NCBI RefSeq assembly: GCF_000969885.1
Contig: NZ_CP009501.1
Location: 124,001-188,000, forward strand
Source of the DNA: Methanosarcina thermophila TM-1
GTDB taxonomy: Archaea > Halobacteriota > Methanosarcinia > Methanosarcinales > Methanosarcinaceae
Direction: 5' to 3'
Length of the DNA: 64,000 nt
Below the pieces are notes generated by a model, which saw only the letters and a list, made by a program, of their open reading frames with translations, did no database searches and had not been told where the DNA came from. Positions 1 through 64,000 of the stretch are shown here, one piece after another (within the stretch, counting starts at the first letter, position 1; each line of letters opens with the position of its first letter). The translations under genes were made by a program, and so were the position numbers.

Positions 1-82
1 CTTTTTTTCACTCTTATTATCTAAACCCTTACTTTTTTTGTAAAACAAGGTTTTTTTTGGCACCATAACCAGAGATGGTGCC

Positions 83-638
83 AGCCACCTTTGGCTAGGA
101 TGTGATATAGTTGGAATTACGCAGTTTTAGCCATGGCTATGGTCAGATTACTTACCACATCGTATTGGTGCCTAACTATCGATACAGTAGATACAGTATA
201 TTCTATAATAAGAGAATTAAAAAGGATTGCGAGTTGATTCTCAGTAACATTTGCGCTAAAAATGGCTACAAAATATATGCAATGGAAGTAGTAGACAATC
301 ACGTTCATTTGTTTTTAGAATTTCACCCAAATAATTCCCTTTCAGAGGTAATTCAGTATTTAAAAGGAGGTAACTCTTACAGACTATTCAAGCTTCATCC
401 AGAACTTAAAAAACGATATTGGGGTGGAAGTCTATGGTCAAATGGAAAGTTCTATCGATCCGTTGGAAACGTAACTGCTGATACAATTAAGCATTACATT
501 AAAGAATCGCAAGGAAAACCGAGTGAAGAGTCTCGATTACATAGGTTCATGAAATCCGAGCAAAAAAGACTTGATGATTTCTAAATATCAGAAAAACCGG
601 GCGGGCGGCCCGAAGCATACTCCATCTTTAGGGTGGGG
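83..638 (+). mobile_element. IS200/IS605-type single-gene element
   Basis: The transposase gene lies between two small imperfect palindromes of the kind HUH transposases recognise. On the left, 83-96 has a perfect 5-bp stem (AGCCA/TGGCT) around CCTT. On the right, 620-638 has a 7-bp stem (CTCCATC/GGTGGGG, with G-T pairs) around TTTAG, and a GC-rich hairpin lies near 599-613. No tnpB or IscB-type gene follows, so this is an IS200-like tnpA-only element or a remnant. The exact ends and the target tetranucleotide cannot be fixed from one copy. Confidence 0.6.
111..584 (+). CDS. tnpA: IS200/IS605 family transposase TnpA (HUH, Y1)
   Basis: The 157-aa protein has the usual TnpA length and layout. 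The HUH metal-binding motif is at His64 and His66 (NHVHLF), and a candidate catalytic tyrosine is Tyr129 in the C-terminal helix (IKHYIKESQ). This family cuts and rejoins single-stranded DNA at subterminal hairpins. The start is TTG at 111, because no ATG lies upstream in frame; a weak GGATGTGAT sequence sits just ahead of it. The gene appears intact, and there is no partner tnpB. It lies next to decayed genes, which suits a mobile, low-constraint locus. Confidence 0.88.
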   Translation: MELRSFSHGYGQITYHIVLVPNYRYSRYSIFYNKRIKKDCELILSNICAKNGYKIYAMEVVDNHVHLFLEFHPNNSLSEVIQYLKGGNSYRLFKLHPELKKRYWGGSLWSNGKFYRSVGNVTADTIKHYIKESQGKPSEESRLHRFMKSEQKRLDDF

Positions 639-733
639 TGACCTCCCGCGATTTGATTTTTAAGCAGCAAAGTTTACTGTACTCGAATGTACCTCAATTA
701 TGTAAGTCTAAATACGAAAATACTTCAATAGTG

Positions 734-997
734 TTAATTCGGCTCAATAGTTTTTTCATGTGCAGCGACTACATCCTCGAGCTTCATGGTGATCTTGTCA
801 TCCGAAACCGTATAAGAAATGCTCTCTTTTGGAAATGCTACACAGCTTCCCTCGATACCCTTGTTTGTTACTGCATCAAAAACAGTGCCGCAAGAATCGC
901 ACACAAGAGTATCGTTTTTTAGGGAAAATCCTATAGAATTACACGGAAGGCACACATTGGATCTGACAAATAACTTATTATCAAACTGGTATGCCAT
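734..997 (-). pseudogene. DUF2318 (FtrD-like) C-terminal fragment
   Basis: The 87 codons encode two CxxC pairs (VCLPC and CDSC) followed by GTVFDA and a GIEGSCVAFP segment, the pattern I associate with the C-terminal part of DUF2318 membrane Fe-S-type proteins. The usual N-terminal half, with its membrane segment, is missing. Reading upstream in frame reaches a TAA about seven codons before the first ATG. The ORF is therefore probably an N-terminally truncated relic, though a small soluble Cys protein cannot be excluded. It faces the M48 relic on the other strand. Confidence 0.5.
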
Positions 998-1024
998 AAT
1001 TGAAAGATTGCTGCGCAGTTATCC

Positions 1025-1535
1025 ATGCTTTCTGCTATCGGCACTATTGTTGCTGCCATGCAATGTAGCCGGATGCTGACAATTACAATTTATACCGTAT
1101 GTATCGTGCTTTCGACTGCAATAATCATGCTGCTGCCAAAGGTATACTACAGGATCCTGATCAAAACTGATCAAAAGGTACAGAGCCCAGCCAGTTACAG
1201 ATATAATGGACTGGCTTCAGGCATTCGTTAATATCTTGGCTGAAAGGGTAGATGTACTACGAATCCGCAGTCTCTAAAGCCTTTGCTTCGGGAAAATTTA
1301 TTTTTCTATCTCTGGGCATGCTTGAATTAATGGATGACAAGAAATTGAGAGCTGTACTCGCTCATGAAGTCTGACACATTCGCCACAATAACAAAACTCC
1401 TTTGTTAAGACAACTGTCACTTATGACTTTTACAAAAACCGTTCAGAAGGTGAACTCGAACTTCTTGCTGACGCTTTTGCAGGCAAAATTGCTGGCGAAG
1501 CAGCAGTAGAATCTGCAAGGGGAAAGCTACAATAA
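1025..1535 (+). pseudogene. M48 family zinc metallopeptidase relic
   Basis: Pieces of an M48 (HtpX/BlaR1-like) peptidase occur in order in three reading frames. An N-terminal hydrophobic segment starts at 1025. A central part (about 1255-1440) contains GMLELMDDKKLRAVLAHEV, then TGA, then HIRHNN. The third-ligand region (about 1446-1535) reads ELLADAFAGKIAG and ends in TAA. The zinc motif is interrupted by an in-frame TGA exactly where the fourth residue of HEVxH belongs, and there are at least two further frameshifts. It cannot encode an active protease. A selenocysteine reading is very unlikely given the other frameshifts. Confidence 0.7.
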
Positions 1536-1762
1536 AAATCCCTTCACTTCGAGTTTTAATATTCTTTTTCTTCTATTAATCGGAATTGATCATAACCTTT
1601 TTAAGCTCACAATAGTTACCATTAATCTATTCACAATTGTTAACATCTTAAAAATACTGATGTTAATGAATTTAATTTCACCATTGAAAACTTCCTGCTG
1701 GTAAACAAGAACCAAACTTAGCAAATACACCATCGCAATATGCTTCTTTAAAGGGTATAACC

Positions 1763-2758
1763 ATGGACGCTGAACTTAATGCATTTATAAAAGCATACCT
1801 GATAAGTATTGGAAGTGTTCGGGTAGACAGCTCGCTTCTTCCTGACCAGCATAGTAGTATGGCTACAGCTGGACCAGGGGCAGGATGCTCCTCAGTTTTT
1901 CTCAGGTCAGGAGACAAACGGGTCAGGCTAGCAATTAATGATTCTTCTCCTTTGTGTATAATGCCTGAAGATGAACATGTTGTCGTTGTTAAAGGTGAAG
2001 AAGTAATTGCTAGGGGTGTACTTGAGCTTCCTCTCTGCCATTGTCCGGAACAGGCATACATTACCCTTTCCGAAAAGTGTGTATATGACTGCCAGTTCTG
2101 CCCGGTACCTAAAATGCAGGGCGGAATAAAGGATAGTGCAAAGGTCCACCGGATGGTTGCCGAGGCTTATGCAACAGGGCAGTTAAAGGCGATTTCTCTT
2201 ACCAGCGGTGTAGCCGTTTCGCCGGAGAAAGAGGTCAGAAGGGCGGCAGAAATTGTAAAGCAGCTTACACGTGAGTATGACCTTCCTATAGGTGTCTCAC
2301 TGTATCCCACAAAGACCTCATCCGAAGAACTTTATTCGGCAGGCGCATGCGAGATAAAGTACAATGTCGAGACCATGGATCCTGTACTTTTCCGCCGCTT
2401 CTGCCCGGATCTTTCACTGGATTCTGTGCTTGATTCTCTTGATACAGCAGTGGATGTATTCGGCCGAAATCGGGTATCTTCGAACTTCATAATTGGCCTT
2501 GGGGAAAGTGACGAGACCGTCCGAAGAGGTATTAAACAGCTTACTGAGCGATGCATAATTCCTATTCTCAGGCCTATATCCCCTCATCCTCTCAGAAAAG
2601 ATGTAAAAAATATTACCAGACCCAGTGCAGAACGGCTTTTGAAGCTCGGGAATATGTTGAGGAATATGCTTGACCGTAATTCGCTATGTGCAGATAAAGC
2701 TCAGACAATGTGCCTGTTGTGTACAGGTTGTGACCTTACACCTCATAGAGACCTTTGA
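1763..2758 (+). CDS. radical SAM superfamily protein, function unassigned
   Basis: The 331-aa protein has the radical SAM cluster motif CxxxCxxC at Cys106, Cys110 and Cys113 (KCVYDCQFCPVP), which binds a [4Fe-4S] cluster and S-adenosylmethionine. The N-terminal ~100 residues are not the barrel and include a GPGAGCSS segment and LCHC just before the motif. The C-terminus has a Cys-rich stretch (MCLLCTGC, about residues 317-324) that could bind a second cluster. The fold and motif are clear, but I cannot name a substrate. It stands alone, convergent with the BatD-like gene. The ATG at 1763 lacks an obvious Shine-Dalgarno sequence. Confidence 0.8.
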   Translation: MDAELNAFIKAYLISIGSVRVDSSLLPDQHSSMATAGPGAGCSSVFLRSGDKRVRLAINDSSPLCIMPEDEHVVVVKGEEVIARGVLELPLCHCPEQAYITLSEKCVYDCQFCPVPKMQGGIKDSAKVHRMVAEAYATGQLKAISLTSGVAVSPEKEVRRAAEIVKQLTREYDLPIGVSLYPTKTSSEELYSAGACEIKYNVETMDPVLFRRFCPDLSLDSVLDSLDTAVDVFGRNRVSSNFIIGLGESDETVRRGIKQLTERCIIPILRPISPHPLRKDVKNITRPSAERLLKLGNMLRNMLDRNSLCADKAQTMCLLCTGCDLTPHRDL

Positions 2759-3190
2759 AACTGTACTTATGCAGTTCTAATATATGCCGAATATTGAGTT
2801 TAAAATGTCCTTAATTAAAAAATCATGACAAGTAGTTTCAGAGATTATTCAGGAACATTGTTTCATTTTAACAGATAATATGGAACTGGAAAAGATAAAT
2901 TAGAATTATGATAGCAGCTCTTGCAGAGCATCTCTAACTGGCGAATTCACATTCGAGTCAATATTTGATAAAAGGTGAAAAATTAAATTGCGAGCAGCCA
3001 CCCCACCCTATAAGAGATCTGGCTTGGCAACCTCTGTAAATTTAAGATAGTTTTCACGTTTATTTATAGTATCTTTAATTTGATGGGAAATCCTAGCATA
3101 TTAAGATCAATTAAGAAAATATTAAGATCAATTAAGAAAATATTAAGATCAATTAAGAAATAATACAAAGGATCAACCTAGTCTGTTTGA
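2759..3190. other. convergent intergenic region, AT-rich
   Basis: This 432-bp spacer separates two converging genes. It holds the three-copy 21-bp tandem repeat at 3098-3160. A short stretch near 2999-3011 (CCACCCCACCCTA) resembles the reverse complement of the IS200 element's right end. I see no coding potential or RNA gene. Confidence 0.6.
3098..3160. repeat. 3 x 21-bp perfect tandem repeat
   Basis: Three identical copies of a 21-bp AT-rich unit (beginning ATATTAAGATC, ending AATTAAGAAA) occupy 3098-3118, 3119-3139 and 3140-3160. They lie just past the 3' end of the minus-strand BatD-like gene. The perfect identity suggests recent slippage. Confidence 0.9.
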
Positions 3191-4765
3191 TTATTTTCCG
3201 TCCTTCATAGCATCCTTAATAGTTTTAATTATTTCTTCAAACTCACCATCATCGGGCGTATGTTTTGCAAACTCAACGAGACTGGTCAATTGTAAGCATT
3301 TCTCAAATTTCGCATATTCTACACCTTCACTTTTCAGATAATTTATCAGTTCAGAATTTGTAACTTCTCTCTTTAAGCCATATTTATAGCTCAGATACAA
3401 CCTCAGAGCCTGTGCAGCAGTTCCGTAAGCATCCTTGAACTGTTTTTCTTCATAGAGTGATATTGCTTTTTCCACAAGTTTTCCTGCTTCTTCCCTGTAG
3501 TCAAAGTTTCTTTCCTGAAGTGGTATATTCTCTCTAACTAATTTTCTCTGCTCCTTTTTACCTGAAAACCTGTTGTATATAATATAACCAAGAAGAAGAG
3601 GTATAAGAACTCCCATGCAGTATATAGGATAAAGGTTTCTTTCCTGCTCTCTTACAAGTTCAACATGCTCAACACTGCCGTTTACAAATTTGGCATTTAT
3701 CTGAGCTGTTTCATTTTTAGAATTTTCGTATTGTATCTGAAGAGTTGTAGTGTTATTCTCGCGTGAGAAAGTTGAATTGACTTCTTTAAAGCCATCATCT
3801 TGCAATTTTTTAAGGTACTTATTAAAGTCGCTATTCTGAGAAAGCAAGTCCCGGAGTTTTTGTCTGCCTTCTGCCGTATCAATCTGCAGACTCTTTATTT
3901 TACCATTACTCATTTCTCCCTGAATGCTTGCCTTATCGCCATTTTGTTTCTCATAGCTCACTGTGAAAGTTCCTGTGTTATTTGATGACGGATTAACTTC
4001 GAGAGAAGTCAAATCGTATCCAAGACCAGATAATTCCTGATTTGCCTTCTGGAAGTCTTGATTATTTGCAATTTGCTGCTGGAACTGCTGCTGCATTTGT
4101 TGCTGCTTTTGTATCTGTTTTTGCATCTCCTCTTTCAGTGATGAAATATCCTGATTCAGCTGATTATTTTGCGAAACCCACTGGGGAGTTTGCACTACAT
4201 ACTGCTGATTTATCATCTGTTGCATTATTTGCTGTATTTGCTGTTCTTGCTGTGCTATACGCTGTTCTTGCTGCGTAAATGGATCCGTTATTTGCTGTGT
4301 AGCGGATGTTTCCTGTGAAGAGCTCTGAATTGGATTGACTTTATTTTGTTTATCAGATTCATTTTCAACAAAATGTATTCTAATGTCCTCTAGGCGGACA
4401 ATTTTGCTTCCTTTATCATCGTAATTGAAAATTAGCGATACACTTAAGTTCTCAGGCTTATCGATACTCCCAAACCCAAGGTTAACTGTAGTATTACCTT
4501 TACTTATCTGAAAGCTCGTAGATTTGGTATTTGAACTTGAGAAATGAATTGGTCCACTATTAATTTCCTGTGTGATCGTGTATCCAAGGATGCCATTTAT
4601 ATCTTTATTGTATGAATTAGTGATATTGAGAGGAATATAAGCTTGTTCTCCGACAAGGAAATAATAATCCTTCTGAGGAACTGAAAATGTTATGTTCTCC
4701 TCGGCATAAGTTATGGGTACCAGTAGCAAGAAAAGTAAGAAAATAGCAATGGCTTTTCTTATCAT
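3191..4765 (-). CDS. BatD-like membrane-anchored protein with Gln-rich coiled region
   Basis: The 524-aa protein starts with a signal peptide (LLFLLLVPITYAEE), followed by a beta-rich extracellular domain of about 130 residues. A glutamine-rich, probably coiled segment follows (about 150-240), then two repeats of a small alpha/beta module. There is one membrane helix near 380-400 and a cytoplasmic helical C-terminus with a TPR-like AYGTAAQALRLYL segment. This layout and its place at the end of the MoxR-DUF58-VWA operon suggest the BatD role, an envelope-facing partner of the VWA protein. Overall similarity to BatD is inferred from layout. It overlaps the VWA gene by 4 bp (ATGA), which implies translational coupling. 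Confidence 0.6.
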   Translation of the reverse strand: MIRKAIAIFLLFLLLVPITYAEENITFSVPQKDYYFLVGEQAYIPLNITNSYNKDINGILGYTITQEINSGPIHFSSSNTKSTSFQISKGNTTVNLGFGSIDKPENLSVSLIFNYDDKGSKIVRLEDIRIHFVENESDKQNKVNPIQSSSQETSATQQITDPFTQQEQRIAQQEQQIQQIMQQMINQQYVVQTPQWVSQNNQLNQDISSLKEEMQKQIQKQQQMQQQFQQQIANNQDFQKANQELSGLGYDLTSLEVNPSSNNTGTFTVSYEKQNGDKASIQGEMSNGKIKSLQIDTAEGRQKLRDLLSQNSDFNKYLKKLQDDGFKEVNSTFSRENNTTTLQIQYENSKNETAQINAKFVNGSVEHVELVREQERNLYPIYCMGVLIPLLLGYIIYNRFSGKKEQRKLVRENIPLQERNFDYREEAGKLVEKAISLYEEKQFKDAYGTAAQALRLYLSYKYGLKREVTNSELINYLKSEGVEYAKFEKCLQLTSLVEFAKHTPDDGEFEEIIKTIKDAMKDGK

Positions 4766-5712
4766 TGCAATATCCTTCCTTTTCCGTATCTATAATACAT
4801 CTGGATAAGTAATGTCAGAAATGCTGCAAAGAAGAACCAATCTTTGATGTTCGTTTCTTCTTTATCTCTTTTTATATTTTCGCCGATGTTTCTGTAAATT
4901 TCATCTAATGTTTTATCATCGATGGATTTGAAATATTTTCCTCCAGTACTCTCTGCAATGGTTTGCAGTGTAGCTTCATCAAGTTCTGCGTACTGAGGGT
5001 TACCAAACCAATCATATCCAAGTAATACCTGACTGTTTGAACCCATGCCGATAGTATAAACCTGAATGTTGTTAGCTTTCGCATATTGGATCGCTTCCTC
5101 AGGGCTAATATAACCCGCATTGTTCACGCCATCACTTATTAAAATAATTATTTTTTTCATGTTTGGAATGGAAGAAGCCATATCAATTCCAAGACTAAGC
5201 CCATCCCCTATAGCAGTGCTGCCATCTTTCTGCGCGATGTTATGAAGTTTTTCGATTACTTTTTCTTTATCAGGACTTAGATAAGCCGCAGTAGTAGCCC
5301 CTGACTCAAAAGTGACAATTCCCGCATAATCTTTACTTTTAAGGGAATTAATCAGTATCTCTGCAGATGATTTTGCGGCTTCCAGTCTTGATGGGGCGTA
5401 GTCTTCTGCCTGCATACTTCCTGAAACATCCATTACCAACACAACACTTACTCCTTCTTTGGTTTGTTCCAGGGGAATATGAGGGTTTGCAAAACCTATT
5501 ATCATGAGACCGATGGTTAGTAACGATAAATAGAAAAGATGTATATCCCGTTTTGACTTTTTAGTGTCGCCCAATGCGGATTTAATAAAAGCAAGATTGC
5601 TGAACTTTATTGCTTCGTTCTTCTTCTGAATCCTGACCTTATTATGCAAATAATAAATAAGTGGGATTATCAGTAAGAATATAAGAATATGAGGGGAGTC
5701 AAAACCTGCCAT
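4762..5712 (-). CDS. VWA-domain membrane protein, BatA-like
   Basis: The 316-aa protein has two N-terminal membrane helices (about 7-24 and 59-76), a von Willebrand A domain and a C-terminal helix near 291-310. The metal-ion-dependent adhesion site is intact: DVSGS at Asp95-Ser99, followed by the TISD-like segment ILISDGVNNAG. This is the arrangement of aerotolerance-operon BatA/BatB proteins. These sit in the membrane and bind partner proteins through the metal site, usually under control of a MoxR ATPase. It lies 4 bp after the DUF58 gene and overlaps the next gene. Confidence 0.8.
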   Translation of the reverse strand: MAGFDSPHILIFLLIIPLIYYLHNKVRIQKKNEAIKFSNLAFIKSALGDTKKSKRDIHLFYLSLLTIGLMIIGFANPHIPLEQTKEGVSVVLVMDVSGSMQAEDYAPSRLEAAKSSAEILINSLKSKDYAGIVTFESGATTAAYLSPDKEKVIEKLHNIAQKDGSTAIGDGLSLGIDMASSIPNMKKIIILISDGVNNAGYISPEEAIQYAKANNIQVYTIGMGSNSQVLLGYDWFGNPQYAELDEATLQTIAESTGGKYFKSIDDKTLDEIYRNIGENIKRDKEETNIKDWFFFAAFLTLLIQMYYRYGKGRILQ

Positions 5713-5716
5713 TCTC

Positions 5717-6601
5717 TTATCTCCTTACTTTTCTATCCCTGAAAAACTTTCTCAGCGCGATTTCATATGGTTCATCTGTAACAAAGTTAACCATGTCGAT
5801 TTTCATCTTTCTGAACAGTCTTTTTAATGATTCATCATATTCTTTGACAAGTTCTTCATAGCGTATCCTGAAATTTTCGTTGGAAGTGTCGACAAGAAGC
5901 TGCTCGCCTGTTTCCTCGTCTTCAAGTTCAATAAGCCCAACATAAGGAAGTTCTTGTTCACGTTTGTCAGTTACTCTTAACGCTACTACATCGTGTCGGT
6001 TTCTCATTACTTTAAGAGGCTGTGAGAAGTCATCAGAATAAAAATCTGAGATTACAAAAACGAGACTTCTTCTTTTGAGCAGCGCGGCAATAGCCTCCAT
6101 ACTGTTCATAATGTTAGTCTTTTTTGTTACAGGCTCATAGGAAATCAATGTGCTGAGTAATTTAAGAACATGCCTTTTGCCTTTTCTGGCTGGAATATAC
6201 TTCTCAATTTCTTCAGTAAAAATGAATAGTCCGACATTATCATTGTTTTTCATGGCTGCAAACATCAAGCTTGCTGCGATATCTATTGCTTTTTGTTTCT
6301 TTGTGATGTTACTTCCGAAACTTCCAGAAGCCGACATATCTATAGCAAAATAGACATGCAGATCTCTTTCTTCAATAAATTCTTTAATGAATGGACGATT
6401 GAATCTCGCAGTAACCTTCCAGTCAATTGCACGGACATCATCCCCAGCCCTGTATTCTCTTATTTCAGAAAAGTCAATACCCTGGCCCTTGAACACAGAG
6501 TGATAATTTCCAGTGATCAGTCCCTCGACCTGTTTTTTTGTGCTAATCTCTATGCGCTTTACCTGCTTAATTACTTCTTTTGCACGCTGCATATAGCACA
6601 C
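5717..6601 (-). CDS. DUF58 domain protein (MoxR-associated)
   Basis: The 294-aa protein carries the DUF58 signature (REYRAGDDVRAIDWKVTAR, about residues 48-66), followed by a VWA-like fold with AIDMSASGSFGS. DUF58 proteins are cytoplasmic partners of MoxR ATPases. The first ATG gives MCYMQRAKEV, and the second ATG three codons later is equally plausible; GTGAG lies upstream of the first. The gene is 54 bp downstream of moxR and 4 bp upstream of the VWA gene, so it sits inside one operon. Confidence 0.85.
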   Translation of the reverse strand: MCYMQRAKEVIKQVKRIEISTKKQVEGLITGNYHSVFKGQGIDFSEIREYRAGDDVRAIDWKVTARFNRPFIKEFIEERDLHVYFAIDMSASGSFGSNITKKQKAIDIAASLMFAAMKNNDNVGLFIFTEEIEKYIPARKGKRHVLKLLSTLISYEPVTKKTNIMNSMEAIAALLKRRSLVFVISDFYSDDFSQPLKVMRNRHDVVALRVTDKREQELPYVGLIELEDEETGEQLLVDTSNENFRIRYEELVKEYDESLKRLFRKMKIDMVNFVTDEPYEIALRKFFRDRKVRR

Positions 6602-6655
6602 AACTCACTATGATTTGCATACTTTTTTTGCCAGTGAAAATCTTAATCTGGTCTA

Positions 6656-7642
6656 TCAGGGAACTTTTACTTTGTTAAGTATCTGTGTAATTATCTGGTC
6701 GCTGGTGACCTCTTCAACTTCAGCTTCGTAGTTAAGAAGTATGCGATGTCGAAGCACGTTGTATGCAACAGCTTTTATGTCTTCAGGAACCACATATCCT
6801 CTCCCATCAAGCATTGCATGCGCTTTCGCAGCAAGTATAAGCCATAAGGATGCACGTGGAGAGGCTCCGTACTCAATGTATCCCTCTACATCAACATTAT
6901 AAGCCTGTGGATGTCTAGTTGCGTCCACAATCCGCACTACATAGTCTTTGATCTTTCTGTCAGCATATATCAGGGGATTGAAGTCCTGGATTTCAATAAT
7001 TTGTCTGGATGTGAGTACTCTCGATACCTGTGGTTTTATATCCTGGGTAAATCTCTCGATGATCTCAATTTCCTCGTCCTTCGTGGGATAATCGATAATG
7101 AGCTTGAACATGAACCTGTCTACCTGTGCTTCAGGAAGCTTATAGGTACCTTCTGACTCTATAGGATTCTGTGTTGCCATTACAAAGAAAGGGCGCTCGA
7201 GTTTGAAGGTCTCTCCCTGGATGCTTACCTGTCTTTCCTGCATCGCTTCTAAAAGCGCTGACTGGACTTTTGGAGGGGCACGATTTATCTCGTCAGCAAG
7301 GACAAAGTTAGCAAAGATCGGACCTTTAAGTGTGGAAAAAGAAGCTTCGTTGTGGTTGTATACTTTGGTACCGGTTATATCTGCCGGCAAAAGATCCGGC
7401 GTGAATTGAAGTCTCACAAAATCACAATCAAGGCATTCTGCCATTGTCTTGGACATGAGGGTCTTTGCAAGTCCAGGGACTCCTTCAAGCAGAACATGAC
7501 CCTGGGAAATTAATGCTATGAGCATGCTGTCTATAATATCGTTCTGTCCGATTATTCTATTTTTGATTTCGGCTCTTAGTTTTGAGAGCTGCTCAGAATA
7601 ATATCTCGCTCTTTCATTGAGCTTCTGAATACTTTCGTCCAT
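6656..7642 (-). CDS. MoxR-family AAA+ ATPase
   Basis: The 328-aa protein shows Walker A GVPGLAKT (54-61), Walker B with ADEINRAPP, the sensor-type segment VMATQNPIESEGTYKLPEAQ (a MoxR hallmark) and the C-terminal lid. MoxR ATPases act as chaperone-like remodelers that prepare VWA proteins, here encoded by the two following genes. The ATG at 7642 is preceded by GCAGGTGTGAG, a usable ribosome site. That sequence is part of a 21-bp duplication covering the start codon. It is the first gene of a four-gene minus-strand operon, divergent from the surface-protein gene. Confidence 0.93.
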   Translation of the reverse strand: MDESIQKLNERARYYSEQLSKLRAEIKNRIIGQNDIIDSMLIALISQGHVLLEGVPGLAKTLMSKTMAECLDCDFVRLQFTPDLLPADITGTKVYNHNEASFSTLKGPIFANFVLADEINRAPPKVQSALLEAMQERQVSIQGETFKLERPFFVMATQNPIESEGTYKLPEAQVDRFMFKLIIDYPTKDEEIEIIERFTQDIKPQVSRVLTSRQIIEIQDFNPLIYADRKIKDYVVRIVDATRHPQAYNVDVEGYIEYGASPRASLWLILAAKAHAMLDGRGYVVPEDIKAVAYNVLRHRILLNYEAEVEEVTSDQIITQILNKVKVP

Positions 7643-7683
7643 TTACTCACACCTGCATTAATTTTACTCACATTTGCATTAAT
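7642..7683. repeat. 2 x 21-bp tandem duplication at the moxR start
   Basis: Two adjacent 21-bp units (7642-7662 and 7663-7683) match at 19 of 21 positions. On the minus strand each contains TGTGAGTAAA. The downstream unit supplies the ribosome site and the first base of the moxR start codon. The second copy would place a duplicate ribosome site upstream. Confidence 0.8.
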
Positions 7684-8042
7684 ATTCCAGTGTCTTCAGT
7701 TCTTTTGCCTAGGTCTTTCGTGAGGAGATGGACACTACGTTCACAAAATATGTATTTCAACTTAATAAAGTTTATTCGATATTTTCAATACGCAGGTACA
7801 GAATTCATACAAAATACTAAGTCCTAAAATGGCTTTTACTAAAAATTACACATCAATGAAAGAGGTTCCTGTAAGTTTTTGTGCCTGAGCATTTTGATAT
7901 ATTAATTCAGCCTTGGTTTTCCGGAATGCTTCCTCTTAATAAATGACCTTAGATTCTTTTATGTTCATATTCGCTGAATATAAAATTAAATAATTAAATA
8001 TTGAATTTATGACCTGGGGATTAACGTTTTTCAAATGAATAA
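7643..8042. promoter_or_regulatory. divergent intergenic region, moxR operon / surface protein
   Basis: This 400-bp AT-rich region must hold promoters for both the minus-strand moxR operon and the plus-strand surface-protein gene. TATA-like stretches are abundant (for example ATATAAAATTAAAT near 7978-7991), so I cannot choose the true box. No small gene was recognised. Confidence 0.4.
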
Positions 8043-10502
8043 ATGGGGAAGAGACTGGTGAATATTAACAAAAGATCATATTCGATAGCTTTAGCCTCAA
8101 TAATCTTATTTTTTCTGTTTTCTATTTTATTTCCAACCGTAGCGTCAGCGGCGCAGATAATAAAAATTGGCAATGGGACTGATCCTGCCGTTCATGGGAA
8201 CAAAGTGGTATGGACAGACAACGGTGTTATTCATGTTTATGACCTGACCGCCAGAACAGACACTGCAGTTGACTCTTCTGCAGCATCTCATCCAGCTATC
8301 TATGGAAATAAAATAGTGTGGCATGATATGAGTAGCGGGACACCAAAGCTTGCGATATACGATATTCCTACAGCTACAAAAGATTACATAACTCAGAATG
8401 TAGACCAATATAGCAAACCTGCTATTTACGGCGACAGAATCGTGTGGAGTGCGGATTACAACGAGACAAGCTACAATTATAATGTATACATGTGGGATAT
8501 GTCAACTTCTACACTGACTAAAATTGCGGAGGGCAATAGTCCTGATATATACGAGACCAAGATAGCGTATGGTTATGATGGTGACTATGGGCGAAACATT
8601 GTTGTTTATGATGTTAATACTAAGGAGACCATAAATGTACATTATTCCGATCAGGTATTCAATCCGCATATATATGGTAATAAAGTGATGTGGTCAGACT
8701 TCTTTAACAGAGATGGATACATCCAGATGTATGACCTTGAGACTAAAGAAATTATAGACGTTACCAGTGACCATACAGGTAATACTTTATACGGATCTGA
8801 TTATGCTGATGCTGGAGCTGACACTGGCACCCACCCCAATATCCATGGTGACAAAATCGTATATTCAAAATCCGGTGATGACCAGTTTGGTTATGCGGGT
8901 GTATATATTTATGACATTCCTTCTGCAAAAAGCACTCCGGTCTATATTTATCCAAAAGGGACTCACACAACACCTGATATTTACAATAATACGATTGTGT
9001 GGGGGATAGACAGTAACTATGGTGCAATTAATGATACTGGCATCTATATCTATGATCTTTCTGTCACAAACACCTTGCCACCTGTAGCTGAATTTGCTGC
9101 AAACACAACCTATGGAGCTGCACCTCTAGTAGTGTTATTCATCGATACCAGCACTGGCGGAGTACCGACCTCTTGGATTTGGGATTTTGGGGACGAGATT
9201 TACTCAAAACATGCTATGAATGCAACCCACACGTTTACAAAACCAGGGAACTATACAATCAGTCTGACTGTGGGAAATGAAGCAGGTAATAGTAAAGTAA
9301 TGAAACCAAATTACATTGTCGTTACTAATCCATTTCCAGTTGCAAACTTCAGTATCAACGCTACCCATGGTTATCCTCCTCTCTCAATTCAGTTTACTGA
9401 CCTTTCACAAAATGCAACTGGATGGTGCTGGGATTTCGGAGATGGGAATAATTCTACACAAAGGAACCCAGTTCATGAATACACAGATCCAGGAATCTAT
9501 TCAGTTAATCTGACAGCAAGCAACGAAAATGGTACAGATTCAAAGTTAACTACAATAACAGTAATGCAGCCATTCGGTGTAGGTCCATTTGCTTATATTG
9601 CGAACTCCGGCGACAATACTGTATCAGTAATTGACACGGCTACTAATAACGTTACAGCCATAATTCCTGTAGGAAACTATACCATGGGAGTTGCAGTCAG
9701 CCCGGATGGAAAAAAGGTATATGTGACTAACTTTTTCGACAGTACTATATCTGTAATTGACGCAGCAAAAAATAAAGTTACAGCCACAATTCCTGTAGGA
9801 AACGCTCCTCGCGGAGTTGCAATAAGTCCGGATGGGAAAAAAGTATATGTTCCACATACCGATGTGGGAGCTCCCAGCAACAATATGATTTTTATTATAG
9901 ACACGGCTACCAACGAGGTTGAAGCCACAGTGCTTGTAGGCGTAGTTCCTTTTGGAGTTGCGGTCACACCGGATGGGAAAAAGGTGTATGTGACTAATCT
10001 CGATGATAAAACTGTCTCGGTAATTGACACGGCAACAAACACTGTTATAGCTACAATTCCTGTAGGAAACAATCCTCGTGGAGTTGCAATAAGTCCAGAT
10101 GGGAAAAAGGTATATGTAGCGTGCGACGAAGGAAGCAATAACGGATATATCTATGTAATTGACGCAGTAAAAAACAAGGTTACAGCCAGAGTACCTGTAG
10201 GGGAATTTCCTTCTGAAGTCGCTGTCACACTGGATGGAAAGAGTGTATATGTGACTAATGGTCTTAGTAACACTATATCTGTAATTGATGCAACAAAAAA
10301 CAAAGTTACAGCCACAATTCCTGTAGGAAATAGTCCGAGTGGAGTTGCTGTTACACCGGATGGATCATGGGTATATGTTACTAACTACGCCAGCAATAAT
10401 GTTTCTGTAATTGACACATCAACAAACAAGGTTACAGCAACTATGAATGTAGGACGTAGTCCTAATTCCTTTGGGCAGTTCATAGGTTCTCTCCAAGCGT
10501 AA
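8043..10502 (+). CDS. secreted beta-propeller/PKD/YVTN surface protein
   Basis: The 819-aa product starts with a signal peptide ending near TVASA. An N-terminal region of TolB-like repeats (repeated IYGNKIVW/IHGDKIVY motifs, about 40-350) follows. Next come two PKD domains (WDFG motifs near 380 and 465). Seven or so ~42-aa YVTN repeats (VSPDGKKVYVTN) complete it from about 515 to the end. Such proteins coat Methanosarcina cells. The ORF ends at a TAA (10500-10502) directly followed, in the same frame, by codons resembling another PKD domain. The original protein was therefore probably longer. GTG at 8058, preceded by GGGGAAGAG, is an alternative start. Confidence 0.85.
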   Translation: MGKRLVNINKRSYSIALASIILFFLFSILFPTVASAAQIIKIGNGTDPAVHGNKVVWTDNGVIHVYDLTARTDTAVDSSAASHPAIYGNKIVWHDMSSGTPKLAIYDIPTATKDYITQNVDQYSKPAIYGDRIVWSADYNETSYNYNVYMWDMSTSTLTKIAEGNSPDIYETKIAYGYDGDYGRNIVVYDVNTKETINVHYSDQVFNPHIYGNKVMWSDFFNRDGYIQMYDLETKEIIDVTSDHTGNTLYGSDYADAGADTGTHPNIHGDKIVYSKSGDDQFGYAGVYIYDIPSAKSTPVYIYPKGTHTTPDIYNNTIVWGIDSNYGAINDTGIYIYDLSVTNTLPPVAEFAANTTYGAAPLVVLFIDTSTGGVPTSWIWDFGDEIYSKHAMNATHTFTKPGNYTISLTVGNEAGNSKVMKPNYIVVTNPFPVANFSINATHGYPPLSIQFTDLSQNATGWCWDFGDGNNSTQRNPVHEYTDPGIYSVNLTASNENGTDSKLTTITVMQPFGVGPFAYIANSGDNTVSVIDTATNNVTAIIPVGNYTMGVAVSPDGKKVYVTNFFDSTISVIDAAKNKVTATIPVGNAPRGVAISPDGKKVYVPHTDVGAPSNNMIFIIDTATNEVEATVLVGVVPFGVAVTPDGKKVYVTNLDDKTVSVIDTATNTVIATIPVGNNPRGVAISPDGKKVYVACDEGSNNGYIYVIDAVKNKVTARVPVGEFPSEVAVTLDGKSVYVTNGLSNTISVIDATKNKVTATIPVGNSPSGVAVTPDGSWVYVTNYASNNVSVIDTSTNKVTATMNVGRSPNSFGQFIGSLQA

Positions 10503-11025
10503 CCAATATTTGCTGTTGCATATTTTATTACCGGCGTTACCAGAGGTTATGCTCCTCCGGCTGTCCAGTTTATAGGCTATCGGAAAATGTAGTGTCAAAG
10601 AGCTGGGATTTCAGTAATGATGGAATTACTGACTCTGCAAAAATGAATCCAGTTTATGAGTTCGTAACTCAAGGAAATTATACTGTTAATCTGACAGTAA
10701 AAAATGTGAACGGTGCAAATTCAAAACTTGCTACAATAAATGTACTGACAAAAAGCAACTCTAGCGGTGGAAACAGCGGTAGAAACTTTGGTGGAAGCAG
10801 TGGAAACAGTGAAAACAGTGGAAACAATCACAAAAGTGGCGGCATTGGAGGAGGTTCTCCTGAAACTGTAAGGAATGTCCAGGTCAAGGAACTTTTGCAG
10901 GCATTTATTACAGGTGGAAAGCCTGTAAAATTTGATTTCACAAAGAATGCAACCTATGTTGTGTATGGATTGCTTGCAGACTTCTGTATAAAAAAGGTAA
11001 AATCCAAAGTTAGTGTAAAAAAGAG
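10503..11025 (+). pseudogene. decayed C-terminus of the surface protein (PKD plus PGF-pre-PGF)
   Basis: After the TAA the same frame reads GYAPPAVQF, the start of a PKD domain. A frameshift near 10570 moves the reading to another frame, which continues with SWDFSNDG, GNYTVNLTV and, after a Ser/Gly/Asn-rich linker, KELLQAFITGGKPVKFDFT. That last segment resembles the PGF-pre-PGF domain near the C-terminus of Methanosarcina surface proteins. The coding sequence is cut at the tRNA-Leu fragment starting at 11026. A single C-to-T change (CAA to TAA) would explain the premature stop. Confidence 0.65.
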
Positions 11026-11076
11026 TGCGACGGGTGGGATTCGAACGCACGAACTCCTACGAGACTAGACCCTGAA
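11026..11076 (-). repeat. tRNA-Leu(CAG) 3'-fragment, candidate attachment-site copy
   Basis: These 51 bp match the 3' 51 bases of the intact tRNA-Leu at 15057-15107, in the same orientation, with two mismatches (11031 and 11037). The match runs from the discriminator base through the T arm and variable arm into the anticodon, then stops. A truncated tRNA copy at the far edge of a DNA segment next to the intact gene is the usual footprint of integration into a tRNA gene. Confidence 0.8.
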
Positions 11077-11077
11077 A

Positions 11078-11422
11078 CCAGCAATAATACCTGATAAAAA
11101 TTTGAGATATGCTCAGGTTGTCAAAAATAAGCAAGGAAAGAAGCTTCAAAAATTAGAAAAAAGGATCATCTTTGGTCAAAATATAGATCAAGATAAAATA
11201 TCAACAAGTTTACTTGAGAGACAGAACCTGACTTTTAGACAGGACTATAATAGGATTTCAAGAAAAACAATAGGATTTTCAAAGGACCTAAAAAGCCTGT
11301 ATAATCAAATGAGGCTTTACTGTACTCATTTTAACGTCTGTAGAGATCATAGAGGATTAACAAAAAAAGGAGAAGGGAATTCTGGAAAAGAAAACATCTG
11401 CATAAGAGTCTGGAATCACTAA
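11078..11422 (+). pseudogene. IS1-like transposase, C-terminal fragment
   Basis: The reading frame is open from the end of the tRNA fragment (codons for PAIIPDKN precede the TTG at 11102). It contains LLERQNLTFRQD, FSKDLKSLYNQ and YCTHFNVCRDHRGL, which resemble the C-terminal catalytic part of IS1-type DDE transposases. The N-terminal half is missing, so the ORF is a fragment cut at the putative island edge. It cannot encode a working transposase. Confidence 0.65.
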
Positions 11423-11512
11423 AAAGAAATGGAGATTAACAGAGCTGTTAAATTACAGGTGTCAAAATATCAACTGATTAATTAGAGAGCACCAAGGTCT
11501 ATCTTAATCAGA

Positions 11513-12877
11513 TTAAAGCCAGTGATTTATCTCTGACCATAATTCGGCAGAATTATTGTCCAGTAATATACTGGCGTGTCCCTGGTCGTTCCAGCTAATG
11601 GAAGTAACCTTCTTGTTTGTTTTTCCAACCTCATTTTCATACCACCAAGAACCATAATCGCTAAATCCTCCTCCGAGTCCAACATAAAGAACTGGAGAGT
11701 CTATTTTGGAAGAATCAATTTCATACCCTTCCACATTACCCATCAGACCAGCCATATATTGATCCATATATTTTGGAGTGTAAGGGACAGCTCCCCCGTT
11801 CAAGGTGATGTCGAGTAACCGGCTCTCATCAACATAATAAAGGCCGTTGATATCTCCGCTCCAGTAATGATAATCTGGAGTATATGGGTATAGAGAAAAA
11901 CTATATGTCTGGCTGGCCAAGAGCCTGAATAACTGGATATTTGTGAGCCCAGCTCCAGAGCTTCCCACTGGATTTGAGAAAGCATTGTAAGCTATCTGCA
12001 TCATAACTGCCATGCCAGTACCTTGATACTCCCCTTTATCGATACTGCTGGATATAATATCATATTCCTGTGCCTGACTCTGTATTAATTCAGAATATTC
12101 AGGATTATATTTAATGATAATATCAACAGGCACTATTTTGTCAACAGATCCCAAGGGCAAATCATCGTAATCACTTGCCTCATAAGCTGTAAGAAGCAGT
12201 GCCCCATGACTGTGGCCGATTGCCATAACTTTTATGTTTTTTGCAGGCTTACCGCTTAATAAAGATGTATGGTTTCTTGATTCAGCAATACCTTTGTATG
12301 TGTCCTTCAGATGTTCATCAACAGTCCAGCTTTCCATGAAACTGAAATCGTCTTCATTTGAAGGGATATTTGTCTCTCTCCTATCCAGAATATATACACT
12401 ATATCCCTGTTGAGCGTAATATATCGCCAGATCTGAATAGAACTTTTCAGTCAAACCCTGTCCGGGAAGAATTACCAGATTTTTATTTGCATTTGTATGC
12501 CAGGGACTTTTCTCCTTCACATAGTTGGTAAGAATGATATTGTCATATTCTCCAGGTCCAACGGTTACCTTAATTTTATATTCTGCCACGTCCCCGGAAA
12601 CAAGACCAATTCTATCGTCTCCTGTGAAAGACAGATCTGATTTTGAATTAGCAAACAAAGAAGGATCATATGAAATCCCCAACTTACCTGACAGGATGTC
12701 ATTATCACCTTGCATATCAGGAATTACGGCTGAAACCGGAAGAGAAACTGATAGCAGAACCAAGAAAGCAGCTATTAATAGTGTCAACATTTTTACGTTC
12801 TTACTTCTATGAGGCGTTAAACACACAATTGGAGCTGCTGTCGTTAAGGCTGATGAATGTATTTTTTTAGTTTTCAT
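11513..12877 (-). CDS. secreted alpha/beta hydrolase
   Basis: The 454-aa protein has a hydrophobic export segment around residues 30-50 (LLIAAFLVLLSVSLPVSA) after a 29-residue lead; Met30 is an alternative start. The nucleophile elbow is GHSHG, with Ser223. A GQGL segment near 140 may form the oxyanion region, and DQGHASILLDN near the C-terminus offers the catalytic His. An acid such as that in GGFSDYGSW may complete the triad. It is an extracellular esterase or peptidase-like hydrolase of unknown substrate. AAAGGA lies about 9 bases before the ATG. It appears to be the only intact gene of the island. Confidence 0.75.
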   Translation of the reverse strand: MKTKKIHSSALTTAAPIVCLTPHRSKNVKMLTLLIAAFLVLLSVSLPVSAVIPDMQGDNDILSGKLGISYDPSLFANSKSDLSFTGDDRIGLVSGDVAEYKIKVTVGPGEYDNIILTNYVKEKSPWHTNANKNLVILPGQGLTEKFYSDLAIYYAQQGYSVYILDRRETNIPSNEDDFSFMESWTVDEHLKDTYKGIAESRNHTSLLSGKPAKNIKVMAIGHSHGALLLTAYEASDYDDLPLGSVDKIVPVDIIIKYNPEYSELIQSQAQEYDIISSSIDKGEYQGTGMAVMMQIAYNAFSNPVGSSGAGLTNIQLFRLLASQTYSFSLYPYTPDYHYWSGDINGLYYVDESRLLDITLNGGAVPYTPKYMDQYMAGLMGNVEGYEIDSSKIDSPVLYVGLGGGFSDYGSWWYENEVGKTNKKVTSISWNDQGHASILLDNNSAELWSEINHWL

Positions 12878-13297
12878 ACTAAATTTTCCTTTCTCTGTAG
12901 TTTATTTTTCATATTAAAAATGTTAATATCCAAAGCCTCTCGTAAATTTTTAAACTTTCTCTTTTGAATCAAGCCTTTATAAAAATACACAAATGTGATT
13001 TAATATATTTAATTATCAATATGATTATAAAAATCAGATCAAAAAAATAGGGAATTTTGCACAAAAAATAAGGGTTTTATATTGAAAATTAAATAAGCTT
13101 AGAAAAGTTGAGAAATTAGACAGTTAAGTTAGTAATAAATGGAAGTGATACCGTGCAGTGTCTAGTTATAACAAGATGAATTATTTTGAGGCAGTCTCTT
13201 CAGAATAAGAACTGGTAAAAAATGAAATACAGGGAAATGACGAAATTAGTCTCTAAACAGTTCAAAACCATATGTTTAAGTGGTTTTACTCTATCTT
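12878..13297. other. AT-rich intergenic region
   Basis: This 420-bp stretch lies between the DUF3006 relic and the hydrolase gene, both on the minus strand. It is very AT-rich and should contain the hydrolase promoter. I see no open frame, RNA fold or repeat worth naming. Confidence 0.5.
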
Positions 13298-13571
13298 TCA
13301 GTTCTTATTCTTAAGCTTCTCAAGCAAACTTGATACTATTTCCTTTGTATCTTTTATCTCTTGAACATCCCTATCAATGGTAATATTCAGATATCTCCTT
13401 CCTTACTTTCAGGAGGTAATAAAAAAGAGGGCTTTAAGGAGGTAATAAAAAAGAGGGCTTTCAGGAGGTAATAAAAAAGAGGGATATTAATTTTAACTGT
13501 TTCTTCATCCCTCACAAGCAAGACCGCAGTATCTTCTTCGATCCTGTCTAATGTAACTTTAAAATTCTCCG
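13298..13571 (-). pseudogene. DUF3006 protein gene disrupted by tandem repeats
   Basis: On the minus strand the codons read TENFKVTLDRIEEDTAVLL, then VRDEETVKINIPLF, a DUF3006 start. After three repeat copies they continue LLPPESKEGDI and hit TGA. In the next frame the protein resumes as LNITIDRDVQEIKDTKEIV and ends LEKLKNKN followed by TGA. The gene therefore has a 1-base loss near 13389 plus a repeat insertion, and its expected ATG reads ATA. Its position after the MBL/lamin-tail gene is, as I recall, the normal partner order in Methanosarcina. Its native role is not known. Confidence 0.7.
13411..13483. repeat. 2.8 copies of a 26-bp tandem repeat inside the DUF3006 relic
   Basis: The unit begins AGGAGGTAATAAAAAAGAGG. 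Copies lie at 13411-13436, 13437-13462 and 13463-13483 (partial) and differ by one base. Because 26 is not a multiple of three, each copy is read in a different frame on the minus strand. Confidence 0.9.
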
Positions 13572-13574
13572 TTA

Positions 13575-14634
13575 TTATCTCTCCAGCATGGAAACAAGTT
13601 TTTCGGCATTATCATAAAGATACGCAATATCTCCATCATTGTTCCATACATGCGCATTTTCCGATCTTCCCCAATACAGTGTATTTGCAGTGTTTGTGCC
13701 TTTTCCACTATAGAGAGTCACTGTATTCTTAGGTTCTAAGGTATAAGAAGACGGGAAAGAATATGTATGCTTCGCATCTTTGTCTTTAATTTTCCAACCT
13801 TTCATATTTACTGATGTTGTTCCTTTATTTGTAATTTTAACATATTCTTGATTTGCTGTTTGATGAGGAGCACCGACATTAAATCACTGATATAAAGTGA
13901 GTTAGATGCACTGCTCGTGTCAGTTATATCTGATTTCTTTGAATCTGGTGCTGTAACTTGTACCTTTGCCGGTTCAGATGTTGATGTTTCTGTCGGTATT
14001 ACTTCACTTGTTTCTGTCGGTGTTGTATTAGGACTTACATATGGGGTATCAGATTTCTGAGTAGTTACTGTATAAGTAGACCCATCTGTTGTAACCGTAA
14101 TTGTGCCATTTAAGTCTGTTCTGTAAACTTTCGAAGTCGCCTGCAATCTCTCAAGAACTTCAGCATCAGGATGTCCGTACTCGTTTTCTGCTCTAACTTC
14201 AATAACACTTACTTCAGGACTTACAGTCGAAATAAAGGTTGATCCACTGCCAGATTGGCTTCCATGATGTCCTACTTTGAGAATATCAGAATCCACATCG
14301 TAACCAGCTTTCATTATGTTTTCTTCAGTCTCCAAACCTGCGTCGCCCATGAGCAGGAAAGAAATGTCCTCATAATTTATTTTGAGAACTACGAAATTTT
14401 CGTTCAGCTCGTCGGAGTATGTAGTTCCAGGGTTCAGGATCTCAATATCAACATCAGGATCAAAATCAATTTTATGACCGGCCTGAGCTATTTCAAAAAG
14501 AATGTCTTTCTGGTCAATTATGGTCAGCATATCTTCATATGTCTGAGTTGTATGAGCATATCCACTGTCAATGAAATGATCAATTTTAAAGCCATTTATA
14601 ATATCGCTCATACCACCAATATGATCACTCTGAG
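13575..14634 (-). pseudogene. ComEC-like metallo-beta-lactamase with lamin-tail domain, frameshifted
   Basis: The main ORF (13808-14611) covers the C-terminal half of a metallo-beta-lactamase fold (LLMGDAGLE, VGHHGSQSGSGSTF) and a Thr/Ser-rich linker. A one-base loss near 13880-13883 breaks the frame. In the next frame the protein continues VGAPHQTANQEYVKITNKGT into a lamin-tail domain (KGWKIKDKD, LYWGRSENAHVWNNDGD), seen as the ORF 13575-13805. At the 5' end, codons for SDHIGG remain just before the ATG. A TGA and unrelated sequence then replace the rest of the THPHxDH metal motif. The protein lacks most metal ligands and is dead. Confidence 0.78.
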
Positions 14635-14896
14635 TTCATTGGAAAACAAAAAATTAGACTTGTAGGTCTAGGGGTTTCAAGGCTAAGGGAAAGAGACATG
14701 AGGCAGACTCTGATTACGGACTTTGTATAGGATATCCTGAATCTGGCTTAGAAGTCCACTACAAGCCTGTGACTATCTTCTAGGATGTGGAAAATATCTT
14801 TGGCTTCAATCATAAACTAAGTATATAAGGCCGAACAAGAGAGAAGCAAGAAGAAAACATGTATAATCTTTCTACGGAATATAGAAAAAAAACTGA

Positions 14897-14985
14897 TGCG
14901 AGGGGTGGGATTCGAACCCATGAAATCCTTCGATACCAGATCTTAAGTCCGGCATCTTTTACATACTTTCTTACCGCAACTCCAC
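14897..14985 (-). pseudogene. tRNA-Leu(TAA) relic
   Basis: Read on the minus strand, 14952-14897 forms a good tRNA 3' half. It has an anticodon stem CCGGA/TCTGG with loop CTTAAGA (anticodon TAA), a long variable region, a TTCGAAT T-loop, CCCTCGC and discriminator A. The 5' half (about 14953-14985) keeps only traces such as TTGC and AAAAGATG, and does not form the acceptor or D stem. A functional tRNA is unlikely. Confidence 0.7.
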
Positions 14986-15056
14986 AAAAGAGCAAATGAA
15001 TTAATAATTAAGCAAAAAAGTAACTGAAAGAAAATTAATTGATTAAAAAGAAATAG

Positions 15057-15141
15057 TGCGAGGGGTGCGATTCGAACGCACGAACTCCTACGAGACTAGA
15101 CCCTGAATCTAGCGCCTTTGACCTGGCTGGGCAACCCTCGC
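15057..15141 (-). tRNA. tRNA-Leu (anticodon CAG)
   Basis: The 85-base sequence folds fully. The acceptor is GCGAGGG/CCCTCGC, the D arm is GCC...GGC with AGCCAGGTC, and the anticodon stem is CTAGA/TCTAG with loop TTCAGGG (anticodon CAG). A class II variable arm CTC-GTAG-GAG follows, then T stem GTGCG/CGCAC with loop TTCGAAT and discriminator A. CCA is not encoded. Its 3' 51 bases recur at 11026-11076, which marks it as a probable integration target. Confidence 0.95.
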
Positions 15142-15372
15142 ACGATATAGCTTATGTTGCAGCAGCAATAGTAGTGCTCTTTGTTCTTATACTTTTTCCT
15201 TGAAAGCCTGTTCGGAGGGCGAAATTTGTCCGAACTTTTTTAATAATTCTTTTTTCCGTGTATAAAGTTTAACCAGTTTTAAACTTTACTCTTTAAGCTT
15301 ATACTCAAAAAACAGGAGGCGAAAAACCTTTTCATATCTATAAATTATAAAAAGTTGGGATTGATGAAATTT

Positions 15373-16281
15373 TCATCTCATCAATTTCAGGATAAGGGCT
15401 TTTTGCGCATGCAGGCGGTTTTCGGCTTCCTCGAAAATTACGGAGTTTGGTCCGTCCATAACGTCATCCGTAATCTCAAGCCCGCGCCTGGCTGGGAGGC
15501 AGTGCATAACTATTACATCCGGTTTTGCGACCTCGAGGAGTTCGGTATTGACCTGGAATTTGGCAAAGTCCTTCAGGCGCTTCTCCTGTTCGGCTTCATC
15601 ACCCATTGAGACCCAGACATCCGTATAGATAATATCGGCATCTTTTGCAGCAACTTTTGGGTCGTCTGTAATTATGAACTTTCCTCCGAGGGTTTTTGCT
15701 TTCTCAAGGAACTCAGCTTTTGGCTCATATCCCTTTGGGCAGGCTGCAGCAAATTCCATTCCCATAATAGCCGAACCAAGCAGGGCAGAATTGCAAACAT
15801 TGTTTCCGTCTCCCACCCAGGCGAACTTCAAGCCTTCGAATTTCTTTTTGTATTCCATTATTGTCATGAAATCGCCCAGAATCTGGCAGGGGTGTTCCAG
15901 ATCCGAAAGTGCGTTGATGACGGGTATTGTTGAGTATTTAGCTAACTTCTCTACAGTTTCGTGTTTCATAACTCTAGCCATAATTCCATGAAGGTAGCCT
16001 GATAGGGTCCTGGCAGTATCTTCAATAGTCTCTCCTCTTCCTATCTGGATATCCCTCGAGTTAAGGTATAGGGCGTGTCCCCCAAAGTCGGTCATTGCAA
16101 CCTCAAAAGATACCCTGGTTCTTGTGGAAGATTTCTCGAAAATCATCCCGAGGCTTTTGTTCTTCAGGAACTCTGTAGGTTCTCCTGCCTTGCGTTTTGC
16201 TTTCAGGTCTGCGGCCGATTCGAGGAGCTCATAGATCTCCTCTCTGGTTAGGTCAGTTATTGAAAGTACATCCTTCTTCAT
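15373..16281 (-). CDS. argF: ornithine carbamoyltransferase
   Basis: The 302-aa enzyme transfers a carbamoyl group from carbamoyl phosphate to ornithine, giving citrulline in arginine synthesis. It has the carbamoyl phosphate loop SSTRTR (51-56), HPCQ at 130-133, and HCLPARRG near 260, where the Cys-Leu-Pro motif marks ornithine rather than aspartate specificity. Length and motifs are complete. The ATG at 16281 is preceded by GGGGTTGAAG. The neighbour purD, on the same strand, is 177 bp upstream and probably has its own transcript. Confidence 0.97.
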
Positions 16282-16458
16282 CGCTTCAACCCCGACATTA
16301 TTCTAGCAAAGCTACTCCATTCTAGCTAAATTTGCTTCATTCTGGCTGAACTTAAACTTTATATTACTGCTATAGTACTTATTTGCACGCTGTATATCTG
16401 CAGGACTTTTTCAGGCATTTAACAAAATTTTCAGGAGGTTTGCCTTATTTTCAAGAGG

Positions 16459-17760
16459 TCAGCCCCTGAGTTCTTTCATATGGTCAATTCTCTTCTGGAT
16501 AAGAGCAGCAGTTCCAATATCTCTCCGGAAGAATAGCTTTCCGTGGAGGTTCTCAAGGGCGTTCTGGGCAATCTTTTCGGCTTCAGCTATAGTTTCTGCA
16601 ATCCCGACTACTGCAATTGCACGGGAAGTAGTTGTGTAAATTTTTCCTTCTTTTTCATAGACGCTGGCATAATAGATGGAAGCTTCCCCTATATCTCCTA
16701 CAGTTACCTCGCTGTCCTTCTCAGGTTTATCAGGATAACCAGCAGGAACTGCATATTTACACACAGTTGCTTTTTTACTGAAGCTTACAGGCAAATCTCC
16801 AAGGGTACCATTAACCACTGCAGACATAATCTCCACGAAATCGGTCTCAATCAGGGGAATTACATTCATAGCTTCGGGGTCGCCGAATCGCGCATTAAAT
16901 TCCACGACCTTGGGACCGCTGGCTGTAAGGATAAACTGCCCATAGAGCACGCCCTGATACCCGGTTCCTGTTTCCTCGTAAAGCGCCTTCACGGTATCCT
17001 TCATGATTTTCTTTGCTTTTTCAAGGTCGTCAGGAAGCATAAAAGGCAGGAGCTCTCCGGCGTCGCTATATGAACCCATGCCGCCTGTATTGGGTCCCAC
17101 ATCTCCCTCATAGGCTCTTTTATGATCCTGCACGGCAGGGAAGAAAACAAGGCTCTTTCCGTCCACAAAGGCCTGAAGTGTGAATTCCTCTCCTATAAAA
17201 CGCTCCTCGATAACTACAGGTCCCTTCTCAAGAAGCTCGCTTGCATAGGCTTTAGCAGCTTTAAGATCAGGAAGCTGATCTCCCATGACTTTTACACCTT
17301 TGCCCCCTGTCAGGCCTGAGGGTTTTACCGCCACATCGCCAAGTTTTTCTATGAAAGCATGCGCAGGGTTTTCCTCTGTGAAAACCTCATAGGCAGGGCA
17401 GCCTTCAATTCCGTATTTTTTCATGAAATTTCTTGCCCAGGCTTTGTCAAATTCTATAATTGCACAGGCTTTTTTAGGTCCTACAACCGGAATTCCGGCT
17501 TCCCAGAGGGCATCTGCAGCTCCTGCTGCAAGGGGGGCTTCGGGACCTATGAAAGCCATTTCGATATTTTTGGCTTTTGCATACTCAACGACTTTCTCAA
17601 TTTCAGTTTCCTTCTCAAGGAGAAAATCCTCACAAAGAGCGGCAATTCCGGGATTTTTTCTCGCCATTAACGCATAAAGGGAGGGTTTATGCTTGCTTTT
17701 CTTGATTCCTTCGGCGATTGCATGCTCCCTTCCGCCTCCACCGATAAGCAAAATTTTCAT
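16459..17760 (-). CDS. purD: phosphoribosylamine-glycine ligase
   Basis: The 433-aa ATP-grasp enzyme joins glycine to phosphoribosylamine in purine synthesis. Visible marks are the N-terminal [15 protein letters not shown], the ATP-grasp region [31 protein letters not shown] and the metal-binding [10 protein letters not shown]. It is full length and single-domain, not fused to purM or purN. The ATG at 17760 follows CAGGAGAATAAAG, a clear ribosome site. Regulation is not visible. Confidence 0.97.
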
Positions 17761-18190
17761 CTTTATTCTCCTGTTTTAAAAAGATTCTTTTTACATTCAA
17801 GTATAAGTATGGTTTCAATATGTACTGATATAAGGTGAAATAGATGAGATAAGAAAAAGGTAATGAATTTCAGTCCTCAAAACCTTTCAATGCTGCTTTA
17901 TACGCTGTCTCTTTTTATTGATAATTTGTTGGCAATTTAACTAAATACATTTAGTAAGGAATGTACTGAAGGACTTCCTAATTCTCTATTTCTTCTAATA
18001 AATATCTTGTCATTGTCAGGCTTTAAATCCAACTAATAATTTTCCTTTTTGAGATCGATTTCATATTTTTATTCCAATTTTTTCCAATAATAAAAAATTC
18101 ATTTTCTCCTAACCGAATACCCGGTTTTTCTTAGGAAGGTGAGAACACGTACTTTCTTTTAGATAAAAACCCAATTTTTATAAAGTAATA
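17761..18190. promoter_or_regulatory. divergent intergenic region purD / CMD gene
   Basis: This 430-bp AT-rich spacer separates divergent genes and must contain both promoters. TTTTTATAAAG at 18174-18184 is a TATA-like box, but it lies too close to the 18191 start unless the downstream ATG at 18212 is used. Nothing else is recognised. Confidence 0.4.
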
Positions 18191-18532
18191 GTGGTTAGAT
18201 TCTTTCAGGAGATGAGAAACACGAACCAAAATCCATATGAAGTTTTCCAGAAAGAATGTCCGGAAGTAGCAGCACGTTTTAATGACCTTATCGAAGCCCA
18301 GAAAGCATTAAAGGGCCTTGATGCCAAAACAAAGCAGTTGATCAACATAGCTATCCAGACTGCAAATCGAAATCCAAGAGGTGTACAGATGCATGCAATG
18401 ATGGCAAAAAGCGAGGGTGCAGCTCGTGAAGAAATTATTGCTGCAGTGGTACTAAACCTTCATCACTCCGGTTTTGCTAACGTTCTTGAGTGTCTTCCTG
18501 CAGCAATTGATGGGTTTGAAGGTAAAATCTGA
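18191..18532 (+). CDS. carboxymuconolactone decarboxylase-family protein
   Basis: The 113-aa all-helical protein matches the CMD/AhpD-like fold: a LDAKTKQLINIAIQTA helix, then HAMMAKSEGAAREEIIAAVVL. It lacks the CxxC redox pair of true AhpD peroxidase partners, because its only cysteines are isolated (KECPE, LECLP). A thiol peroxidase role is therefore not supported, and the function is unknown. The GTG at 18191 is not preceded by a ribosome site. The ATG at 18212 has AGGAG directly against it, which is too close, so the start is uncertain. It converges on pyrE. Confidence 0.75.
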   Translation: MVRFFQEMRNTNQNPYEVFQKECPEVAARFNDLIEAQKALKGLDAKTKQLINIAIQTANRNPRGVQMHAMMAKSEGAAREEIIAAVVLNLHHSGFANVLECLPAAIDGFEGKI

Positions 18533-18566
18533 AACTTCCATGCAGGAATGTGCTCTCGAACTTTCC

Positions 18567-19124
18567 TTATTTTAAAAGATCGCTTGCACTCACAAGAGGA
18601 ATAAGTTCCGTACCTGCTTCGTTCAAGTTTTCTTTCGCTCCTTCTTCCCTGTCCACGACGCTAATAACGTATTTTACGCTTGCTCCAGTTTCCCTGATAA
18701 CATCAATTGCATCCCTGACCGAGCCTCCGCTTGTGGTCACGTCTTCAAGTATTACAAGCCTGTTTTTAGGTTTAATGTCACCCACAAATCTGCTCTTTGT
18801 ACCGTAGTCCTTTACAGCTTTCCGGACTATGAGCAGAGGAAGTTCGGTCTCCAGGGAAACTGCGGTTGCAAGCGGCACACCTCCAAGCTCCACCCCTGCT
18901 ACTATGTCCACATCCATTTGCTTTATTCTGGATGCAGCCTGCTGCGCTATAAGTTTCAGAGTTTTGGGGTCAGTACTGGCTCTTTTTATGTCTATATAGT
19001 ACTTGCTTTTCTTTCCCGAGGCAAGCGTGAAGTCTCCGTAGCGGACAGCTCCACAGGCTTTGAGGGCTGCGATCAGTTCCTGCTTCTGCGTCTCTAATTC
19101 ACTTTCTGTTTCCGATTTTTTCAT
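18567..19124 (-). CDS. pyrE: orotate phosphoribosyltransferase
   Basis: The 185-aa enzyme makes orotidine monophosphate from orotate and PRPP in pyrimidine synthesis. It shows FTLASGKKSKYYIDIK, the VAGVELGGVPLA segment and the PRPP-binding motif VILEDVTTSGGSV. Length is typical of archaeal PyrE. The ATG is preceded by GGTGAG at a short 3-base spacing. It follows carS on the same strand after 61 bp and may be co-transcribed. Confidence 0.96.
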   Translation of the reverse strand: MKKSETESELETQKQELIAALKACGAVRYGDFTLASGKKSKYYIDIKRASTDPKTLKLIAQQAASRIKQMDVDIVAGVELGGVPLATAVSLETELPLLIVRKAVKDYGTKSRFVGDIKPKNRLVILEDVTTSGGSVRDAIDVIRETGASVKYVISVVDREEGAKENLNEAGTELIPLVSASDLLK

Positions 19125-19185
19125 AGTCTCACCGGTTTGCAGTCTTATAGCTCCCTGTCTTTTATTAAATCTTATCTGTCCAGTA

Positions 19186-19713
19186 TTACCACGGTTCTTT
19201 CTTTATGCCTGTAAGGTATCCTATTATATTTGTTGTAAGGTGCATCAGAGGTGTAGTTATAAGGATTATTATCATTATCAAGGGCGTAAAATTGCTTATA
19301 AACCATTCCGGCGCTGTAAGGTATGTAAAGACCCACGCTCCTATTACAAAGTCCAGCTGGTCTACGAACGGAAGCGGAGCTCCTCTTTTCAGGCCCATCC
19401 TGCGCTTGAAGAAGCTTTTGAACAAATCTCCGAAAAGCGAGCCGAAAGCAAGTGCCAGGACAACTTTGAGAGCTTCTATGTAGTTCGGGCCAAAAGATGG
19501 CATCTCGATTCCAAGAATCTCGAACCCTCTAGAATTCAGCCAGATCTGGATGCTACCTGCAAGCGCTCCGAAAAAAACGCCTGAAAAAAATCCTCTGTAA
19601 GTTTTTCCATCTCCAAAAATCCTTCTTCCATCCTTTAGAGTCCTGCCTCCGTCAATTGGCTTTCCGCCGCCGAAAACAGCTGCAAAAGGGTTGGGAAGAT
19701 ATGCAGGAATCAT
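19186..19713 (-). CDS. carS: CDP-archaeol synthase
   Basis: CarS activates unsaturated archaetidic acid with CTP to make the CDP-lipid from which archaeal phospholipids are built. The 175-aa multi-helix membrane protein has the family signature GGGKPIDGGRTLKDGRRIFG followed by DGKTYRG. The first standard start is ATG 19713 (MIPAYLPNP). The frame is open upstream, where codons spell IELIIKAFWLM, which looks like the missing part of the first membrane helix, but no ATG, GTG or TTG is present there. The true start may be a rare codon such as ATA near 19740. Confidence 0.9.
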   Translation of the reverse strand: MIPAYLPNPFAAVFGGGKPIDGGRTLKDGRRIFGDGKTYRGFFSGVFFGALAGSIQIWLNSRGFEILGIEMPSFGPNYIEALKVVLALAFGSLFGDLFKSFFKRRMGLKRGAPLPFVDQLDFVIGAWVFTYLTAPEWFISNFTPLIMIIILITTPLMHLTTNIIGYLTGIKKEPW

Positions 19714-20858
19714 CAGCCAGAACGCTTTAATTATTAGCTCTATCGTGGTATCAACTCTTTGTATTAGTTTTGTTTTCTTTGAAGTTAGATCAGCTTCCGA
19801 ACATTGCTGTACTCCTTATTCTCCTGTGATTTGCCCATAAAACATGCAATTAACTCGTGCCTGCTGTCATGTAACTGTTGACCCTATTTAATTGTATTTA
19901 TTTATTGAGGTTTAATCTCAGTTGAAGCCTGTCAATGACCTCTTACAACCGTTCTCCGAATAGTTACCTATGACAGGTAAAAGTCAGAATATGCTCTGAC
20001 AATAAGAAATTGGCTAATACAAAAACCTATAAAAATAAATATTTTCAATATCAAATTTCTCAACATCAGTTTCAATTTTTATCGTTTAGATTATTAAAAT
20101 TGAGACACTATCATTTTTATAATTTTTATCTCCTGAATTTTTAAACATTCCTGTCTTTTTAGAGAAATTGTTGATATTAAAAAATTATAGTATTGTTTAA
20201 TTCACCCATTTCGGTCATTGCTTTCCTTCGACTGGGCTTGAAATCCCAGGTTCTAATCTGTTATCTGATCCTTTTCTCCTGAAATTGAGGTCCAAATTAT
20301 TAAACAGTTGAATTATAATATTTTTATGATTATTATTGAAATTTTTTATTTAGACCAGGTTATTAAAATATATTCTACATTTGAATATTTTAAGAAAGTT
20401 ACATGTGTCAGGAGTGATTGAAAGTTTTTTCAATTCCTTTTTAATATATACAACTTTAAATAGTATGAGTACATTATTAATTGTTGGAGATGAATAACCT
20501 TCTAATTATATACGTATACAGGTTTAATTCTTGAACCTGTATTGCCCTTCCCATCAATCTCATAAAACGGGGCTCTAGTAGTCGGTTACGAACATGTTAT
20601 ATTTGTTTTCGGTAACCGGTTGTTGGACTTAAAACGAGCACAATCTGCTACATCACGTAAAAACGATTTTTATGCCTTTAAAAATTCAAAACGGAATACG
20701 TTACCGTATAAATATATCTACAGTGTATATATTTAGGAATTGTTGTCAGTTTTGAAAGGTGATTATAAAAGAAGTCTTTAAAGGTCTAAACATAATTATC
20801 TTGAAATTATTTTTACTGACCAACTTATTCGCTAAACTACAAGTATAAAGGGGTTATC
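19714..20858. other. long AT-rich intergenic region
   Basis: This 1.1-kb region lies between the divergent carS and HTH regulator genes. The left part is featureless AT-rich DNA. The right part (20583-20716) holds three copies of a GTTACCG-like motif and a TATA box, described separately. I recognise no gene or RNA. Confidence 0.5.
20583..20716 (+). promoter_or_regulatory. repeated CGTTACCG-type motif with TATA box upstream of HTH gene
   Basis: CGGTTACG occurs at 20583-20590, CGGTAACCGG at 20611-20620 (its reverse reads CCGGTTACCG), and CGTTACCG at 20699-20706. The last is directly followed by the TATA-like TATAAATATA (20707-20716). The first two form a 7-bp inverted repeat (20583-20589 with 20612-20618). 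The position suits an operator set controlling the downstream regulator. Confidence 0.4.
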
Positions 20859-21257
20859 ATGAAAGACTATGAAGTAAAAGTGCTGGACGAAAACGACCAC
20901 ATTTTTATTGAAACGTTAAGGAATCTCGGGATGTCCAGAAATGTCGCTATGACTATGGCATATCTTATGAATGTTGACGAGGCGTCATCCCGTGAAATCG
21001 AAATCAGTACCGGACTAAGACAACCTGAAGTAAGCCTTGCAATGAGGCTGATGCGCAACCAGTCCTGGGTCAACGTTCGTTCGGAAAAGAAACCTGGTAA
21101 AGGGCGCCCTATAAAGATTTATTCTCTCGCAGCTCCCGTTGACGAGATTATAAGCTATTATGAAGATAAAATTTATAAAGAATCTCAGGCAACCATCTCA
21201 GCAATTAAGAAGCTGAAGGTCATGAGTAAAAAGGTGCCTATTACTCCCTCAAAATAA
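20859..21257 (+). CDS. winged-helix transcriptional regulator
   Basis: The 132-aa protein reads as a MarR/TrmB-like winged helix. There is an N-terminal helix, then NVAMTMAYLMNVDEASSREIEISTGL (in short, a helix and turn), QPEVSLAMRLMRNQSWV as recognition helix, and a basic wing with EKKPGKGRPIKIYSL. The C-terminal helix is probably for dimerisation. No ligand domain is present. The ATG follows AAAGGGGTTATC, a good ribosome site. The motif cluster about 145-275 bp upstream suggests self-regulation. I cannot name its targets. Confidence 0.8.
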   Translation: MKDYEVKVLDENDHIFIETLRNLGMSRNVAMTMAYLMNVDEASSREIEISTGLRQPEVSLAMRLMRNQSWVNVRSEKKPGKGRPIKIYSLAAPVDEIISYYEDKIYKESQATISAIKKLKVMSKKVPITPSK

Positions 21258-21748
21258 AGACCCTCAAACAGAATTTGCTCCATAATGGCTGATAATCCTC
21301 TCTGGAATTCGCCCATTATGGAAGTAAATATCTTCTCATCATTTTTTCTTTCTATTTCTTTACTCTCCCTGATTCCCCTCAGTACACTCAATAATTTCGT
21401 ATTAAAACCAATTCTATTTCGAATCTTTGCAGCTCTTACTGCAGTTTCTGTTCTTCCTCGCCCGTTTATATTCAAGCTTTGCACCACTTGATCATGCCGT
21501 TGCTTGGGGGTTTTCATTCAAGCCTTTTTTCAAAAGGCTTGTGATCAAGCTATTTTTCTAAAAAGTCTGCAATCAAGCTTTTTTTCTAAAAGGTTTGTGT
21601 TTGTGAAAAGGCTTGATAAGAGAAAGGCTTGATAAGATGATAGGATAAGGATTAATAAGAGTAATGTCCTGATGATAAAAATAAGCTCAAAAAAAAGGTG
21701 GAAAAAAGGAATTGTAATAAAAGGAGGGTTGTACCTTTTGCTGGCAGG
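21258..21748. other. intergenic region with dispersed-repeat copy
   Basis: This convergent spacer of 491 bp carries a copy of the CAAGCC-TTTTTTC-AAAAGGCTTG hairpin repeat (21487-21550), followed by degenerate half copies to about 21640. The rest is AT-rich, and no gene is recognised. Confidence 0.6.
21487..21640. repeat. dispersed hairpin repeat, copy A
   Basis: The copy reads CCGTTGCTTGGGGGTTTTC, then TTCAAGCC-TTTTTTC-AAAAGGCTTGTGATCAAGC. Two shorter variants (ATCAAGC followed by T-rich and CTAAAA) and two GGCTTGATAAG pieces follow. Related copies are at 22691-22771, 23130-23222 and, inverted, 63241-63390. Confidence 0.75.
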
Positions 21749-21961
21749 TCAGCCACCTGTGACAACTCTAAGGATTGTAAGTCTGTCGGAATTGACTGCT
21801 CCATCTAGGGGGACAGCATTCCCTCCATTTAATACAAGTACTGTTTCCTGATTTATATTCAAAGTGTTTAGCAGGTCTTCGTAGGTAGCGCTCTCAGCTA
21901 TTTCTACGGTCTGCTCAGAAATCTCTCCAGCTTGGATTGTTACGTGTACTCTTTTACTCAC
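21749..21961 (-). CDS. small ubiquitin-like modifier (SAMP/ThiS/MoaD family)
   Basis: The 70-aa protein has the beta-grasp pattern and ends in Val-Thr-Gly-Gly, the diglycine tail that E1-like enzymes adenylate for sulfur transfer or protein conjugation. VLNGGNAVPLDGAV and DRLTILRVVTGG are typical of SAMP/ThiS-like proteins. The start codon is GTG, which overlaps the TGA of an upstream 43-aa gene (shared GTGA), so translation is coupled. Whether it serves thiamin, tRNA thiolation or conjugation cannot be told here. No E1 gene is nearby. Confidence 0.85.
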   Translation of the reverse strand: MSKRVHVTIQAGEISEQTVEIAESATYEDLLNTLNINQETVLVLNGGNAVPLDGAVNSDRLTILRVVTGG

Positions 21962-22089
21962 TCTATAGATCCACCGCCGCTTACCTGAATTTCGTTTACG
22001 ATTTTCTTTATTAATTTCTGCTCCAGTTCATATTCTTTTCTGATGCCTTTCCTTTCTGCATTCCTTTTCTGGAACTTTCCTGCTGCCAT
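21958..22089 (-). CDS. 43-aa basic protein coupled to the SAMP gene
   Basis: A 43-codon ORF begins at ATG 22087-22089 with an AGGAGA ribosome site 6 to 7 bases upstream. It encodes MAAGKFQKRNAERKGIRKEY, followed by a Lys/Glu-rich helix and a C-terminal VSGGGSIE. Its TGA overlaps the GTG of the ubiquitin-like gene by 4 bases. The strong ribosome site and the overlap argue that it is translated. I do not recognise the family; it is charged, helical and without membrane segment, so it could be a carrier partner or a target of the modifier. Confidence 0.65.
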   Translation of the reverse strand: MAAGKFQKRNAERKGIRKEYELEQKLIKKIVNEIQVSGGGSIE

Positions 22090-22772
22090 TTTCAAATCTC
22101 CTACGATTTTTCAGGTTTGCAACATAGTTGGTATAGATCTCCTCGAGCAGACTTGTCTCTGTCTTCTAGAGATGTATATCCAGTAATTATAATGATTTTA
22201 TGTTTTAATTAATTTTTTGGTTAACGATGAATGGTTAACATATTTAATTTTCCATATCAATGTCTGTTACTATTCTAAATATCGACTCCGATCATGGTTA
22301 ACGTTGAACCTGATATCATTCGAAAAGTTGACAAAAAATATCTGGGATTGAATTATTAAATATAACAAACAGTACATTTTTTCCAAGATTTTATATTTTT
22401 TGGAAGTTCGGACAATAAAATATTTACTTCAAACTCAAAACAAAAAACTTTAATACATGTTTAGTTGGAAGATCAGAACTTCCAGAGAGCAGAGAAAGAA
22501 GAGGAAAGTGTTAAAAGAAATTAGCAAGAAGGCAAAAGAGATTAGCAAGCAAGAAAAAAATTAGTAAGAAAGAAAAAGAAATTAATAAAAAGGGTGGAAA
22601 ATCGATAAAAATAAGAATATCAAAAATTATACTAATTCAACTATTTTTTGGCGTAATTGAATTACAACTCAATCTGCCTGAGTGCAACCATTGAGCTTAA
22701 ACCGCTGCGACGCTTGACCACACCGTTGCTGCTTGGGGTTTTCGCTCAAGCCTTTTTTGAAAAGGCTTGTGA
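22090..22772. other. intergenic region with purine-rich tract
   Basis: The 683 bp between the small-gene pair and the tRNA cluster hold a strongly purine-rich stretch (about 22490-22610) of degenerate AGAAATTAGCAAG units. A dispersed hairpin repeat copy lies at 22691-22771. No gene was recognised. The AT-rich left part should include the promoter of the 43-aa/SAMP operon. Confidence 0.5.
22691..22771. repeat. dispersed hairpin repeat, copy B
   Basis: The copy contains CGCTTGACCACACCGTTGC, GCTTGGGGTTTTCGCTC and the hairpin CAAGCC-TTTTTTGA-AAAGGCTTG. It ends directly at the 3' side of tRNA-Gly copy 1 and could act as its transcript terminator. Confidence 0.75.
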
Positions 22773-22844
22773 TACATCAGCCGGGATTCGAACCCGGGTT
22801 CGAGCGTTGGCAACGCCCGGTGATAACCGCTACACTACTGATGT
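22773..22844 (-). tRNA. tRNA-Gly (anticodon GCC), copy 1
   Basis: The 72 bases fold with acceptor ACATCAG/CTGATGT, anticodon loop TTGCCAA (GCC), T stem CCGGG/CCCGG with TTCGAAT and discriminator A. CCA is not encoded. It is the third gene of a Val-Phe-Gly transcript. Confidence 0.95.
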
Positions 22845-22851
22845 ACTCTGG

Positions 22852-22923
22852 TGCCCAGACCCGGATTCGAACCGGGGACAACTGCCTCTTCAGGGCAGCG
22901 CTCTCCCACTGAGCTACCTGGGC
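22852..22923 (-). tRNA. tRNA-Phe (anticodon GAA), copy 1
   Basis: The acceptor is GCCCAGG/TCTGGGC, the anticodon loop CTGAAGA (GAA), the T stem CCCGG/CCGGG with TTCGAAT, and the discriminator A. CCA is not encoded. Only 7 bases separate it from tRNA-Gly. Confidence 0.95.
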
Positions 22924-22995
22924 AGGCAAAATTACTATTTAATTATGAATAGTAACCTGTTTTTTACTTTCCAGAAAATCTCCGGAATTTTTGAG

Positions 22996-23069
22996 TGGGC
23001 CCGCTGAGATTCGAACTCAGGACCTCCGCCATGTCAAGGCGACGTCATAACCATCTAGACCACGAGCCC
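22996..23069 (-). tRNA. tRNA-Val (anticodon GAC), copy 1
   Basis: The acceptor is GGGCTCG/CGGGCCC, the anticodon loop TTGACAT (GAC), the T stem CTGAG/CTCAG with TTCGAAT, and the discriminator A. CCA is not encoded. It is the first gene of the trio on the minus strand. Confidence 0.95.
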
Positions 23070-23129
23070 TTTATGTTTGATTTTTTTTGCCAGGAACTCT
23101 TTGCCCGGATATTTATCTTTTAAAAAGAT

Positions 23130-23251
23130 TTTTCGCTCAAGCCTTTTTTGAAAAGGTTTTTGATCAAACTTTTTTCTAAAAAGTTTGCGCTCAAGCAGTT
23201 TTTTGAAAAGGCTTGTGAAAAGTGCCCCGTCCTCCCGAGACGGGACTCGGG
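23130..23251. repeat. dispersed hairpin repeat, copy C, with GC-rich module
   Basis: TCGCTCAAGCC-TTTTTTGA-AAAGG is followed by two degenerate copies, then by the GC-rich CCGTCCTCCCGAGACGG. The perfect hairpin CCCGAG-ACGGGA-CTCGGG is at 23234-23251. The 17-bp GC-rich core recurs inverted near 63133-63149. The whole lies between the two tRNA trios. Confidence 0.75.
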
Positions 23252-23254
23252 TGA

Positions 23255-23326
23255 TACATCAGCCGGGATTCGAACCCGGGTTCGAGCGTTGGCAACGCCC
23301 GGTGATAACCGCTACACTACTGATGT
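23255..23326 (-). tRNA. tRNA-Gly (anticodon GCC), copy 2
   Basis: The sequence is identical to the tRNA-Gly at 22773-22844, offset by 482 bp, with the same fold and anticodon loop TTGCCAA. Confidence 0.95.
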
Positions 23327-23333
23327 ACTCTGG

Positions 23334-23405
23334 TGCCCAGACCCGGATTCGAACCGGGGACAACTGCCTCTTCAGGGCAGCGCTCTCCCACTGAGCTACC
23401 TGGGC
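23334..23405 (-). tRNA. tRNA-Phe (anticodon GAA), copy 2
   Basis: The sequence is identical to the tRNA-Phe at 22852-22923, offset by 482 bp, with anticodon loop CTGAAGA. Confidence 0.95.
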
Positions 23406-23477
23406 AGGCAAAATTGCCATTTAATTATGAATAGTAACCTGTTTTTTACTTTCCAGAAAATCTCCGGAATTTTTGAG

Positions 23478-23551
23478 TGGGCCCGCTGAGATTCGAACTC
23501 AGGACCTCCGCCATGTCAAGGCGACGTCATAACCATCTAGACCACGAGCCC
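23478..23551 (-). tRNA. tRNA-Val (anticodon GAC), copy 2
   Basis: The sequence is identical to the tRNA-Val at 22996-23069, offset by 482 bp, with anticodon loop TTGACAT. A TATA-like box lies about 60 bp upstream at 23608-23620. Confidence 0.95.
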
Positions 23552-23958
23552 AGTCGTTTATTGCTTCCGTTTTTCGCACCAAAGTGTAACTCCATAGTAC
23601 ACATCATCATTTATATAAGTTTTGGGTGGTCTAGACTTCTTATATTCAAATCAACCTCGAAAACATAAATAATTTTGCATTGTGGGAGCTAATTTTTTAC
23701 TTCTGCCTCAAACTTTGGACTCTAGGCTCAAATTCTTAAGTTCCGCTCAATTCTTAAAAGCTCTTATACCTTTAACCCTTCCATCCTTTACTTACTTTCC
23801 CCATTTCTTACTTATTTTTCCAGCTTTTTCTTTATCTCTTTCCTTTAATAGACTGCTTTAATTTGTTTTCAGGTTTTGTTCTCAGAATTGTGCTATCTAT
23901 GGTTGTAGCAAACATGCTTCTAAAATAGGATGAACTTCAATATCCCGGTTGAGGTAAC
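23552..23958. promoter_or_regulatory. divergent intergenic region, tRNA trio / DUF39 gene
   Basis: On the minus strand ACTTATATAAATG (23608-23620) is a good archaeal TATA box for the right-hand tRNA trio. The remaining 340 bp are T/C-rich on the plus strand and should include the promoter of the DUF39 gene, which cannot be pinpointed. Confidence 0.5.
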
Positions 23959-25275
23959 ATGAACGGAGCACTTGATGACATAGGAAAATCCCGCACAATT
24001 CTGGAAATTCAGAATAAGATTGATGCCGGGGACGCCGTGGTTCTAACGGCAACAGAAATTTGTGCGAAAATTCGGGCAGGAGAGGAGATAGGGTTTGAAG
24101 ATGTGGATGTCGTAACTACTGCAACGCGCGGCATTATGAGCGGAACATACGCTGTACTTTCGTTCAAAGTTGCAGAGCCTGACTCCTTCGTCAAAGCTTC
24201 TAAAGTCCTGCTTAACGGTGTGCCTGCAGTTGTGGGTCCCTGCCCTAATGAAAGGCTCGGAATCCTTGATCTGATCGTACTCGGAACCGCTCACAGCGAG
24301 TTCGATCCCAATTACGGAGGCGGACATCTATTCAGGGAGATGGTAGAAGGAAAGACTATTAAAGTTGATGTAACTACCAGTGAAGGAAAACAATTCTCGG
24401 TGGAGACGCAGCTTTCTGAAATCCCCTATGCAAAACTCCATGCGACAAGGCACACTTTTAAGAATTACCGAGCTTTTGTAAATCCCGGGAAAGAGTCTAT
24501 CAAAACTATTTTTCATGCCCTACCGTTTGAAGGCGAGTTTAAAGAAATGACTTTTTGCGGCTGTGGTGAGTTAAATCCCATTGAAAATGACCCCAGGCTC
24601 GAGACTATAGGGATCGGAACAAGAGTGCTTATCAACGGAGCAGATGGGTTTGTCACCGGTGCCGGCACTCGAAGCGCTCCGGATAATCCGAATCTTACAG
24701 GTTTTGCGGACATGCATGACATGATTCCTGAATACATGGGAGGCTTTGTAACATCTGCAGGTCCTGAAATTATCAATACCTGGGCTGTCCCAATCCCTAT
24801 CCTTCATGAAGGGATGATGAAAAATATCCTGAAACTCGATAAGGAAATTCCACTAAAGCTGGTAGACCTTGCAGGCCGAATCCCGCTCTGTGAGATTACC
24901 TACGGTGATGTCTGGGATAATGCGGACCTGAATATTAAGTACGATCCCGAAAAATGCATTAATTGCATGGATTGCCTTGTAATTGAAGCCTGTCCTATGG
25001 GTGCTGTAAGACGCGGGGAAACCGGAGCTGTACACCAGCCTGAACTTTGCTTTAACTGTGGGCTTTGCATTTCAAGGTGCAGGGGAGAAGCTTTCAGTGC
25101 AAACCTGGGTTCTGTCAGATGTGCAGTCGGAGGTTGCTTCAGGGATATTAAAGTGACCCTGCGCCAGTCTGACCGTGCGAGGGCAATTATAGCCGCTGAG
25201 GAACTTAAAGAAAAAATCCTGACAGGAAGATTCAGGCTTACCGAACCTGTAGAAAAAATAAGCTGGAGAGAGTAA
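23959..25275 (+). CDS. DUF39/ferredoxin protein, methanogenesis marker 16 type
   Basis: The 438-aa protein has a long DUF39 domain followed by two ferredoxin-type cluster motifs (CINCMDCLVIEACPMG and CFNCGLCISRC, about residues 330-380). DUF39 contains conserved cysteines, here GPCPNE and FCGCGELNP. The best-known DUF39 work links the family to making homocysteine from aspartate semialdehyde and sulfide in Methanosarcina. This form, with the extra ferredoxin part, corresponds to the protein called methanogenesis marker 16. It ends 53 bp from the convergent comDE gene. That context suggests a sulfur-transfer step in coenzyme M synthesis, which is inference. GAGG lies before the ATG. Confidence 0.85.
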   Translation: MNGALDDIGKSRTILEIQNKIDAGDAVVLTATEICAKIRAGEEIGFEDVDVVTTATRGIMSGTYAVLSFKVAEPDSFVKASKVLLNGVPAVVGPCPNERLGILDLIVLGTAHSEFDPNYGGGHLFREMVEGKTIKVDVTTSEGKQFSVETQLSEIPYAKLHATRHTFKNYRAFVNPGKESIKTIFHALPFEGEFKEMTFCGCGELNPIENDPRLETIGIGTRVLINGADGFVTGAGTRSAPDNPNLTGFADMHDMIPEYMGGFVTSAGPEIINTWAVPIPILHEGMMKNILKLDKEIPLKLVDLAGRIPLCEITYGDVWDNADLNIKYDPEKCINCMDCLVIEACPMGAVRRGETGAVHQPELCFNCGLCISRCRGEAFSANLGSVRCAVGGCFRDIKVTLRQSDRARAIIAAEELKEKILTGRFRLTEPVEKISWRE

Positions 25276-25328
25276 TACTAAAAAAGGCTGATGGGAATTT
25301 TACCAGCTTTCCGGTTTTTAAATTTCCT

Positions 25329-26483
25329 TTAATTTTCGGCTTTTAGAGCTTCTTTAAAGCGTTTTGTAACTTCTTCAGGGCTCAGGGGGATATTCGGAGC
25401 TCCTGTATTTCCGGGTTTCAGGATTACATGTATAAAGGAAAGTTCCTGCATGCTTCGAAATTTCCTGAAAGCTTCGATTAGTCCCTCTCTGCTGTTTACT
25501 TTAGCCGTGTTCTGGATTCCACAGGCATTGGCGAGAATCTCTAGGTCAATATATCGTAGAGCGCAGGTTTCCTGTGAGCCTGTGGAGCCGTATGCACCGT
25601 TATCAAGGCATATAATTATCAGGTTTTTCGGGGCTTCTCTGGCAATCTCGAGCAGGGCATTGGGGTTCATAAGCAGACTGCCGTCCCCATCAAAGGTCAC
25701 AACTGTCTTTTTAGTTCGAAGAGCTATGCCAAGCCCTATAGACGAGACAAGCCCCATTGAGCCGAACATATAGAAATTAAGATCCCTGTCCCTGCAAGCA
25801 TAAAGCTCCTTGCAGGGCACTCCCAGATTTATTACTGTAATTTCATCATCGAGTTCGGAAGCAATTGCACAAATCGCATCGTTCCTTAACATGAGTGGTC
25901 TTAGAGTTTCCCTTGTAAAATTAAACCTGCATGTCCTTTCCATAACCTCCGGCTTCTCAGGCATTCCTGCAATTTCCCAGGCGCAGCACTCCGAGCCTTC
26001 CCAAACTTTCGGGGAGATCAGGGCAATATGCGGCCTTAAGTTTTCAAACGCATCTCTTATCACGTTTTCAAGGAGAGGGAGTTTTTCAGCTTCATGGATT
26101 ACTGTAAATTCCAGCCCTGCTCCCTCAAGGATTGCTGACAGATGGACACCAAGCGGAACCTGTGCTTCTATGCCTTCTCTATATACTCCACGCCAGCTTG
26201 CCAGCACAGGCAGGGGGATCTTACATATTACATTCAGCGACTCCAGGGCATTTATCATATTTCCTAGCCCTGTGCTCTGGATAAGCATCATGGGCTTCCC
26301 CCCTGCAAGGTAAGCTCCCGCACAGATGCCCACACCGTTCTCTTCTCTTGTTAACCGGATTTCTGGAAAATTCTCTGAAACCAGGGGAAGCAGGTTCTTG
26401 ATTCTGTCACAGGGCAGAGTCGCAGCAAGGTCTATCCCTGTTTTTTTCATAATTGCTATAACTTCTTCTTCCGGATTTGCCAT
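25329..26483 (-). CDS. comDE: sulfopyruvate decarboxylase, ComD-ComE fusion
   Basis: The 384-aa thiamin-diphosphate enzyme converts sulfopyruvate to sulfoacetaldehyde in coenzyme M synthesis. The N-terminal ~165 residues are ComD-like (TREENGVGICAGAYLAGGKP, MLIQSTGLGN). The C-terminal part is ComE-like, with MFGSMGLVSSIGLGIAL and the cofactor motif GDGSLLMNPNALLEI...LDNGAYG. The two subunits are separate in many other methanogens, and fusion is typical of Methanosarcina. It follows cysteate synthase on the same strand after 135 bp. Confidence 0.95.
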   Translation of the reverse strand: MANPEEEVIAIMKKTGIDLAATLPCDRIKNLLPLVSENFPEIRLTREENGVGICAGAYLAGGKPMMLIQSTGLGNMINALESLNVICKIPLPVLASWRGVYREGIEAQVPLGVHLSAILEGAGLEFTVIHEAEKLPLLENVIRDAFENLRPHIALISPKVWEGSECCAWEIAGMPEKPEVMERTCRFNFTRETLRPLMLRNDAICAIASELDDEITVINLGVPCKELYACRDRDLNFYMFGSMGLVSSIGLGIALRTKKTVVTFDGDGSLLMNPNALLEIAREAPKNLIIICLDNGAYGSTGSQETCALRYIDLEILANACGIQNTAKVNSREGLIEAFRKFRSMQELSFIHVILKPGNTGAPNIPLSPEEVTKRFKEALKAEN

Positions 26484-26618
26484 GGAAGCGCCTCTTTAGC
26501 TTTCCTTCTCTCACTTTTCTGTAACTTTCTGAACACAGCTAAGATCTTTCTTTAATCAGTTTTTTCCCAATCAGATCTTTCTCAGACCTAGTCTTTTTCC
26601 TAATCAAAGTTTTTTGGA

Positions 26619-27878
26619 TCATATATTCAGTTCTTCTAGAGGCATGTCCGGATCTGTGGCAGTAGCTACTGGCGGGACCTGGGAAAGGTTGAAGTCCTCT
26701 TTAAGACGTTTATATCCCCCACCTGCAACATTCAGGAGAATGGTATCATCCCTCGAGACCTTTCCTGCCTCTACAGCTTTTAATAGGGACGCTACTGCAA
26801 CTGCCGAAGGGGACAGGATATCGATTCCTTCCAGGGATTCAAAAAGGGACTTGGCTTCAAGGGCTTCTTCTTTCGTAACTGCATACATTATTCCGTCAGT
26901 GTCTACAAGAGCATCATAAAGCCCGCCTGTTACCCCGTACGGGGGAGCCCGATTGGTAAGTACTGTGGCATAAGTTTCCTCGATCTGTTTCTTTGCGTTC
27001 TTCATATCAAGTTCGGGAATAATATCTCTTCTCCTCTCCTGCCAGGCATTGTACATTGGCACAAAAGGAAGGTTCTGGGAAAGCTGAAGTTTCGCAAGTT
27101 TTTGCCCGAACCGCCCGTCATCCCTGAGGCGTATTGAGGCTTCCCAGGCTGAGATTCCTCCAGTCCCACTTCCGACAGCCTGGAAATAATGGTCAGGAAT
27201 TCTCCCTATGGTTACGGCTGCATCCAGCATTACAGTGCCCATCCCATCTCTTCTGGCAACATTTCTAGCCCCACCTTCGGGAACCATGCCAGGCAACTTT
27301 GCAATCCGACCCGCAAGATTGATAGCATCAGTGTAATCATTTCCGGGGCTCATGCGTATAAGATGAATGGATTCGGTTGGTTCTTCGGGCAGCCAGAGAC
27401 TTGAGATTCCCGAATCTGGCACCACTATATAAACATCAATTCCTGTCAAAGCCGAGACGTGTGCAAAAGCCCTGCCCGTGTTTCCTGCAGAGGCAAGAAC
27501 TATTGCTTTTCCCCCGGTTTCTTTCAGAAGCTGCATGGTCGGGTAGGCTTCAAGTTCTTTGAAACTGCAGGTTTTAATGAACGCACTTCTTTCGGGCCAG
27601 TATCCACTGAACCCTATATAAAGGTTTGAAAGCCCTAGTTCCCTGGCAAAGGCTTCACTTTTGTAGGTTATAGGTCCCGCGTCCGTGATAAGTTCTTCCT
27701 GAACCGGAAGCCAGGAATGAAATCGTCCAATACCTGGCTGGTTTCTTAGTTCCAGCTTTTTTTCGAAGTATTCTGTCCGTAAAAAGGAATCATCGTTCTC
27801 ACAGGTGAGCCTGTGTTCCTGATCGTATTCTCTTCCACACTTGAGACATTTAAGTTTGAATCTTCCCATCGCAATCAA
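26619..27878 (-). CDS. cysteate synthase
   Basis: The 419-aa PLP enzyme resembles threonine synthase but belongs to the Methanosarcina cysteate synthase group. That group uses phosphoserine and sulfite to make cysteate, the entry to coenzyme M in these organisms. Features include an N-terminal zinc-ribbon-like CLKCGREYDQEHRLTC, the PLP lysine region FIKTCSFKELEA, the ASAGNTGRAFAH phosphate loop and a Gly-rich VAGGGYKRL near the end. Its place directly upstream of comDE supports this over threonine synthase. It is read first in the pair. Confidence 0.9.
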   Translation of the reverse strand: MIAMGRFKLKCLKCGREYDQEHRLTCENDDSFLRTEYFEKKLELRNQPGIGRFHSWLPVQEELITDAGPITYKSEAFARELGLSNLYIGFSGYWPERSAFIKTCSFKELEAYPTMQLLKETGGKAIVLASAGNTGRAFAHVSALTGIDVYIVVPDSGISSLWLPEEPTESIHLIRMSPGNDYTDAINLAGRIAKLPGMVPEGGARNVARRDGMGTVMLDAAVTIGRIPDHYFQAVGSGTGGISAWEASIRLRDDGRFGQKLAKLQLSQNLPFVPMYNAWQERRRDIIPELDMKNAKKQIEETYATVLTNRAPPYGVTGGLYDALVDTDGIMYAVTKEEALEAKSLFESLEGIDILSPSAVAVASLLKAVEAGKVSRDDTILLNVAGGGYKRLKEDFNLSQVPPVATATDPDMPLEELNI

Positions 27879-28299
27879 AGAAAATTGGGTTTCTTATTAA
27901 ATATATATTCCTAAAATTCGTACAAAATCGTCTTTTTGTACTAAATCATAAAATTAATGTCCTTAAGTGGATATTCTTTTCTTCAGAAAGGAAGAAAAAT
28001 CACATTCAAATGTATAAAGCTAGAAAAATAAAATTGACTGTAAAGAGATGAATGGGGTAAAAGGAATAGAAAAGCTGCTTGAATGGAGTGAAATTGGAAT
28101 ATTAAGTGTTGGATCACTAAGTATCAGTTAATGGTTAATTAAAAAGCTAATAAATATTAAATAAAAACTAATTAAAAATTAAATAAAAGCTAATTAAAAA
28201 TTAATTGAAAGCTAATTAAAAATTAATGAAAGCCATCTGAAAGTTACTAATCCAATTGAAAGTTACTTTATAGTTACTTAAAAGTTATACTGAGCAGTC
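27879..28299. other. AT-rich intergenic region with degenerate repeats
   Basis: The 421 bp contain a run of degenerate AGCTAATTAAAAATTAA units (about 28124-28235), then GAAAGTTACT units (about 28229-28288). Both look like slippage-grown simple sequence. The cysteate synthase promoter should lie in the left part. No gene was recognised. Confidence 0.5.
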
Positions 28300-28764
28300 T
28301 CAAGCATCGTAAAATATATTCGGAGTGGAGTCTGCGTTTTCACTGTTTCTCCTGGCACCATTGGGATAAATCACAGTAAGGATATCAGGTGACATGCCGA
28401 ATTTTCGGGACTCATGCAGGTAGTTCTCATCACTCCGCCTGGAGACGCCCTTCACTTCAATTACTGCACTGCTTTTCCCTATCTCCTTGACTTCCACATT
28501 TTCAAAATCATAAAAAATCTCCTCTATTTTGGGCTCCAGATGCTTGCTCCCAAAAAGAAATATATACACCTGGGCAAAAGGGCTTAGATGGTACTCAATA
28601 CTGATTCTCGCATCAGTTTTACTGAACGCGATTTCCATTCTATCAAGGTGGATGTACTTCCCTTCCCTGAACTGGTCAGTATTAACAATCCCCGGAGATA
28701 ACTTTGCAGCCATCAGGGCAGCCGAAATTATCAGCGCAATCGCAATTATAGCTTTTATTCTCAT
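28300..28764 (-). CDS. hypothetical exported or membrane-anchored protein
   Basis: The 154-aa protein has one N-terminal hydrophobic segment (IIAIALIISAALMAAK) acting as signal or anchor. A compact domain with alternating strands follows (RMEIAFSKTDARISIEYHL, VYIFLFGSKHLEP), then a polar tail. I do not recognise the family. It stands alone between the cysteate synthase and the zinc-ribbon gene. The hydrophobic start and normal codon composition argue for a real gene. Confidence 0.6.
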   Translation of the reverse strand: MRIKAIIAIALIISAALMAAKLSPGIVNTDQFREGKYIHLDRMEIAFSKTDARISIEYHLSPFAQVYIFLFGSKHLEPKIEEIFYDFENVEVKEIGKSSAVIEVKGVSRRSDENYLHESRKFGMSPDILTVIYPNGARRNSENADSTPNIFYDA

Positions 28765-28901
28765 GGCTCTTACGCAATTATTATTCTTTAATCTAATATT
28801 TCTTTTCTCTATTTTTGCAATAATATTAAATATTGCCAGTGTAAAGCTACTCCTGACTAACTGACAAACTCCAGTGAGATCAAAGACAACGAGACAAGAA
28901 A

Positions 28902-29111
28902 ATGAGCAGAAATATTAACTTCGTGTGCCCCAAATGCGGTAATAATTCATACGAAACCGGCGAGATCCGCACTACAGGCGGTTTTCTCAGTAAACTCCTC
29001 GATCTCCAGAACAAGAAATTCACCCACGTCACCTGCAAGCGCTGTAAATACACCGAATTCTACCAGGCTGACAGCAGCATGCTTGGGAATATTTTCGATT
29101 TGTTTACGTAA
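28902..29111 (+). CDS. zinc-ribbon protein
   Basis: The 69-aa protein has two CxxC pairs (FVCPKCG at the N-terminus and CKRCKYTEFY near residue 47) forming a zinc ribbon, with a GGFLSKLLDLQNKKF linker. This matches the small zinc-ribbon family of predicted nucleic-acid-binding proteins (COG3478-like). Function is unknown. The ATG follows GAGACAAGAAA, a weak ribosome site. It is monocistronic as far as can be seen. Confidence 0.8.
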   Translation: MSRNINFVCPKCGNNSYETGEIRTTGGFLSKLLDLQNKKFTHVTCKRCKYTEFYQADSSMLGNIFDLFT

Positions 29112-29602
29112 AGTCAAGCCGCAAAACGAATTCTCTGGCAAAATTGCCAGCCTTCTTACTTTTTTTGCTGTTTTAAGTACTTGTTATCCTTAGCTGAAGA
29201 GTAGCATCTTTAACGGAGCTTGAGGAGGTTTTGAGAGATTAATAAGGACAGTTCGTAGAAGTTTCCTTCCGATTTTCCTTTTTCCATTAAGGATAAGGTC
29301 TTTTGAGATTGCTTTTCCGCTGAATTTCTCAAACGCTCTGACACAATAAAAGAATTGATTCAGAATAGCTTAAATATTGTGTTTTTTTACTCTGTAGTTG
29401 TAGCAAAAAGTGTGAATAAGAGATAGAGATTGTTTGCTTCTTTTTCTTTTCATGCAGGGAAAAGCTGCGCCGAGGCGCATGGACAAAAAAGGTAAATAAT
29501 GTTAATGGAGAAATAAAGCAAGAAAAAGATACGGAGTGTTGGGGGAAGGGTAGAATCGAGATTTCTGAGATTAGAAAACGAGAACAAATATACCTTCTAC
29601 TT
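29112..29602. other. intergenic region, partly open upstream of next ORF
   Basis: This stretch is AT-rich without a recognised gene. From about 29460 the frame of the next ORF is open without a standard start codon (codons include EISEIRKREQIYLLL just before 29603). The membrane protein may therefore have lost or uses an unrecognised upstream start. Confidence 0.45.
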
Positions 29603-29941
29603 GTGGGCATCTTTCTCGCAGCTATCCTTATTTATACCCTCTATGTTGGGCAGCTTCTCTGGGGCATAATTATCGATATCCTGATTCTGAGGCTTTACTT
29701 CCTGCTGAAGTGGGAAAGAAGTTACTTCACGGAATGTTACCAGGATGAAGAAGAAGCCGGGACCCTGCATGACCCCCGAATGAGAAGGAAAGTCAGGCTT
29801 GCAAACATCGCCATTACCCTTTTCGCGCTTGGGCTAGTCATTTATTCATACTTTACTTTCCAGTTTATCTGGGGGGTCGCTGCAGGCCTTTTGGTCTTAT
29901 TTTATATGCACATGCTGCTGTTTTCGGAAAAAAACCTTTAA
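29603..29941 (+). CDS. membrane protein with two LonB-like transmembrane hairpins
   Basis: The 112-aa ORF has two hydrophobic pairs, each with the pattern IY-x-Y/F-x-x-Q-x-x-WG followed by an Ile/Leu-rich helix: ILIYTLYVGQLLWGIIIDIL and LVIYSYFTFQFIWGVAAGLL. The membrane insert of LonB in this window reads IVIYSYFVAQLLWGIIAGIM, a close match. Between them is a charged cytoplasmic loop. The GTG start has no ribosome site, and the frame is open upstream, so the N-terminus is uncertain. No enzyme domain is present. A role in LonB membrane assembly is speculation. Confidence 0.6.
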   Translation: MGIFLAAILIYTLYVGQLLWGIIIDILILRLYFLLKWERSYFTECYQDEEEAGTLHDPRMRRKVRLANIAITLFALGLVIYSYFTFQFIWGVAAGLLVLFYMHMLLFSEKNL

Positions 29942-30058
29942 ATCTGGTGGTATCAGGTTTTGAGAAGTCCCAGGTCTCGGGGATCTGTAGGCTTTAAGAT
30001 TTTAAGATTTACAGGTTCTGTAATGCTGCGCATTTAATCTGAATTCGGTCTGAGAACC

Positions 30059-30895
30059 TCAAACCTCTTCCGTACTTTCCGTGTTCCCCGTATTATCTGG
30101 GTTCTCCAGTATTTCCTGTTTTTCCGCATTTTCCAGTTTTTTCAGCCTTTCGCGGGTTAAAGCAATCGCTTCTGCTACGTTTTTATTTTCGGGCTGCTGG
30201 TTGAGGAGATTTTCCTGCATGGTAAGAGCTTTTTTAAGGTTTGATTTCGCAGAATCGTGATTTTCCGGACCCTGCTGGATAAGGCAGTTTCCAAGCTGGC
30301 TGAGTGCGACTGAAAGTCCCGCCTGGTAGTCGAGGTAGTCTGGCTTTTCTTCAAGGAGCTTTTCGTAAAGCTCAATTGCCTGCCTGAGAACCTCCTGTGC
30401 TTCTTCAAAAGAGCCCATTTCCGCGAGGAGAGCTGCATAATTATTCAGATTCTCGCCGGCATAGGATCGGAAAACCGCATTCTCAGGCTCTTTTGCTAGG
30501 AGGTTTGCATAGATCTCACGGGCTCGGGTGTAATATTCGGCAGCTTGTGAAGTTTCACCTTTCTTTTTAAGCAGGTTTCCGGTATTGCTCAGGGTTGTGC
30601 CCATATAGTGCTGGTAATCGACATTCTCAGGATCGGCTTTAAGTAGTTCTGAACCTGCATCAATCGCCCTCTCATAGGTCCCAAGGGCATCATCATATTT
30701 CGCTGCAGTATAAAGAATGCTTCCGCGCGTAAAAAGAATATAATAGAGGGCATCAGTGGATTTTGACTTTCTTGCCGAGTTTTCGGCTTTGTCTAGGGTT
30801 TCAAGGGCTTTATCCAGCTTACCTTTTTTGATATGGGCTACAGCACTATGAATCTGCTTAAGAAGGAGGAGATTTCTTACCTTGCTTCTGGACAT
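30059..30895 (-). CDS. TPR-repeat protein
   Basis: The 278-aa soluble protein is built from about six tetratricopeptide repeats (for example DDALGTYERAIDAGSELLKA, ALLAEMGSFEEAQEVLRQAI and YQAGLSVALSQLGNCL). It has a basic N-terminus and an acidic C-terminal tail (NTGNTESTEEV). Such proteins are protein-interaction scaffolds, and no partner is implied by the neighbours. There is no signal peptide. Confidence 0.85.
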   Translation of the reverse strand: MSRSKVRNLLLLKQIHSAVAHIKKGKLDKALETLDKAENSARKSKSTDALYYILFTRGSILYTAAKYDDALGTYERAIDAGSELLKADPENVDYQHYMGTTLSNTGNLLKKKGETSQAAEYYTRAREIYANLLAKEPENAVFRSYAGENLNNYAALLAEMGSFEEAQEVLRQAIELYEKLLEEKPDYLDYQAGLSVALSQLGNCLIQQGPENHDSAKSNLKKALTMQENLLNQQPENKNVAEAIALTRERLKKLENAEKQEILENPDNTGNTESTEEV

Positions 30896-31422
30896 AAAAG
30901 AAAAATGCCCCTTGTATTTTTAAATAGCTGTCGATGTCGATTTGTGGGCAACCAGAAGGGCAAGGCATTGAATTAACTTTGAATCAGCTTTGAATTAACC
31001 TTGAATCAGCTTTGAATCGACTCAATCCAGCTCTGAATTGGTCCCAAGTTGGCGCACATGCTTAATGTATATATAGGGGAGATGTCATAAAAGATTTGAG
31101 ACTTCCTAAACATTGATTTGAAAGTTAATTTTCGATTGTGCTTTCGAATCAGATGGATGTCCAACTAGCGAATAGTATATAATAAGAGGTTTCTATATAT
31201 TGTATATTGTATATACAATGGTAGGTTAATTTTATATACAGTAAGTTTATATAATTAGCCGAAAGTATGGAGAGGGTACTACAGTAACTTTAAAAATCAG
31301 TTATTGTAACATCCACTTTTCACCCATCATTTTATCACTAATCTCATTATTTTTAGAAAACTTCAAGTATTTATATTAATCAGTAACGTCTATTCAACAA
31401 CGTTCGAATATGTGAGCTAACC
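30896..31422. promoter_or_regulatory. divergent intergenic region, TPR gene / lonB
   Basis: The left part has degenerate repeats of TTGAATCAGCTTTGAATTAA (about 30969-31040). The middle (31185-31255) is rich in TATA-like sequence, including ATTGTATATTGTATATACAA, which contains the palindrome TTGTATATACAA. This could be the lonB promoter or an operator, about 170-230 bp from the start codon. No gene was recognised. Confidence 0.45.
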
Positions 31423-33525
31423 ATGGTGAATAATACTAATAAGAATATAGACGAGTCTTCGGGGAAGATGGACGATCCCACTCAAAATATGGGGGAACCC
31501 GTTCAGACCGTAGACAAGTCTGCGGCCAACCAGGAGAGGGATGAGTCCGGTAGGGGTATGACTGAGCCTGAACCCAACCAGATTAAGGCCGCGTCTGAGT
31601 CCAATCAGGACATGGATGAAGATGAAGATATTGATATTGGCTTTCATTTTGAAGACACTTCTAGTATAGAAGTGCCCAAACTTCTTATCGACCAAGTGCT
31701 GGGGCAGGAGCATGCCGTAGAAGTCGTGAAAAAGGCAGCCAGCCAGAGACGGCACATCATGATGATAGGGACTCCAGGAACAGGGAAATCCCTTCTTGCA
31801 AAAGCAATGGCAGAACTTCTTCCTAAAGAGGAGCTCAAGGATATTCTTGTATACCCTAACCTGGAGGATCTGAACAATCCCAAAATAAGGGAGGTTCCTG
31901 CAGGAAAGGGCAGAGAAATCGTCATGGCTCACAAGATGGAAGCTAGGAAGAAAGTCCAGGCAAGAAATATGCTTATGATGCTTTTTGTTGTGGGCATTGT
32001 TATTTACTCTTATTTTGTTGCCCAGTTGTTATGGGGTATTATTGCAGGCATTATGATACTCATGTTAACCCGCCAGTTCTTGCCTAAAGAAGAAATGATG
32101 ATTCCAAAACTGGCGGTTTCCAATTACGACAAAGAGCACGCACCCTACATCGATGCAACCGGAGCTCACGCAGGAGCCCTGCTCGGCGATGTAAGGCACG
32201 ACCCATTCCAGTCAGGTGGGCTTGAAACCCCCGCTCACGATAGGGTAGAGGCAGGAGATATCCACAAGGCACACAAAGGTGTGCTCTTTATTGACGAAAT
32301 CAACACTCTCAAGCTGGAATCCCAGCAGAGTCTTCTTACTGCACTTCAGGAAAAGGAATATCCAATTACCGGACAGTCCGAGAGAAGTTCGGGAGCACTT
32401 GTCAAAACCGAGCCCGTACCCTGTGACTTTATCATGGTCTCTGCAGGAAACCTGGATGCTGTGCAGAAAATGCATCCTGCGCTCAGGTCGAGAATAAAAG
32501 GCTATGGTTACGAGGTCTATATGCGGGACTCGATGGAAGACACTCCCGAGAACCGGAAGAAATTGGTCCGCTTCGTGGCTCAGGAAGTTGTCAGAGACGG
32601 TCATATCCCTCACTTCGATGAAGGCGCAGTAAAAGAAGTGATCCGTGAAGCCAGAAGGCGGGCAGGCAGGAAAGGACACTTAACCCTCAAGCTGCGTGAC
32701 CTTGGAGGTCTTGTGCGTGTGGCAGGGGATATTGCCCGTTCCGAAGGCGCTCCATTGACAACTGCAGAGCACGTACTTGCAGCAAAGAGAATTGCAAGAT
32801 CTATTGAACAGCAGCTTGCAGACAGCTACCTAGAACAGCGCAAGGATTACGAATCCTTCCTCAGAGAAGGTTCTGCTGTGGGCAGGGTTAACGGACTTGC
32901 AGTCATGGGCGGAGACTCAGGAATTGTACTCCCTATTGTATCCGAAGTCACTCCTGCAATTTCCGGAGCCGAAGGAAGAATTATAGCAACAGGCAAACTC
33001 AAGACGATTGCAAAAGAAGCGGTGCAAAACGTCTCTGCTGTGATTAAAAATATGACCGGTACGGATATCACCAGACATGATGTCCATATCCAATTTGTAG
33101 GAACCTACGAAGGTGTAGAGGGAGACAGTGCATCGGTTTCCATTGCAACTGCTGTTATATCTGCCATAGAAAAGATTCCTGTAGACCAGACTGTAGCAAT
33201 GACAGGTTCCCTTTCAGTCAGGGGCGATGTCTTGCCTGTAGGAGGAGTTACCTATAAGATTGAGGCTGCAGCCCAGGCTGGCCTGAAGAAAGTCATTATT
33301 CCTAAAGCAAATGAGGCAGATGTTCTTATCGAGAAGGCTTACAGGAAAAAGATTCAGATTATCCCCGTTTCCTCTATTGCTGAGGTAATGGAACACAGCC
33401 TTGTAGGTCCGAAAAAGAACTCAATTATTGAAAAACTTCGATGTATTACAAAGCTCAGCTTTGATATTCCCGAAGTTACACCTGCTTCCGTACAGGCTAA
33501 GAATCTTCTTGGGTGCAGGAACTGA
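31423..33525 (+). CDS. lonB: archaeal membrane-bound Lon protease LonB
   Basis: The 700-aa protein is an ATP-dependent protease tethered to the inner face of the membrane. Residues 1-80 form an acidic low-complexity extension, longer than I expect for the family. The AAA+ domain begins with GTPGTGKS (116-123) and is split by the membrane insert (about 183-215) that defines LonB. Walker B reads LFIDEINTL. The protease domain has the catalytic Ser569 (EGDSAS) and Lys612 (TYKIEAA). It starts at ATG 31423 after GTGAG and is the first gene of lonB-tldD-pmbA. Confidence 0.95.
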   Translation: MVNNTNKNIDESSGKMDDPTQNMGEPVQTVDKSAANQERDESGRGMTEPEPNQIKAASESNQDMDEDEDIDIGFHFEDTSSIEVPKLLIDQVLGQEHAVEVVKKAASQRRHIMMIGTPGTGKSLLAKAMAELLPKEELKDILVYPNLEDLNNPKIREVPAGKGREIVMAHKMEARKKVQARNMLMMLFVVGIVIYSYFVAQLLWGIIAGIMILMLTRQFLPKEEMMIPKLAVSNYDKEHAPYIDATGAHAGALLGDVRHDPFQSGGLETPAHDRVEAGDIHKAHKGVLFIDEINTLKLESQQSLLTALQEKEYPITGQSERSSGALVKTEPVPCDFIMVSAGNLDAVQKMHPALRSRIKGYGYEVYMRDSMEDTPENRKKLVRFVAQEVVRDGHIPHFDEGAVKEVIREARRRAGRKGHLTLKLRDLGGLVRVAGDIARSEGAPLTTAEHVLAAKRIARSIEQQLADSYLEQRKDYESFLREGSAVGRVNGLAVMGGDSGIVLPIVSEVTPAISGAEGRIIATGKLKTIAKEAVQNVSAVIKNMTGTDITRHDVHIQFVGTYEGVEGDSASVSIATAVISAIEKIPVDQTVAMTGSLSVRGDVLPVGGVTYKIEAAAQAGLKKVIIPKANEADVLIEKAYRKKIQIIPVSSIAEVMEHSLVGPKKNSIIEKLRCITKLSFDIPEVTPASVQAKNLLGCRN

Positions 33526-33527
33526 TC

Positions 33528-34868
33528 ATGACAGATATTATGCAGCACATTAAATTTTATGACTGCAGGATAATTGAGGGCAGTTCTACCTCAATTATTC
33601 TTGATAACGGAAAAATTGAGGAGATCTCCAGAAACTTCACAAGAGGAGCCGGCATAAGGGCTCTTTGTGGAGGTTCCTGGGGCTACACCTCAGTAGAAGG
33701 GGATATCAACCTTAAAAAAGGAGTCGACGCTGCCTCAAAACTCGCTTTTTCTATGAATGCCAGTACCCCAAAGGAAGAAGTAGAACTTGCAGCCATAAAT
33801 CCTCCTGAGGTAAAGAATCTTCCTGAAATCAGGATTGACCCGAAGGATGTCTCTATTGAGGAAAAAGTCGATCTTTTAAAGGATATAGAAATTAGTGCAA
33901 AAGTAAAGGGCGTTAACAGTACCAAAGTGATGTACCTGGAATCCGAGTTTAAAATCGAATACAGGAGTTCCGAAGGTATTGAGGCGGGGTATGAGCTTAC
34001 GAACGTCGGTTTTGTAGTTTCTGCGGTTGCCTCCGAGAACGGCGTGTATCAAGCAGGCAGAGAGAGCCGTTTTGGGTACGGATATGAGCTTTTTGAAAAC
34101 GAAAATGTTCTGGAACTTGCCAGCAAAGCGGGAAATACTGCAGTTGAACTTCTCAATGCGAAAACTCCTAAAGGCGGAGAAATGCCTGTAATTCTTGATC
34201 AGGAGTTGGCTGGCGTCTTTGCTCACGAAGCCGTTGGACATGCATCCGAGGCTGATCTTGTCCTTGAAGGAGATTCTATTCTTGAAAACAGGATTGGAGA
34301 GCAGATTGCATCTCCCCTTATTACGATTATCGATGATCCTACCCTTCACGAGTTCGGATACTATCCTTTTGACTCCGAAGGGGCACAATCAAAAAGAACA
34401 GAAATAATCAAGGACGGAGTCTTTAATTCTTATCTTCATTCCCGTGAAACCGCAGCAAAACTCGGAGGAACTCCAGGGAATTGCAGAGCCCAGGGCTATT
34501 CCATGCCCATTGTCAGGATGAGCAATACCTTCATAGATAACGGGGATGCCAGATTTGAAGAAATGCTTGAAGAGATAAAGGACGGGATGTATCTTATAGG
34601 ATCCAGAGGAGGACAGGTGAATACCGGAGAAGGAATTTTTCAGTTCAATGCTGAGAAAGGATACCTTATAAAAAATGGAGAACTCACCGAACTTATAAAG
34701 GATGTTTCTCTCTCAGGTAAAACCCTTGAGATACTCAACCACGTAGTTCTTGTAGGCAACGACCTGAAAATGACCGCAGGGAGATGTGGAAAAGCCGGGC
34801 AGCTTGCACCAGTATCAGATGGTTCTCCCCATCTGGCTATCTCAAAAGCCCTTGTTGGAGGTGCCTGA
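33528..34868 (+). CDS. tldD: TldD-family metalloprotease
   Basis: TldD forms a heterodimer with PmbA/TldE and degrades unfolded or tagged peptides. The protein carries the zinc motif HEAVGH (FAHEAVGHASEADL) and the usual VNTGEGIFQFNA segment. The ATG at 33528, two bases after the lonB stop, is chosen because GCAGGA lies 8 bases upstream. An in-frame GTG at 33513 would overlap lonB. The product is about 446 aa, normal for the family. Coupling to lonB implies a shared proteolysis role. Confidence 0.93.
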   Translation: MTDIMQHIKFYDCRIIEGSSTSIILDNGKIEEISRNFTRGAGIRALCGGSWGYTSVEGDINLKKGVDAASKLAFSMNASTPKEEVELAAINPPEVKNLPEIRIDPKDVSIEEKVDLLKDIEISAKVKGVNSTKVMYLESEFKIEYRSSEGIEAGYELTNVGFVVSAVASENGVYQAGRESRFGYGYELFENENVLELASKAGNTAVELLNAKTPKGGEMPVILDQELAGVFAHEAVGHASEADLVLEGDSILENRIGEQIASPLITIIDDPTLHEFGYYPFDSEGAQSKRTEIIKDGVFNSYLHSRETAAKLGGTPGNCRAQGYSMPIVRMSNTFIDNGDARFEEMLEEIKDGMYLIGSRGGQVNTGEGIFQFNAEKGYLIKNGELTELIKDVSLSGKTLEILNHVVLVGNDLKMTAGRCGKAGQLAPVSDGSPHLAISKALVGGA

Positions 34869-34870
34869 AT

Positions 34871-36181
34871 ATGTACGAGCTTGCAAGGAAAGCTCTCAGG
34901 CTTGCGGAAAGTGCAGGGGCTGAAGAAGCAGAGATCTATTACGCTGCAAATCGCTCAACAGGCGTGAACTTCAAAAAGGATGCCATAGAACATGCTAAAG
35001 ACCGTTTTTCGGAAGGTATAGGCATCCGGGCTATAGTAAACGGAGCCGTTGGCTTTGCCAGTACGAATTCTGCAGCGCAGATAGAAAACGCCATAGAGGT
35101 CGCTGTTGCTGAAGCAAAGGTAAGGAGAGGCGACCCTGATTGGGTGAGTCTTCCTTCTAACGGGAAATATCCCACGGTTTCTGGTATTTTTGATAAAAAA
35201 GTTGAGGCTCTGGAACTTGAAGCCTGTATTGAATATGCCCTTGACCTTATTGAAGGCACAAAAGAGGTTCCGGGCACACTTCCGACTTCTGGAGGCTTTA
35301 GCCGTGCAAAAGGTAAGCAGCTTATTCTGAACACAAACGGCGTAGAGATAGAAGAGGAATCAACAGTTGTTTCCGGTTTTGTAGATGTCATCACGGTTAA
35401 CGGGCAGACTTCGACAGCTTATGACTTCGCGATATCACGTTCTCTTGATATTGATTTCTTTGCCCTCGGAAAGAATGCCGCCGAACTTGCACTGAAGTCT
35501 AACGGCGGTATAAAAATCGAACCTCAAAAGACTGACGTGATTTTCCATCCGTTTGCTTTATCCGGCATTATTGTGGAAGCGCTTGCTCCTTCCCTTGATG
35601 CGGACAATATCCAGAAGGGAAGATCAGGTTTGATAGATAAACTTGGGGAAGAACTGGCAGCACCGGAACTGAATATCTATGATGACGGGCTGGTTGAAGC
35701 CGGAATTGAAACTTCAGCTTCGGATGACGAGGGTGTACCTTCGCAGCACACCACTGTAATTGAAAAAGGCGTGCTTAAGACTTATCTCTATGACAGTTAT
35801 ACCGCGGGGAAAGCAGGTGTAAAGAGCACAGGAAACGGTGCAAGGTCTTCTTATGCAAGCCCGCCTTCCGTAGGGCTCAGGAACTTTATTATTGATTACC
35901 CTCAGACTGATATTATTGCTGACACCCAGTCCGGAGTCTTCGTAAATACGGTAATCGGCGCACATACGGCAAATTCAATTTCAGGTGATTTCTCTGTAGA
36001 AGCCAGAAATGCCTTCACAATTAAAGACGGGGCTCTTGATAAACCTATAAAATCGCTGATGATTTCAGGCAACGCTTTTGAACTCTTAAAGCAAATTACA
36101 GGGGCAGGCTTTGATGTCAGGAAAGTCGGAGGAATAATTACGCCTTCCATCCGGGTTTCGAATATGAGCGTAGTAGGTTAA
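34871..36181 (+). CDS. pmbA: PmbA/TldE-family protein
   Basis: This 436-aa protein is the non-zinc partner of TldD. The start at ATG 34871 (MYELARKALRLAESAGAEEA) is supported by GGAGGTG ten bases upstream and by its position two bases after the tldD stop. An open frame extends back to 34784 within tldD, but that is not needed. Family features include ANRSTGVNFK and SGDFSVEARNAF; the HExxxH zinc site of TldD is absent, as expected. A hairpin followed by T residues comes right after the stop. Confidence 0.93.
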   Translation: MYELARKALRLAESAGAEEAEIYYAANRSTGVNFKKDAIEHAKDRFSEGIGIRAIVNGAVGFASTNSAAQIENAIEVAVAEAKVRRGDPDWVSLPSNGKYPTVSGIFDKKVEALELEACIEYALDLIEGTKEVPGTLPTSGGFSRAKGKQLILNTNGVEIEEESTVVSGFVDVITVNGQTSTAYDFAISRSLDIDFFALGKNAAELALKSNGGIKIEPQKTDVIFHPFALSGIIVEALAPSLDADNIQKGRSGLIDKLGEELAAPELNIYDDGLVEAGIETSASDDEGVPSQHTTVIEKGVLKTYLYDSYTAGKAGVKSTGNGARSSYASPPSVGLRNFIIDYPQTDIIADTQSGVFVNTVIGAHTANSISGDFSVEARNAFTIKDGALDKPIKSLMISGNAFELLKQITGAGFDVRKVGGIITPSIRVSNMSVVG

Positions 36182-36204
36182 AGGCTCCTCAAGAGCCTTT
36201 TTTC
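36181..36204 (+). terminator. hairpin terminator after pmbA
   Basis: AAGGCTC-CTCAA-GAGCCTT forms a perfect 7-bp stem followed by TTTTT, starting at the last base of the pmbA stop codon. It is a bacterial-like arrangement that would end the lonB-tldD-pmbA transcript and separate it from the converging gene. Confidence 0.7.
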
Positions 36205-36229
36205 CAATAATTCTTATCATTTTTCGACT

Positions 36230-36679
36230 TTACCTGGATTTTTCGCCTTTTACAACAAGCACTGGTATCTTTGAGTGCCTGATAACGTTTTCAGCTACAC
36301 TTCCAAGCAGGAACCTATCAAGTCCCGTTTTTCCAAGTGTCCCCACAACTATCAAATCCATGCCATTCTGCTCTGCAAACCCTATGATTTCTTCTGCCGG
36401 ATGTCCTTCAAGTATTACGGGTTCAACCTCTACGTTTGCAGCTTTAGCGATTTCTTCCACAAAAGCTGTAGCTCTTTTCCCTTCAGTTCTGAAGTTTTCT
36501 ATGCTGGCTCTCACCCATCCAAGATCCCTTGCAGTATAGGCTACAGGGGTTACTACATATACGGCGTATACTTTTGCTCCGCTTAGTCTAGCAATATCAA
36601 CTCCAGTTACAACTGCTTTTTTACTGAATTCTGAACCATCGGTTGCGATCATTATTCTTTGATAAACTTCCCCTCTCAT
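36230..36679 (-). CDS. universal stress protein (UspA family)
   Basis: The 149-aa single-domain protein has the N-terminal MIATDGSEFSKKA strand and the ATP-binding pattern GTLGKTGLDRFLLGSVAENV near residues 117-136, followed by the VLVVKGE strand. This is the nucleotide-binding class. It is one of three paralogues within 3.2 kb (with 36802-37251 and 38885-39352). Each has its own spacing and probably its own promoter. The signal it senses is unknown. Confidence 0.93.
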   Translation of the reverse strand: MRGEVYQRIMIATDGSEFSKKAVVTGVDIARLSGAKVYAVYVVTPVAYTARDLGWVRASIENFRTEGKRATAFVEEIAKAANVEVEPVILEGHPAEEIIGFAEQNGMDLIVVGTLGKTGLDRFLLGSVAENVIRHSKIPVLVVKGEKSR

Positions 36680-36801
36680 ACCAACCCCCCAATTAATTTA
36701 TTTTAGGCGCTGTTTTAGGCATCCGTTTTTTAAAATGTTTCCACAGGATATTTTTTGATAACTTGTTTTAACAAAACTCAATTTGAGAAAAAATTTTTCC
36801 C

Positions 36802-37251
36802 TTATTTCTCAGCTTCGCCTTTTACGACCATGACCGGGATCTTTGAATGCCTTATCACCTTCTCAGCTACACTCCCAAGCAGGAATCTGTCAAGCCCAGT
36901 TCTTCCAAGTGTTCCCATAACTATCAAGTCCATGCTTTCCTGTTCTGAAAATTCCAGAATTTTGTCTGCAGGATGCCCTTCAAGAATTAAGGGTTCAACC
37001 TCAATGCCTGCGGCCCTTCCGGCATCCACAACAAAATTAACAGCTTTTTTCGCTTCCGATTCCAGAAATTCTCTCAATGATGCTTCCCAGCCGAAATCTC
37101 TAGGAGTATAGCCTGCAGAAACGATTACGTATACAGCGTAAAGCTTTGCTCCTGTGAGTTTAGCAAACTGGATTCCTGCGTCAATTGCTTTCCTTGCATG
37201 CTTTGAGCCGTCGGTTGCAATCATCACTTTTGTATAACTCTTGCCTTCCAC
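36802..37251 (-). CDS. universal stress protein (UspA family)
   Basis: The 149-aa paralogue has MIATDGSKHARKAID and the nucleotide-binding segment GTLGRTGLDRFLLGSVAEKV. It is closely similar to the neighbour at 36230-36679 (shared YAVYV, LEGHPA, SMDLIVMGTLG), which suggests tandem duplication. The gap between them is 122 bp. Confidence 0.93.
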   Translation of the reverse strand: MEGKSYTKVMIATDGSKHARKAIDAGIQFAKLTGAKLYAVYVIVSAGYTPRDFGWEASLREFLESEAKKAVNFVVDAGRAAGIEVEPLILEGHPADKILEFSEQESMDLIVMGTLGRTGLDRFLLGSVAEKVIRHSKIPVMVVKGEAEK

Positions 37252-37863
37252 ATCAAGATCCCCCGGTCATTATACACCTTTATATTATTAAATCGAGTTT
37301 TTGCATTTTACTCTTGCATTAGAGTTTACTCGCAGCTTTTAAATAATAATTTTTCTTTAATTTTTTCTTTAATACTTTCTTAATGCTTCTTTAATCTTTT
37401 CTAACATTTTATAGCATTGTTTTAGTATTTTTAATAATATTTCACATAATCATGAGGACAAAAACACTTAAAATCTGATCTATTCCAACTTATTCTGGCA
37501 CAAAAAGCTAATACCTTTTTGAGATACCAAAATACATATATACAGCTTAACCTACAGAGGGGAGTAGTGAACGGGTAATCTCAAAATCAAATATTATTGA
37601 CAATAATTATATCCAACATATTTTAACCTCCTTCAAAAACCCCCGTTCACTGCTGTGTTTTTATATCTTTATTAAATTTACGCAAGTAATTTTTAGTTAC
37701 TTTTCTCTATTTTTCTTCCTTTTAAAGGATCATTTCTATTTTTTAAAGGCTCTTTAAATAGAGTTTTTCAGCAAATTCTATACTTAATTACTTTACCCGA
37801 GATTCCGGTGCTGATGACCCTTATATTGGTGATTTCTATCTAGCTTACTTCTGCCTTCCTGTA
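37252..37863. other. intergenic region containing a candidate sRNA gene
   Basis: The 612-bp T-rich spacer lies between two minus-strand genes. It contains a plus-strand TATA-like promoter and a hairpin-bounded transcript candidate at 37558-37665, described separately. The rest is AT-rich without recognised features. Confidence 0.5.
37558..37665 (+). ncRNA. candidate small RNA with exposed anti-Shine-Dalgarno
   Basis: A 13-bp stem (AGTAGTGAACGGG at 37563-37575 with CCCGTTCACTGCT at 37642-37654, one G-T pair) encloses about 66 bases. Inside are a small hairpin (ATTATT-GAC-AATAAT) and an unpaired AACCTCCTTC, complementary to ribosome sites. A promoter-like CCAAAATACATATATAC lies at 37528-37544, about 25 bases before the stem, and a T-run follows the stem at 37655-37668. 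No ORF fits. All of this is inference from sequence. Confidence 0.4.
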
Positions 37864-38799
37864 TTATGCCATGCTTAATAGTAATAACAGGAATGCAAAC
37901 CTTACGAACACGCTTATTGCAGTCGAGTAAACGACAATCTGAACACCAAGGCGGGCACCAAAGATCGCTACTTTACTTGGGAGCTGGCTGCGAAGCGCAA
38001 AAATTGGGAGCATAAACATGCTGCCAAGCATGAGCACAATCATAGCCTGTATGTTTGTTATCTCCCCTGAGTGAATCATGGGACCCAGAAGTGAAATTCC
38101 AAGGATAGGGCTGGCTACGTAGCTTGTCAGCGGAACAATTGACACGGTAGGGATTTTAAAAATCTCAGCAAGTGGCAGCACGCTGAAAATTTCGAAAGCT
38201 CCCTGCTCCTGAAGTACGAAGACAATGGTAGTTGCAATAAGGTAAACCCCTGAAATCTTTAAAAAAGCCCTAAACTCTTTCCTGAAAGCCCGGCTAACCG
38301 CAGTCTTTATGGATACCTTCTTCCTGGCTTCCGGCTCAGGAACCCTGCAGGAGTTGCCTTTAAGAAACAATTTGCTTGCAATCGCAATTATCAGGATTTT
38401 AACCACTGCAGTGATTATAAACACAAGGGAATAGAATCCCCCTACCACAAAGCCGAGCGCAGGCAGGACTACTGGAATCTGGTAGGTGAAAAGTTCCCGA
38501 AAATAAGCAGGTGTAGCATTCATCATCGAGCAGAGCAGAACTTCCCTGTCCTCCAGACAATTTTCTTTCTTTGCCTGGAGAAGCATGCTGTTTGCAGCTA
38601 CAGTAGATCCTATTGATACCAGGAAGGCTGAAGCGCAGGTATCGGGCAGGTTGGTGTAGGCGAAAATAGGGCTTACAAGTTTTGAGAACTTCTGCATTAG
38701 ACCCAGTTCTACCAGTATACCTGTGCCTACAAGCCCCACAAAAATCATTGCAAGTACGGGAAGCGCAAAATCAAGTACCTGGATTAAAAGGTCTATCAT
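37864..38799 (-). CDS. nucleoside-recognition (gate) domain membrane protein
   Basis: The 311-aa protein has about eight membrane helices and Gate-domain segments (ASAFLVSIGSTVAANSML, FVGLVGTGILVELGLM), as in SpmA/SpmB-type and nucleoside-transporter-related proteins. A charged loop (PEPEARKKVSIKTA) separates two halves. Its transported molecule is unknown. It lies between universal stress protein genes on the same strand, which hints at a stress link but proves nothing. Confidence 0.8.
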   Translation of the reverse strand: MIDLLIQVLDFALPVLAMIFVGLVGTGILVELGLMQKFSKLVSPIFAYTNLPDTCASAFLVSIGSTVAANSMLLQAKKENCLEDREVLLCSMMNATPAYFRELFTYQIPVVLPALGFVVGGFYSLVFIITAVVKILIIAIASKLFLKGNSCRVPEPEARKKVSIKTAVSRAFRKEFRAFLKISGVYLIATTIVFVLQEQGAFEIFSVLPLAEIFKIPTVSIVPLTSYVASPILGISLLGPMIHSGEITNIQAMIVLMLGSMFMLPIFALRSQLPSKVAIFGARLGVQIVVYSTAISVFVRFAFLLLLLSMA

Positions 38800-38884
38800 T
38801 GTTAGTTTATTTGTATAGGGAAGTAAATTAATATATCCGGAAAAGCTCCTGGACTCTTTCTTTGAAAAATTTTAGTTTTTATGT

Positions 38885-39352
38885 TTATTTGCCTTTTCCG
38901 GCAGTTTCTCCTCTTACGACAAGTACAGCCTTTTTCGAATGCCTCATCACATTTTCAGCCACACTTCCAAGCAGGAATCTTTGAATTCCAGTTCTTCCAA
39001 GTGTACCCGTAACAATAAGGTCAATATCATTTTCTTCAGCAAATTCGACAATCTCATTCGCAGGATTTCCTTCCAGAAGTACGGATTCGACATTAACATT
39101 TTCAGCTTTCGCTAGGTTTTCGACATAAGTGATCGCTTCCCTGCCTTCTGCCCTGAAATAATCGAGAGCGATTTTCTCCCATCCTACATTCCCGGGATAA
39201 GTTATCGAAGGTACTCCATAGTTGATCACATACACAGCGTACAATTTTGCTCCGCTTATTTTTGCGATTTTAACTGCTGTTTCGACTGCTTTTCTAACAT
39301 TTTCCGAACCGTCAGTTGCAACCATTATTTTCCTGTAAATATTACTTGTCAT
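38885..39352 (-). CDS. universal stress protein (UspA family)
   Basis: The 155-aa paralogue has MVATDGSENVRKAVE and the nucleotide motif GTLGRTGIQRFLLGSVAENV. It carries a few extra residues (VPSITYPGNVG) in the loop before the central helix. It is upstream of the gate-domain gene on the same strand with an 85-bp gap, so the two may form an operon. Confidence 0.93.
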   Translation of the reverse strand: MTSNIYRKIMVATDGSENVRKAVETAVKIAKISGAKLYAVYVINYGVPSITYPGNVGWEKIALDYFRAEGREAITYVENLAKAENVNVESVLLEGNPANEIVEFAEENDIDLIVTGTLGRTGIQRFLLGSVAENVMRHSKKAVLVVRGETAGKGK

Positions 39353-39515
39353 GCCTGATTCCCTGTTTTTAAGTTCCCCATTTAATAGGAAATGCTACTT
39401 TAATACTCTTATTTAGGAAAGGAACGATGGTGCAACTCCGTTGTCTAGAGCAGAATGCACCAGTCCATTTAGTTTATTTTAAGAGTTCCTGAGCCTTTCC
39501 AAGTTATTTCATCTT

Positions 39516-40025
39516 TTAACTCTCTTCCGTCTCGAACAAAGTAAGGGCATGTGTTGGACAGGTTTCTACACAGGCAGGCATATCCCTGCCTTCACAGAGA
39601 TCACATTTTATTCCTGCTTCAGCTTGCCTGTTGATAATTCCGCGATTTGATAACATGGAACTGGTCCAGCAGCCCATAACGAGAATCATATTGTACAGAG
39701 AAATGAAACGGGGGCATACTGTAGAACAGATCCAGCAGTTTACACAGCATTCAGGGTTATGAGTTACTGTGCTGGTAATCTCATCCTGGCAGAGGGCATT
39801 TGTAGGACAAGCCGAAACACAGGGAGCATCCTTACAATGGCGGCAGGTAATGGGTAGAGAGGTTTCAAGGTCAGGGACGTACTCTAGATTAATGCGTTTT
39901 TTGGGAGCTGGCTTTTCTCCTATAGCCGAAAAAAGATTCTTGCTCTCGGAATGTGCAACTGCACAGGCAATCTCACAGGAGCGACAGCCCAGACAGCGTT
40001 CGGGCTGAATCATTATGTCTCTCAT
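39516..40025 (-). CDS. cooF: CooF-like polyferredoxin
   Basis: The 169-aa protein has four ferredoxin-type cysteine clusters: CLGCRSCEIAC, CRHCKDAPCVSACP, CCVNCWICSTVCP and CDLCEGRDMPACVETCP. CooF carries electrons from the CO dehydrogenase CooS to other carriers. The gene begins 6 bp after cooS, so it is co-transcribed. There is no CooC or energy-converting hydrogenase gene next to it, so the electron destination is not shown. Confidence 0.9.
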   Translation of the reverse strand: MRDIMIQPERCLGCRSCEIACAVAHSESKNLFSAIGEKPAPKKRINLEYVPDLETSLPITCRHCKDAPCVSACPTNALCQDEITSTVTHNPECCVNCWICSTVCPRFISLYNMILVMGCWTSSMLSNRGIINRQAEAGIKCDLCEGRDMPACVETCPTHALTLFETEES

Positions 40026-40031
40026 TGTAAA

Positions 40032-41945
40032 TCATCTCTCTGAGGTCAGGCCCATTGCCTTTCTTTTCCCTGTAATCAAACCCAATGCCTCTCTTTTTCC
40101 GTCAATGTGCTCAAGCATCAGACCCGCCGCTTTGATGGGATCGGGTTCAACCGCAAAACTTGCTCCGACCACATCGTTTAAGCCTTCTGTCAGAAGGGAC
40201 GTAACAGCCTGGCTTCCGAGCACTGCCGGAACAGTACCGAGAACGGTGTATACACCTGATGAAACAACATAAGCCCCGATACTAACTGCCTTTTCGCTCA
40301 TCCATTCTGGAGCCGCTCCCGCTGCCGGGAGGTCACTTATATCTACACCCAGGCGGTTTGCAAGCGCAGATGAAAGCACAAGGATACGGCTGATATCAAC
40401 ACAGGAGCCCATGTGCAGGACCGGAGGTATGCCAAGGGCTTTACATACAGCTTTCAACCCGTCGCCCGCAAGTTCGGAAGCCTCAGGCAAAAGCAGACCT
40501 GCCTCAGCACAGGCAATTGCATTGCAGCCAGTTGTTACCACGAGCACGTTGTTTTTGATTAGTTCCTTAACAAGATTAACATGCCCGTAATTATGCTTCA
40601 CTTTTACATTGTTGCAGCCGACAACAGCCCCGACTCCTCGAATTGCCCCACTTTTTATCGCCTCAATGAGAGGATCTGGAGTTCCTCCAAGCGCATTCAG
40701 GATGGCTTCAACACTGAAACCGACCATGCACTCCTGCTTTTCATCAGGTATGGTAACCTTTTCCGGAACTCTGTTAGGGAAGTTCTCGACGGCTGCTCTT
40801 ACGATCTCTTTTGCAGTTTCATAAGCCTTATCCTCGTGGAATTCCATTCTTACAGTATTTGGAAAATCAGCTTTTGAGGACGTCGATATAAATTTCGTAT
40901 GGTAGCAGCCTGCAAGCTCTCCAAGTGATGGCATGACGCACTGGACATCTACTACCATAGCCTCTACAGCACCTGTAATTACTGCAAGTTCCTGCTGGAG
41001 GAAAGTTCCTGCTATGGGAGTCCCGTGGCGCATCAGGGTCTCGTTGCCAGTACAGCAAATCCCAGCAACGTTGATGCCTGCTGCACCCTTTTCTTTTGCG
41101 AGTTCAAGAAGCTCGGGATCTTCCGCGGCTTCCACGATCATTTCTGAAAGAATTGGCTCATGCCCGTGGACAATTACATTTACTTTGTCTTTGGACAGCA
41201 CTCCCAGATTAACAGTACTCCTTCTCGGCTGCGGAGTTCCGAAAAGTATATCCTGAATATCGGTGGCGATCATCGAACCTCCCCAGCCGTCCGAAAGCCC
41301 TGTGCGCAGCCCTTGCAGCAGGATATGGACTGCATTATTATCCACACCCATGTGGGTTCTGTGCATGCATTCCACGATTTCCCGGTCAATTCCCCTTGGT
41401 TCTATTCCAAGCTCTGCCCAGAGTTTGAGCCTTGGTTCGGGGGCTCTTCTGGTACACAGGAGGTGCCCATCCTGTTTTCCAAATTCCAGAAGTAGTATGT
41501 CGGCGAGTTTTGCCGCTACTTCCTCAAGGCTTCCCCCTTCGGAAGAAATTCCATATTCCGACGCAAGGGATAACAATTTTGCTGTGTCTTTTATTTTATA
41601 ACTTCCAGCCTTTCCCTCACTCATTTTCTTGAAGGTCAACACTGAATCTCTTGCATGATCGGAATGAGCTGCTGCACCTGCAGCAATTGATCTTAGGAGG
41701 TTTCTTGCAACTATGATATCTGCGGTAGCACCGCATATCCCTTTGTCGGCTTCTTCCCCGAAAGGATCTATCCGGCATGGACCCATATTGCAATTCCGGC
41801 AGCAGATTCCTAGCTGTCCGAAACTACACTGAGGTAATTGCTTCTCATACCTTTCCCAGGCAGTTTCAACGCCTTCTTCTTTGGCTTTCTGAAGCATTGC
41901 CAGGGTTGCTGGGTCAATGCTTCTCTCGTGTACTTCCTGTTCCAT
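40032..41945 (-). CDS. cooS: anaerobic carbon monoxide dehydrogenase, catalytic subunit
   Basis: The 637-aa Ni-Fe-S enzyme interconverts CO and CO2. The N-terminal cysteines (CSFGQLGICCRNCNMGPC) provide the B and D clusters. Later segments bind the Ni-containing C cluster: VNVAGICCTGNE, GAVVGCNNVKVKHN, TTGCNAIACAEAG and HMGSCVDISR. It is the stand-alone CooS type, not the CdhA subunit of the acetyl-CoA complex. It is the first gene of the cooS-cooF pair. The upstream 500-bp spacer should hold its promoter. Confidence 0.95.
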   Translation of the reverse strand: MEQEVHERSIDPATLAMLQKAKEEGVETAWERYEKQLPQCSFGQLGICCRNCNMGPCRIDPFGEEADKGICGATADIIVARNLLRSIAAGAAAHSDHARDSVLTFKKMSEGKAGSYKIKDTAKLLSLASEYGISSEGGSLEEVAAKLADILLLEFGKQDGHLLCTRRAPEPRLKLWAELGIEPRGIDREIVECMHRTHMGVDNNAVHILLQGLRTGLSDGWGGSMIATDIQDILFGTPQPRRSTVNLGVLSKDKVNVIVHGHEPILSEMIVEAAEDPELLELAKEKGAAGINVAGICCTGNETLMRHGTPIAGTFLQQELAVITGAVEAMVVDVQCVMPSLGELAGCYHTKFISTSSKADFPNTVRMEFHEDKAYETAKEIVRAAVENFPNRVPEKVTIPDEKQECMVGFSVEAILNALGGTPDPLIEAIKSGAIRGVGAVVGCNNVKVKHNYGHVNLVKELIKNNVLVVTTGCNAIACAEAGLLLPEASELAGDGLKAVCKALGIPPVLHMGSCVDISRILVLSSALANRLGVDISDLPAAGAAPEWMSEKAVSIGAYVVSSGVYTVLGTVPAVLGSQAVTSLLTEGLNDVVGASFAVEPDPIKAAGLMLEHIDGKREALGLITGKRKAMGLTSER

Positions 41946-42453
41946 CTCATATCACACAGTTTTCTTTATACTTTTTTATATATCCATGATTTTCGGTTCC
42001 AGTACCCGGATTTAGGCAACGAACTTCCTTAAATAATATTAATCTTAAGTAATATTTTCTTGAATTAAATAGCCTGAGCGCCTCTCATTTTCTGAGATAA
42101 CATTCCGGTTCCTGATCCCGTGCTCCATACCTGGTACTGAGTTCTATGTGATCTAAAAACCGGCTAATCTAGAATCCCTTCAGAATTATCAAATGTTATT
42201 GTTTTATAAACTTTTTGAAAATGCCGCATTTCGCCTCATTTATAAAGTAGTAATACTCGATAAAACTTATAAGAACTGAAATCATAAGTGCCGGTAAATA
42301 TAGATTACATTAAATAAGAGGATGCGTTGTATACCGTAAATAGCAGGATAAACTCACTGGATTAAGAGAATGTGAGGAAAACAATAAAATATTCCGATTA
42401 TAAATAAAATTCTCTCTTCCCTATAGGAAAAGCGGCTTTAGCGGTGAATTTTA
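41946..42453. promoter_or_regulatory. divergent intergenic region cooS / Trm112-like gene
   Basis: The 508 bp separate divergent genes. On the minus strand TATATAAAAAAG near 41971-41982 is a TATA-like box about 30 bp upstream of the cooS start. The right part is AT-rich. No RNA gene was recognised. Confidence 0.4.
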
Positions 42454-42636
42454 GTGAAAAAAGATCTTATGGATGTTCTGGCTTGCCCTGTATGCAAGGG
42501 CGACCTGATTTTGAACGTTGTTGAAGAAAATAAAGAAGAGGTCGTCTCAGGAACCCTGTACTGCCCCGTATGCAAGGAGTACTATCCAATAGATGAGGGA
42601 ATCCCAAACCTGCTTCCTCCTGACCTCAGGAACTGA
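42454..42636 (+). CDS. Trm112-family zinc protein
   Basis: The 60-aa protein has two CPVC motifs (LACPVCKGDL and LYCPVCKEYYPI) and the closing DEGIPNLLPPD, the Trm112/UPF0434 pattern. Trm112 activates several tRNA and protein methyltransferases by forming complexes. The start is GTG at 42454. Its TGA overlaps the next gene's ATG by one base (TGATG), so the two are coupled. No methyltransferase lies adjacent. Confidence 0.85.
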   Translation: MKKDLMDVLACPVCKGDLILNVVEENKEEVVSGTLYCPVCKEYYPIDEGIPNLLPPDLRN

Positions 42637-43385
42637 TGTGGGGGTTAAACTTGCAGCAGATATTCCAGAATGTTATTATTAACCGACAGGAACTAAACTC
42701 AATTGAGTTTGAAAAGGAAAGCATCGAGATTCCTCTTTCTCCCGGAGGAGAAGAGACCTTTGAGATCCTGATAACAAACTACGGATCTCCTACTCATATT
42801 CATCTCTCGGTAAGTGAAGAATTAAAAGGCCTGATCACTTTTTTGAGGGATAACCCGTATGTGCTTCAAAAAGAGTACGTCTCCGCAGTTGCAAGAATCC
42901 CGCAAGAAGGAAAGACACTAATCCAAGGGCAAATCTTTATCACAGCAGGTTACGGATCAAGAAAGAGAGGTTTCCCAGTTCAGCTTGGAAAGACAGACAC
43001 AAAACCGCAGGAGCATCCGAGGGATGAAGTCTATGCAGTGGATGAGGAAGAGGAACTGAATTCTCAAAAGCCTGTAACGAGGATTTCTGGATCCAGATCT
43101 GCAAATGGGTCTGGAAGGTTTTCATCTTTTATTCGTAAAAGCTTTACAGGAGGATTTCCGGCTTCAGCAGGAAGAAGAACTTACAGGAATGTAAGTGGGA
43201 ACGAAAGACTTTCTTTGAATATGGCTTTCGGAGGTGTTTTGCTACTTATAGGCCTGTTCTTCCTCTACTTTATTCTGCCATCAGGTCTGCAATTCAAAGT
43301 TAGTTTTGCGCAGTCGCTTTTATTTTCAATCCTATTTGTGACCTGTATGACATATGTCCTGTTAAGGATTGCAGAGGAAGGTTAA
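42636..43385 (+). CDS. membrane protein with beta-sandwich N-terminal domain
   Basis: The 249-aa protein has an N-terminal ~110-residue beta domain (FEKESIEIPLSPGGEETFEI, HIHLSVSEELKG), a polar linker with RISGSRSANGSGR, and two C-terminal membrane helices (about 195-215 and 222-240). There is no signal peptide, so the beta domain may face the cytoplasm. I believe this is a conserved archaeal DUF but cannot name a function. It is translationally coupled to the Trm112-like gene. Confidence 0.7.
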   Translation: MWGLNLQQIFQNVIINRQELNSIEFEKESIEIPLSPGGEETFEILITNYGSPTHIHLSVSEELKGLITFLRDNPYVLQKEYVSAVARIPQEGKTLIQGQIFITAGYGSRKRGFPVQLGKTDTKPQEHPRDEVYAVDEEEELNSQKPVTRISGSRSANGSGRFSSFIRKSFTGGFPASAGRRTYRNVSGNERLSLNMAFGGVLLLIGLFFLYFILPSGLQFKVSFAQSLLFSILFVTCMTYVLLRIAEEG

Positions 43386-43813
43386 ACCCTAATAAAAACT
43401 CATTTCGGTCCTGTTTTACACCTGTTAACTCGTTTACAGTCGAGAAAAGCATGAAACTATTCCAAATATTTATGATCTAGGGTTACCGAATTGGAAAAAT
43501 TGTACTCTTTTGTACTTTCCTCTTCCTCTCCGGGTTTTTCCTGCTGCTACACTTCACATAAATATTCTAAAGTGATCAGAAAGGTTATTCGTCTTATGCA
43601 GATTTATTCTCTTACTTCCACTTCTTATTTGAGCCTGTACCTTTTTAGAAGTAGATAGTGTTTTTATACAATGAAGATATTGGTATTGTGTTCGTACCAG
43701 AGAATTAATGACAGATATCTTAAACGTTATTAATTTGATCATTTTTATGTCTAATTCAACATAATTATTTTTAGTCTGAAACCGTTATTAGGAAAATCTT
43801 TGAGGAAGTTCCC
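43386..43813. other. intergenic region upstream of pyrG
   Basis: This 428-bp AT-rich spacer lies between two plus-strand genes and should contain the pyrG promoter. I see no gene, repeat or clear RNA fold in it. Confidence 0.45.
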
Positions 43814-45418
43814 ATGAAGTACATAGTAGTTACCGGTGGAGTGATGAGCGGGCTTGGAAAAGGCATTACCATCGCATCCATTGGCAGAAATCTTAAAAAC
43901 AAAGGTTATAAAGTTACAGCTATCAAAATCGATCCTTACATCAATATAGATGCAGGCACCATGAGCCCCTACCAGCACGGGGAAGTCTTCGTGCTCAAGG
44001 ACGGGGGTGAGGTTGACCTGGATCTTGGGAATTACGAGCGTTTCCTTGATACGGAACTTACAAGGGATCATAACATTACTACAGGCAAGATTTACCAGGA
44101 AGTAATTTCCAAAGAGAGAAGAGGGGACTATCTCGGAAAAACTGTCCAGATTATTCCTCATGTCACAAATGAGATCAAAAGCAGGATCAGGAAGGTTGCA
44201 GCCCGCAGCGGGGCTGATATCTGTCTTATTGAAATAGGAGGCACAGTTGGGGACATTGAGAGCATGCCTTTCCTTGAGGCTGTACGCCAGATGCACAGGG
44301 AAGAGCCTTCCGAAAATATTGTGTTTATTCATGTGACCCTGGTTATGGAAGACCTTCAGGGTGAACAGAAAACCAAGCCTACCCAGCACTCTGTAAAGGA
44401 ACTCCGAGCCCTTGGTCTCAGCCCAGAAGTGATCGTTGCAAGATCTAGAACTCCTCTTCAGGAAACTGCCAAAGAAAAAATTGCACTCTTCTGTGATGTG
44501 CCTCAGGAACTGGTTATCAGCGCCTATGATGCCGGCGACATTTATGAGGTGCCTCTTACGATAGAAGAGCAGGGCTTGACCAACCAGCTTATGAAACACC
44601 TGCAACTGGAATCTAAAGTCGAGAACGGCAGCTGGAAAGAGATGGTCGCAAAGATGAAATCCACAACCGATACGGTTAGACTGGCAATTATCGGTAAATA
44701 TACCAATCTTGAGGACGCTTATCTCAGCATCCTTGAGGCTGTCAAACATGGAGGGATTGATAACAAGTGCAGGGTTGAGGTTAGCATGGTTGAATCCGAG
44801 ACCCTGGAAGAGAACCCTGCTGAAGTTGAGAAGCTGAGACAGTACGATGGGATTCTTATTCCGGGCGGCTTTGGAGAGCGCGGCATTGAAGGGAAAATAC
44901 TGGCAATCAAGTTCGCCAGGGAAAACGATATCCCTTTCCTGGGAATTTGCTTGGGCATGCAGCTTGCGGTTATCGAATTTGCGAGGAATGTGGTTAAACT
45001 TGAGAATGCAAACAGCACAGAATTTGACGAGGATACTCCTTATCCTGTGATTGATATCTTGCCTGAGCAGGCATGTGTTGCGGGCATGGGCGGTACAATG
45101 CGCCTTGGAGACTATGAGGCTATCCTTAAAGAGGGTTCGCTTGCTTCAAAAATCTATGGAACCAATTACATTGTGGAACGGCACCGCCACAGGTATGAAG
45201 TTAACCCTGAGTTCGTGGACAAGCTTGAGTCCTTTGGCATTGTCTTTTCCGGTAAAAACAAGAACAGAATGGAGATTGTTGAGATCCCTGGCAAGCGTTT
45301 CTTCTTTGGCTCACAATTCCACCCTGAATTCAAGTCAAGACCGGGCAGGCCATCTCCCCCATTCAAAGGGTTTGTTGCAGCAATGTGCAAATACAGGAAG
45401 GAGAGAGAAAGGCAATAA
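43814..45418 (+). CDS. pyrG: CTP synthase
   Basis: The 534-aa enzyme makes CTP from UTP, ATP and glutamine. The N-terminal synthase domain begins [16 protein letters not shown] and contains [20 protein letters not shown]. The C-terminal glutamine amidotransferase has the nucleophile elbow GICLGMQLA and the His-Glu pair in [13 protein letters not shown]. It is full length. CTP feeds, among others, the CarS lipid step encoded at 19186-19713. GAGGAAGTTCCC precedes the ATG. Confidence 0.97.
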
Positions 45419-45466
45419 TGCCTGTACATACATCGCAACTTCACTAAATTTATAAAGGTGTACACT

Positions 45467-45601
45467 ATGGCAATGTCTAAAAAAGATATGGAGAAAAAGA
45501 AGAACGCTAAGAGAGAAAAGATTGCAGAGCTTGAAAAACTTGCTTCCTCAGGCAGCAAGGATGCTAAGAAAAAGCTTGCAAAGGCAAAGAAGAAAAAATA
45601 A
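45467..45601 (+). CDS. 44-aa lysine-rich protein downstream of pyrG
   Basis: A 44-codon ORF begins at ATG 45467 with AAAGGTG about 6 bases upstream and ends in TAA at 45601. It encodes MAMSKKDMEKKKNAKREK, then IAELEKLASSGSKDAKKKL and a Lys-rich end. It is 48 bp after pyrG on the same strand. The protein is very basic and helical, with no membrane part. The good ribosome site and clean frame support expression. I do not recognise the family; nucleic-acid binding is a guess. Confidence 0.65.
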   Translation: MAMSKKDMEKKKNAKREKIAELEKLASSGSKDAKKKLAKAKKKK

Positions 45602-45946
45602 TCTTTAATAAGTGTTTCTTTTCTATGTAGTGTGCGAGAAGGTTCCGGGATAATTCCCGCCGTCCCACCAATTTTATTTTGAGAATTTTAAATAAGTATT
45701 CTACGGATTTATTCCTTGTCAACTTGAAATATTCCGTTCTTTACTCAAAATTCCCAGAACTGCTTTTTCTAAAGCTATGTATCTTTTTTCTACGAAAAAC
45801 AGGTAATACGAAAAATAGGTAATTCTAACATTCAGAATTTTTGTTCATATGAATGTGATAAATTTTTATTTCAATTCTGTTTTAAAGTATTATAAAGGCT
45901 GTAATTTGCAGAAAATTCAAATTTATTTTAACAAAGTTTCAAATAT
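45602..45946. other. intergenic region with small hairpin
   Basis: A hairpin CGGGA-TAAT-TCCCG lies at about 45647-45660, in a GC-rich patch. It may end the pyrG transcript, although no T-run follows directly. The remainder is AT-rich and should carry the promoter of the DUF4013 gene. Confidence 0.4.
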
Positions 45947-45964
45947 TTGAAAAACTTAGTAATT

Positions 45965-46582
45965 ATGGGTGATTACGTGGAAAATATAAGTTTTTCAGAT
46001 GCTTTTAAGTACCCATTCAAAAAACCAAAAAGGCTTCTATACGGGCTCTGGCTGCTCATTCCGATTCTTGGATGGTTTATAATTTTCGGTTATAGTGTAA
46101 GGCTTGTCAATGAATTTATTGAAGGCAGATATGAAGGACCCATTAAACTCAACCCTATGGAAGACCTGAAGCTCGGGTTTGTTATTTTTCTTAAATCTAT
46201 TCCTTTCTATATCTTATATATAGCTATAATTGTTGCAGTAGATTCTGTCAATGAAACATTGGGATATCTTGTAAGCTTCCTGCTCGGTTTCTTTGTAGTT
46301 CAAATTCTTATGGTTAATTTCTTCAGAAAACAAACTATTGGGTCTTTTTTTGAGTTCCAACTGCTGGATATTGTCAGGGATAACCTTGGAGATTATATCA
46401 TAGCAATGCTGAAGCAATATGCTCTCACTATTGTTTTCCTAATACTTTCAATTATACTCGTAGGAATACCAGCTATGCTCTTTACAAGCTCGATATTCAT
46501 TGCAAACCTCTACGGAAGGCTTGTTGAACAGAGGCATAACCTCGCCTTAAAAACTCGATCGGATGATCCTGTTACAGTATAA
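45965..46582 (+). CDS. DUF4013 membrane protein
   Basis: The protein of about 205 aa has four to five hydrophobic segments and the DUF4013 opening (NISFSDAFKYPFKKPKRLLYG, in short SDAFKYPF, then GLWLLIPILGWFIIFGY). A RDNLGDYI segment precedes the last helices. The role of DUF4013 is unknown. ATG 45965 is chosen over the TTG at 45947; GTG at 45977, with GGTGAT close upstream, is also possible. Confidence 0.75.
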   Translation: MGDYVENISFSDAFKYPFKKPKRLLYGLWLLIPILGWFIIFGYSVRLVNEFIEGRYEGPIKLNPMEDLKLGFVIFLKSIPFYILYIAIIVAVDSVNETLGYLVSFLLGFFVVQILMVNFFRKQTIGSFFEFQLLDIVRDNLGDYIIAMLKQYALTIVFLILSIILVGIPAMLFTSSIFIANLYGRLVEQRHNLALKTRSDDPVTV

Positions 46583-46818
46583 CCAGGATGGATTCTATTG
46601 GCAGACCAGATTTTTTCCTGGCTGCCGAGTATTTTTCATTCTATAAAAGGAGCTGAAAACTACAAAAGCTGAAGTAAATAAGGAAACTGAAGGATCGGCA
46701 GAAGCTTTGCAGGTGTCTGTCAGTATCTCAACTTCGGGGAAATGCTTACTTTTTTGAGAGACACTTAGAGAAAATTATTTGAAGTATTACGAAGAGAGTA
46801 CAATTTTTGAGGACGTTT

Positions 46819-48654
46819 ATGGGAAGAAATTTGCTCTATCTTACACTACTATTATTTGTTTTTTTATTTGCTTCTGTTTCAGTTGCTTCTGCGGCCGATA
46901 TAGTTCTTGACACCGAACATCACCACCTTGGGGATAATTTTAAAGAAGAATTGAACCCTGGTGACCCGGAAGGGCTGGTTTACACAGCTACTTTTACCCT
47001 GGACCCTTCAGTGGATATAGAAAGTGCAGAACTTACAATGACAGGAAAAAGCATTGTTCCGGGGCCGACAAAAGAATTTCTGGATAAGGTATATCTCAAT
47101 GAAATAGAAATCGGAACCCTTAACGACTATGTTCCGGCAGAAACCCCGGATTCTACCTCGGTGAGCATTAAAATTCCGGTTCATCATTCTCTTTTCGATT
47201 CGGGAACCAACATCATAAAAATTAGCGCCGGGAGTAACGCTAACCGCAGTAATTATGATGACTTTGAGTTCTATAATCTTTCACTTCATTTAAGTGAAGT
47301 CGAACCTGTAACTCTGGCTCCGCCTTTAGAAGTCGCCTGGACCTATAAATTTCCGTGGAGATTAATACACGGGGCACCGGAATTCGAAATTCTTGCTGCG
47401 GATGGGGTTCTCTACATTTGCCAGGGTTATTCTGAAACCAGTGTTACAGCGATTAATGCGGAAACAGGTGAGTTACTCTGGGATAAGAATCTTACAGAGC
47501 AGGGTCACCTCGGGTATAAGGATGGGGTTTTAATTGTTTTAAGCTATCCAACTGTTGATGCACTGAATGCAAAGAACGGTGAACTTTTATGGAGTAGAGG
47601 CTATCAGGGTGGTTGGCCGGATATTCCCCTTATTTTTGGGGATACTTTGTTTGTGAGCGAGTATGGTAGCAGGTATGTGACTGCCATTGATATTGGGAGT
47701 AGCGCCCTGAAATGGGATTATGAAATTAATTTAACAGGCTCTAGAAATACTGGTAGTTATTATTTATCAGGTCTCCAGACAAACGGAAATGTTCTCGCAC
47801 TCCGATATAATATATATGATATTCCTTACGAACACGGTTTAATCGCACTCGATATAGATACAGGAAAAGAGGTCTGGAGATATACGGATTTAAGAGAACA
47901 CTCCCCTGATCCTCTCTTCTACAAAGATTTGATCTATATTGGAGGCGAAGAAATTGTTGCGTTATCTGCTAAATCGGGTGAGGAAGTTTGGAAAACAGAT
48001 ACTAACGGATAGGTAATAAGTACTGAAATAAAGGATGGTAAATTAGTTGTTAAGGAGGAATTATCTAACTATTCCCGCAGGTCTGTAGTTTTAGATGTGA
48101 ATACAGGAGAAATTTTGGAAGAGTTCCCCAGTTCGGAACGATATTTCTCGTCGTCCGCGGTTACTGATGAATATGTATATTCCACATCCGGGTGCAAGAT
48201 AAGGGTTTTCGACCCCGTCACAGGGGAACCTGTATGGAGCAGCAGCAGGATAAAAGGTGCTGCACTATCAGAACCAACACTTTACAAAGATAAATTATAT
48301 CTGGTCTCAAGTGACGGAGTATTATATGCCTTTGAGCAGGGGGAAGGAGGATTATTCTTTACCAGAGGCCTCGAGGATTCTGCTATCCTTTACTTGCCCC
48401 CAGTTGCTACTGCTGGAATGCTTTTTCTGCTGCCCTTCCTTCTCAGAAAAAATGAAAACAAAACCCTTGTTCTTGGTTACTGGTTGATAGCTCTTGTGGG
48501 AGTTCTTTTGCTTTCATTTATAGCTATACAGCCATATTTCATTGCATGGGATATATTCGGAATGCTGACTTTTCTGGTCTTATGTGCCCTGGGTGTGATA
48601 TTGCTGTTTGGCATTATATTTCTTGTCTTTGGGCTCCTAAAAAGGAGGAAATAA
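46819..48654 (+). CDS. PQQ-type beta-propeller membrane protein with in-frame UAG
   Basis: ATG 46819, with GAGG 7 bases upstream, starts a signal peptide (LLLFVFLFASVSVASA). A beta-sandwich domain (about 25-160) and PQQ-like propeller repeats follow (AINAETGELLWDKN, ALDIDTGKEVWRY, ALSAKSGEEVWKT). Codon 398 (48010-48012) is TAG. The same frame continues with no other stop through more repeats (VLDVNTGEILEEF, VFDPVTGEPVWSS) and three membrane helices to TAA at 48654. Read through, the product is 611 aa; stopped, it is 397 aa, secreted and unanchored. The UAG may be read as pyrrolysine or be a simple nonsense mutation. Function is unknown. Confidence 0.7.
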
Positions 48655-48843
48655 TGGAGAGCAGAAAAAAATCTTCCACTTCTGGAAATAAACTAATTTA
48701 ACTCCCAGGAAAACTGCTTGCCTTTCGCGTATACGAATCCGGATGCCGGGAAGTAAGAAGCTTCACGGGTTAAAAAGAGCAGGTAGATAGCTGGATTAAC
48801 CAGCTTCTTCTTTTATTTAACCTTCTTTTGAGTTATCAGCCTC

Positions 48844-50160
48844 TCAGCTCATCTGCAGCGGGTCTACCTTCATATATTCCCTGAGTACAGTTGTTGCATA
48901 ACTTCCTTTTGGCAGCATGAATTCAAGCACAGCTTTTGATTTTCCGGGGTTAAGTTCATCTTCGTTAACCTCAAACTTCGGTTCAACCTGAAGGAGGATT
49001 TCCCTCCTGGCACCTTTTGAACTCATTTCCGGAATTTCTTCAATATTGAAACCCTGCAGAGGAACTTTTAATTCTTCAAGAACCACCTGCTCGATTTCTC
49101 CCGGAACGCCTGAAGCAAACTCCGTATCATAGCCCGGAAGGGGAGCGGTTATGAATGCCCTTTTTCTTTTAATCAGGTTGTTCATGGCATTTACAGTCTC
49201 AGCGGTAACTTTTTCAGTTTTTGATGAATCAGGCAGCCCGAGCTCATTCTTAAAACAGACAATATCGCCTTCCACAGCCTGATTTAAGGGAAGACCTTTT
49301 TCAATTCTTCTGCACAGGATGGTATTATAAATATACGACTGGTAACCATGCACGAATATTCTGTACAGGTTTTTCGGGAGCACCAGAAAAGCGCCTGCGA
49401 AGTCATCAGGGTTAGCTATCAGATGGTTCATCATTGCCCTTTCGTGCCCAAGACGTAAAGGATAGATTTTTAGCCCCTCCTTAAAATTACGGGTTTCCTT
49501 TACGAACTGACGAGCCTGTTTTGTTTCTTCCGGCTCATAAGGGAAGGGTTCGGCAATATAGAGCATGGCAGCTTTTTCGAAATTTCCCTCTACAATGGTT
49601 TTCCCTACCAGATGTGTAACAGGGCGTACAGAGCCAAAACGCTGGATTCCGAAGAAGTTGGGGACGCCTCCCTGAGCTACGATCTCGTTTGTAGTCTTTT
49701 CTAACAGTTTGCCTGCTTCCTCAGTCGAACGGGCTATGTTCCGTATAGTAATTATGAAATCATTTCCCCAAAGGTCTCCTAATTCTACGGGTTTACGGGA
49801 GCGTCCAAGGACTTTCAGCTCTATGTCTTTTAAATGGACTTTTTCAATTTCGGAGGCATCAATATCAAAAATGCTGATTTTCTGAGTGGTAAGTGCACGT
49901 TTATCCTTTGTGCCTGCAACACTGATCCTTTTCTGGCTTATCTTAAGAATTTTCGCAAGGGTCCGGGTAAAATGGTGGGTGTCCCAATCTCGTTTTACAA
50001 GCTCAAGGATAAGATATTTTCCTTCCTGTCCTTCTTCCCGATTCGTAATCTCTTTAACAATAAAATCTTCCACTTCCTGGCGGAGCTGTCCCCCAAGACC
50101 GTCGGTATCTGTGGAGTAAAGGTTTACTCCGATCTGTTTTTCAATTTCCGGCACTTGCAT
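48844..50160 (-). CDS. truD: tRNA pseudouridine(13) synthase
   Basis: TruD modifies U13 in tRNA. The 438-aa protein shows the signature VAGTKDKRALTTQK with the catalytic Asp, NFFGIQRFGSVRPVTH, and the TruD insertion. The start MQVPEIEKQIG at 50160 is chosen, since AAAGGAGAG lies upstream of it. The longer frame to 50223 would overlap the transglutaminase gene and adds unlikely residues. It follows the transglutaminase-like gene on the same strand after about 34 bp. Confidence 0.93.
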   Translation of the reverse strand: MQVPEIEKQIGVNLYSTDTDGLGGQLRQEVEDFIVKEITNREEGQEGKYLILELVKRDWDTHHFTRTLAKILKISQKRISVAGTKDKRALTTQKISIFDIDASEIEKVHLKDIELKVLGRSRKPVELGDLWGNDFIITIRNIARSTEEAGKLLEKTTNEIVAQGGVPNFFGIQRFGSVRPVTHLVGKTIVEGNFEKAAMLYIAEPFPYEPEETKQARQFVKETRNFKEGLKIYPLRLGHERAMMNHLIANPDDFAGAFLVLPKNLYRIFVHGYQSYIYNTILCRRIEKGLPLNQAVEGDIVCFKNELGLPDSSKTEKVTAETVNAMNNLIKRKRAFITAPLPGYDTEFASGVPGEIEQVVLEELKVPLQGFNIEEIPEMSSKGARREILLQVEPKFEVNEDELNPGKSKAVLEFMLPKGSYATTVLREYMKVDPLQMS

Positions 50161-50194
50161 GATTAAAAAGCTCTCCTTTATGTATCTGATGAAG

Positions 50195-51442
50195 TTATAA
50201 AGGCCACCTTGGGTCGATATCAATAACCTTTACTACACTCGTGTTTACGAAAGTCCAGCTCCTGTATGCTTCATCTCCTTCATTTTCCTTACTTCTCACC
50301 TGGGCTGTTTTCCCGGGAAGTCCGCCTGCATAAAGGCTTGATGTTGGGTCAAGCATCAGCCAGGAGCCGTATTCGTCGGCAAGATAATTCACATCGACAT
50401 CTCCATAATAAGCTCTGATTCCTTCTACTGAGGCCTCTGTTTCATTGGTTCCATTACCTATATAAACAGCTGCAAAGGCATGGGTGTCGGTCAGGTAAAC
50501 CCGGGTTGTGCCTCCTATAGCCTCAAGCAGGGATGAAAGAAGGATTGCCTGGTCTTCGCAGTCTCCGGCTCCTATTCTCAGAGTAACGTTGGCAGGCTCC
50601 CAGATATCATTACCCCTTGGGTCACTGACATATTCGATATTCTCTTTTACCATGTCAAAGAGGGCACAGATCTGATAAATATTATATTTTCCCGGATATA
50701 AGCGAGCCACTTCGGCTGCCTTTCCCCTTACATTAGGTTCGGCTGGCTCAACAAGTCGGTTTATGGTTTTAAAGGAAGAAGCAGGATTGTATCGGTAAAC
50801 TGGATCCGATTTCTCTGGCATTGGTTTCAGGTTTACAGTGAAATCTTTAAGGAAATAGGATTCGTACTCATGCCATTTACCCTCAGAAGTAGAGGCAAGC
50901 AGCCAGAGGACAATCCTGAAACTGGCGCTTTCTTCTTCGGGAATCTGAACTGCGATTACTCCGAGATTTTTCTCCTCACCGGGAGGAATCAAAACTCCAC
51001 AATCCTCAGAATAAATCCTGTTTTCGGAAGCATTAACCGAAACACCATACCTATCAATAAAAATCGGATTTCGCCCTTCGTTTTTAATGCTGGTTCTTAT
51101 ATACCCCACTCCTCCCTGGAAAAACTCTGAGGTCTGGTAGCTACTGCTCAGAGAGAAACCAGGCTGCAGCGGGGTTCGCAGGATTGGCGTAGGCTCACTT
51201 TTCCTGGGAGAATATTTGGGTATTGCAGGAGAAGTAAATAAAGCCGGCTCAGGTGTAAAAACAACCTCCTGGCTTCCGGGTTCCAGTCCTGCTATAATAT
51301 AGCCTGTCACTTCATCTTTAAAATTCTCAATAGAATCCGAAGACAGTACCCCGGTAAGTGCGGCAAGTATAAGGCATAGGCATGCGCATAAAACAGCAAT
51401 TATTGAGGCTGTTTCCTTTCCCGAATCCTCTGATTCTCTCAT
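50195..51442 (-). CDS. transglutaminase-like membrane-anchored protein
   Basis: The 415-aa protein has a single N-terminal membrane helix (IIAVLCACLCLILAAL), a linker, an Ig-like domain (about 90-205) and a transglutaminase-like fold. The likely catalytic residues are Cys in GAGDCEDQAILL, His in TDTHAFAAVY and Asp in WLMLDPT. Such archaeal proteins are probably extracellular peptidases or crosslinkers, but the substrate is unknown. It is upstream of truD, probably co-transcribed. Confidence 0.82.
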   Translation of the reverse strand: MRESEDSGKETASIIAVLCACLCLILAALTGVLSSDSIENFKDEVTGYIIAGLEPGSQEVVFTPEPALFTSPAIPKYSPRKSEPTPILRTPLQPGFSLSSSYQTSEFFQGGVGYIRTSIKNEGRNPIFIDRYGVSVNASENRIYSEDCGVLIPPGEEKNLGVIAVQIPEEESASFRIVLWLLASTSEGKWHEYESYFLKDFTVNLKPMPEKSDPVYRYNPASSFKTINRLVEPAEPNVRGKAAEVARLYPGKYNIYQICALFDMVKENIEYVSDPRGNDIWEPANVTLRIGAGDCEDQAILLSSLLEAIGGTTRVYLTDTHAFAAVYIGNGTNETEASVEGIRAYYGDVDVNYLADEYGSWLMLDPTSSLYAGGLPGKTAQVRSKENEGDEAYRSWTFVNTSVVKVIDIDPRWPL

Positions 51443-51560
51443 GAGCCCTCCTGACCAGATATCACAAAATATCTATCATCGGAGAAGCTATCGTATTGAT
51501 AGCTTCTACTATTTAATTTCAGTGTAGCTTCTCTAAACCTGGTTTTCAGGTTTCTGGAAC

Positions 51561-51908
51561 TTAAACAAGTTTAAGATCTCGCGTAATTTTATCTATAAGC
51601 TCTTCCTTTGCCGGTCCAATTCCTAGAGCTGTAACAGTTCCCGGTGGAATTTCCGTAAGCCCTGCATCCTGTATAAGGGCAGTAGGAAGTCCTTCCCGCC
51701 TTGCTTTTTCCTTAAGCTCATAAAGATCTTTAAGTGTAGGAACCCTCAGGACAATTTTCTTCTGTCCGCCTTCTTTCCATTTTTCAAGATCACTTTTGCT
51801 TGCCCACTCCGCAGCCGAAATGGCAGCGTGAGCTACCTGTACTGCAAACTTGCCTTTAGAAAGTTTCAAATCGTCCCTTGTGACTATACACTGTTTATAT
51901 TCACTCAT
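51561..51908 (-). CDS. pth2: peptidyl-tRNA hydrolase Pth2
   Basis: The 115-aa protein matches the archaeal/eukaryal Pth2 family: [20 protein letters not shown], then QVAHAAISA, and the C-terminal [19 protein letters not shown]. It releases tRNA from stalled peptidyl-tRNA. It is complete and stands alone on the minus strand. Confidence 0.96.
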
Positions 51909-52114
51909 CCTTTGCCTCGGGTTTATTCAAAGTACATCTATTTCTTAAAGGTTTTTGATGCGACTGCCGAATCCATCTACATCTTGGTCTCTACACTTAT
52001 TTTCAGGTCATTTAATTGCGGTCTGTCGGCTGCATTAAAAATGATAAAACCTAATGTCTTTACTTGAAGAGCTGATTTCAGTTATATATATGGAGAATTC
52101 CATTTATAATTCTT

Positions 52115-53101
52115 TCACAAAATACTTACAATGTATTCCATGATATATTCTGCAGGGTTTATTCCCCAGGCATCAAAAATACCTTTTCCTGACGGGGTTC
52201 CGTTGACCTCAAGAATTTTAGGACTTCCTCCTGTCTGGCTGGAATGAATCTTAACTTCTTTTCCTAGATTGTCAGTCATACCTTCTACAATATCTACACC
52301 TGCAAAAACCGTGCCTATTGCCAGTGCAGCTTTCTCAGCAATTTCTTTTTGCTCTTCCGTAAGCGAGCACCTGTCTGCGCTTCCTCCCTGGCTAAGGTTG
52401 TTAATCCAGGAGCCAGATGCCGCTTTACGGTAAATGGCACCTATAGCCCTGCCACCAACGACAAAGGCTCTAATATCTCTTCCAGGATTCTCTATAAACT
52501 CCTGAATATACAGCATACCTCTCTCTTCAAGCAATTTATTGAGGATTGCTTCCAGGGATGAAGATTCTATCTTTCTGTCCGAAAATCTGACTTTCCCATG
52601 CTTTACTCTTGCAATGTCCTTTCCCTTATACCCGAATACAGGCTTTATAACGGCATCTCCGAACCTTGATATTACCCTCAGAGCCGACTCTACATCCTGT
52701 ACTGCCACAGTTTCGGGCACTGGCAGTCCGGCCCTTGCCAGAAGATAGGAAGCATGGTACTTATTTGCGGCATTCCGGATCGCTTCAGGGGAATTGACAA
52801 CAGGGATTCCTTCGGCTTCAAGTTCCCGCAGAATATCAAACCTTAAAGACACGCCTTCAAAGGCTCCTGCGCCTACGTCCCTTACAATTATAGCATCAAG
52901 ATCTCTAAGATCTATATTTCCTACTTTAAAGACTGTCGTTAATTTCCTGGCTATTGGCTCGTCAGTTATCGTATTAATGCCGACCTCTGCAGCCCTGAGG
53001 TCCAGAATAAAAGGAGAAAAACCTTTCTTTCTTGCTGCATCAGTAAGTGCTCTGGCTGTCCAGTCTCCAGGGTCAGTAATTATAATTCCTACTTTTTTCA
53101 T
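52115..53101 (-). CDS. mptN: ATP-grasp ligase, probable tetrahydromethanopterin-glutamate ligase
   Basis: The 328-aa RimK-type ATP-grasp enzyme has [23 protein letters not shown] (in short the N-S-P then NKYHA region), the ATP-binding [11 protein letters not shown], and the metal site [10 protein letters not shown]. MptN adds glutamate to tetrahydromethanopterin, giving tetrahydrosarcinapterin, the form Methanosarcina uses. Length and subgroup fit, but a RimK/CofF-type glutamate ligase cannot be excluded from sequence alone, so the symbol is provisional. Confidence 0.65.
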
Positions 53102-53292
53102 GGAGTATCATCGGGAGAATACAAGATCAACTTTACGATAAGTAAGTAAAGCAGATACGGATATGTAAGCAGATGAGGAATACAGTACATCTAAAAGGTT
53201 TTGTGCGTCTCTTGTGTAAGTATGGTAAGGGAAGCGGCTTTTTCAGTAAGCTTAAAAGTTAAATCGGGTAGATTGTTTTTTGTTCTTTTCTT

Positions 53293-53682
53293 TCAGTCCT
53301 GCTCCGGAAGTGTTTCCAGCCCCTGCTTTTTCCTGTAATCGTTAATTGCCCTGTGGATAGCTTCCCTGGAAACGACTGAACACTCCAGTTTGCCTGGAGG
53401 CAAGCCTTCAAGAGCTTCGGCAACTGCCTCGTTTGTCAGGTTCCAGGCTTCTTCCAGGGTTTTGCCTTTTATCATTTCAGTCGCCATGCTGCTGGATGCA
53501 ATCGCTGCCGCACAACCGAATGTCTTGAACTTTACGTCCTCAATGCGGTTATCCCTGATTTTCAGGAAAATCTTCATGTGATCCCCATGTGGGTTTCCTG
53601 CTTCTCCAACGCCGTCAGCATCCTCAATTTCCCCTACGTTCCTGGGATTCATGAAGTGATCCATAACTTTTTTATTATACAT
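53293..53682 (-). CDS. IscU/NifU-type Fe-S scaffold protein with a missing cysteine
   Basis: The 129-aa scaffold-type protein has KVMDHFMNPRNVGEIEDADG, the second cysteine in FGCAAAIASSS and the third in LECSVVSREAIH. The usual first motif NPxCGD reads NPHGDHM, so the first ligand cysteine is absent and the loop is one residue shorter. It lies 35 bp after the cysteine desulfurase gene. Cluster assembly may use a different ligand, such as the new His. The remaining family features are intact, so it is not simply decayed. Confidence 0.88.
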   Translation of the reverse strand: MYNKKVMDHFMNPRNVGEIEDADGVGEAGNPHGDHMKIFLKIRDNRIEDVKFKTFGCAAAIASSSMATEMIKGKTLEEAWNLTNEAVAEALEGLPPGKLECSVVSREAIHRAINDYRKKQGLETLPEQD

Positions 53683-53717
53683 ATAGTTCCCCAGACCTTG
53701 TTATTTTATACGTCTTT

Positions 53718-54908
53718 TTATTTCTCACATATATTTTCTGGTTTATAGAAAGGAGATATAGCTCTGAGTTTTTCAACAATTTCAGGCAGGGCTTCAAGTA
53801 CATAATCAATGTCTTCTTCAGTATTTTCATCCCCAAGTGTCAGGCGAAGCGTACCCTGAGCTATTTCCGGAGGCAGCCCTATTGCCCTGAGCACATGCGA
53901 GGGATCAAGGGAACCTGAAGAACAGGCACTGCCTGTAGAACAGCAGACTCCCATCTCGTCAAGCATAAGAAGCAGGGATTCCCCTTCAATATATTCAAAA
54001 CTTAAGTTGATGTTGTCTGGAAGGCGTTTTTCCGGGTGTCCGTTTAACCTGCAATGAGGAATTTCCAGAAGTCCAGCAAGAAGCCTGTCTCTCATTTTTC
54101 TCATCTTCCTGTCGTGCTCCTCAATATTTGCTGCTGCAAGTTCTATTGCTTTTCCCAATCCAACTATACCTGCAACATTCTCGGTTCCTGCTCGTTTTTT
54201 GCTCTCCTGGCCGCCTCCGTGCATGTAGTTATCAATTTCTGTCCCTTCCCGCAGAAAGAGAGCTCCAATTCCCTTGGGCCCATAGAACTTGTGAGCGGAA
54301 AGGGAAAGCATGTCAACGTTCCTCTCTTTCTTTTTCATCTCCAGGGGGATTTTACCTATCACCTGCACAGCATCGGTATGGAAAGGAATCTCATGCTCTT
54401 GTGCGATCTCACCTATCTCAGAAATCGGCTCTATTGTCCCAATCTCATTGTTTGCATACATTACCGAGATAAGAATCGTGTCCTCCCTGATTGCAGCCTC
54501 AACCTCTGCAGGGTCTACAAGTCCGTACCTATCTACAGGCAGATAAGTAACATCAAAGCCCTGTGTTTCCAGGTACTCACAGGGGTAGAGCACGGCATGA
54601 TGTTCGATTGGCGTTGTGATGATATGTTTTCCTCTCTTTCGCCTGGCAAAAGCCGTTCCTTTAATCGCCCAGTTATCGGATTCTGTTCCCCCTGAGGTAA
54701 AATATATCTCTTCAGAATTAGCCCCCAGGGCTTTTGCAAGCTGCTCACGGGCGGCTTCTACTGCCTCTTTACCTTCTCTCCCTATTGAATACAGAGAAGA
54801 AGGATTTCCGAAATGTTCCTTTAAAAAAGGCAGCATAGCTTCAAACACTTCAGGTTTTGTAAAGGTAGTGGCTGCATGATCCATGTAAACAAAGCGCTTT
54901 TCTGCCAT
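53718..54908 (-). CDS. iscS: cysteine desulfurase (IscS/NifS type)
   Basis: The 396-aa PLP enzyme takes sulfur from cysteine for Fe-S clusters. It has YMDHAATT at the start, the PLP lysine in SLSAHKFYGPKG (about 203), and the active cysteine in the mobile loop CSTGSACSSGS (about 323-333). It is the first gene of a two-gene operon with the scaffold protein. Confidence 0.95.
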   Translation of the reverse strand: MAEKRFVYMDHAATTFTKPEVFEAMLPFLKEHFGNPSSLYSIGREGKEAVEAAREQLAKALGANSEEIYFTSGGTESDNWAIKGTAFARRKRGKHIITTPIEHHAVLYPCEYLETQGFDVTYLPVDRYGLVDPAEVEAAIREDTILISVMYANNEIGTIEPISEIGEIAQEHEIPFHTDAVQVIGKIPLEMKKKERNVDMLSLSAHKFYGPKGIGALFLREGTEIDNYMHGGGQESKKRAGTENVAGIVGLGKAIELAAANIEEHDRKMRKMRDRLLAGLLEIPHCRLNGHPEKRLPDNINLSFEYIEGESLLLMLDEMGVCCSTGSACSSGSLDPSHVLRAIGLPPEIAQGTLRLTLGDENTEEDIDYVLEALPEIVEKLRAISPFYKPENICEK

Positions 54909-55301
54909 CAGAACTCCCCTATGAAAATAGGGGCTTGCGCAATATGAATTTATTGTATATTTTGCTTCCCTGAGCTGTGCATGAGTCCATTTTTATATAA
55001 TAATCAATATATACAAACACAGGTCTGAGTCAAAGCGCTGAGCAGTATGGCATACAGTTATGAAGGGGATAGGGTACAGGTCTGGGCCTGCTCTGAAATT
55101 ACCGATGTACAGCAGTCTATTCTTTCTGGCTATCGATTCTTTCAAGATTATGTGAAAACTGAGAGCTTATTGTATAACTGCCTGGAAGAACTTATCCGAA
55201 TAACTGCCTGCTGGAGATTCTGTGGCGCTCATGCTCAATATCAGCAGGAATTTGTGCCTGCAGAGGTCAGGATAAAGAGAATCATTAGGGGGGTAATTTA
55301 A
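54909..55301. other. intergenic region with doubtful 84-codon ORF
   Basis: Divergent promoters for iscS and the carboxypeptidase should lie here; TATATAATAATCAATATATAC near 54996-55015 is TATA-rich. An ORF at 55047-55301 (84 codons) ends in TAA immediately before the ACG proposed as the carboxypeptidase start. It has no ribosome site, signal or family I recognise. AGGGGGGTAA at 55287-55296 is a strong ribosome site for the next gene. Confidence 0.45.
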
Positions 55302-56660
55302 ACGGCAATTTATTCAGTTCAAATCACTGCTAAAACTCTTGAAGAATTGAGGGCTCTGGATAAATTCGAGCTTGATTTAAAGTATAGCTCTGCACGGCAG
55401 CTGGCTGCTGATCGTTTTATGGTTCCAGGTATTTTAACGGAGGAACAGATTCGGCAGGTTGAAGCGGCAGGCTATATCGTGGAGAAAGTCTCCGACCTTT
55501 CACGGGTAGCTGAGGAACGAGTACAGGAAGTCTCGCCTGTAAACCGCTTTGCTGAACTTGCCGGGCTTTTGGGATTTGAAGAACGTGCAGTAATGGGCTA
55601 CATGACCGCAGATGAGGTTGAGTCTGCACTTGCCAATCTCCAGGCTCTGCACCCCGGTCTCGTAACTCTCATTGAACTTCCTCATCGTACCTGGGAGAAT
55701 AGAATATCTCATGCTGTCCATATACGCGCCGGAACGAAAACAGATCGAACTGGTGTACTATTTACCGGCAGTATACATGCGCGGGAATGGGGCGGTTCGG
55801 ATATCTGCGTAAACTTTCTTGTCAATCTCATCAATGCTTACCGCGCTGGCAGCGAGCTAACCTATGGAGGGAAGAGTTTCCCTGCAGATCAGGTCCGTGA
55901 AATTCTTGAAAACCTTGATGTGTTTGTTTTTCCTGATGTGAACCCGGACGGCAAGCACTACAGCCAGACATATGATCCAAACTCGGGTGGTCACCAACAT
56001 TTCTGGTGGCGTAAGAACCGCAATCCGAATAATGCTGTAGAGATATCATCTCAGGGTGTGGATTTAAACCGGAGTTTCGATTTCCTGTGGAACAGTGGAA
56101 TTGGAACCTCCTCAAACCCATCGAGTTTTATATACAAAGGGAAAAGTCCATTTTCCGAGCCAGAAACCCGTAATGTACGCTATCTCTTTGATACTTACCC
56201 GAATATCGGTTACTTTGTGGATGTGCACAGCTATGGCGGGCTTATACTATATAATTGGGGAGATGATAATAATCAGACCATTAATCCAGAACAAAATTTT
56301 TTTAATCCTGTATATAATGGAAAACGTGGATATTTAAATGATACAATTTATGGAGAGTTCATATCCACTCAGGATAAAGACAGGATTATAAATCTAGCCG
56401 AACGTATGAACAACGCACTGGCGGCAGTACGTGGAGAGAATTACACCGTTCAACAGTCTGTAGGGCTCTATCCGACATCCGGGACATCAGACGACTATGC
56501 CTTTAGCCGTCATATAGTAAACAGCCTTCACAGGAAAGTTTACGCCTATACTATCGAGTTCGGGCAGGAATTCGTTCCACCTTTCAGTGAAATGAGCAAT
56601 ATTATTCAGGATGTCTGCGCCGCCATGAGTGAACTTTGCCTGGCTGCAGCAGGACAGTAA
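55302..56660 (+). CDS. M14 zinc carboxypeptidase, possible ACG start
   Basis: The protein has an N-terminal ~80-residue pro-like domain and an M14 peptidase domain. Zinc ligands are HxxE in GSIHAREWGG and the later His in DVHSYGG; substrate Arg/Asn are in GVDLNRSFDF, and the catalytic Glu in YTIEFGQEF. The first standard start is TTG 55347 (437 aa), but this has no ribosome site and cuts the conserved N-terminal domain. ACG at 55302 (452 aa) sits about 7 bases after AGGGGGGT and gives TAIYSVQITAKTLEELRAL, which aligns with the homologue at 56720. There is no signal peptide. Confidence 0.85.
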   Translation, partial: TAIYSVQITAKTLEELRALDKFELDLKYSSARQLAADRFMVPGILTEEQIRQVEAAGYIVEKVSDLSRVAEERVQEVSPVNRFAELAGLLGFEERAVMGYMTADEVESALANLQALHPGLVTLIELPHRTWENRISHAVHIRAGTKTDRTGVLFTGSIHAREWGGSDICVNFLVNLINAYRAGSELTYGGKSFPADQVREILENLDVFVFPDVNPDGKHYSQTYDPNSGGHQHFWWRKNRNPNNAVEISSQGVDLNRSFDFLWNSGIGTSSNPSSFIYKGKSPFSEPETRNVRYLFDTYPNIGYFVDVHSYGGLILYNWGDDNNQTINPEQNFFNPVYNGKRGYLNDTIYGEFISTQDKDRIINLAERMNNALAAVRGENYTVQQSVGLYPTSGTSDDYAFSRHIVNSLHRKVYAYTIEFGQEFVPPFSEMSNIIQDVCAAMSELCLAAAGQ

Positions 56661-56719
56661 TCCTCGATCTTAACGGCATTTTTCCAGGGTAAGCATCCCT
56701 GAAGGAAGGACTGATTTTC

Positions 56720-56995
56720 GTGGGTCATTATATTGTAAGGATACACACCGATACATGGGACCGGTTGCGCGATCTTCAAAGCCTGTATGATCTTGATGTC
56801 TTTGGCAAGACGGCAAAACAGCTTGTGGATGGTTCATTTGAGGTCCAGGGAATACTCTCGGAAAAACGAATCAGGATTCTGTCTGAGAAAGGATACCGGA
56901 TAGAGATTCTTAATGACGTTGAAAAGGTAGCAAAAGAAAGGCTGAAGGATGTAGCCAATCCCGGTTCATTGAACGGAGATCAATCAGACAAGTAG
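56720..56995 (+). CDS. stand-alone homologue of the carboxypeptidase N-terminal domain
   Basis: The 91-aa protein (GTG start, GGAAGGA upstream) aligns along its length with the N-terminal region of the preceding M14 enzyme. Shared features are HYIVRIHTDTWDRLRDLQSL against IYSVQITAKTLEELRALDKF, VQGILSEKRI against VPGILTEEQI, and EKVAKERLKDV against SRVAEERVQEV. Pro-domains of M14 enzymes can inhibit or help fold the peptidase, so this may be a free inhibitor or chaperone; that is inference. It ends in TAG immediately followed by TAA. Confidence 0.7.
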   Translation: MGHYIVRIHTDTWDRLRDLQSLYDLDVFGKTAKQLVDGSFEVQGILSEKRIRILSEKGYRIEILNDVEKVAKERLKDVANPGSLNGDQSDK

Positions 56996-57165
56996 TAATT
57001 AGGTAAATAACTTTGATAGAAGGATTGCACTGCTCCTTTAATATTATACTTTTTCTACCTTTTCAAGCAGGAACTGCCAGATGTCTCATCAAAGTTGTTA
57101 GAACAAGCTTAAAATGATTAATGAGTTTTTGATCCTTTTGTCAGGGCAAAAGTGGATACTTAAAG

Positions 57166-57579
57166 TTATCGAAAATTAGTATACATTCTCATCTGCCACT
57201 GACCACTCTGTATCTTTTTTCTTATAATCCCTTTTGTGAATTCCACATAAATTTCCCTCATCCGGGGTATGAGCATGGTGAGCCCTATTATATCGGACAG
57301 AAAACCCGGAGTTAGAAGGGCAAAGCTGCCAACCAGTACGAAGAAACCATGAAGAAGTTCATTTCCTGGCATGTAACCTCTGCTCATTGTTTCCTGGATC
57401 TCGCGGAGCACGCGGAAACCCTGGGATTTTGCCAGATAAGCGCCCAGGCTTGCAGTTATTAAAATAATGAGCACGGTATTTAATGCCCCGATGACTCCCC
57501 CTATTTTGATGAGTAAGTAAAGCTCAATAATTGGGATAATCAGGAAAATAGACAAAAGTTTAAAAAACATACTGATCAT
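57166..57579 (-). CDS. fxsA: FxsA-family membrane protein
   Basis: The 137-aa protein has four hydrophobic segments and the FxsA pattern: IIELYLLIKIGGVIGA, TASLGAYLAKSQG, GNELLHGFFVLVGSFALLTPG and GFLSDIIGLTMLIPRMR. FxsA is a cytoplasmic membrane protein of unclear role, first noted for its effect on phage exclusion in E. coli. It is monocistronic. Confidence 0.9.
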   Translation of the reverse strand: MISMFFKLLSIFLIIPIIELYLLIKIGGVIGALNTVLIILITASLGAYLAKSQGFRVLREIQETMSRGYMPGNELLHGFFVLVGSFALLTPGFLSDIIGLTMLIPRMREIYVEFTKGIIRKKIQSGQWQMRMYTNFR

Positions 57580-58076
57580 TTTCAGGATTTTGGGTATTTA
57601 TCAGTGTTGAGATGTACTTATTAATAATTCTCTATATGTGTTAGCAATAGTTTAAATGTTTGTTTTAAATCTTACAGTGAGGAGCTACTATCCTTCTATG
57701 TTAGTCAATTGTATTTTCTTTCATTTTTTACAAAAAATAATAATTGCCTTATTTTATAAATTTCTATTAATTTTTTAAGCCGTCTTACTTTAATAAGGCT
57801 GCCCTTATCATGAAAAGCCTGCTTTGTCAGGAAAGTGTTGTTGCTCTAAGCAGGCAACTGTTTTATTTTGCGAGAAAAAGGGATAGCCTGTTATATGATA
57901 GGTATAATACTATGTTCGTAATCTAACGCACCATTTATAAAATAATAATATACACCAGATACTTTGCAATACTCACTCACTAATATATTCTATCAAATGT
58001 TAAATATAGTCCGGATGTTACAGAGATAGTTTCACTTACCCCCCTAAAAAAATGGTTTTTCTGAGGTGCCGGATGT
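57580..58076. other. divergent intergenic region with two hairpins
   Basis: The 497 bp contain two successive perfect hairpins: ATAAGG-CTGC-CCTTAT (57793-57808) and GCCTGCTT...AAGCAGGC (57817-57855). A TATA-like TTTATAAA (57753-57760) lies upstream on the plus strand. It could be a small RNA or leader structure. TPR and fxsA promoters must also be here. Confidence 0.4.
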
Positions 58077-59264
58077 ATGGACTTCGATGCAATTGATGAC
58101 TTTGTATATAATGTTGTTGGAATAATTGGATCCTACCAGAAAAATCTGTGCTCTGCAGTTAATTTTGCCCTGGAACTTGCGGAAAGAAAATCCATTTCCC
58201 CCACAATCTTGCTTGATCTTTCCAGTGCCTGCAAGCAGCAGAAAATGGTCATGGAAGAATATGTTTTCGCAAAAGCATGCTTTACTCGAGCCTCTGGAAA
58301 ACTCCGTGAGGATGCCTGCTTTGCACTTGGCACTGCGGCTCATGTTCTGGGCTTTTTCCCTGAGGCGGAGGCAAGTTATCTGGAGGCTCTGAAAGAAAGT
58401 CCAGAGAACGGAGATGTAAGGTGTGCCTACGCTGAACTTCTTTTGGAACTCGGAAAGACTGAGGATGCCGAGAAGGAATATGAAACCGTACTTAAAGCTT
58501 CACCACAGCATGTAAAGGCGAATGCAGGATACGCACATCTCCTGACCGAGTGCGGGTATGTAAGGGAAGCTGAAGAGTACTATTTAAGGGCGCTTACGGT
58601 TGACCCTGACTATGTCCCTGCGCGAGGCGGGTACGCAAACCTGCTTTTCGAGCTGGGAAGACTGAGGGATGCGGAAAAGGAGTACAGGCGTGCAATAGTA
58701 CTGGACCCTGAAGATCCAAGCCTCCACCACAACTATGGAGTCCTGCTCTCTTTCCTGGGGCGCTCTTCAGAAGCCGAAGTCGAGTACAGAAAGGCTCTCT
58801 CTCTCAACCCCAGGCACAGGCGAACTCTTTTTAATTATGGGAACCTCCTCGCAAGAGAAGGCAGAGTCTCAGAAGCTGAGGCTCACTACATGGAAGCTCT
58901 CGCCCTTGATCAAAACGATGCAAAAGTCCATTCCAATTATGCAAATCTCCTTGCCCGTTTTGGGAGGCGGTACGAAGCTGAAATGGAATACAAGAAAGCG
59001 CTCAGTCTGGATCCTGAGAGTGCAGAAGGACATTACAGCTACGGAAACCTTCTTTCAGAAATTGGACGCTTATCCGAAGCCGAGGACGAATATAAGAAGG
59101 CACTTGCCCTAAATCCGTATTATCCTCCCCTTCACTACAACTACGGCCTTCTTATGAGAAAAATGGGTCGCTTTGACGAAGCCAAAAAGGAATATATGAA
59201 GGCTATGCAGCTAGATCCAGATATAGGAAGCAAGATGACAGAGACCTGGATAATTCTAGACTGA
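58077..59264 (+). CDS. TPR-repeat protein
   Basis: The 395-aa protein has roughly eight consecutive 34-residue TPR units from about residue 110 onward. Each has the pattern Y-G/A-x-LL-x-x-G/E-R-x-x-EAE-x-x-Y-x-x-AL-x-LDP (for example EAEVEYRKALSLNP and EAEDEYKKALALNP). The high similarity between units suggests internal duplication. The N-terminal 110 residues are helical and different. It is soluble and is a likely interaction scaffold with unknown partner. Confidence 0.9.
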   Translation: MDFDAIDDFVYNVVGIIGSYQKNLCSAVNFALELAERKSISPTILLDLSSACKQQKMVMEEYVFAKACFTRASGKLREDACFALGTAAHVLGFFPEAEASYLEALKESPENGDVRCAYAELLLELGKTEDAEKEYETVLKASPQHVKANAGYAHLLTECGYVREAEEYYLRALTVDPDYVPARGGYANLLFELGRLRDAEKEYRRAIVLDPEDPSLHHNYGVLLSFLGRSSEAEVEYRKALSLNPRHRRTLFNYGNLLAREGRVSEAEAHYMEALALDQNDAKVHSNYANLLARFGRRYEAEMEYKKALSLDPESAEGHYSYGNLLSEIGRLSEAEDEYKKALALNPYYPPLHYNYGLLMRKMGRFDEAKKEYMKAMQLDPDIGSKMTETWIILD

Positions 59265-59315
59265 GATAAAAGTCTGGATCTTTATGTCATCAGGCTTTTC
59301 GAATCTGCGATCCTG

Positions 59316-59365
59316 CCTATATAACATCCAACCCTATAGCATCCAACCCTATAATAACATCCAAC
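59316..59365. repeat. three degenerate ~17-bp tandem units
   Basis: Three units of the form CCTATA(n)ACATCCAAC occur at 59316-59332, 59333-59347 and 59348-59365, in the convergent spacer between the TPR and phosphatase genes. Confidence 0.8.
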
Positions 59366-59504
59366 CCGACATTTTCTTTTTTACTTTGATTATTCCTAGG
59401 GTATAAAACGAGATTCTCGGGTATTCCGAGTAGAGTTTTCAGAATACATATTACAGATAGAATTTTTTCTAGAAATTAGTGGCTCAATAAGAGTAAACTT
59501 TCTC

Positions 59505-60404
59505 TTATTCCTGCTGATCCCCGAAGACGAACAGCTTTATTTCCTCTTTTTCAAACAGGGCAAAAGCTGCTGCATTCCCAAGTCCGACATAATCCGGGCA
59601 GGAAAAAAGTGAGAGCAGTTTTCCGTCAAACCACCACCTGTACCCTTTGTCAAGGGCTGTATGACCTCTCACTATTCTTTTCAGGTGGTTTGTCTTTAAA
59701 AATCCATCTACAATGTCAGGTCCGAATTCCTTTACAGTTGAGCCTCTCCTCGAAGCGGTGAGTCCGGGATGGTTTGAAGGATCATTCCAGAGATAGGGAA
59801 AAGCCTTTTCCTTCCTGATATCATTAATGCTGCCTATCCCATTGATCCCTCCATGTACGCAGAATGTGTGCCCGGATAGTACAGCCGCTATCGGCATTTT
59901 ATCATATGTCTGGCTCACTCTAAAGAGAAATTCCTCATCAAAACCTATCTCTGCAAAAAAACCATAGTAGATGTTCATATCCACAGTTTCGTGATTTCCC
60001 CTTAGCAGGAAGATATGATCCGGGTCTTCAAGCTTCATCCGGAAAAGCCTTATAAGAGCCTCGGTACCCTGAGGGCCTCTATCCACGTAATCCCCGAGAA
60101 AAAGAAAATTCTTATAATTCATTTCTTCCCTTTTTTCTATTACGTATTCCAGCGCCTGTAAATTCCCGTGAATATCCCCTACGATCATTACCGGCTCAGT
60201 ATCAATTCTAAGCACAGCTGGTTCCGAATCAAAAATGCGGTCTATCTCAGGTAAAAGGAGAAGCAGTTCTTCTTTTGCGGCAACTTTCCTGGAAACCTTT
60301 TTTGATACCACGGGGGCACCTCTACTCAAGAGCCTCTCAGGGAGGCAAATCCGAGTTTTTCTTCCATATATGAAAGGAATTTTTTCACAATAAACGTTTT
60401 CCAA
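59505..60404 (-). CDS. PPP-family serine/threonine phosphatase
   Basis: The 299-aa protein has the three signature motifs of PPP phosphatases: GDIHGN, GDYVDRG and RGNHE. SGHTFCVHGGI and the IVRGHTALDKGY region complete the two-metal site. It removes phosphate from serine or threonine. It is somewhat shorter than eukaryal enzymes, as in archaeal PP1-type proteins. No kinase gene is adjacent, so targets are unknown. Confidence 0.92.
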   Translation of the reverse strand: MENVYCEKIPFIYGRKTRICLPERLLSRGAPVVSKKVSRKVAAKEELLLLLPEIDRIFDSEPAVLRIDTEPVMIVGDIHGNLQALEYVIEKREEMNYKNFLFLGDYVDRGPQGTEALIRLFRMKLEDPDHIFLLRGNHETVDMNIYYGFFAEIGFDEEFLFRVSQTYDKMPIAAVLSGHTFCVHGGINGIGSINDIRKEKAFPYLWNDPSNHPGLTASRRGSTVKEFGPDIVDGFLKTNHLKRIVRGHTALDKGYRWWFDGKLLSLFSCPDYVGLGNAAAFALFEKEEIKLFVFGDQQE

Positions 60405-60540
60405 ACCTCAAGGGAAGTTCTTCAAGCACCATATACTCTATCAGGTTTTCAATTTCCTTTTGTAAAGGCAGGCTTATAAATGTCAAAGTCTAAAATCAAG
60501 TATTAATAAGCTTAAAAATCCAGATAATTAGATGTCGGTC

Positions 60541-60588
60541 AATTAAAAATCCAGTTAATTAAAAATCCAGTTAATTAAAAACCAGCTG
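60541..60588. repeat. 3 x 16-bp tandem repeat
   Basis: AATTAAAAATCCAGTT occurs twice perfectly (60541-60556, 60557-60572), with a third degenerate unit at 60573-60588. A partial unit lies near 60514. It sits upstream of the 60655 gene. Confidence 0.85.
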
Positions 60589-60654
60589 AAAAATTCAATC
60601 AGTTAAAAAGAACCATGGGAGTTTTTATTCTACTTATACATAGGGGGCAGAATA

Positions 60655-61044
60655 GTGGAACTTGATATTAATGAACAGGATCCTGAAGACATGGATCTTA
60701 TGGATGTTGTGCTTGAATACGATGATATTGTCTCTGCAATCTCGATTCTGGAAAAGCGCAGAGAGGAATTGAGAAATCGTATCCTCAATGCCCTTGCGGA
60801 AAAAGATATCGATGTATTGAGAATAGGGAACGTAGAAGTCAAGCGGCAGAAGGTTGAATGGAAACTCTGGCGCATCAACAGGTTAAAACCCTACCTCATG
60901 AAGAAAGACCTCTGGGATATAGTCGAATCGGTTGACAGGAAAACTCTCAGCAGATTGATTGATAAAGGAATCCTGACCGAAGAAGAACTTAAAGGTACAT
61001 ATGACGTAGAAACGCGCTACAGTTTACATGTAAGCAGAGTCTAA
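60655..61044 (+). CDS. small charged protein, unknown
   Basis: The 129-aa protein begins with an acidic segment (INEQDPEDMDLMDVV), followed by a long predicted coiled helix (AISILEKRREELRNRILNAL). A basic segment follows (VEVKRQKVEWKLWRINRLK), then a helical C-terminus. I do not recognise the family. The coil plus basic patch resembles small nucleic-acid or nuclease-interacting proteins, but that is weak. GTG start with AGGGGGC 6 to 8 bases upstream supports translation. Confidence 0.6.
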   Translation: MELDINEQDPEDMDLMDVVLEYDDIVSAISILEKRREELRNRILNALAEKDIDVLRIGNVEVKRQKVEWKLWRINRLKPYLMKKDLWDIVESVDRKTLSRLIDKGILTEEELKGTYDVETRYSLHVSRV

Positions 61045-61158
61045 ATTGACGGAAAGAGGCGCCTGAGTGGGTCCGGAATTGCTGTACGCAAATTCAAAGA
61101 AGTGCTCGCTGAGAATACAGGCAGGCTGAGCTGTTTAAACGAAGTGCCTGGTAACCGA

Positions 61159-61884
61159 TCAATACAGCCTGATGGGTTCAATTCCCATTTTTTCCATCAG
61201 GCATGCAGGAATATCCAGCACCTCTTTGACCGAATCTATGATAATTCCGTCGGAAGTTGCTACAATCACATTACTTTCTGGATTTCCTCCTTCGGTTTTA
61301 AGCTCAAAATCCGCGATTTTTGAGGTCTTTGCCTCGCCTGAAATTTTATATTCTTTCAATTTACGGCGGGTGAAACCTGCAAGTTCCCCGCTGCGACTTA
61401 TCTGGGCGTCAAAAAGAAAAAAAACTGATTTTGGGCTGGCTTCGGAAAGAAATCCCAGGACTGCATCAAGAGCTTCCTCAATATCTTCAGCCTGCTTTGC
61501 CTTGCTGAAATAGTATCTGGTGTCTCTTATATACCCGTCATCGCAGAACCACATGAGTTCTTTTTTTAGCAGGCTGTCCACAGTAAGGAGAACATTGTAC
61601 CCGTCAATGAGAATTTTTCTATCTTTTATTTCTGAGCAGTCTATTTTCTTGTTGATCCTGGAGATGATCCTGTCAGGAGGCATAATTACCCTTGCGAGAA
61701 TATGCCTTTCTTCCAAGCTGAGCTGAAAATGGTCAGCCACAAATCGGATAGTTGAAAACTTGGGGTAACCCCACCGGAGTATGCTCCTGATATCCCGCGC
61801 AGGTCTGAGCAATTTTTCTTTGAGCACTTCCTCTTTTATACAGGAATCTGAAAAATCAGCTGAACTTTCATGCATATCTCTCAT
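61159..61884 (-). CDS. DUF434 family protein
   Basis: The protein of about 241 aa matches the archaeal DUF434 type, with SILRWGYPKFSTIRFVADHF near the start, then a domain containing KILIDGYNVLLTVDSLL and SVFFLFDAQISRSGELAGF. The acidic residues in IDGYN and FDAQ suggest a PIN-like nuclease-type fold, which is inference. Start ATG 61884 is chosen because AAGGAG lies upstream; the frame is open to 61959. Function is unknown. Confidence 0.75.
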   Translation of the reverse strand: MRDMHESSADFSDSCIKEEVLKEKLLRPARDIRSILRWGYPKFSTIRFVADHFQLSLEERHILARVIMPPDRIISRINKKIDCSEIKDRKILIDGYNVLLTVDSLLKKELMWFCDDGYIRDTRYYFSKAKQAEDIEEALDAVLGFLSEASPKSVFFLFDAQISRSGELAGFTRRKLKEYKISGEAKTSKIADFELKTEGGNPESNVIVATSDGIIIDSVKEVLDIPACLMEKMGIEPIRLY

Positions 61885-62082
61885 TAACGGTTGTCTCCTT
61901 TTAGGAAGGGAGTTCTTTAAATGAGTGAAGATATATGTTATATATACATATTTGCGCAAATAAAAATGATAATGTGTGGTCTCAGGTCGTTAGTTTGTAT
62001 CTTAGGTTGTTTCGGATCTGTTGAATTTTATCTTGGTTTTCAGCTGTGAGCCAGCTCACGGTTCAGGCTGGAGGGTTATAAT

Positions 62083-63063
62083 ATGGAAGTATTATGGCTG
62101 GCTCAAGAAGAAGTAAAAAGCGTTATGGATATGAGTTCTGATATGCAGGTAGTGGAACAGGCTTTCAGGCAGCATGGGCTTGGCAGAGTCCAGATGCCTC
62201 CCAAATCGTATCTCTATTATACAGCTTATAACGGAGACCTGCGTACGATGCCTGCATATCTTGAGGAAGAGAATATTACTGGCGTGAAAATTGTAAACGT
62301 CCACCCTGGAAACCCTGCTCGTGGACTCCCCACAGTAATGGCGCTTATTGTCCTCATTTCCCCGGAAACAGGGACTCCTATAGCAGTTATGGACGGAACC
62401 TACCTGACCGATGTCCGGACAGGAGCTGCAGGCGGGATAGCCGCAAAATATCTTGCAAGAAAGGATTCGAAGATTATAGGCATAGTAGGAGCCGGAAACC
62501 AGGCAAAGACCCAGCTCGAAGCCCTATGCAAGGTTTTTGAGCCCGAACTGGTAAGAATCACCTCAAGGACAAAAGAAAGTTCTGAGCAGTTTATCCGGGA
62601 GATGGCAGGCATTACGCCCTGTGAAATCCGTTATGAAGATAGTATTGAGAAGGTCTGTGATTGTGATATTCTCGTCACGACTACTCCTACCCGGAAACCT
62701 ATAGTAAAGGCTCAGTGGATCAAAGAAGGCACCCATATAAACGCAATAGGCGCTGATGCTGTAGGAAAAGAAGAACTTGACCCCGAACTTTTAATTCGGT
62801 CCAAGATTATTGTGGACGATATGATCCAAGCCCTCCATTCAGGAGAAGTAAATGTCCCTCTCTCAAAACACTACATCTCGGAAAATGATATTCATGCCCA
62901 GCTTGGCGAGGTGATTGTTGGCTTGAAACCAGGCAGGACAAGTGAAGAGGAAATTACTATTTTCGACTCAACTGGTCTTGCTATTCAGGATGTTGCAAGC
63001 GCGCACCTTGTTTATGAGAGGGCTGTCAATAAAGGACTCGGCATGAAGGTCAAGATGTTCTAA
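62083..63063 (+). CDS. ala: alanine dehydrogenase / ornithine cyclodeaminase family
   Basis: The 326-aa NAD-dependent enzyme has a Rossmann motif GIVGAGNQAKTQ (about 137-148), the family segment GVKIVNVHPGNPARGLP and the acid in DGTYLTDVRTGAA. Archaeal members often act as alanine dehydrogenases, making alanine from pyruvate and ammonia. Ornithine cyclodeaminase or another imine reductase is the alternative. The ATG follows GGAGGGTTATA, a good ribosome site. Confidence 0.85.
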   Translation: MEVLWLAQEEVKSVMDMSSDMQVVEQAFRQHGLGRVQMPPKSYLYYTAYNGDLRTMPAYLEEENITGVKIVNVHPGNPARGLPTVMALIVLISPETGTPIAVMDGTYLTDVRTGAAGGIAAKYLARKDSKIIGIVGAGNQAKTQLEALCKVFEPELVRITSRTKESSEQFIREMAGITPCEIRYEDSIEKVCDCDILVTTTPTRKPIVKAQWIKEGTHINAIGADAVGKEELDPELLIRSKIIVDDMIQALHSGEVNVPLSKHYISENDIHAQLGEVIVGLKPGRTSEEEITIFDSTGLAIQDVASAHLVYERAVNKGLGMKVKMF

Positions 63064-63091
63064 AATTCGGGCACAGTCTCGCCTGAATTGC

Positions 63092-63149
63092 GCCCCGAGT
63101 TCCGTCTCGCCCGAGTCCCGTCTCGCCCGAGTTCCGTCTCGGGAGGACG
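63092..63149. repeat. 3 x 16-bp GC-rich tandem repeat with hairpin
   Basis: CGCCCGAGTTCCGTCT-type units lie at 63092-63107, 63108-63123 and 63124-63139. The last forms CCCGAG-TTCCGT-CTCGGG (63126-63142), then GAGGACGG. The 17-bp end recurs inverted at about 23227-23243. Confidence 0.85.
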
Positions 63150-63240
63150 GTGCCCTTTTCGCTCACTTCGTTCGCTCAAGAGGGCTTATTATGAGTAGAA
63201 ACTTTGCTTATTTTCTCCCAAACCCTATAAGTCTTTAAGA

Positions 63241-63390
63241 AAAGTTTGATCACAAGCCTTTTTTCAAAAGGCTTGAGCGAAAACCCCAATCAACGGCGTG
63301 GTCAAGCGGCGCAACGTTTGGTGATAAACCGGCGCAACGGTTTCGGTCAAGCATTTTTTGAAACGGGTTATAGGCAACGGTTTCAGGTCA
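63241..63390. repeat. dispersed hairpin repeat, copy D, inverted
   Basis: In the opposite orientation to copies A-C, this reads TTTGATCACAAGCC, TTTTTTC, AAAAGGCTTGAGCG, then AAAACCCCAATCAACGGCG, followed by GTGGTCAAGCG and two CAACGGTTTC units. Confidence 0.75.
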
Positions 63391-63521
63391 ATGCGAGTCA
63401 ACGAATTATGCATGCTTTTTGGTCAGGAGATTTCGGGGGATTTTAGCATAAATGTTAAAATTTGAAATTATAATCGAACAAATTCACAATATATAAATAA
63501 CTAGCAATAAATCAATATTAT

Positions 63522-63630
63522 TGAGCGGTTTCCAGAGGCCGGTTACACCCTCCGCGAACACTGTACCTATTCCCCGATTATATAATTTTTTCTGTCCCAA
63601 CTATTCCCAATACTCTCCTGAAACCGCTCA
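63522..63630. other. 109-bp element with 11-bp perfect terminal inverted repeat
   Basis: TGAGCGGTTTC (63522-63532) and GAAACCGCTCA (63620-63630) are exact inverted repeats. Inner AGAG and CTCT can extend the stem. It lies between the AlaDH-family gene and the cobyric acid synthase gene, 3' of both. It may be a structured RNA, a terminator for one or both genes, or a short non-coding mobile element. Confidence 0.45.
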
Positions 63631-63734
63631 CTCCTTTTCTAAAATAAGCTTTATCAGGTTTTTCCATCTGGTAGATCCTGATTGTTGTTGTTATATTTTA
63701 TATTTATACAATGCATATACTGTGAAAACTATTT

Positions 63735-64000
63735 TTAGACTCCAATTATCTCGTAGATTTTTTCCATTTCAAGATTCTGCTCGACTATATTTGCAAGTTC
63801 TTCATAGGCATCGTTTTCGGTCATGACATTATCAGGCTTGTACTCAAGCCCTTTTTTCTCATAGAGGTATTTCATAAGTGCATCTCTTATATTTTTGTTG
63901 TCAAAGAGCCCGTGCAGATAGGTGCCAATTACCAGACCGGCTTCATCAATCGCACCATCATCCCCGAAGACATTGCGGTAGGAGTCGGTTATTCCCATAT
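63735..64000 (-). CDS. cobyric acid synthase, C-terminal part (cut by window end)
   Basis: The visible 87-residue-plus C-terminus reads AGLVIGTYLHGLFDNKNIRD, where the GTYLHG histidine belongs to the glutamine amidotransferase domain of CobQ/CbiP. This enzyme amidates cobyrinic acid diamide in cobamide synthesis; cobamides are needed by methanogen methyltransferases. The reading frame continues beyond position 64000, so the start is not in the window. Confidence 0.8.
   Translation of the reverse strand, partial: MGITDSYRNVFGDDGAIDEAGLVIGTYLHGLFDNKNIRDALMKYLYEKKGLEYKPDNVMTENDAYEELANIVEQNLEMEKIYEIIGV

Follow-up and report, generated by a model that had tools for sequence, protein, structure and literature searches.

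Islands at tRNA genes and the region under study

Islands that have entered tRNA genes are marked by a rebuilt tRNA gene together with a displaced fragment of it, and their crossovers fall into classes that include the anticodon loop and the T-stem; the Islander method also requires an integrase (PMC4383910). Partial tRNAs resulting from integration are common in prokaryotes. An archaeal example from the same source is PYG1 of Pyrococcus yayanosii, where 21.4 kb lie between a partial and a complete tRNA-Gln, with 44-bp direct repeats (PMC9897764). Within Methanosarcina, the casposons of M. mazei can use tRNA-Leu-like sites (PMC10359463).

Here we describe a region of about 4 kb in a single-contig Methanosarcina genome of 3,127,379 bp. 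Coordinates refer to the window, the complete stretch of 64,000 nucleotides that was analysed (genome positions 124,001-188,000). At the right edge of the region ARAGORN calls an intact tRNA-Leu(CAG), the presumed target, at 15056-15141 on the minus strand. At the left edge lies a displaced 3' half of this tRNA (11025-11076, minus strand), which runs from the anticodon loop to the 3' end with two mismatches and would represent the far attachment-site copy. Positions 11025-11075 and 15056-15106 are identical at 49 of 51 positions, ungapped and in the same orientation, and the left copy is found with E = 3.2e-20 in a genome-wide search. The next-best 51-mers in the window match the tRNA 3' half at 40/51 (at 14896) and, for unrelated tRNAs, at 31/51. 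The boundary of the left copy is in the anticodon loop. The intact tRNA at the right edge, the 51-bp, two-mismatch copy in the same orientation at the left edge and the reach of the repeat to the anticodon, all put forward in the original prediction, were thus recovered. Its picture of a 4.1-kb region between the tRNA and the copy holds for the repeat, which is real, but overlooks a third tRNA piece inside. This piece, named R0, is a 3' piece of tRNA-Leu(UAA) (14897-14959, minus strand; tRNA positions 23-85) that is 94% identical to the genome's own gene, and a spacer of about 96 bp (14960-15055) connects it to the tRNA.

The geometry agrees with tDNA islands as far as the Islander paper describes them: an intact tRNA at one end, a same-orientation 3' fragment on the downstream side at the other, and the anticodon-loop class of crossover. 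Unlike these islands, the window island has no integrase and holds an extra piece of another isoacceptor (PMC4383910). With PYG1 (PMC9897764), the region shares its archaeal setting between a partial and a complete tRNA; tRNA and host differ, and the likeness is one of geometry, without a comparison of gene content. The casposons resemble it in having tRNA-Leu-like targets in the same genus, but PMC10359463 gives them 14-bp target sites and Cas1, against 51-52 bp here. A casposon insertion was rejected, since a repeat of 51-52 bp is far too long and none of the six ORFs scanned encodes Cas1. In elements of the SSV type, with a suicidal integrase, integration splits the integrase gene and leaves remnants at both ends. 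This type was likewise discarded, as PF00589 (tyrosine integrase) has no match in the window.

Gene content and flanks of the region

The island has a G+C content of 36.1%, against 41.5% for the window. An IS1-type transposase relic without its first part (11074-11450, plus strand) begins at the left edge, as predicted: its homology starts at 11074, at the anticodon-loop boundary, and overlaps the end of the tRNA copy by three bases (GAA). Next comes an intact ORF of 454 amino acids (11513-12877, minus strand) that is weakly alpha/beta-hydrolase-like (Hydrolase_4, below the cut-off). Homologues occur in 21 of 30 genomes, a count that includes the genome of the window; the sister genome G022 lacks one. 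Three tandem copies of a 26-bp repeat (13406-13483) are followed by a broken MBL/LTD gene in two frames, with its start missing (13575-14611, minus strand). One frame (13808-14611, minus strand) is MBL-like by weak matches and the other (13575-13805, minus strand) contains a lamin-tail domain; longer paralogues occur elsewhere in the same genome. We do not consider this a defence gene, as the PADLOC matches are weak and were read as common MBL folds. The stretch 14612-14827 consists of scraps, of which 14629-14724 is matched once each in many Methanosarcina genomes and 14733-14795 is a repeat abundant in G028.

That no integrase is left was also borne out. A PF00589 search of the whole genome yields only two matches, at 1,120,414 and 1,626,716, both outside the window, and tblastn with the integrase of genome G020 finds no relic either; by the same searches, the Islander filter, which asks for a tyrosine integrase gene inside, would not retain the island. 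We considered whether the integrase was lost by recombination of the far copy with an attachment-like site in the IS1 gene. This found no support: the IS sequence at the junction is not specially tRNA-like, as 152, 254 and 526 of 1412 positions in three IS homologues score at least as well. No explanation was confirmed for the start of the transposase relic exactly at the boundary.

Outside the island, the left flank carries a PKD/beta-propeller surface-protein gene (8043-10502, plus strand) and the relic of a second copy (10592-11024, plus strand). The comparison with relatives that had been proposed turned up an empty site with a single tRNA copy in G022, which is the sister of the window genome with a support of 100/100 in the argF tree. 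Its surface-protein region (window 7867-11082) directly joins one intact tRNA-Leu(CAG), and the other side of the tRNA continues as window 15047-18047. The joined window flanks give one alignment with G022 of 379 columns at 91.6%, though R0 and the spacer are missing there as well. The surface-protein relic indeed ends at the repeat, as had been claimed, but this end is no scar of the island, because in G022 the relic likewise stops next to the intact tRNA.

Related islands and integrases across Methanosarcina

The argF-tRNA(CAG) locus was examined in 28 distinct genomes (31 rows, in which L048 equals G042, L020 equals G034 and L023 equals G044). Leucine tRNA 3' pieces lie downstream of tRNA-Leu(CAG) at 14 or more of the 28 loci, so at least half; 13 have a piece found within 0 to 20 kb of downstream DNA, which makes the count a lower bound, and the fourteenth, 30 kb away in G023, was found via its integrase. 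One of the fourteen (G033) is counted on a 72% match, and internal or 5' pieces downstream in G030, L025 and L036 were left out. Placement was counted at the 18 named loci with the tRNA, window included; two further loci are without it. At the 18 loci, the 129 kb of downstream DNA contain 17 3' pieces and the 200 kb of upstream DNA contain none, all 24 pieces are on the strand of the tRNA, and three 5' halves are upstream; as pieces common by descent are non-independent, fewer events took place than such counts imply. The 5' boundaries are clustered, with 12 of 17 inside 7 nt around the anticodon loop (p = 5e-5 by simulation), compared to 8 of 14 (p = 0.016) in a set that lacks G023 and takes the boundary of the window copy from raw BLAST.

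Other islands at the same tRNA hold different genes, namely type III restriction-modification in L020, a NACHT protein in L023, a histidine kinase in L048 and a transposase in L024, and PF00589 was not found in any of these four. The L048 island measures 2.8 kb, has the histidine-kinase gene as its single gene and shows a repeat identical over 52 bp. An integrase inside the island was found in two of the 13 piece-bearing genomes searched with PF00589 (L028 was left out), namely G020 and G023. The G020 element spans 17.8 kb, with its integrase starting about 64 bp from the far copy; further genes in it encode a D5 primase-helicase and an Hma-type defence system. In the 30-kb G023 element the integrase is at the same place, about 60 bp from the far piece. 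Integrases and D5 primase-helicases of the two elements are 91% and 89% identical, respectively. A small gene is common to L020 and G020 at 90%, and therefore the L020 island looks like a shortened form of the G020 element.

The exchange of tRNA halves is directly visible in G020: its far copy matches the native half of the tRNA in G042 and G044 at 53 of 53 positions and differs at 5 of 53 from its own near copy in the current tRNA, so the native half lies at the far end and a foreign half in the current tRNA. All six integrases at least 61% identical to that of G020 are near a tRNA-Leu 3' piece that starts at position 31-34; two of these pieces are CAG-type and four UAA-type. Such a piece is nearby at none of the six more distant integrases examined and at none of 29 unrelated control loci (the window made the thirtieth), where two of the four leucine tRNAs served as queries.

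The window island agrees with the G020 and G023 elements in tRNA, orientation and boundary; its attachment site begins in the anticodon loop of tRNA-Leu(CAG) and extends to the 3' end. It differs from them in gene content. Their core genes encode a 371-aa integrase, a D5 primase-helicase, a protein of 94 aa (92 in G020) and one of 147/154 aa; the search for relics took in the G020 integrase, primase and 154-aa gene, leaving the 94-aa gene aside, and found none in the window, the sole primase match being at chance level (E = 0.15) and elsewhere. As none of the three is in the island, it is by its attachment site that we place it in the family. We regard the island as a decayed, integrase-less remnant.

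Origin of the region

We propose with considerable confidence that the 4-kb region is what remains of an element which had entered a leucine tRNA of this locus at its 3' half, very likely tRNA-Leu(CAG), by means of an integrase of the G020/G023 subfamily. Such a tyrosine integrase would cut the anticodon loop, the tRNA 3' half that came with the element would be joined to the 5' half of the host, and the old 3' half would be displaced to the far end, where 11025-11076 now lies. We infer that this subfamily, rather than another, placed the element and that the integrase gene was later lost by deletion. The repeat, its boundary, the empty site in the sister genome, the independent islands of the same geometry and the integrases found next to the far copy of two such islands carry the proposal; the empty site and the independent islands in particular support the integration into a tRNA gene originally predicted. 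Among the observations named beforehand as contradicting it, no wider tRNA duplication was found that accounts for the left copy. Nor do the same genes stand beside the tRNA without a repeat: in G034 a hydrolase homologue is near the tRNA, outside the repeats of that genome. What speaks against the proposal is the lack of an integrase, an integrase relic or any searched G020/G023 core gene in the island, together with the start of the transposase relic exactly at the boundary; a simple insertion at the tRNA is further opposed by R0 and the spacer between element and tRNA and, weakly, by the one-base T-arm agreement of the left copy with R0.

R0 deserves separate attention. Units of R0, spacer and tRNA-Leu(CAG) are also present in L028, L048, L020 and G023; they occur in both main groups of the argF tree and therefore look old, so that the unit appears ancestral and its lack in G022 derived, by loss. 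The 70 bp outside the R0 3' end (14828-14897) resemble sequence found directly 3' of a tRNA-Leu(GAG) in G023 and likewise of a tRNA-Leu-like relic in G025. Had the element simply entered the tRNA, the spacer and R0 should lie outside the far copy. This is the arrangement in L048 and L020, with the island located between the R0-spacer unit and the tRNA; the window island, in contrast, is on the outer side of R0. Either insertion took place at R0 itself or an R0-bearing piece was introduced, as the likeness of the 70 bp and of the unit to sequences in other genomes would suggest. The history may be more complex than a single insertion at this tRNA.

According to an alternative that we hold possible, though clearly the weaker candidate, the last insertion hit R0 through an element with a CAG-like attachment site, and the G022 site arose by a later deletion between two CAG copies. 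The apparently ancestral units fit this course of events, as does the surface-gene flank, which in L028 and L048 borders on R0 and in the window on the left CAG copy; the mismatch that the left copy shows in its T arm also agrees with R0, a weak sign as it concerns one base. The crossover would however have to be near the 3' end, whereas most other copies end at the anticodon loop. Moreover, the R0-spacer unit of the window is closest to that of L048 (82.7% identity, against 65-69% for L028, L020 and G023), in conflict with the argF tree. This suggests, on short compared stretches, that the unit was imported from the L048 clade.

Recombination, homologous or illegitimate, among leucine tRNA genes could also have produced the repeat as a partial duplication, with no mobile element involved. 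Over most of their length, the genome's leucine tRNAs agree at 85-97%, and R0, being of a different isoacceptor, implies that pieces do move between them. We nevertheless judge this improbable given the constant orientation and side of the pieces, the common anticodon-loop boundary, the gene content that differs from island to island and the integrase that two islands have next to the far copy. Even less credit goes to assembly of the region by transposons with the tRNA piece as an incidental passenger. It could appeal to the transposase relic beginning at the left copy and to the repeat-like scraps at 14733-14795, but just one such relic is present and it is cut inside the gene rather than at an IS end. 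Transposons would not explain how half a tRNA was copied over 51 bp on the same strand, or how the exact junction in G022 arose, and a non-exhaustive look at both edges revealed no inverted IS ends with target duplications. Within the insertion reading, it is conceivable but rather unlikely that integrase-less islands such as those of the window and L048 are more than decayed elements: integrases of the leucine-tRNA subfamily would mobilise them in trans as non-autonomous units, and attachment sites would be exchanged between leucine isoacceptors.

The finding fits the known framework of tRNA islands, to which it adds a hotspot, a linked integrase subfamily and the question of R0; the window island itself is an ordinary decayed example. 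Among open-access titles on Methanosarcina islands and tRNA-Leu, we found none that describes the hotspot. The locus is a genus-wide insertion hotspot where elements accumulated, excised and decayed: islands, several of them with anti-phage genes (Hma, type III restriction-modification, NACHT), came and went at one tRNA, at a site tied to one integrase subfamily in a way that is testable in Methanosarcina.

Cargo of the islands at tRNA-Leu(CAG)

Known or likely anti-phage genes are found in three islands at tRNA-Leu(CAG): an Hma system in genome G020 (locus L146), type III restriction-modification in L020 (from G034) and a NACHT protein in L023 (from G044), for which PADLOC gave no match. In two genomes the far tRNA piece, at the island end away from the intact gene, is adjoined by a near-identical protein of 106/109 amino acids (L023:16338-16658 and L030:12177-12506); no Pfam family matched the L023 copy. 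The 2.8-kb island of G042 (L048:6674-9551) carries one histidine-kinase gene and no integrase. It is apparently recent, because its tRNA repeat is identical over 52 bp. A likely casposon is seen in G025 (L150, G025:C1:1426100-1446000), where a 13-kb island at tRNA-Leu(CAG) has a UAA-type piece as its boundary and encodes Cas1, a B-family DNA polymerase and an HNH-like protein.

Partial tRNA-Leu copies and integrases

Pieces of the UAA type also adjoin integrases that are 61-77% identical to that of G020 (L208-L211, from G029, G030, G036 and G038). Members of this integrase subfamily therefore seem to differ in the isoacceptor that they target.

In several relatives the intact tRNA-Leu(CAG) has tRNA 5' halves (positions about 1-39/46) on its upstream side, approximately 40-110 bp away, as the mirror image of the downstream 3' pieces. 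These 5' halves occur in the loci L022 (11137-11182), L024 (10550-10591) and L027 (11118-11159), and likewise in G020, G024, G025, G030, G036 and G039.

Other features of the window

A Gly-Phe-Val tRNA cluster is present as two tandem copies at 22771-23551, and similar repeats are found in relatives. Upstream of purD, positions 17761-18190 share 94.9% identity with L048 over 430 bp, against only 71% with the sister genome G022. This difference in identity suggests a local exchange with the L048 clade.

Follow-up and report, generated by a model that had tools for sequence, protein, structure and literature searches.

The window analysed here, a 64,000-nucleotide stretch of the Methanosarcina thermophila TM-1 genome, contains at positions 46819–48654 of the forward strand (the strand of all features of this gene given below) a frame of 611 codons closed by a terminal TAA. 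Its translation shows a single internal stop, a TAG at codon 398 (48010–48012), followed by 213 codons of open frame (48013–48654, terminal TAA included) that encode the end of a propeller and three membrane helices; the lone UAG and the length of frame after it are as the original prediction had given them. By its translation, its match to PF13360 and a 94% identical, uninterrupted orthologue in the nearest sister genome, the frame encodes a membrane-anchored beta-propeller protein of the PQQ/BamB-like type. PF13360 was matched on both sides of the TAG (E-values of 1.3e-19 before it, 8e-7 after it and 1.7e-30 for the two parts joined), and the homologues are stop-free through this site in our alignment, so that the open frame 3' of the TAG is not there by chance.

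Four regions can be distinguished along the protein: a hydrophobic, putative N-terminal signal sequence (MGRNLLYLTLLLFVFLFASVSVASAA; residues 1 to about 26, 46819–46896), assigned from the sequence and from a low-confidence model helix at 2–18; an N-terminal beta-strand domain (residues about 26–160, 46894–47298); the beta-propeller, with a BamB-like fold by Foldseek and Pfam (residues about 170–507, 47326–48339); and three C-terminal helices (516–544, 548–573 and 577–610; 48364–48648), which are hydrophobic in sequence and presumably form a membrane anchor. The domain boundaries come from an AlphaFold2 model of modest confidence (mean pLDDT 70, input alignment of 5 sequences), in which the propeller spans residue 398 and this residue starts a predicted strand (398–405). 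The propeller repeats on both sides of the TAG and the three helices had been anticipated from the sequence, and the Pfam matches and the model bear them out. The top Foldseek match of the model was BamB (8orr, E = 1.3e-19), and the protein has both repeats and fold in common with the BamB/PQQ-like beta-propellers; its score against the BamB equivalog profile, 78.3 bits, is far below the cut-off of 285.2. BamB itself is a lipoprotein of the bacterial outer membrane; the archaeal protein differs from it in having a beta-domain at the N-terminus and three helices at the C-terminus.

The host genome (G000) is closed, with a single contig of 3,127,379 bases, and is 99.95% complete. It encodes tRNA-Pyl(CUA) together with PylS, PylB, PylC and PylD (four equivalog matches above cut-off) at G000:C1:2366000–2378000, and its MtmB has an in-frame TAG at codon 202; no in-frame stop was found in its Thg1. 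Across the window, gene order is for the most part shared with the nearest genome (G006; 3,283,688 bases), which we take to be that of M. flavescens and in which the region lies on the opposite strand. Among the conserved open reading frames (ORFs) of 848 kb of G000, 17 of 423 (4%) end in TAG, 218 in TAA and 188 in TGA; the window has 40 conserved ORFs with a length of 120 aa or more, which end in TAA (24), TGA (15) and, for the propeller gene only, TAG. The earlier statement that UAG is avoided here thus holds, and the gene that it had described as ending in a TAG followed by TAA fits a 91-aa ORF at 56720–56995. This avoidance is general, and it says nothing on the propeller gene in particular. 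Back-up stops within 5 codons are not in excess after TAG-ended genes, with 35% versus 34% for TAA and 29% for TGA.

The orthologue in G006 is syntenic and has TGG at the site, the 6 codons before it and the 7 codons after it being identical in the two species. Eleven further copies are readable at this position, and they have TGG (eight copies) or TTT (three). UAG conservation among orthologues was therefore not found at codon 398: TAG occurs only in G000, and 12/12 other readable copies have TGG or TTT. Read from this alignment, the TAG is a single-base change from TGG on the branch leading to G000. A CAG-to-TAG change, which the original prediction had proposed as the plain alternative, is ruled out as the origin of the codon, neither CAG nor CAA being present at the site in the relatives.

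We found no unusual RNA structure, PYLIS-like or other, 3' of codon 398 (z = +0.36), and Rfam gave no relevant match for the gene; a downstream recoding element is rejected on these grounds, although a PYLIS-like structure would be a help to Pyl insertion and not a requirement. A separate start for the second half appears unlikely: the motif AAGGAGG at about 48052–48058 is not followed by an in-frame start at normal distance, encodes K-E-E and is present in G006 also. In a census of mid-gene stops covering sampled stretches of both genomes (848 kb of G000 versus 774 kb of G006), 11 stops lay opposite a sense codon within a conserved frame, namely five TAG, four TAA and two TGA. The TAG share predicted from codon usage and transition bias is 0.35–0.43 (0.40), against an observed 5/11, so that these 11 events, few as they are, show no TAG excess. 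The gene filter of this census, which asked for 50% or more of the differences to fall at third positions, excluded the propeller gene and was then relaxed; counts were small at both settings.

The propeller gene has matches in 13 of the 31 genomes of the genus and none in the other 18 at an E-value of 1e-20, 7 of the 31 genomes being less than 90% complete; at the family level, with a stricter cut-off, matches were found in 15 of 112 genomes. Eleven of the 16 copies in the genus are intact and four are broken besides that of G000: the G001 copy (G001:C1:4037128–4041045) is clearly dead, carrying frameshifts as well as a TAA and, where a tryptophan codon is conserved, a TAG; the G021 copy has an internal deletion and also shows frameshifts and a TAA; the G029 (Methanosarcina spelaei) copy has one frameshift; and the second copy of G010 is a fragment. 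The gene family is thus dispensable, and the G001 copy implies that a TAG in a member of this family is no proof of pyrrolysine. In the G000 copy, which aligns end to end with its G006 orthologue, no second lesion (frameshift, deletion or further stop) was found.

Comparison with G006 gave a dN/dS of 0.29 upstream of the TAG (17 synonymous and 18 nonsynonymous changes) and of 0.40 downstream (7 synonymous and 9 nonsynonymous), where outgroups assign 4 synonymous and 6 nonsynonymous changes to the G000 branch. The ratio of changes on the G000 and G006 branches is 10:2 downstream and 15:17 upstream (Fisher p 0.042, uncorrected and one of several looks), with branches assigned from distant outgroups and with downstream synonymous changes also raised on the G000 branch. 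This faster change downstream of the TAG in G000 hints at relaxed selection. The divergence downstream may be mostly older than the TAG itself, and the counts fit a gene that is still used as well as one lost recently.

We favor, with a probability of about 75%, a scenario in which a dispensable gene acquired a recent, private and near-neutral TGG-to-TAG change in a Methanosarcina that decodes UAG as pyrrolysine, and in which the new UAG is decoded ambiguously. The change would be near neutral because the propeller protein is not needed. Release factor and Pyl-tRNA(Pyl) would compete at codon 398, as they do at ordinary amber codons in M. acetivorans, in which an introduced amber codon showed 20–30% apparent readthrough with Pyl (PMC2933860). 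The main product would be a 397-residue fragment made of the signal sequence, the beta-domain and an incomplete propeller, without the anchor, and the minority product a full-length anchored protein with pyrrolysine replacing tryptophan. Given that the gene has no cis element, such ambiguous decoding would be the natural expectation, and the sequence shows neither a gene-specific recoding signal nor a dedicated pyrrolysine residue or switch. Other UAG interruptions have been put down to probable drift (PMC3639795). As described in PMC2933860 and PMC6471195, Thg1 of M. acetivorans has one in-frame UAG, at which Pyl was physically observed in an active enzyme, and its evolution was considered neutral (Heinemann et al. 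2009). The propeller gene resembles Thg1 in that it has one UAG, restricted to a single species, belongs to a Methanosarcina with pyl genes and has no relation to methylamine metabolism; unlike Thg1, it is known from sequence, and its family is dispensable and often broken. Three observations count against the favored scenario: the G000 copy has no further lesion, which would be expected too if readthrough had kept the gene useful; the downstream dN/dS is below 1; and an acyltransferase gene of the same genome, described below, indicates that a non-methylamine UAG can stay strongly constrained.

Plain inactivation, with too little readthrough to be of consequence and the gene already a young pseudogene, is possible but appears doubtful to us. 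Repeated decay of the propeller family and the weak sign of faster downstream change in G000 agree with it, whereas measurable amber reading in Methanosarcina (PMC2933860) and the otherwise undamaged frame do not. It differs from ambiguous decoding only in the amount of full-length protein and in whether that amount matters. Of the readings proposed originally, nonsense is the best supported in kind, this being a private single-base change in a decaying family, although it started from TGG. At the other end of the range, it is unlikely that Pyl insertion at codon 398 is frequent enough to maintain a working anchored propeller, with an anchored share that tracks the pyrrolysine supply; if true, the propeller would be a surface protein that depends on Pyl although it has no part in methylamine metabolism. 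An origin of the TAG in a sequencing error, or in a mutation that only the sequenced strain carries, is similarly improbable: TGG and TAG are one base apart and one genome of the species was compared, but this genome is closed and nearly complete and the frame is otherwise without anomaly.

We regard as very improbable that efficient Pyl insertion at codon 398 was selected because the protein needs it or benefits from it. The pyl machinery is complete, so that the original proposal of pyrrolysine retains a plausible core, that is, some insertion, and the downstream frame is open and homologous. On the other hand, the codon is found in no relative, the position is occupied elsewhere by Trp or Phe in a propeller strand that is not a known catalytic site, and most genomes of the genus lack the protein or have it in broken form. 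The methylamine methyltransferases MtmB, MtbB and MttB likewise have an in-frame UAG followed by conserved sequence, but in them it is a codon that different species have in common and that lies in the active site (PMC2933860, PMC8211752), whereas that of the propeller gene is private. Finally, the regulated switch suggested at the outset, with UAG as a stop without methylamines (giving a released half) and as Pyl with methylamines (giving the anchored whole), has a parallel in the bacterium Acetohalobium arabaticum, where UAG reading depends on the carbon source (PMC8211752), and suits the location of the whole anchor 3' of the TAG, but is highly unlikely because the break inside the propeller would leave an incomplete propeller as first half, the UAG is not conserved, and the structure and Rfam results reveal no cis element.

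About 200 kb from the propeller gene, a gene of the acyltransferase-3 family (PF01757; G000:C1:387783–388940) has a TAG at codon 218, and the same TAG, also at codon 218, is present in G006 (G006:C1:193700–194857) and is thus common to both sister species. At this position, which lies in a variable loop, intact relatives carry a sense codon (CAG, GAG, AAG or another); the closest, in G019, has CAG. Between G000 and G006, the dN/dS is 0.19 upstream of the TAG and 0.075 over the 167 codons downstream (24 synonymous and 7 nonsynonymous changes, Fisher p 4e-11). As the TAG is common to the two species, almost all the differences between them should be younger than it, and the strong downstream constraint argues that the 167 codons after the UAG are still translated in some way. 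The simplest explanation would be readthrough with insertion of Pyl; alternatively, a second chain may be initiated separately. Judged by these comparisons of sequence, the acyltransferase gene is a better pyrrolysine candidate than the propeller gene.

Several other genes of the two species are interrupted. A membrane transporter-like gene of G006, presumably a sodium/alanine symporter (G006:C1:about 355448–356236, minus strand), has a private CAG-to-TAG change at codon 263 (TAG at 355450) with 203 open codons after it; its orthologue is at G000:C1:232116 (plus strand, 466 aa). At G006:C1:3218842, a GAA-to-TAG replacement, which involves two base changes, affects codon 166 of a frame that stays open for 77 codons downstream (orthologue at G000:C1:838424, minus strand, 243 aa). 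A second TGG-to-TAG change of G000, in the gene at G000:C1:354484–356166 (plus strand), lies 16 codons short of the end of the 578-aa G006 orthologue and probably just shortens the tail. In the window, a PKD/propeller surface-protein gene (8043–11422) has a decayed tail, made up of a remnant PKD frame, a TAG at 11066–11068 and, after it, a weak match to an IS1 transposase; this gene is degenerate in G006 too.

The propeller gene provides a clean and dateable test case of how cells cope with UAG as both a stop and a pyrrolysine codon in Methanosarcina: since a single base separates it from the gene of the sister species, the amount, the size and the residue of the product are directly comparable. 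The shared and constrained UAG of the acyltransferase gene matters more than that of the propeller gene, and a comparison of sister genomes for TAGs constrained on both sides is a simple route to further cases. The acyltransferase gene suggests that a UAG outside methylamine metabolism can stay in use through the whole divergence of two species.
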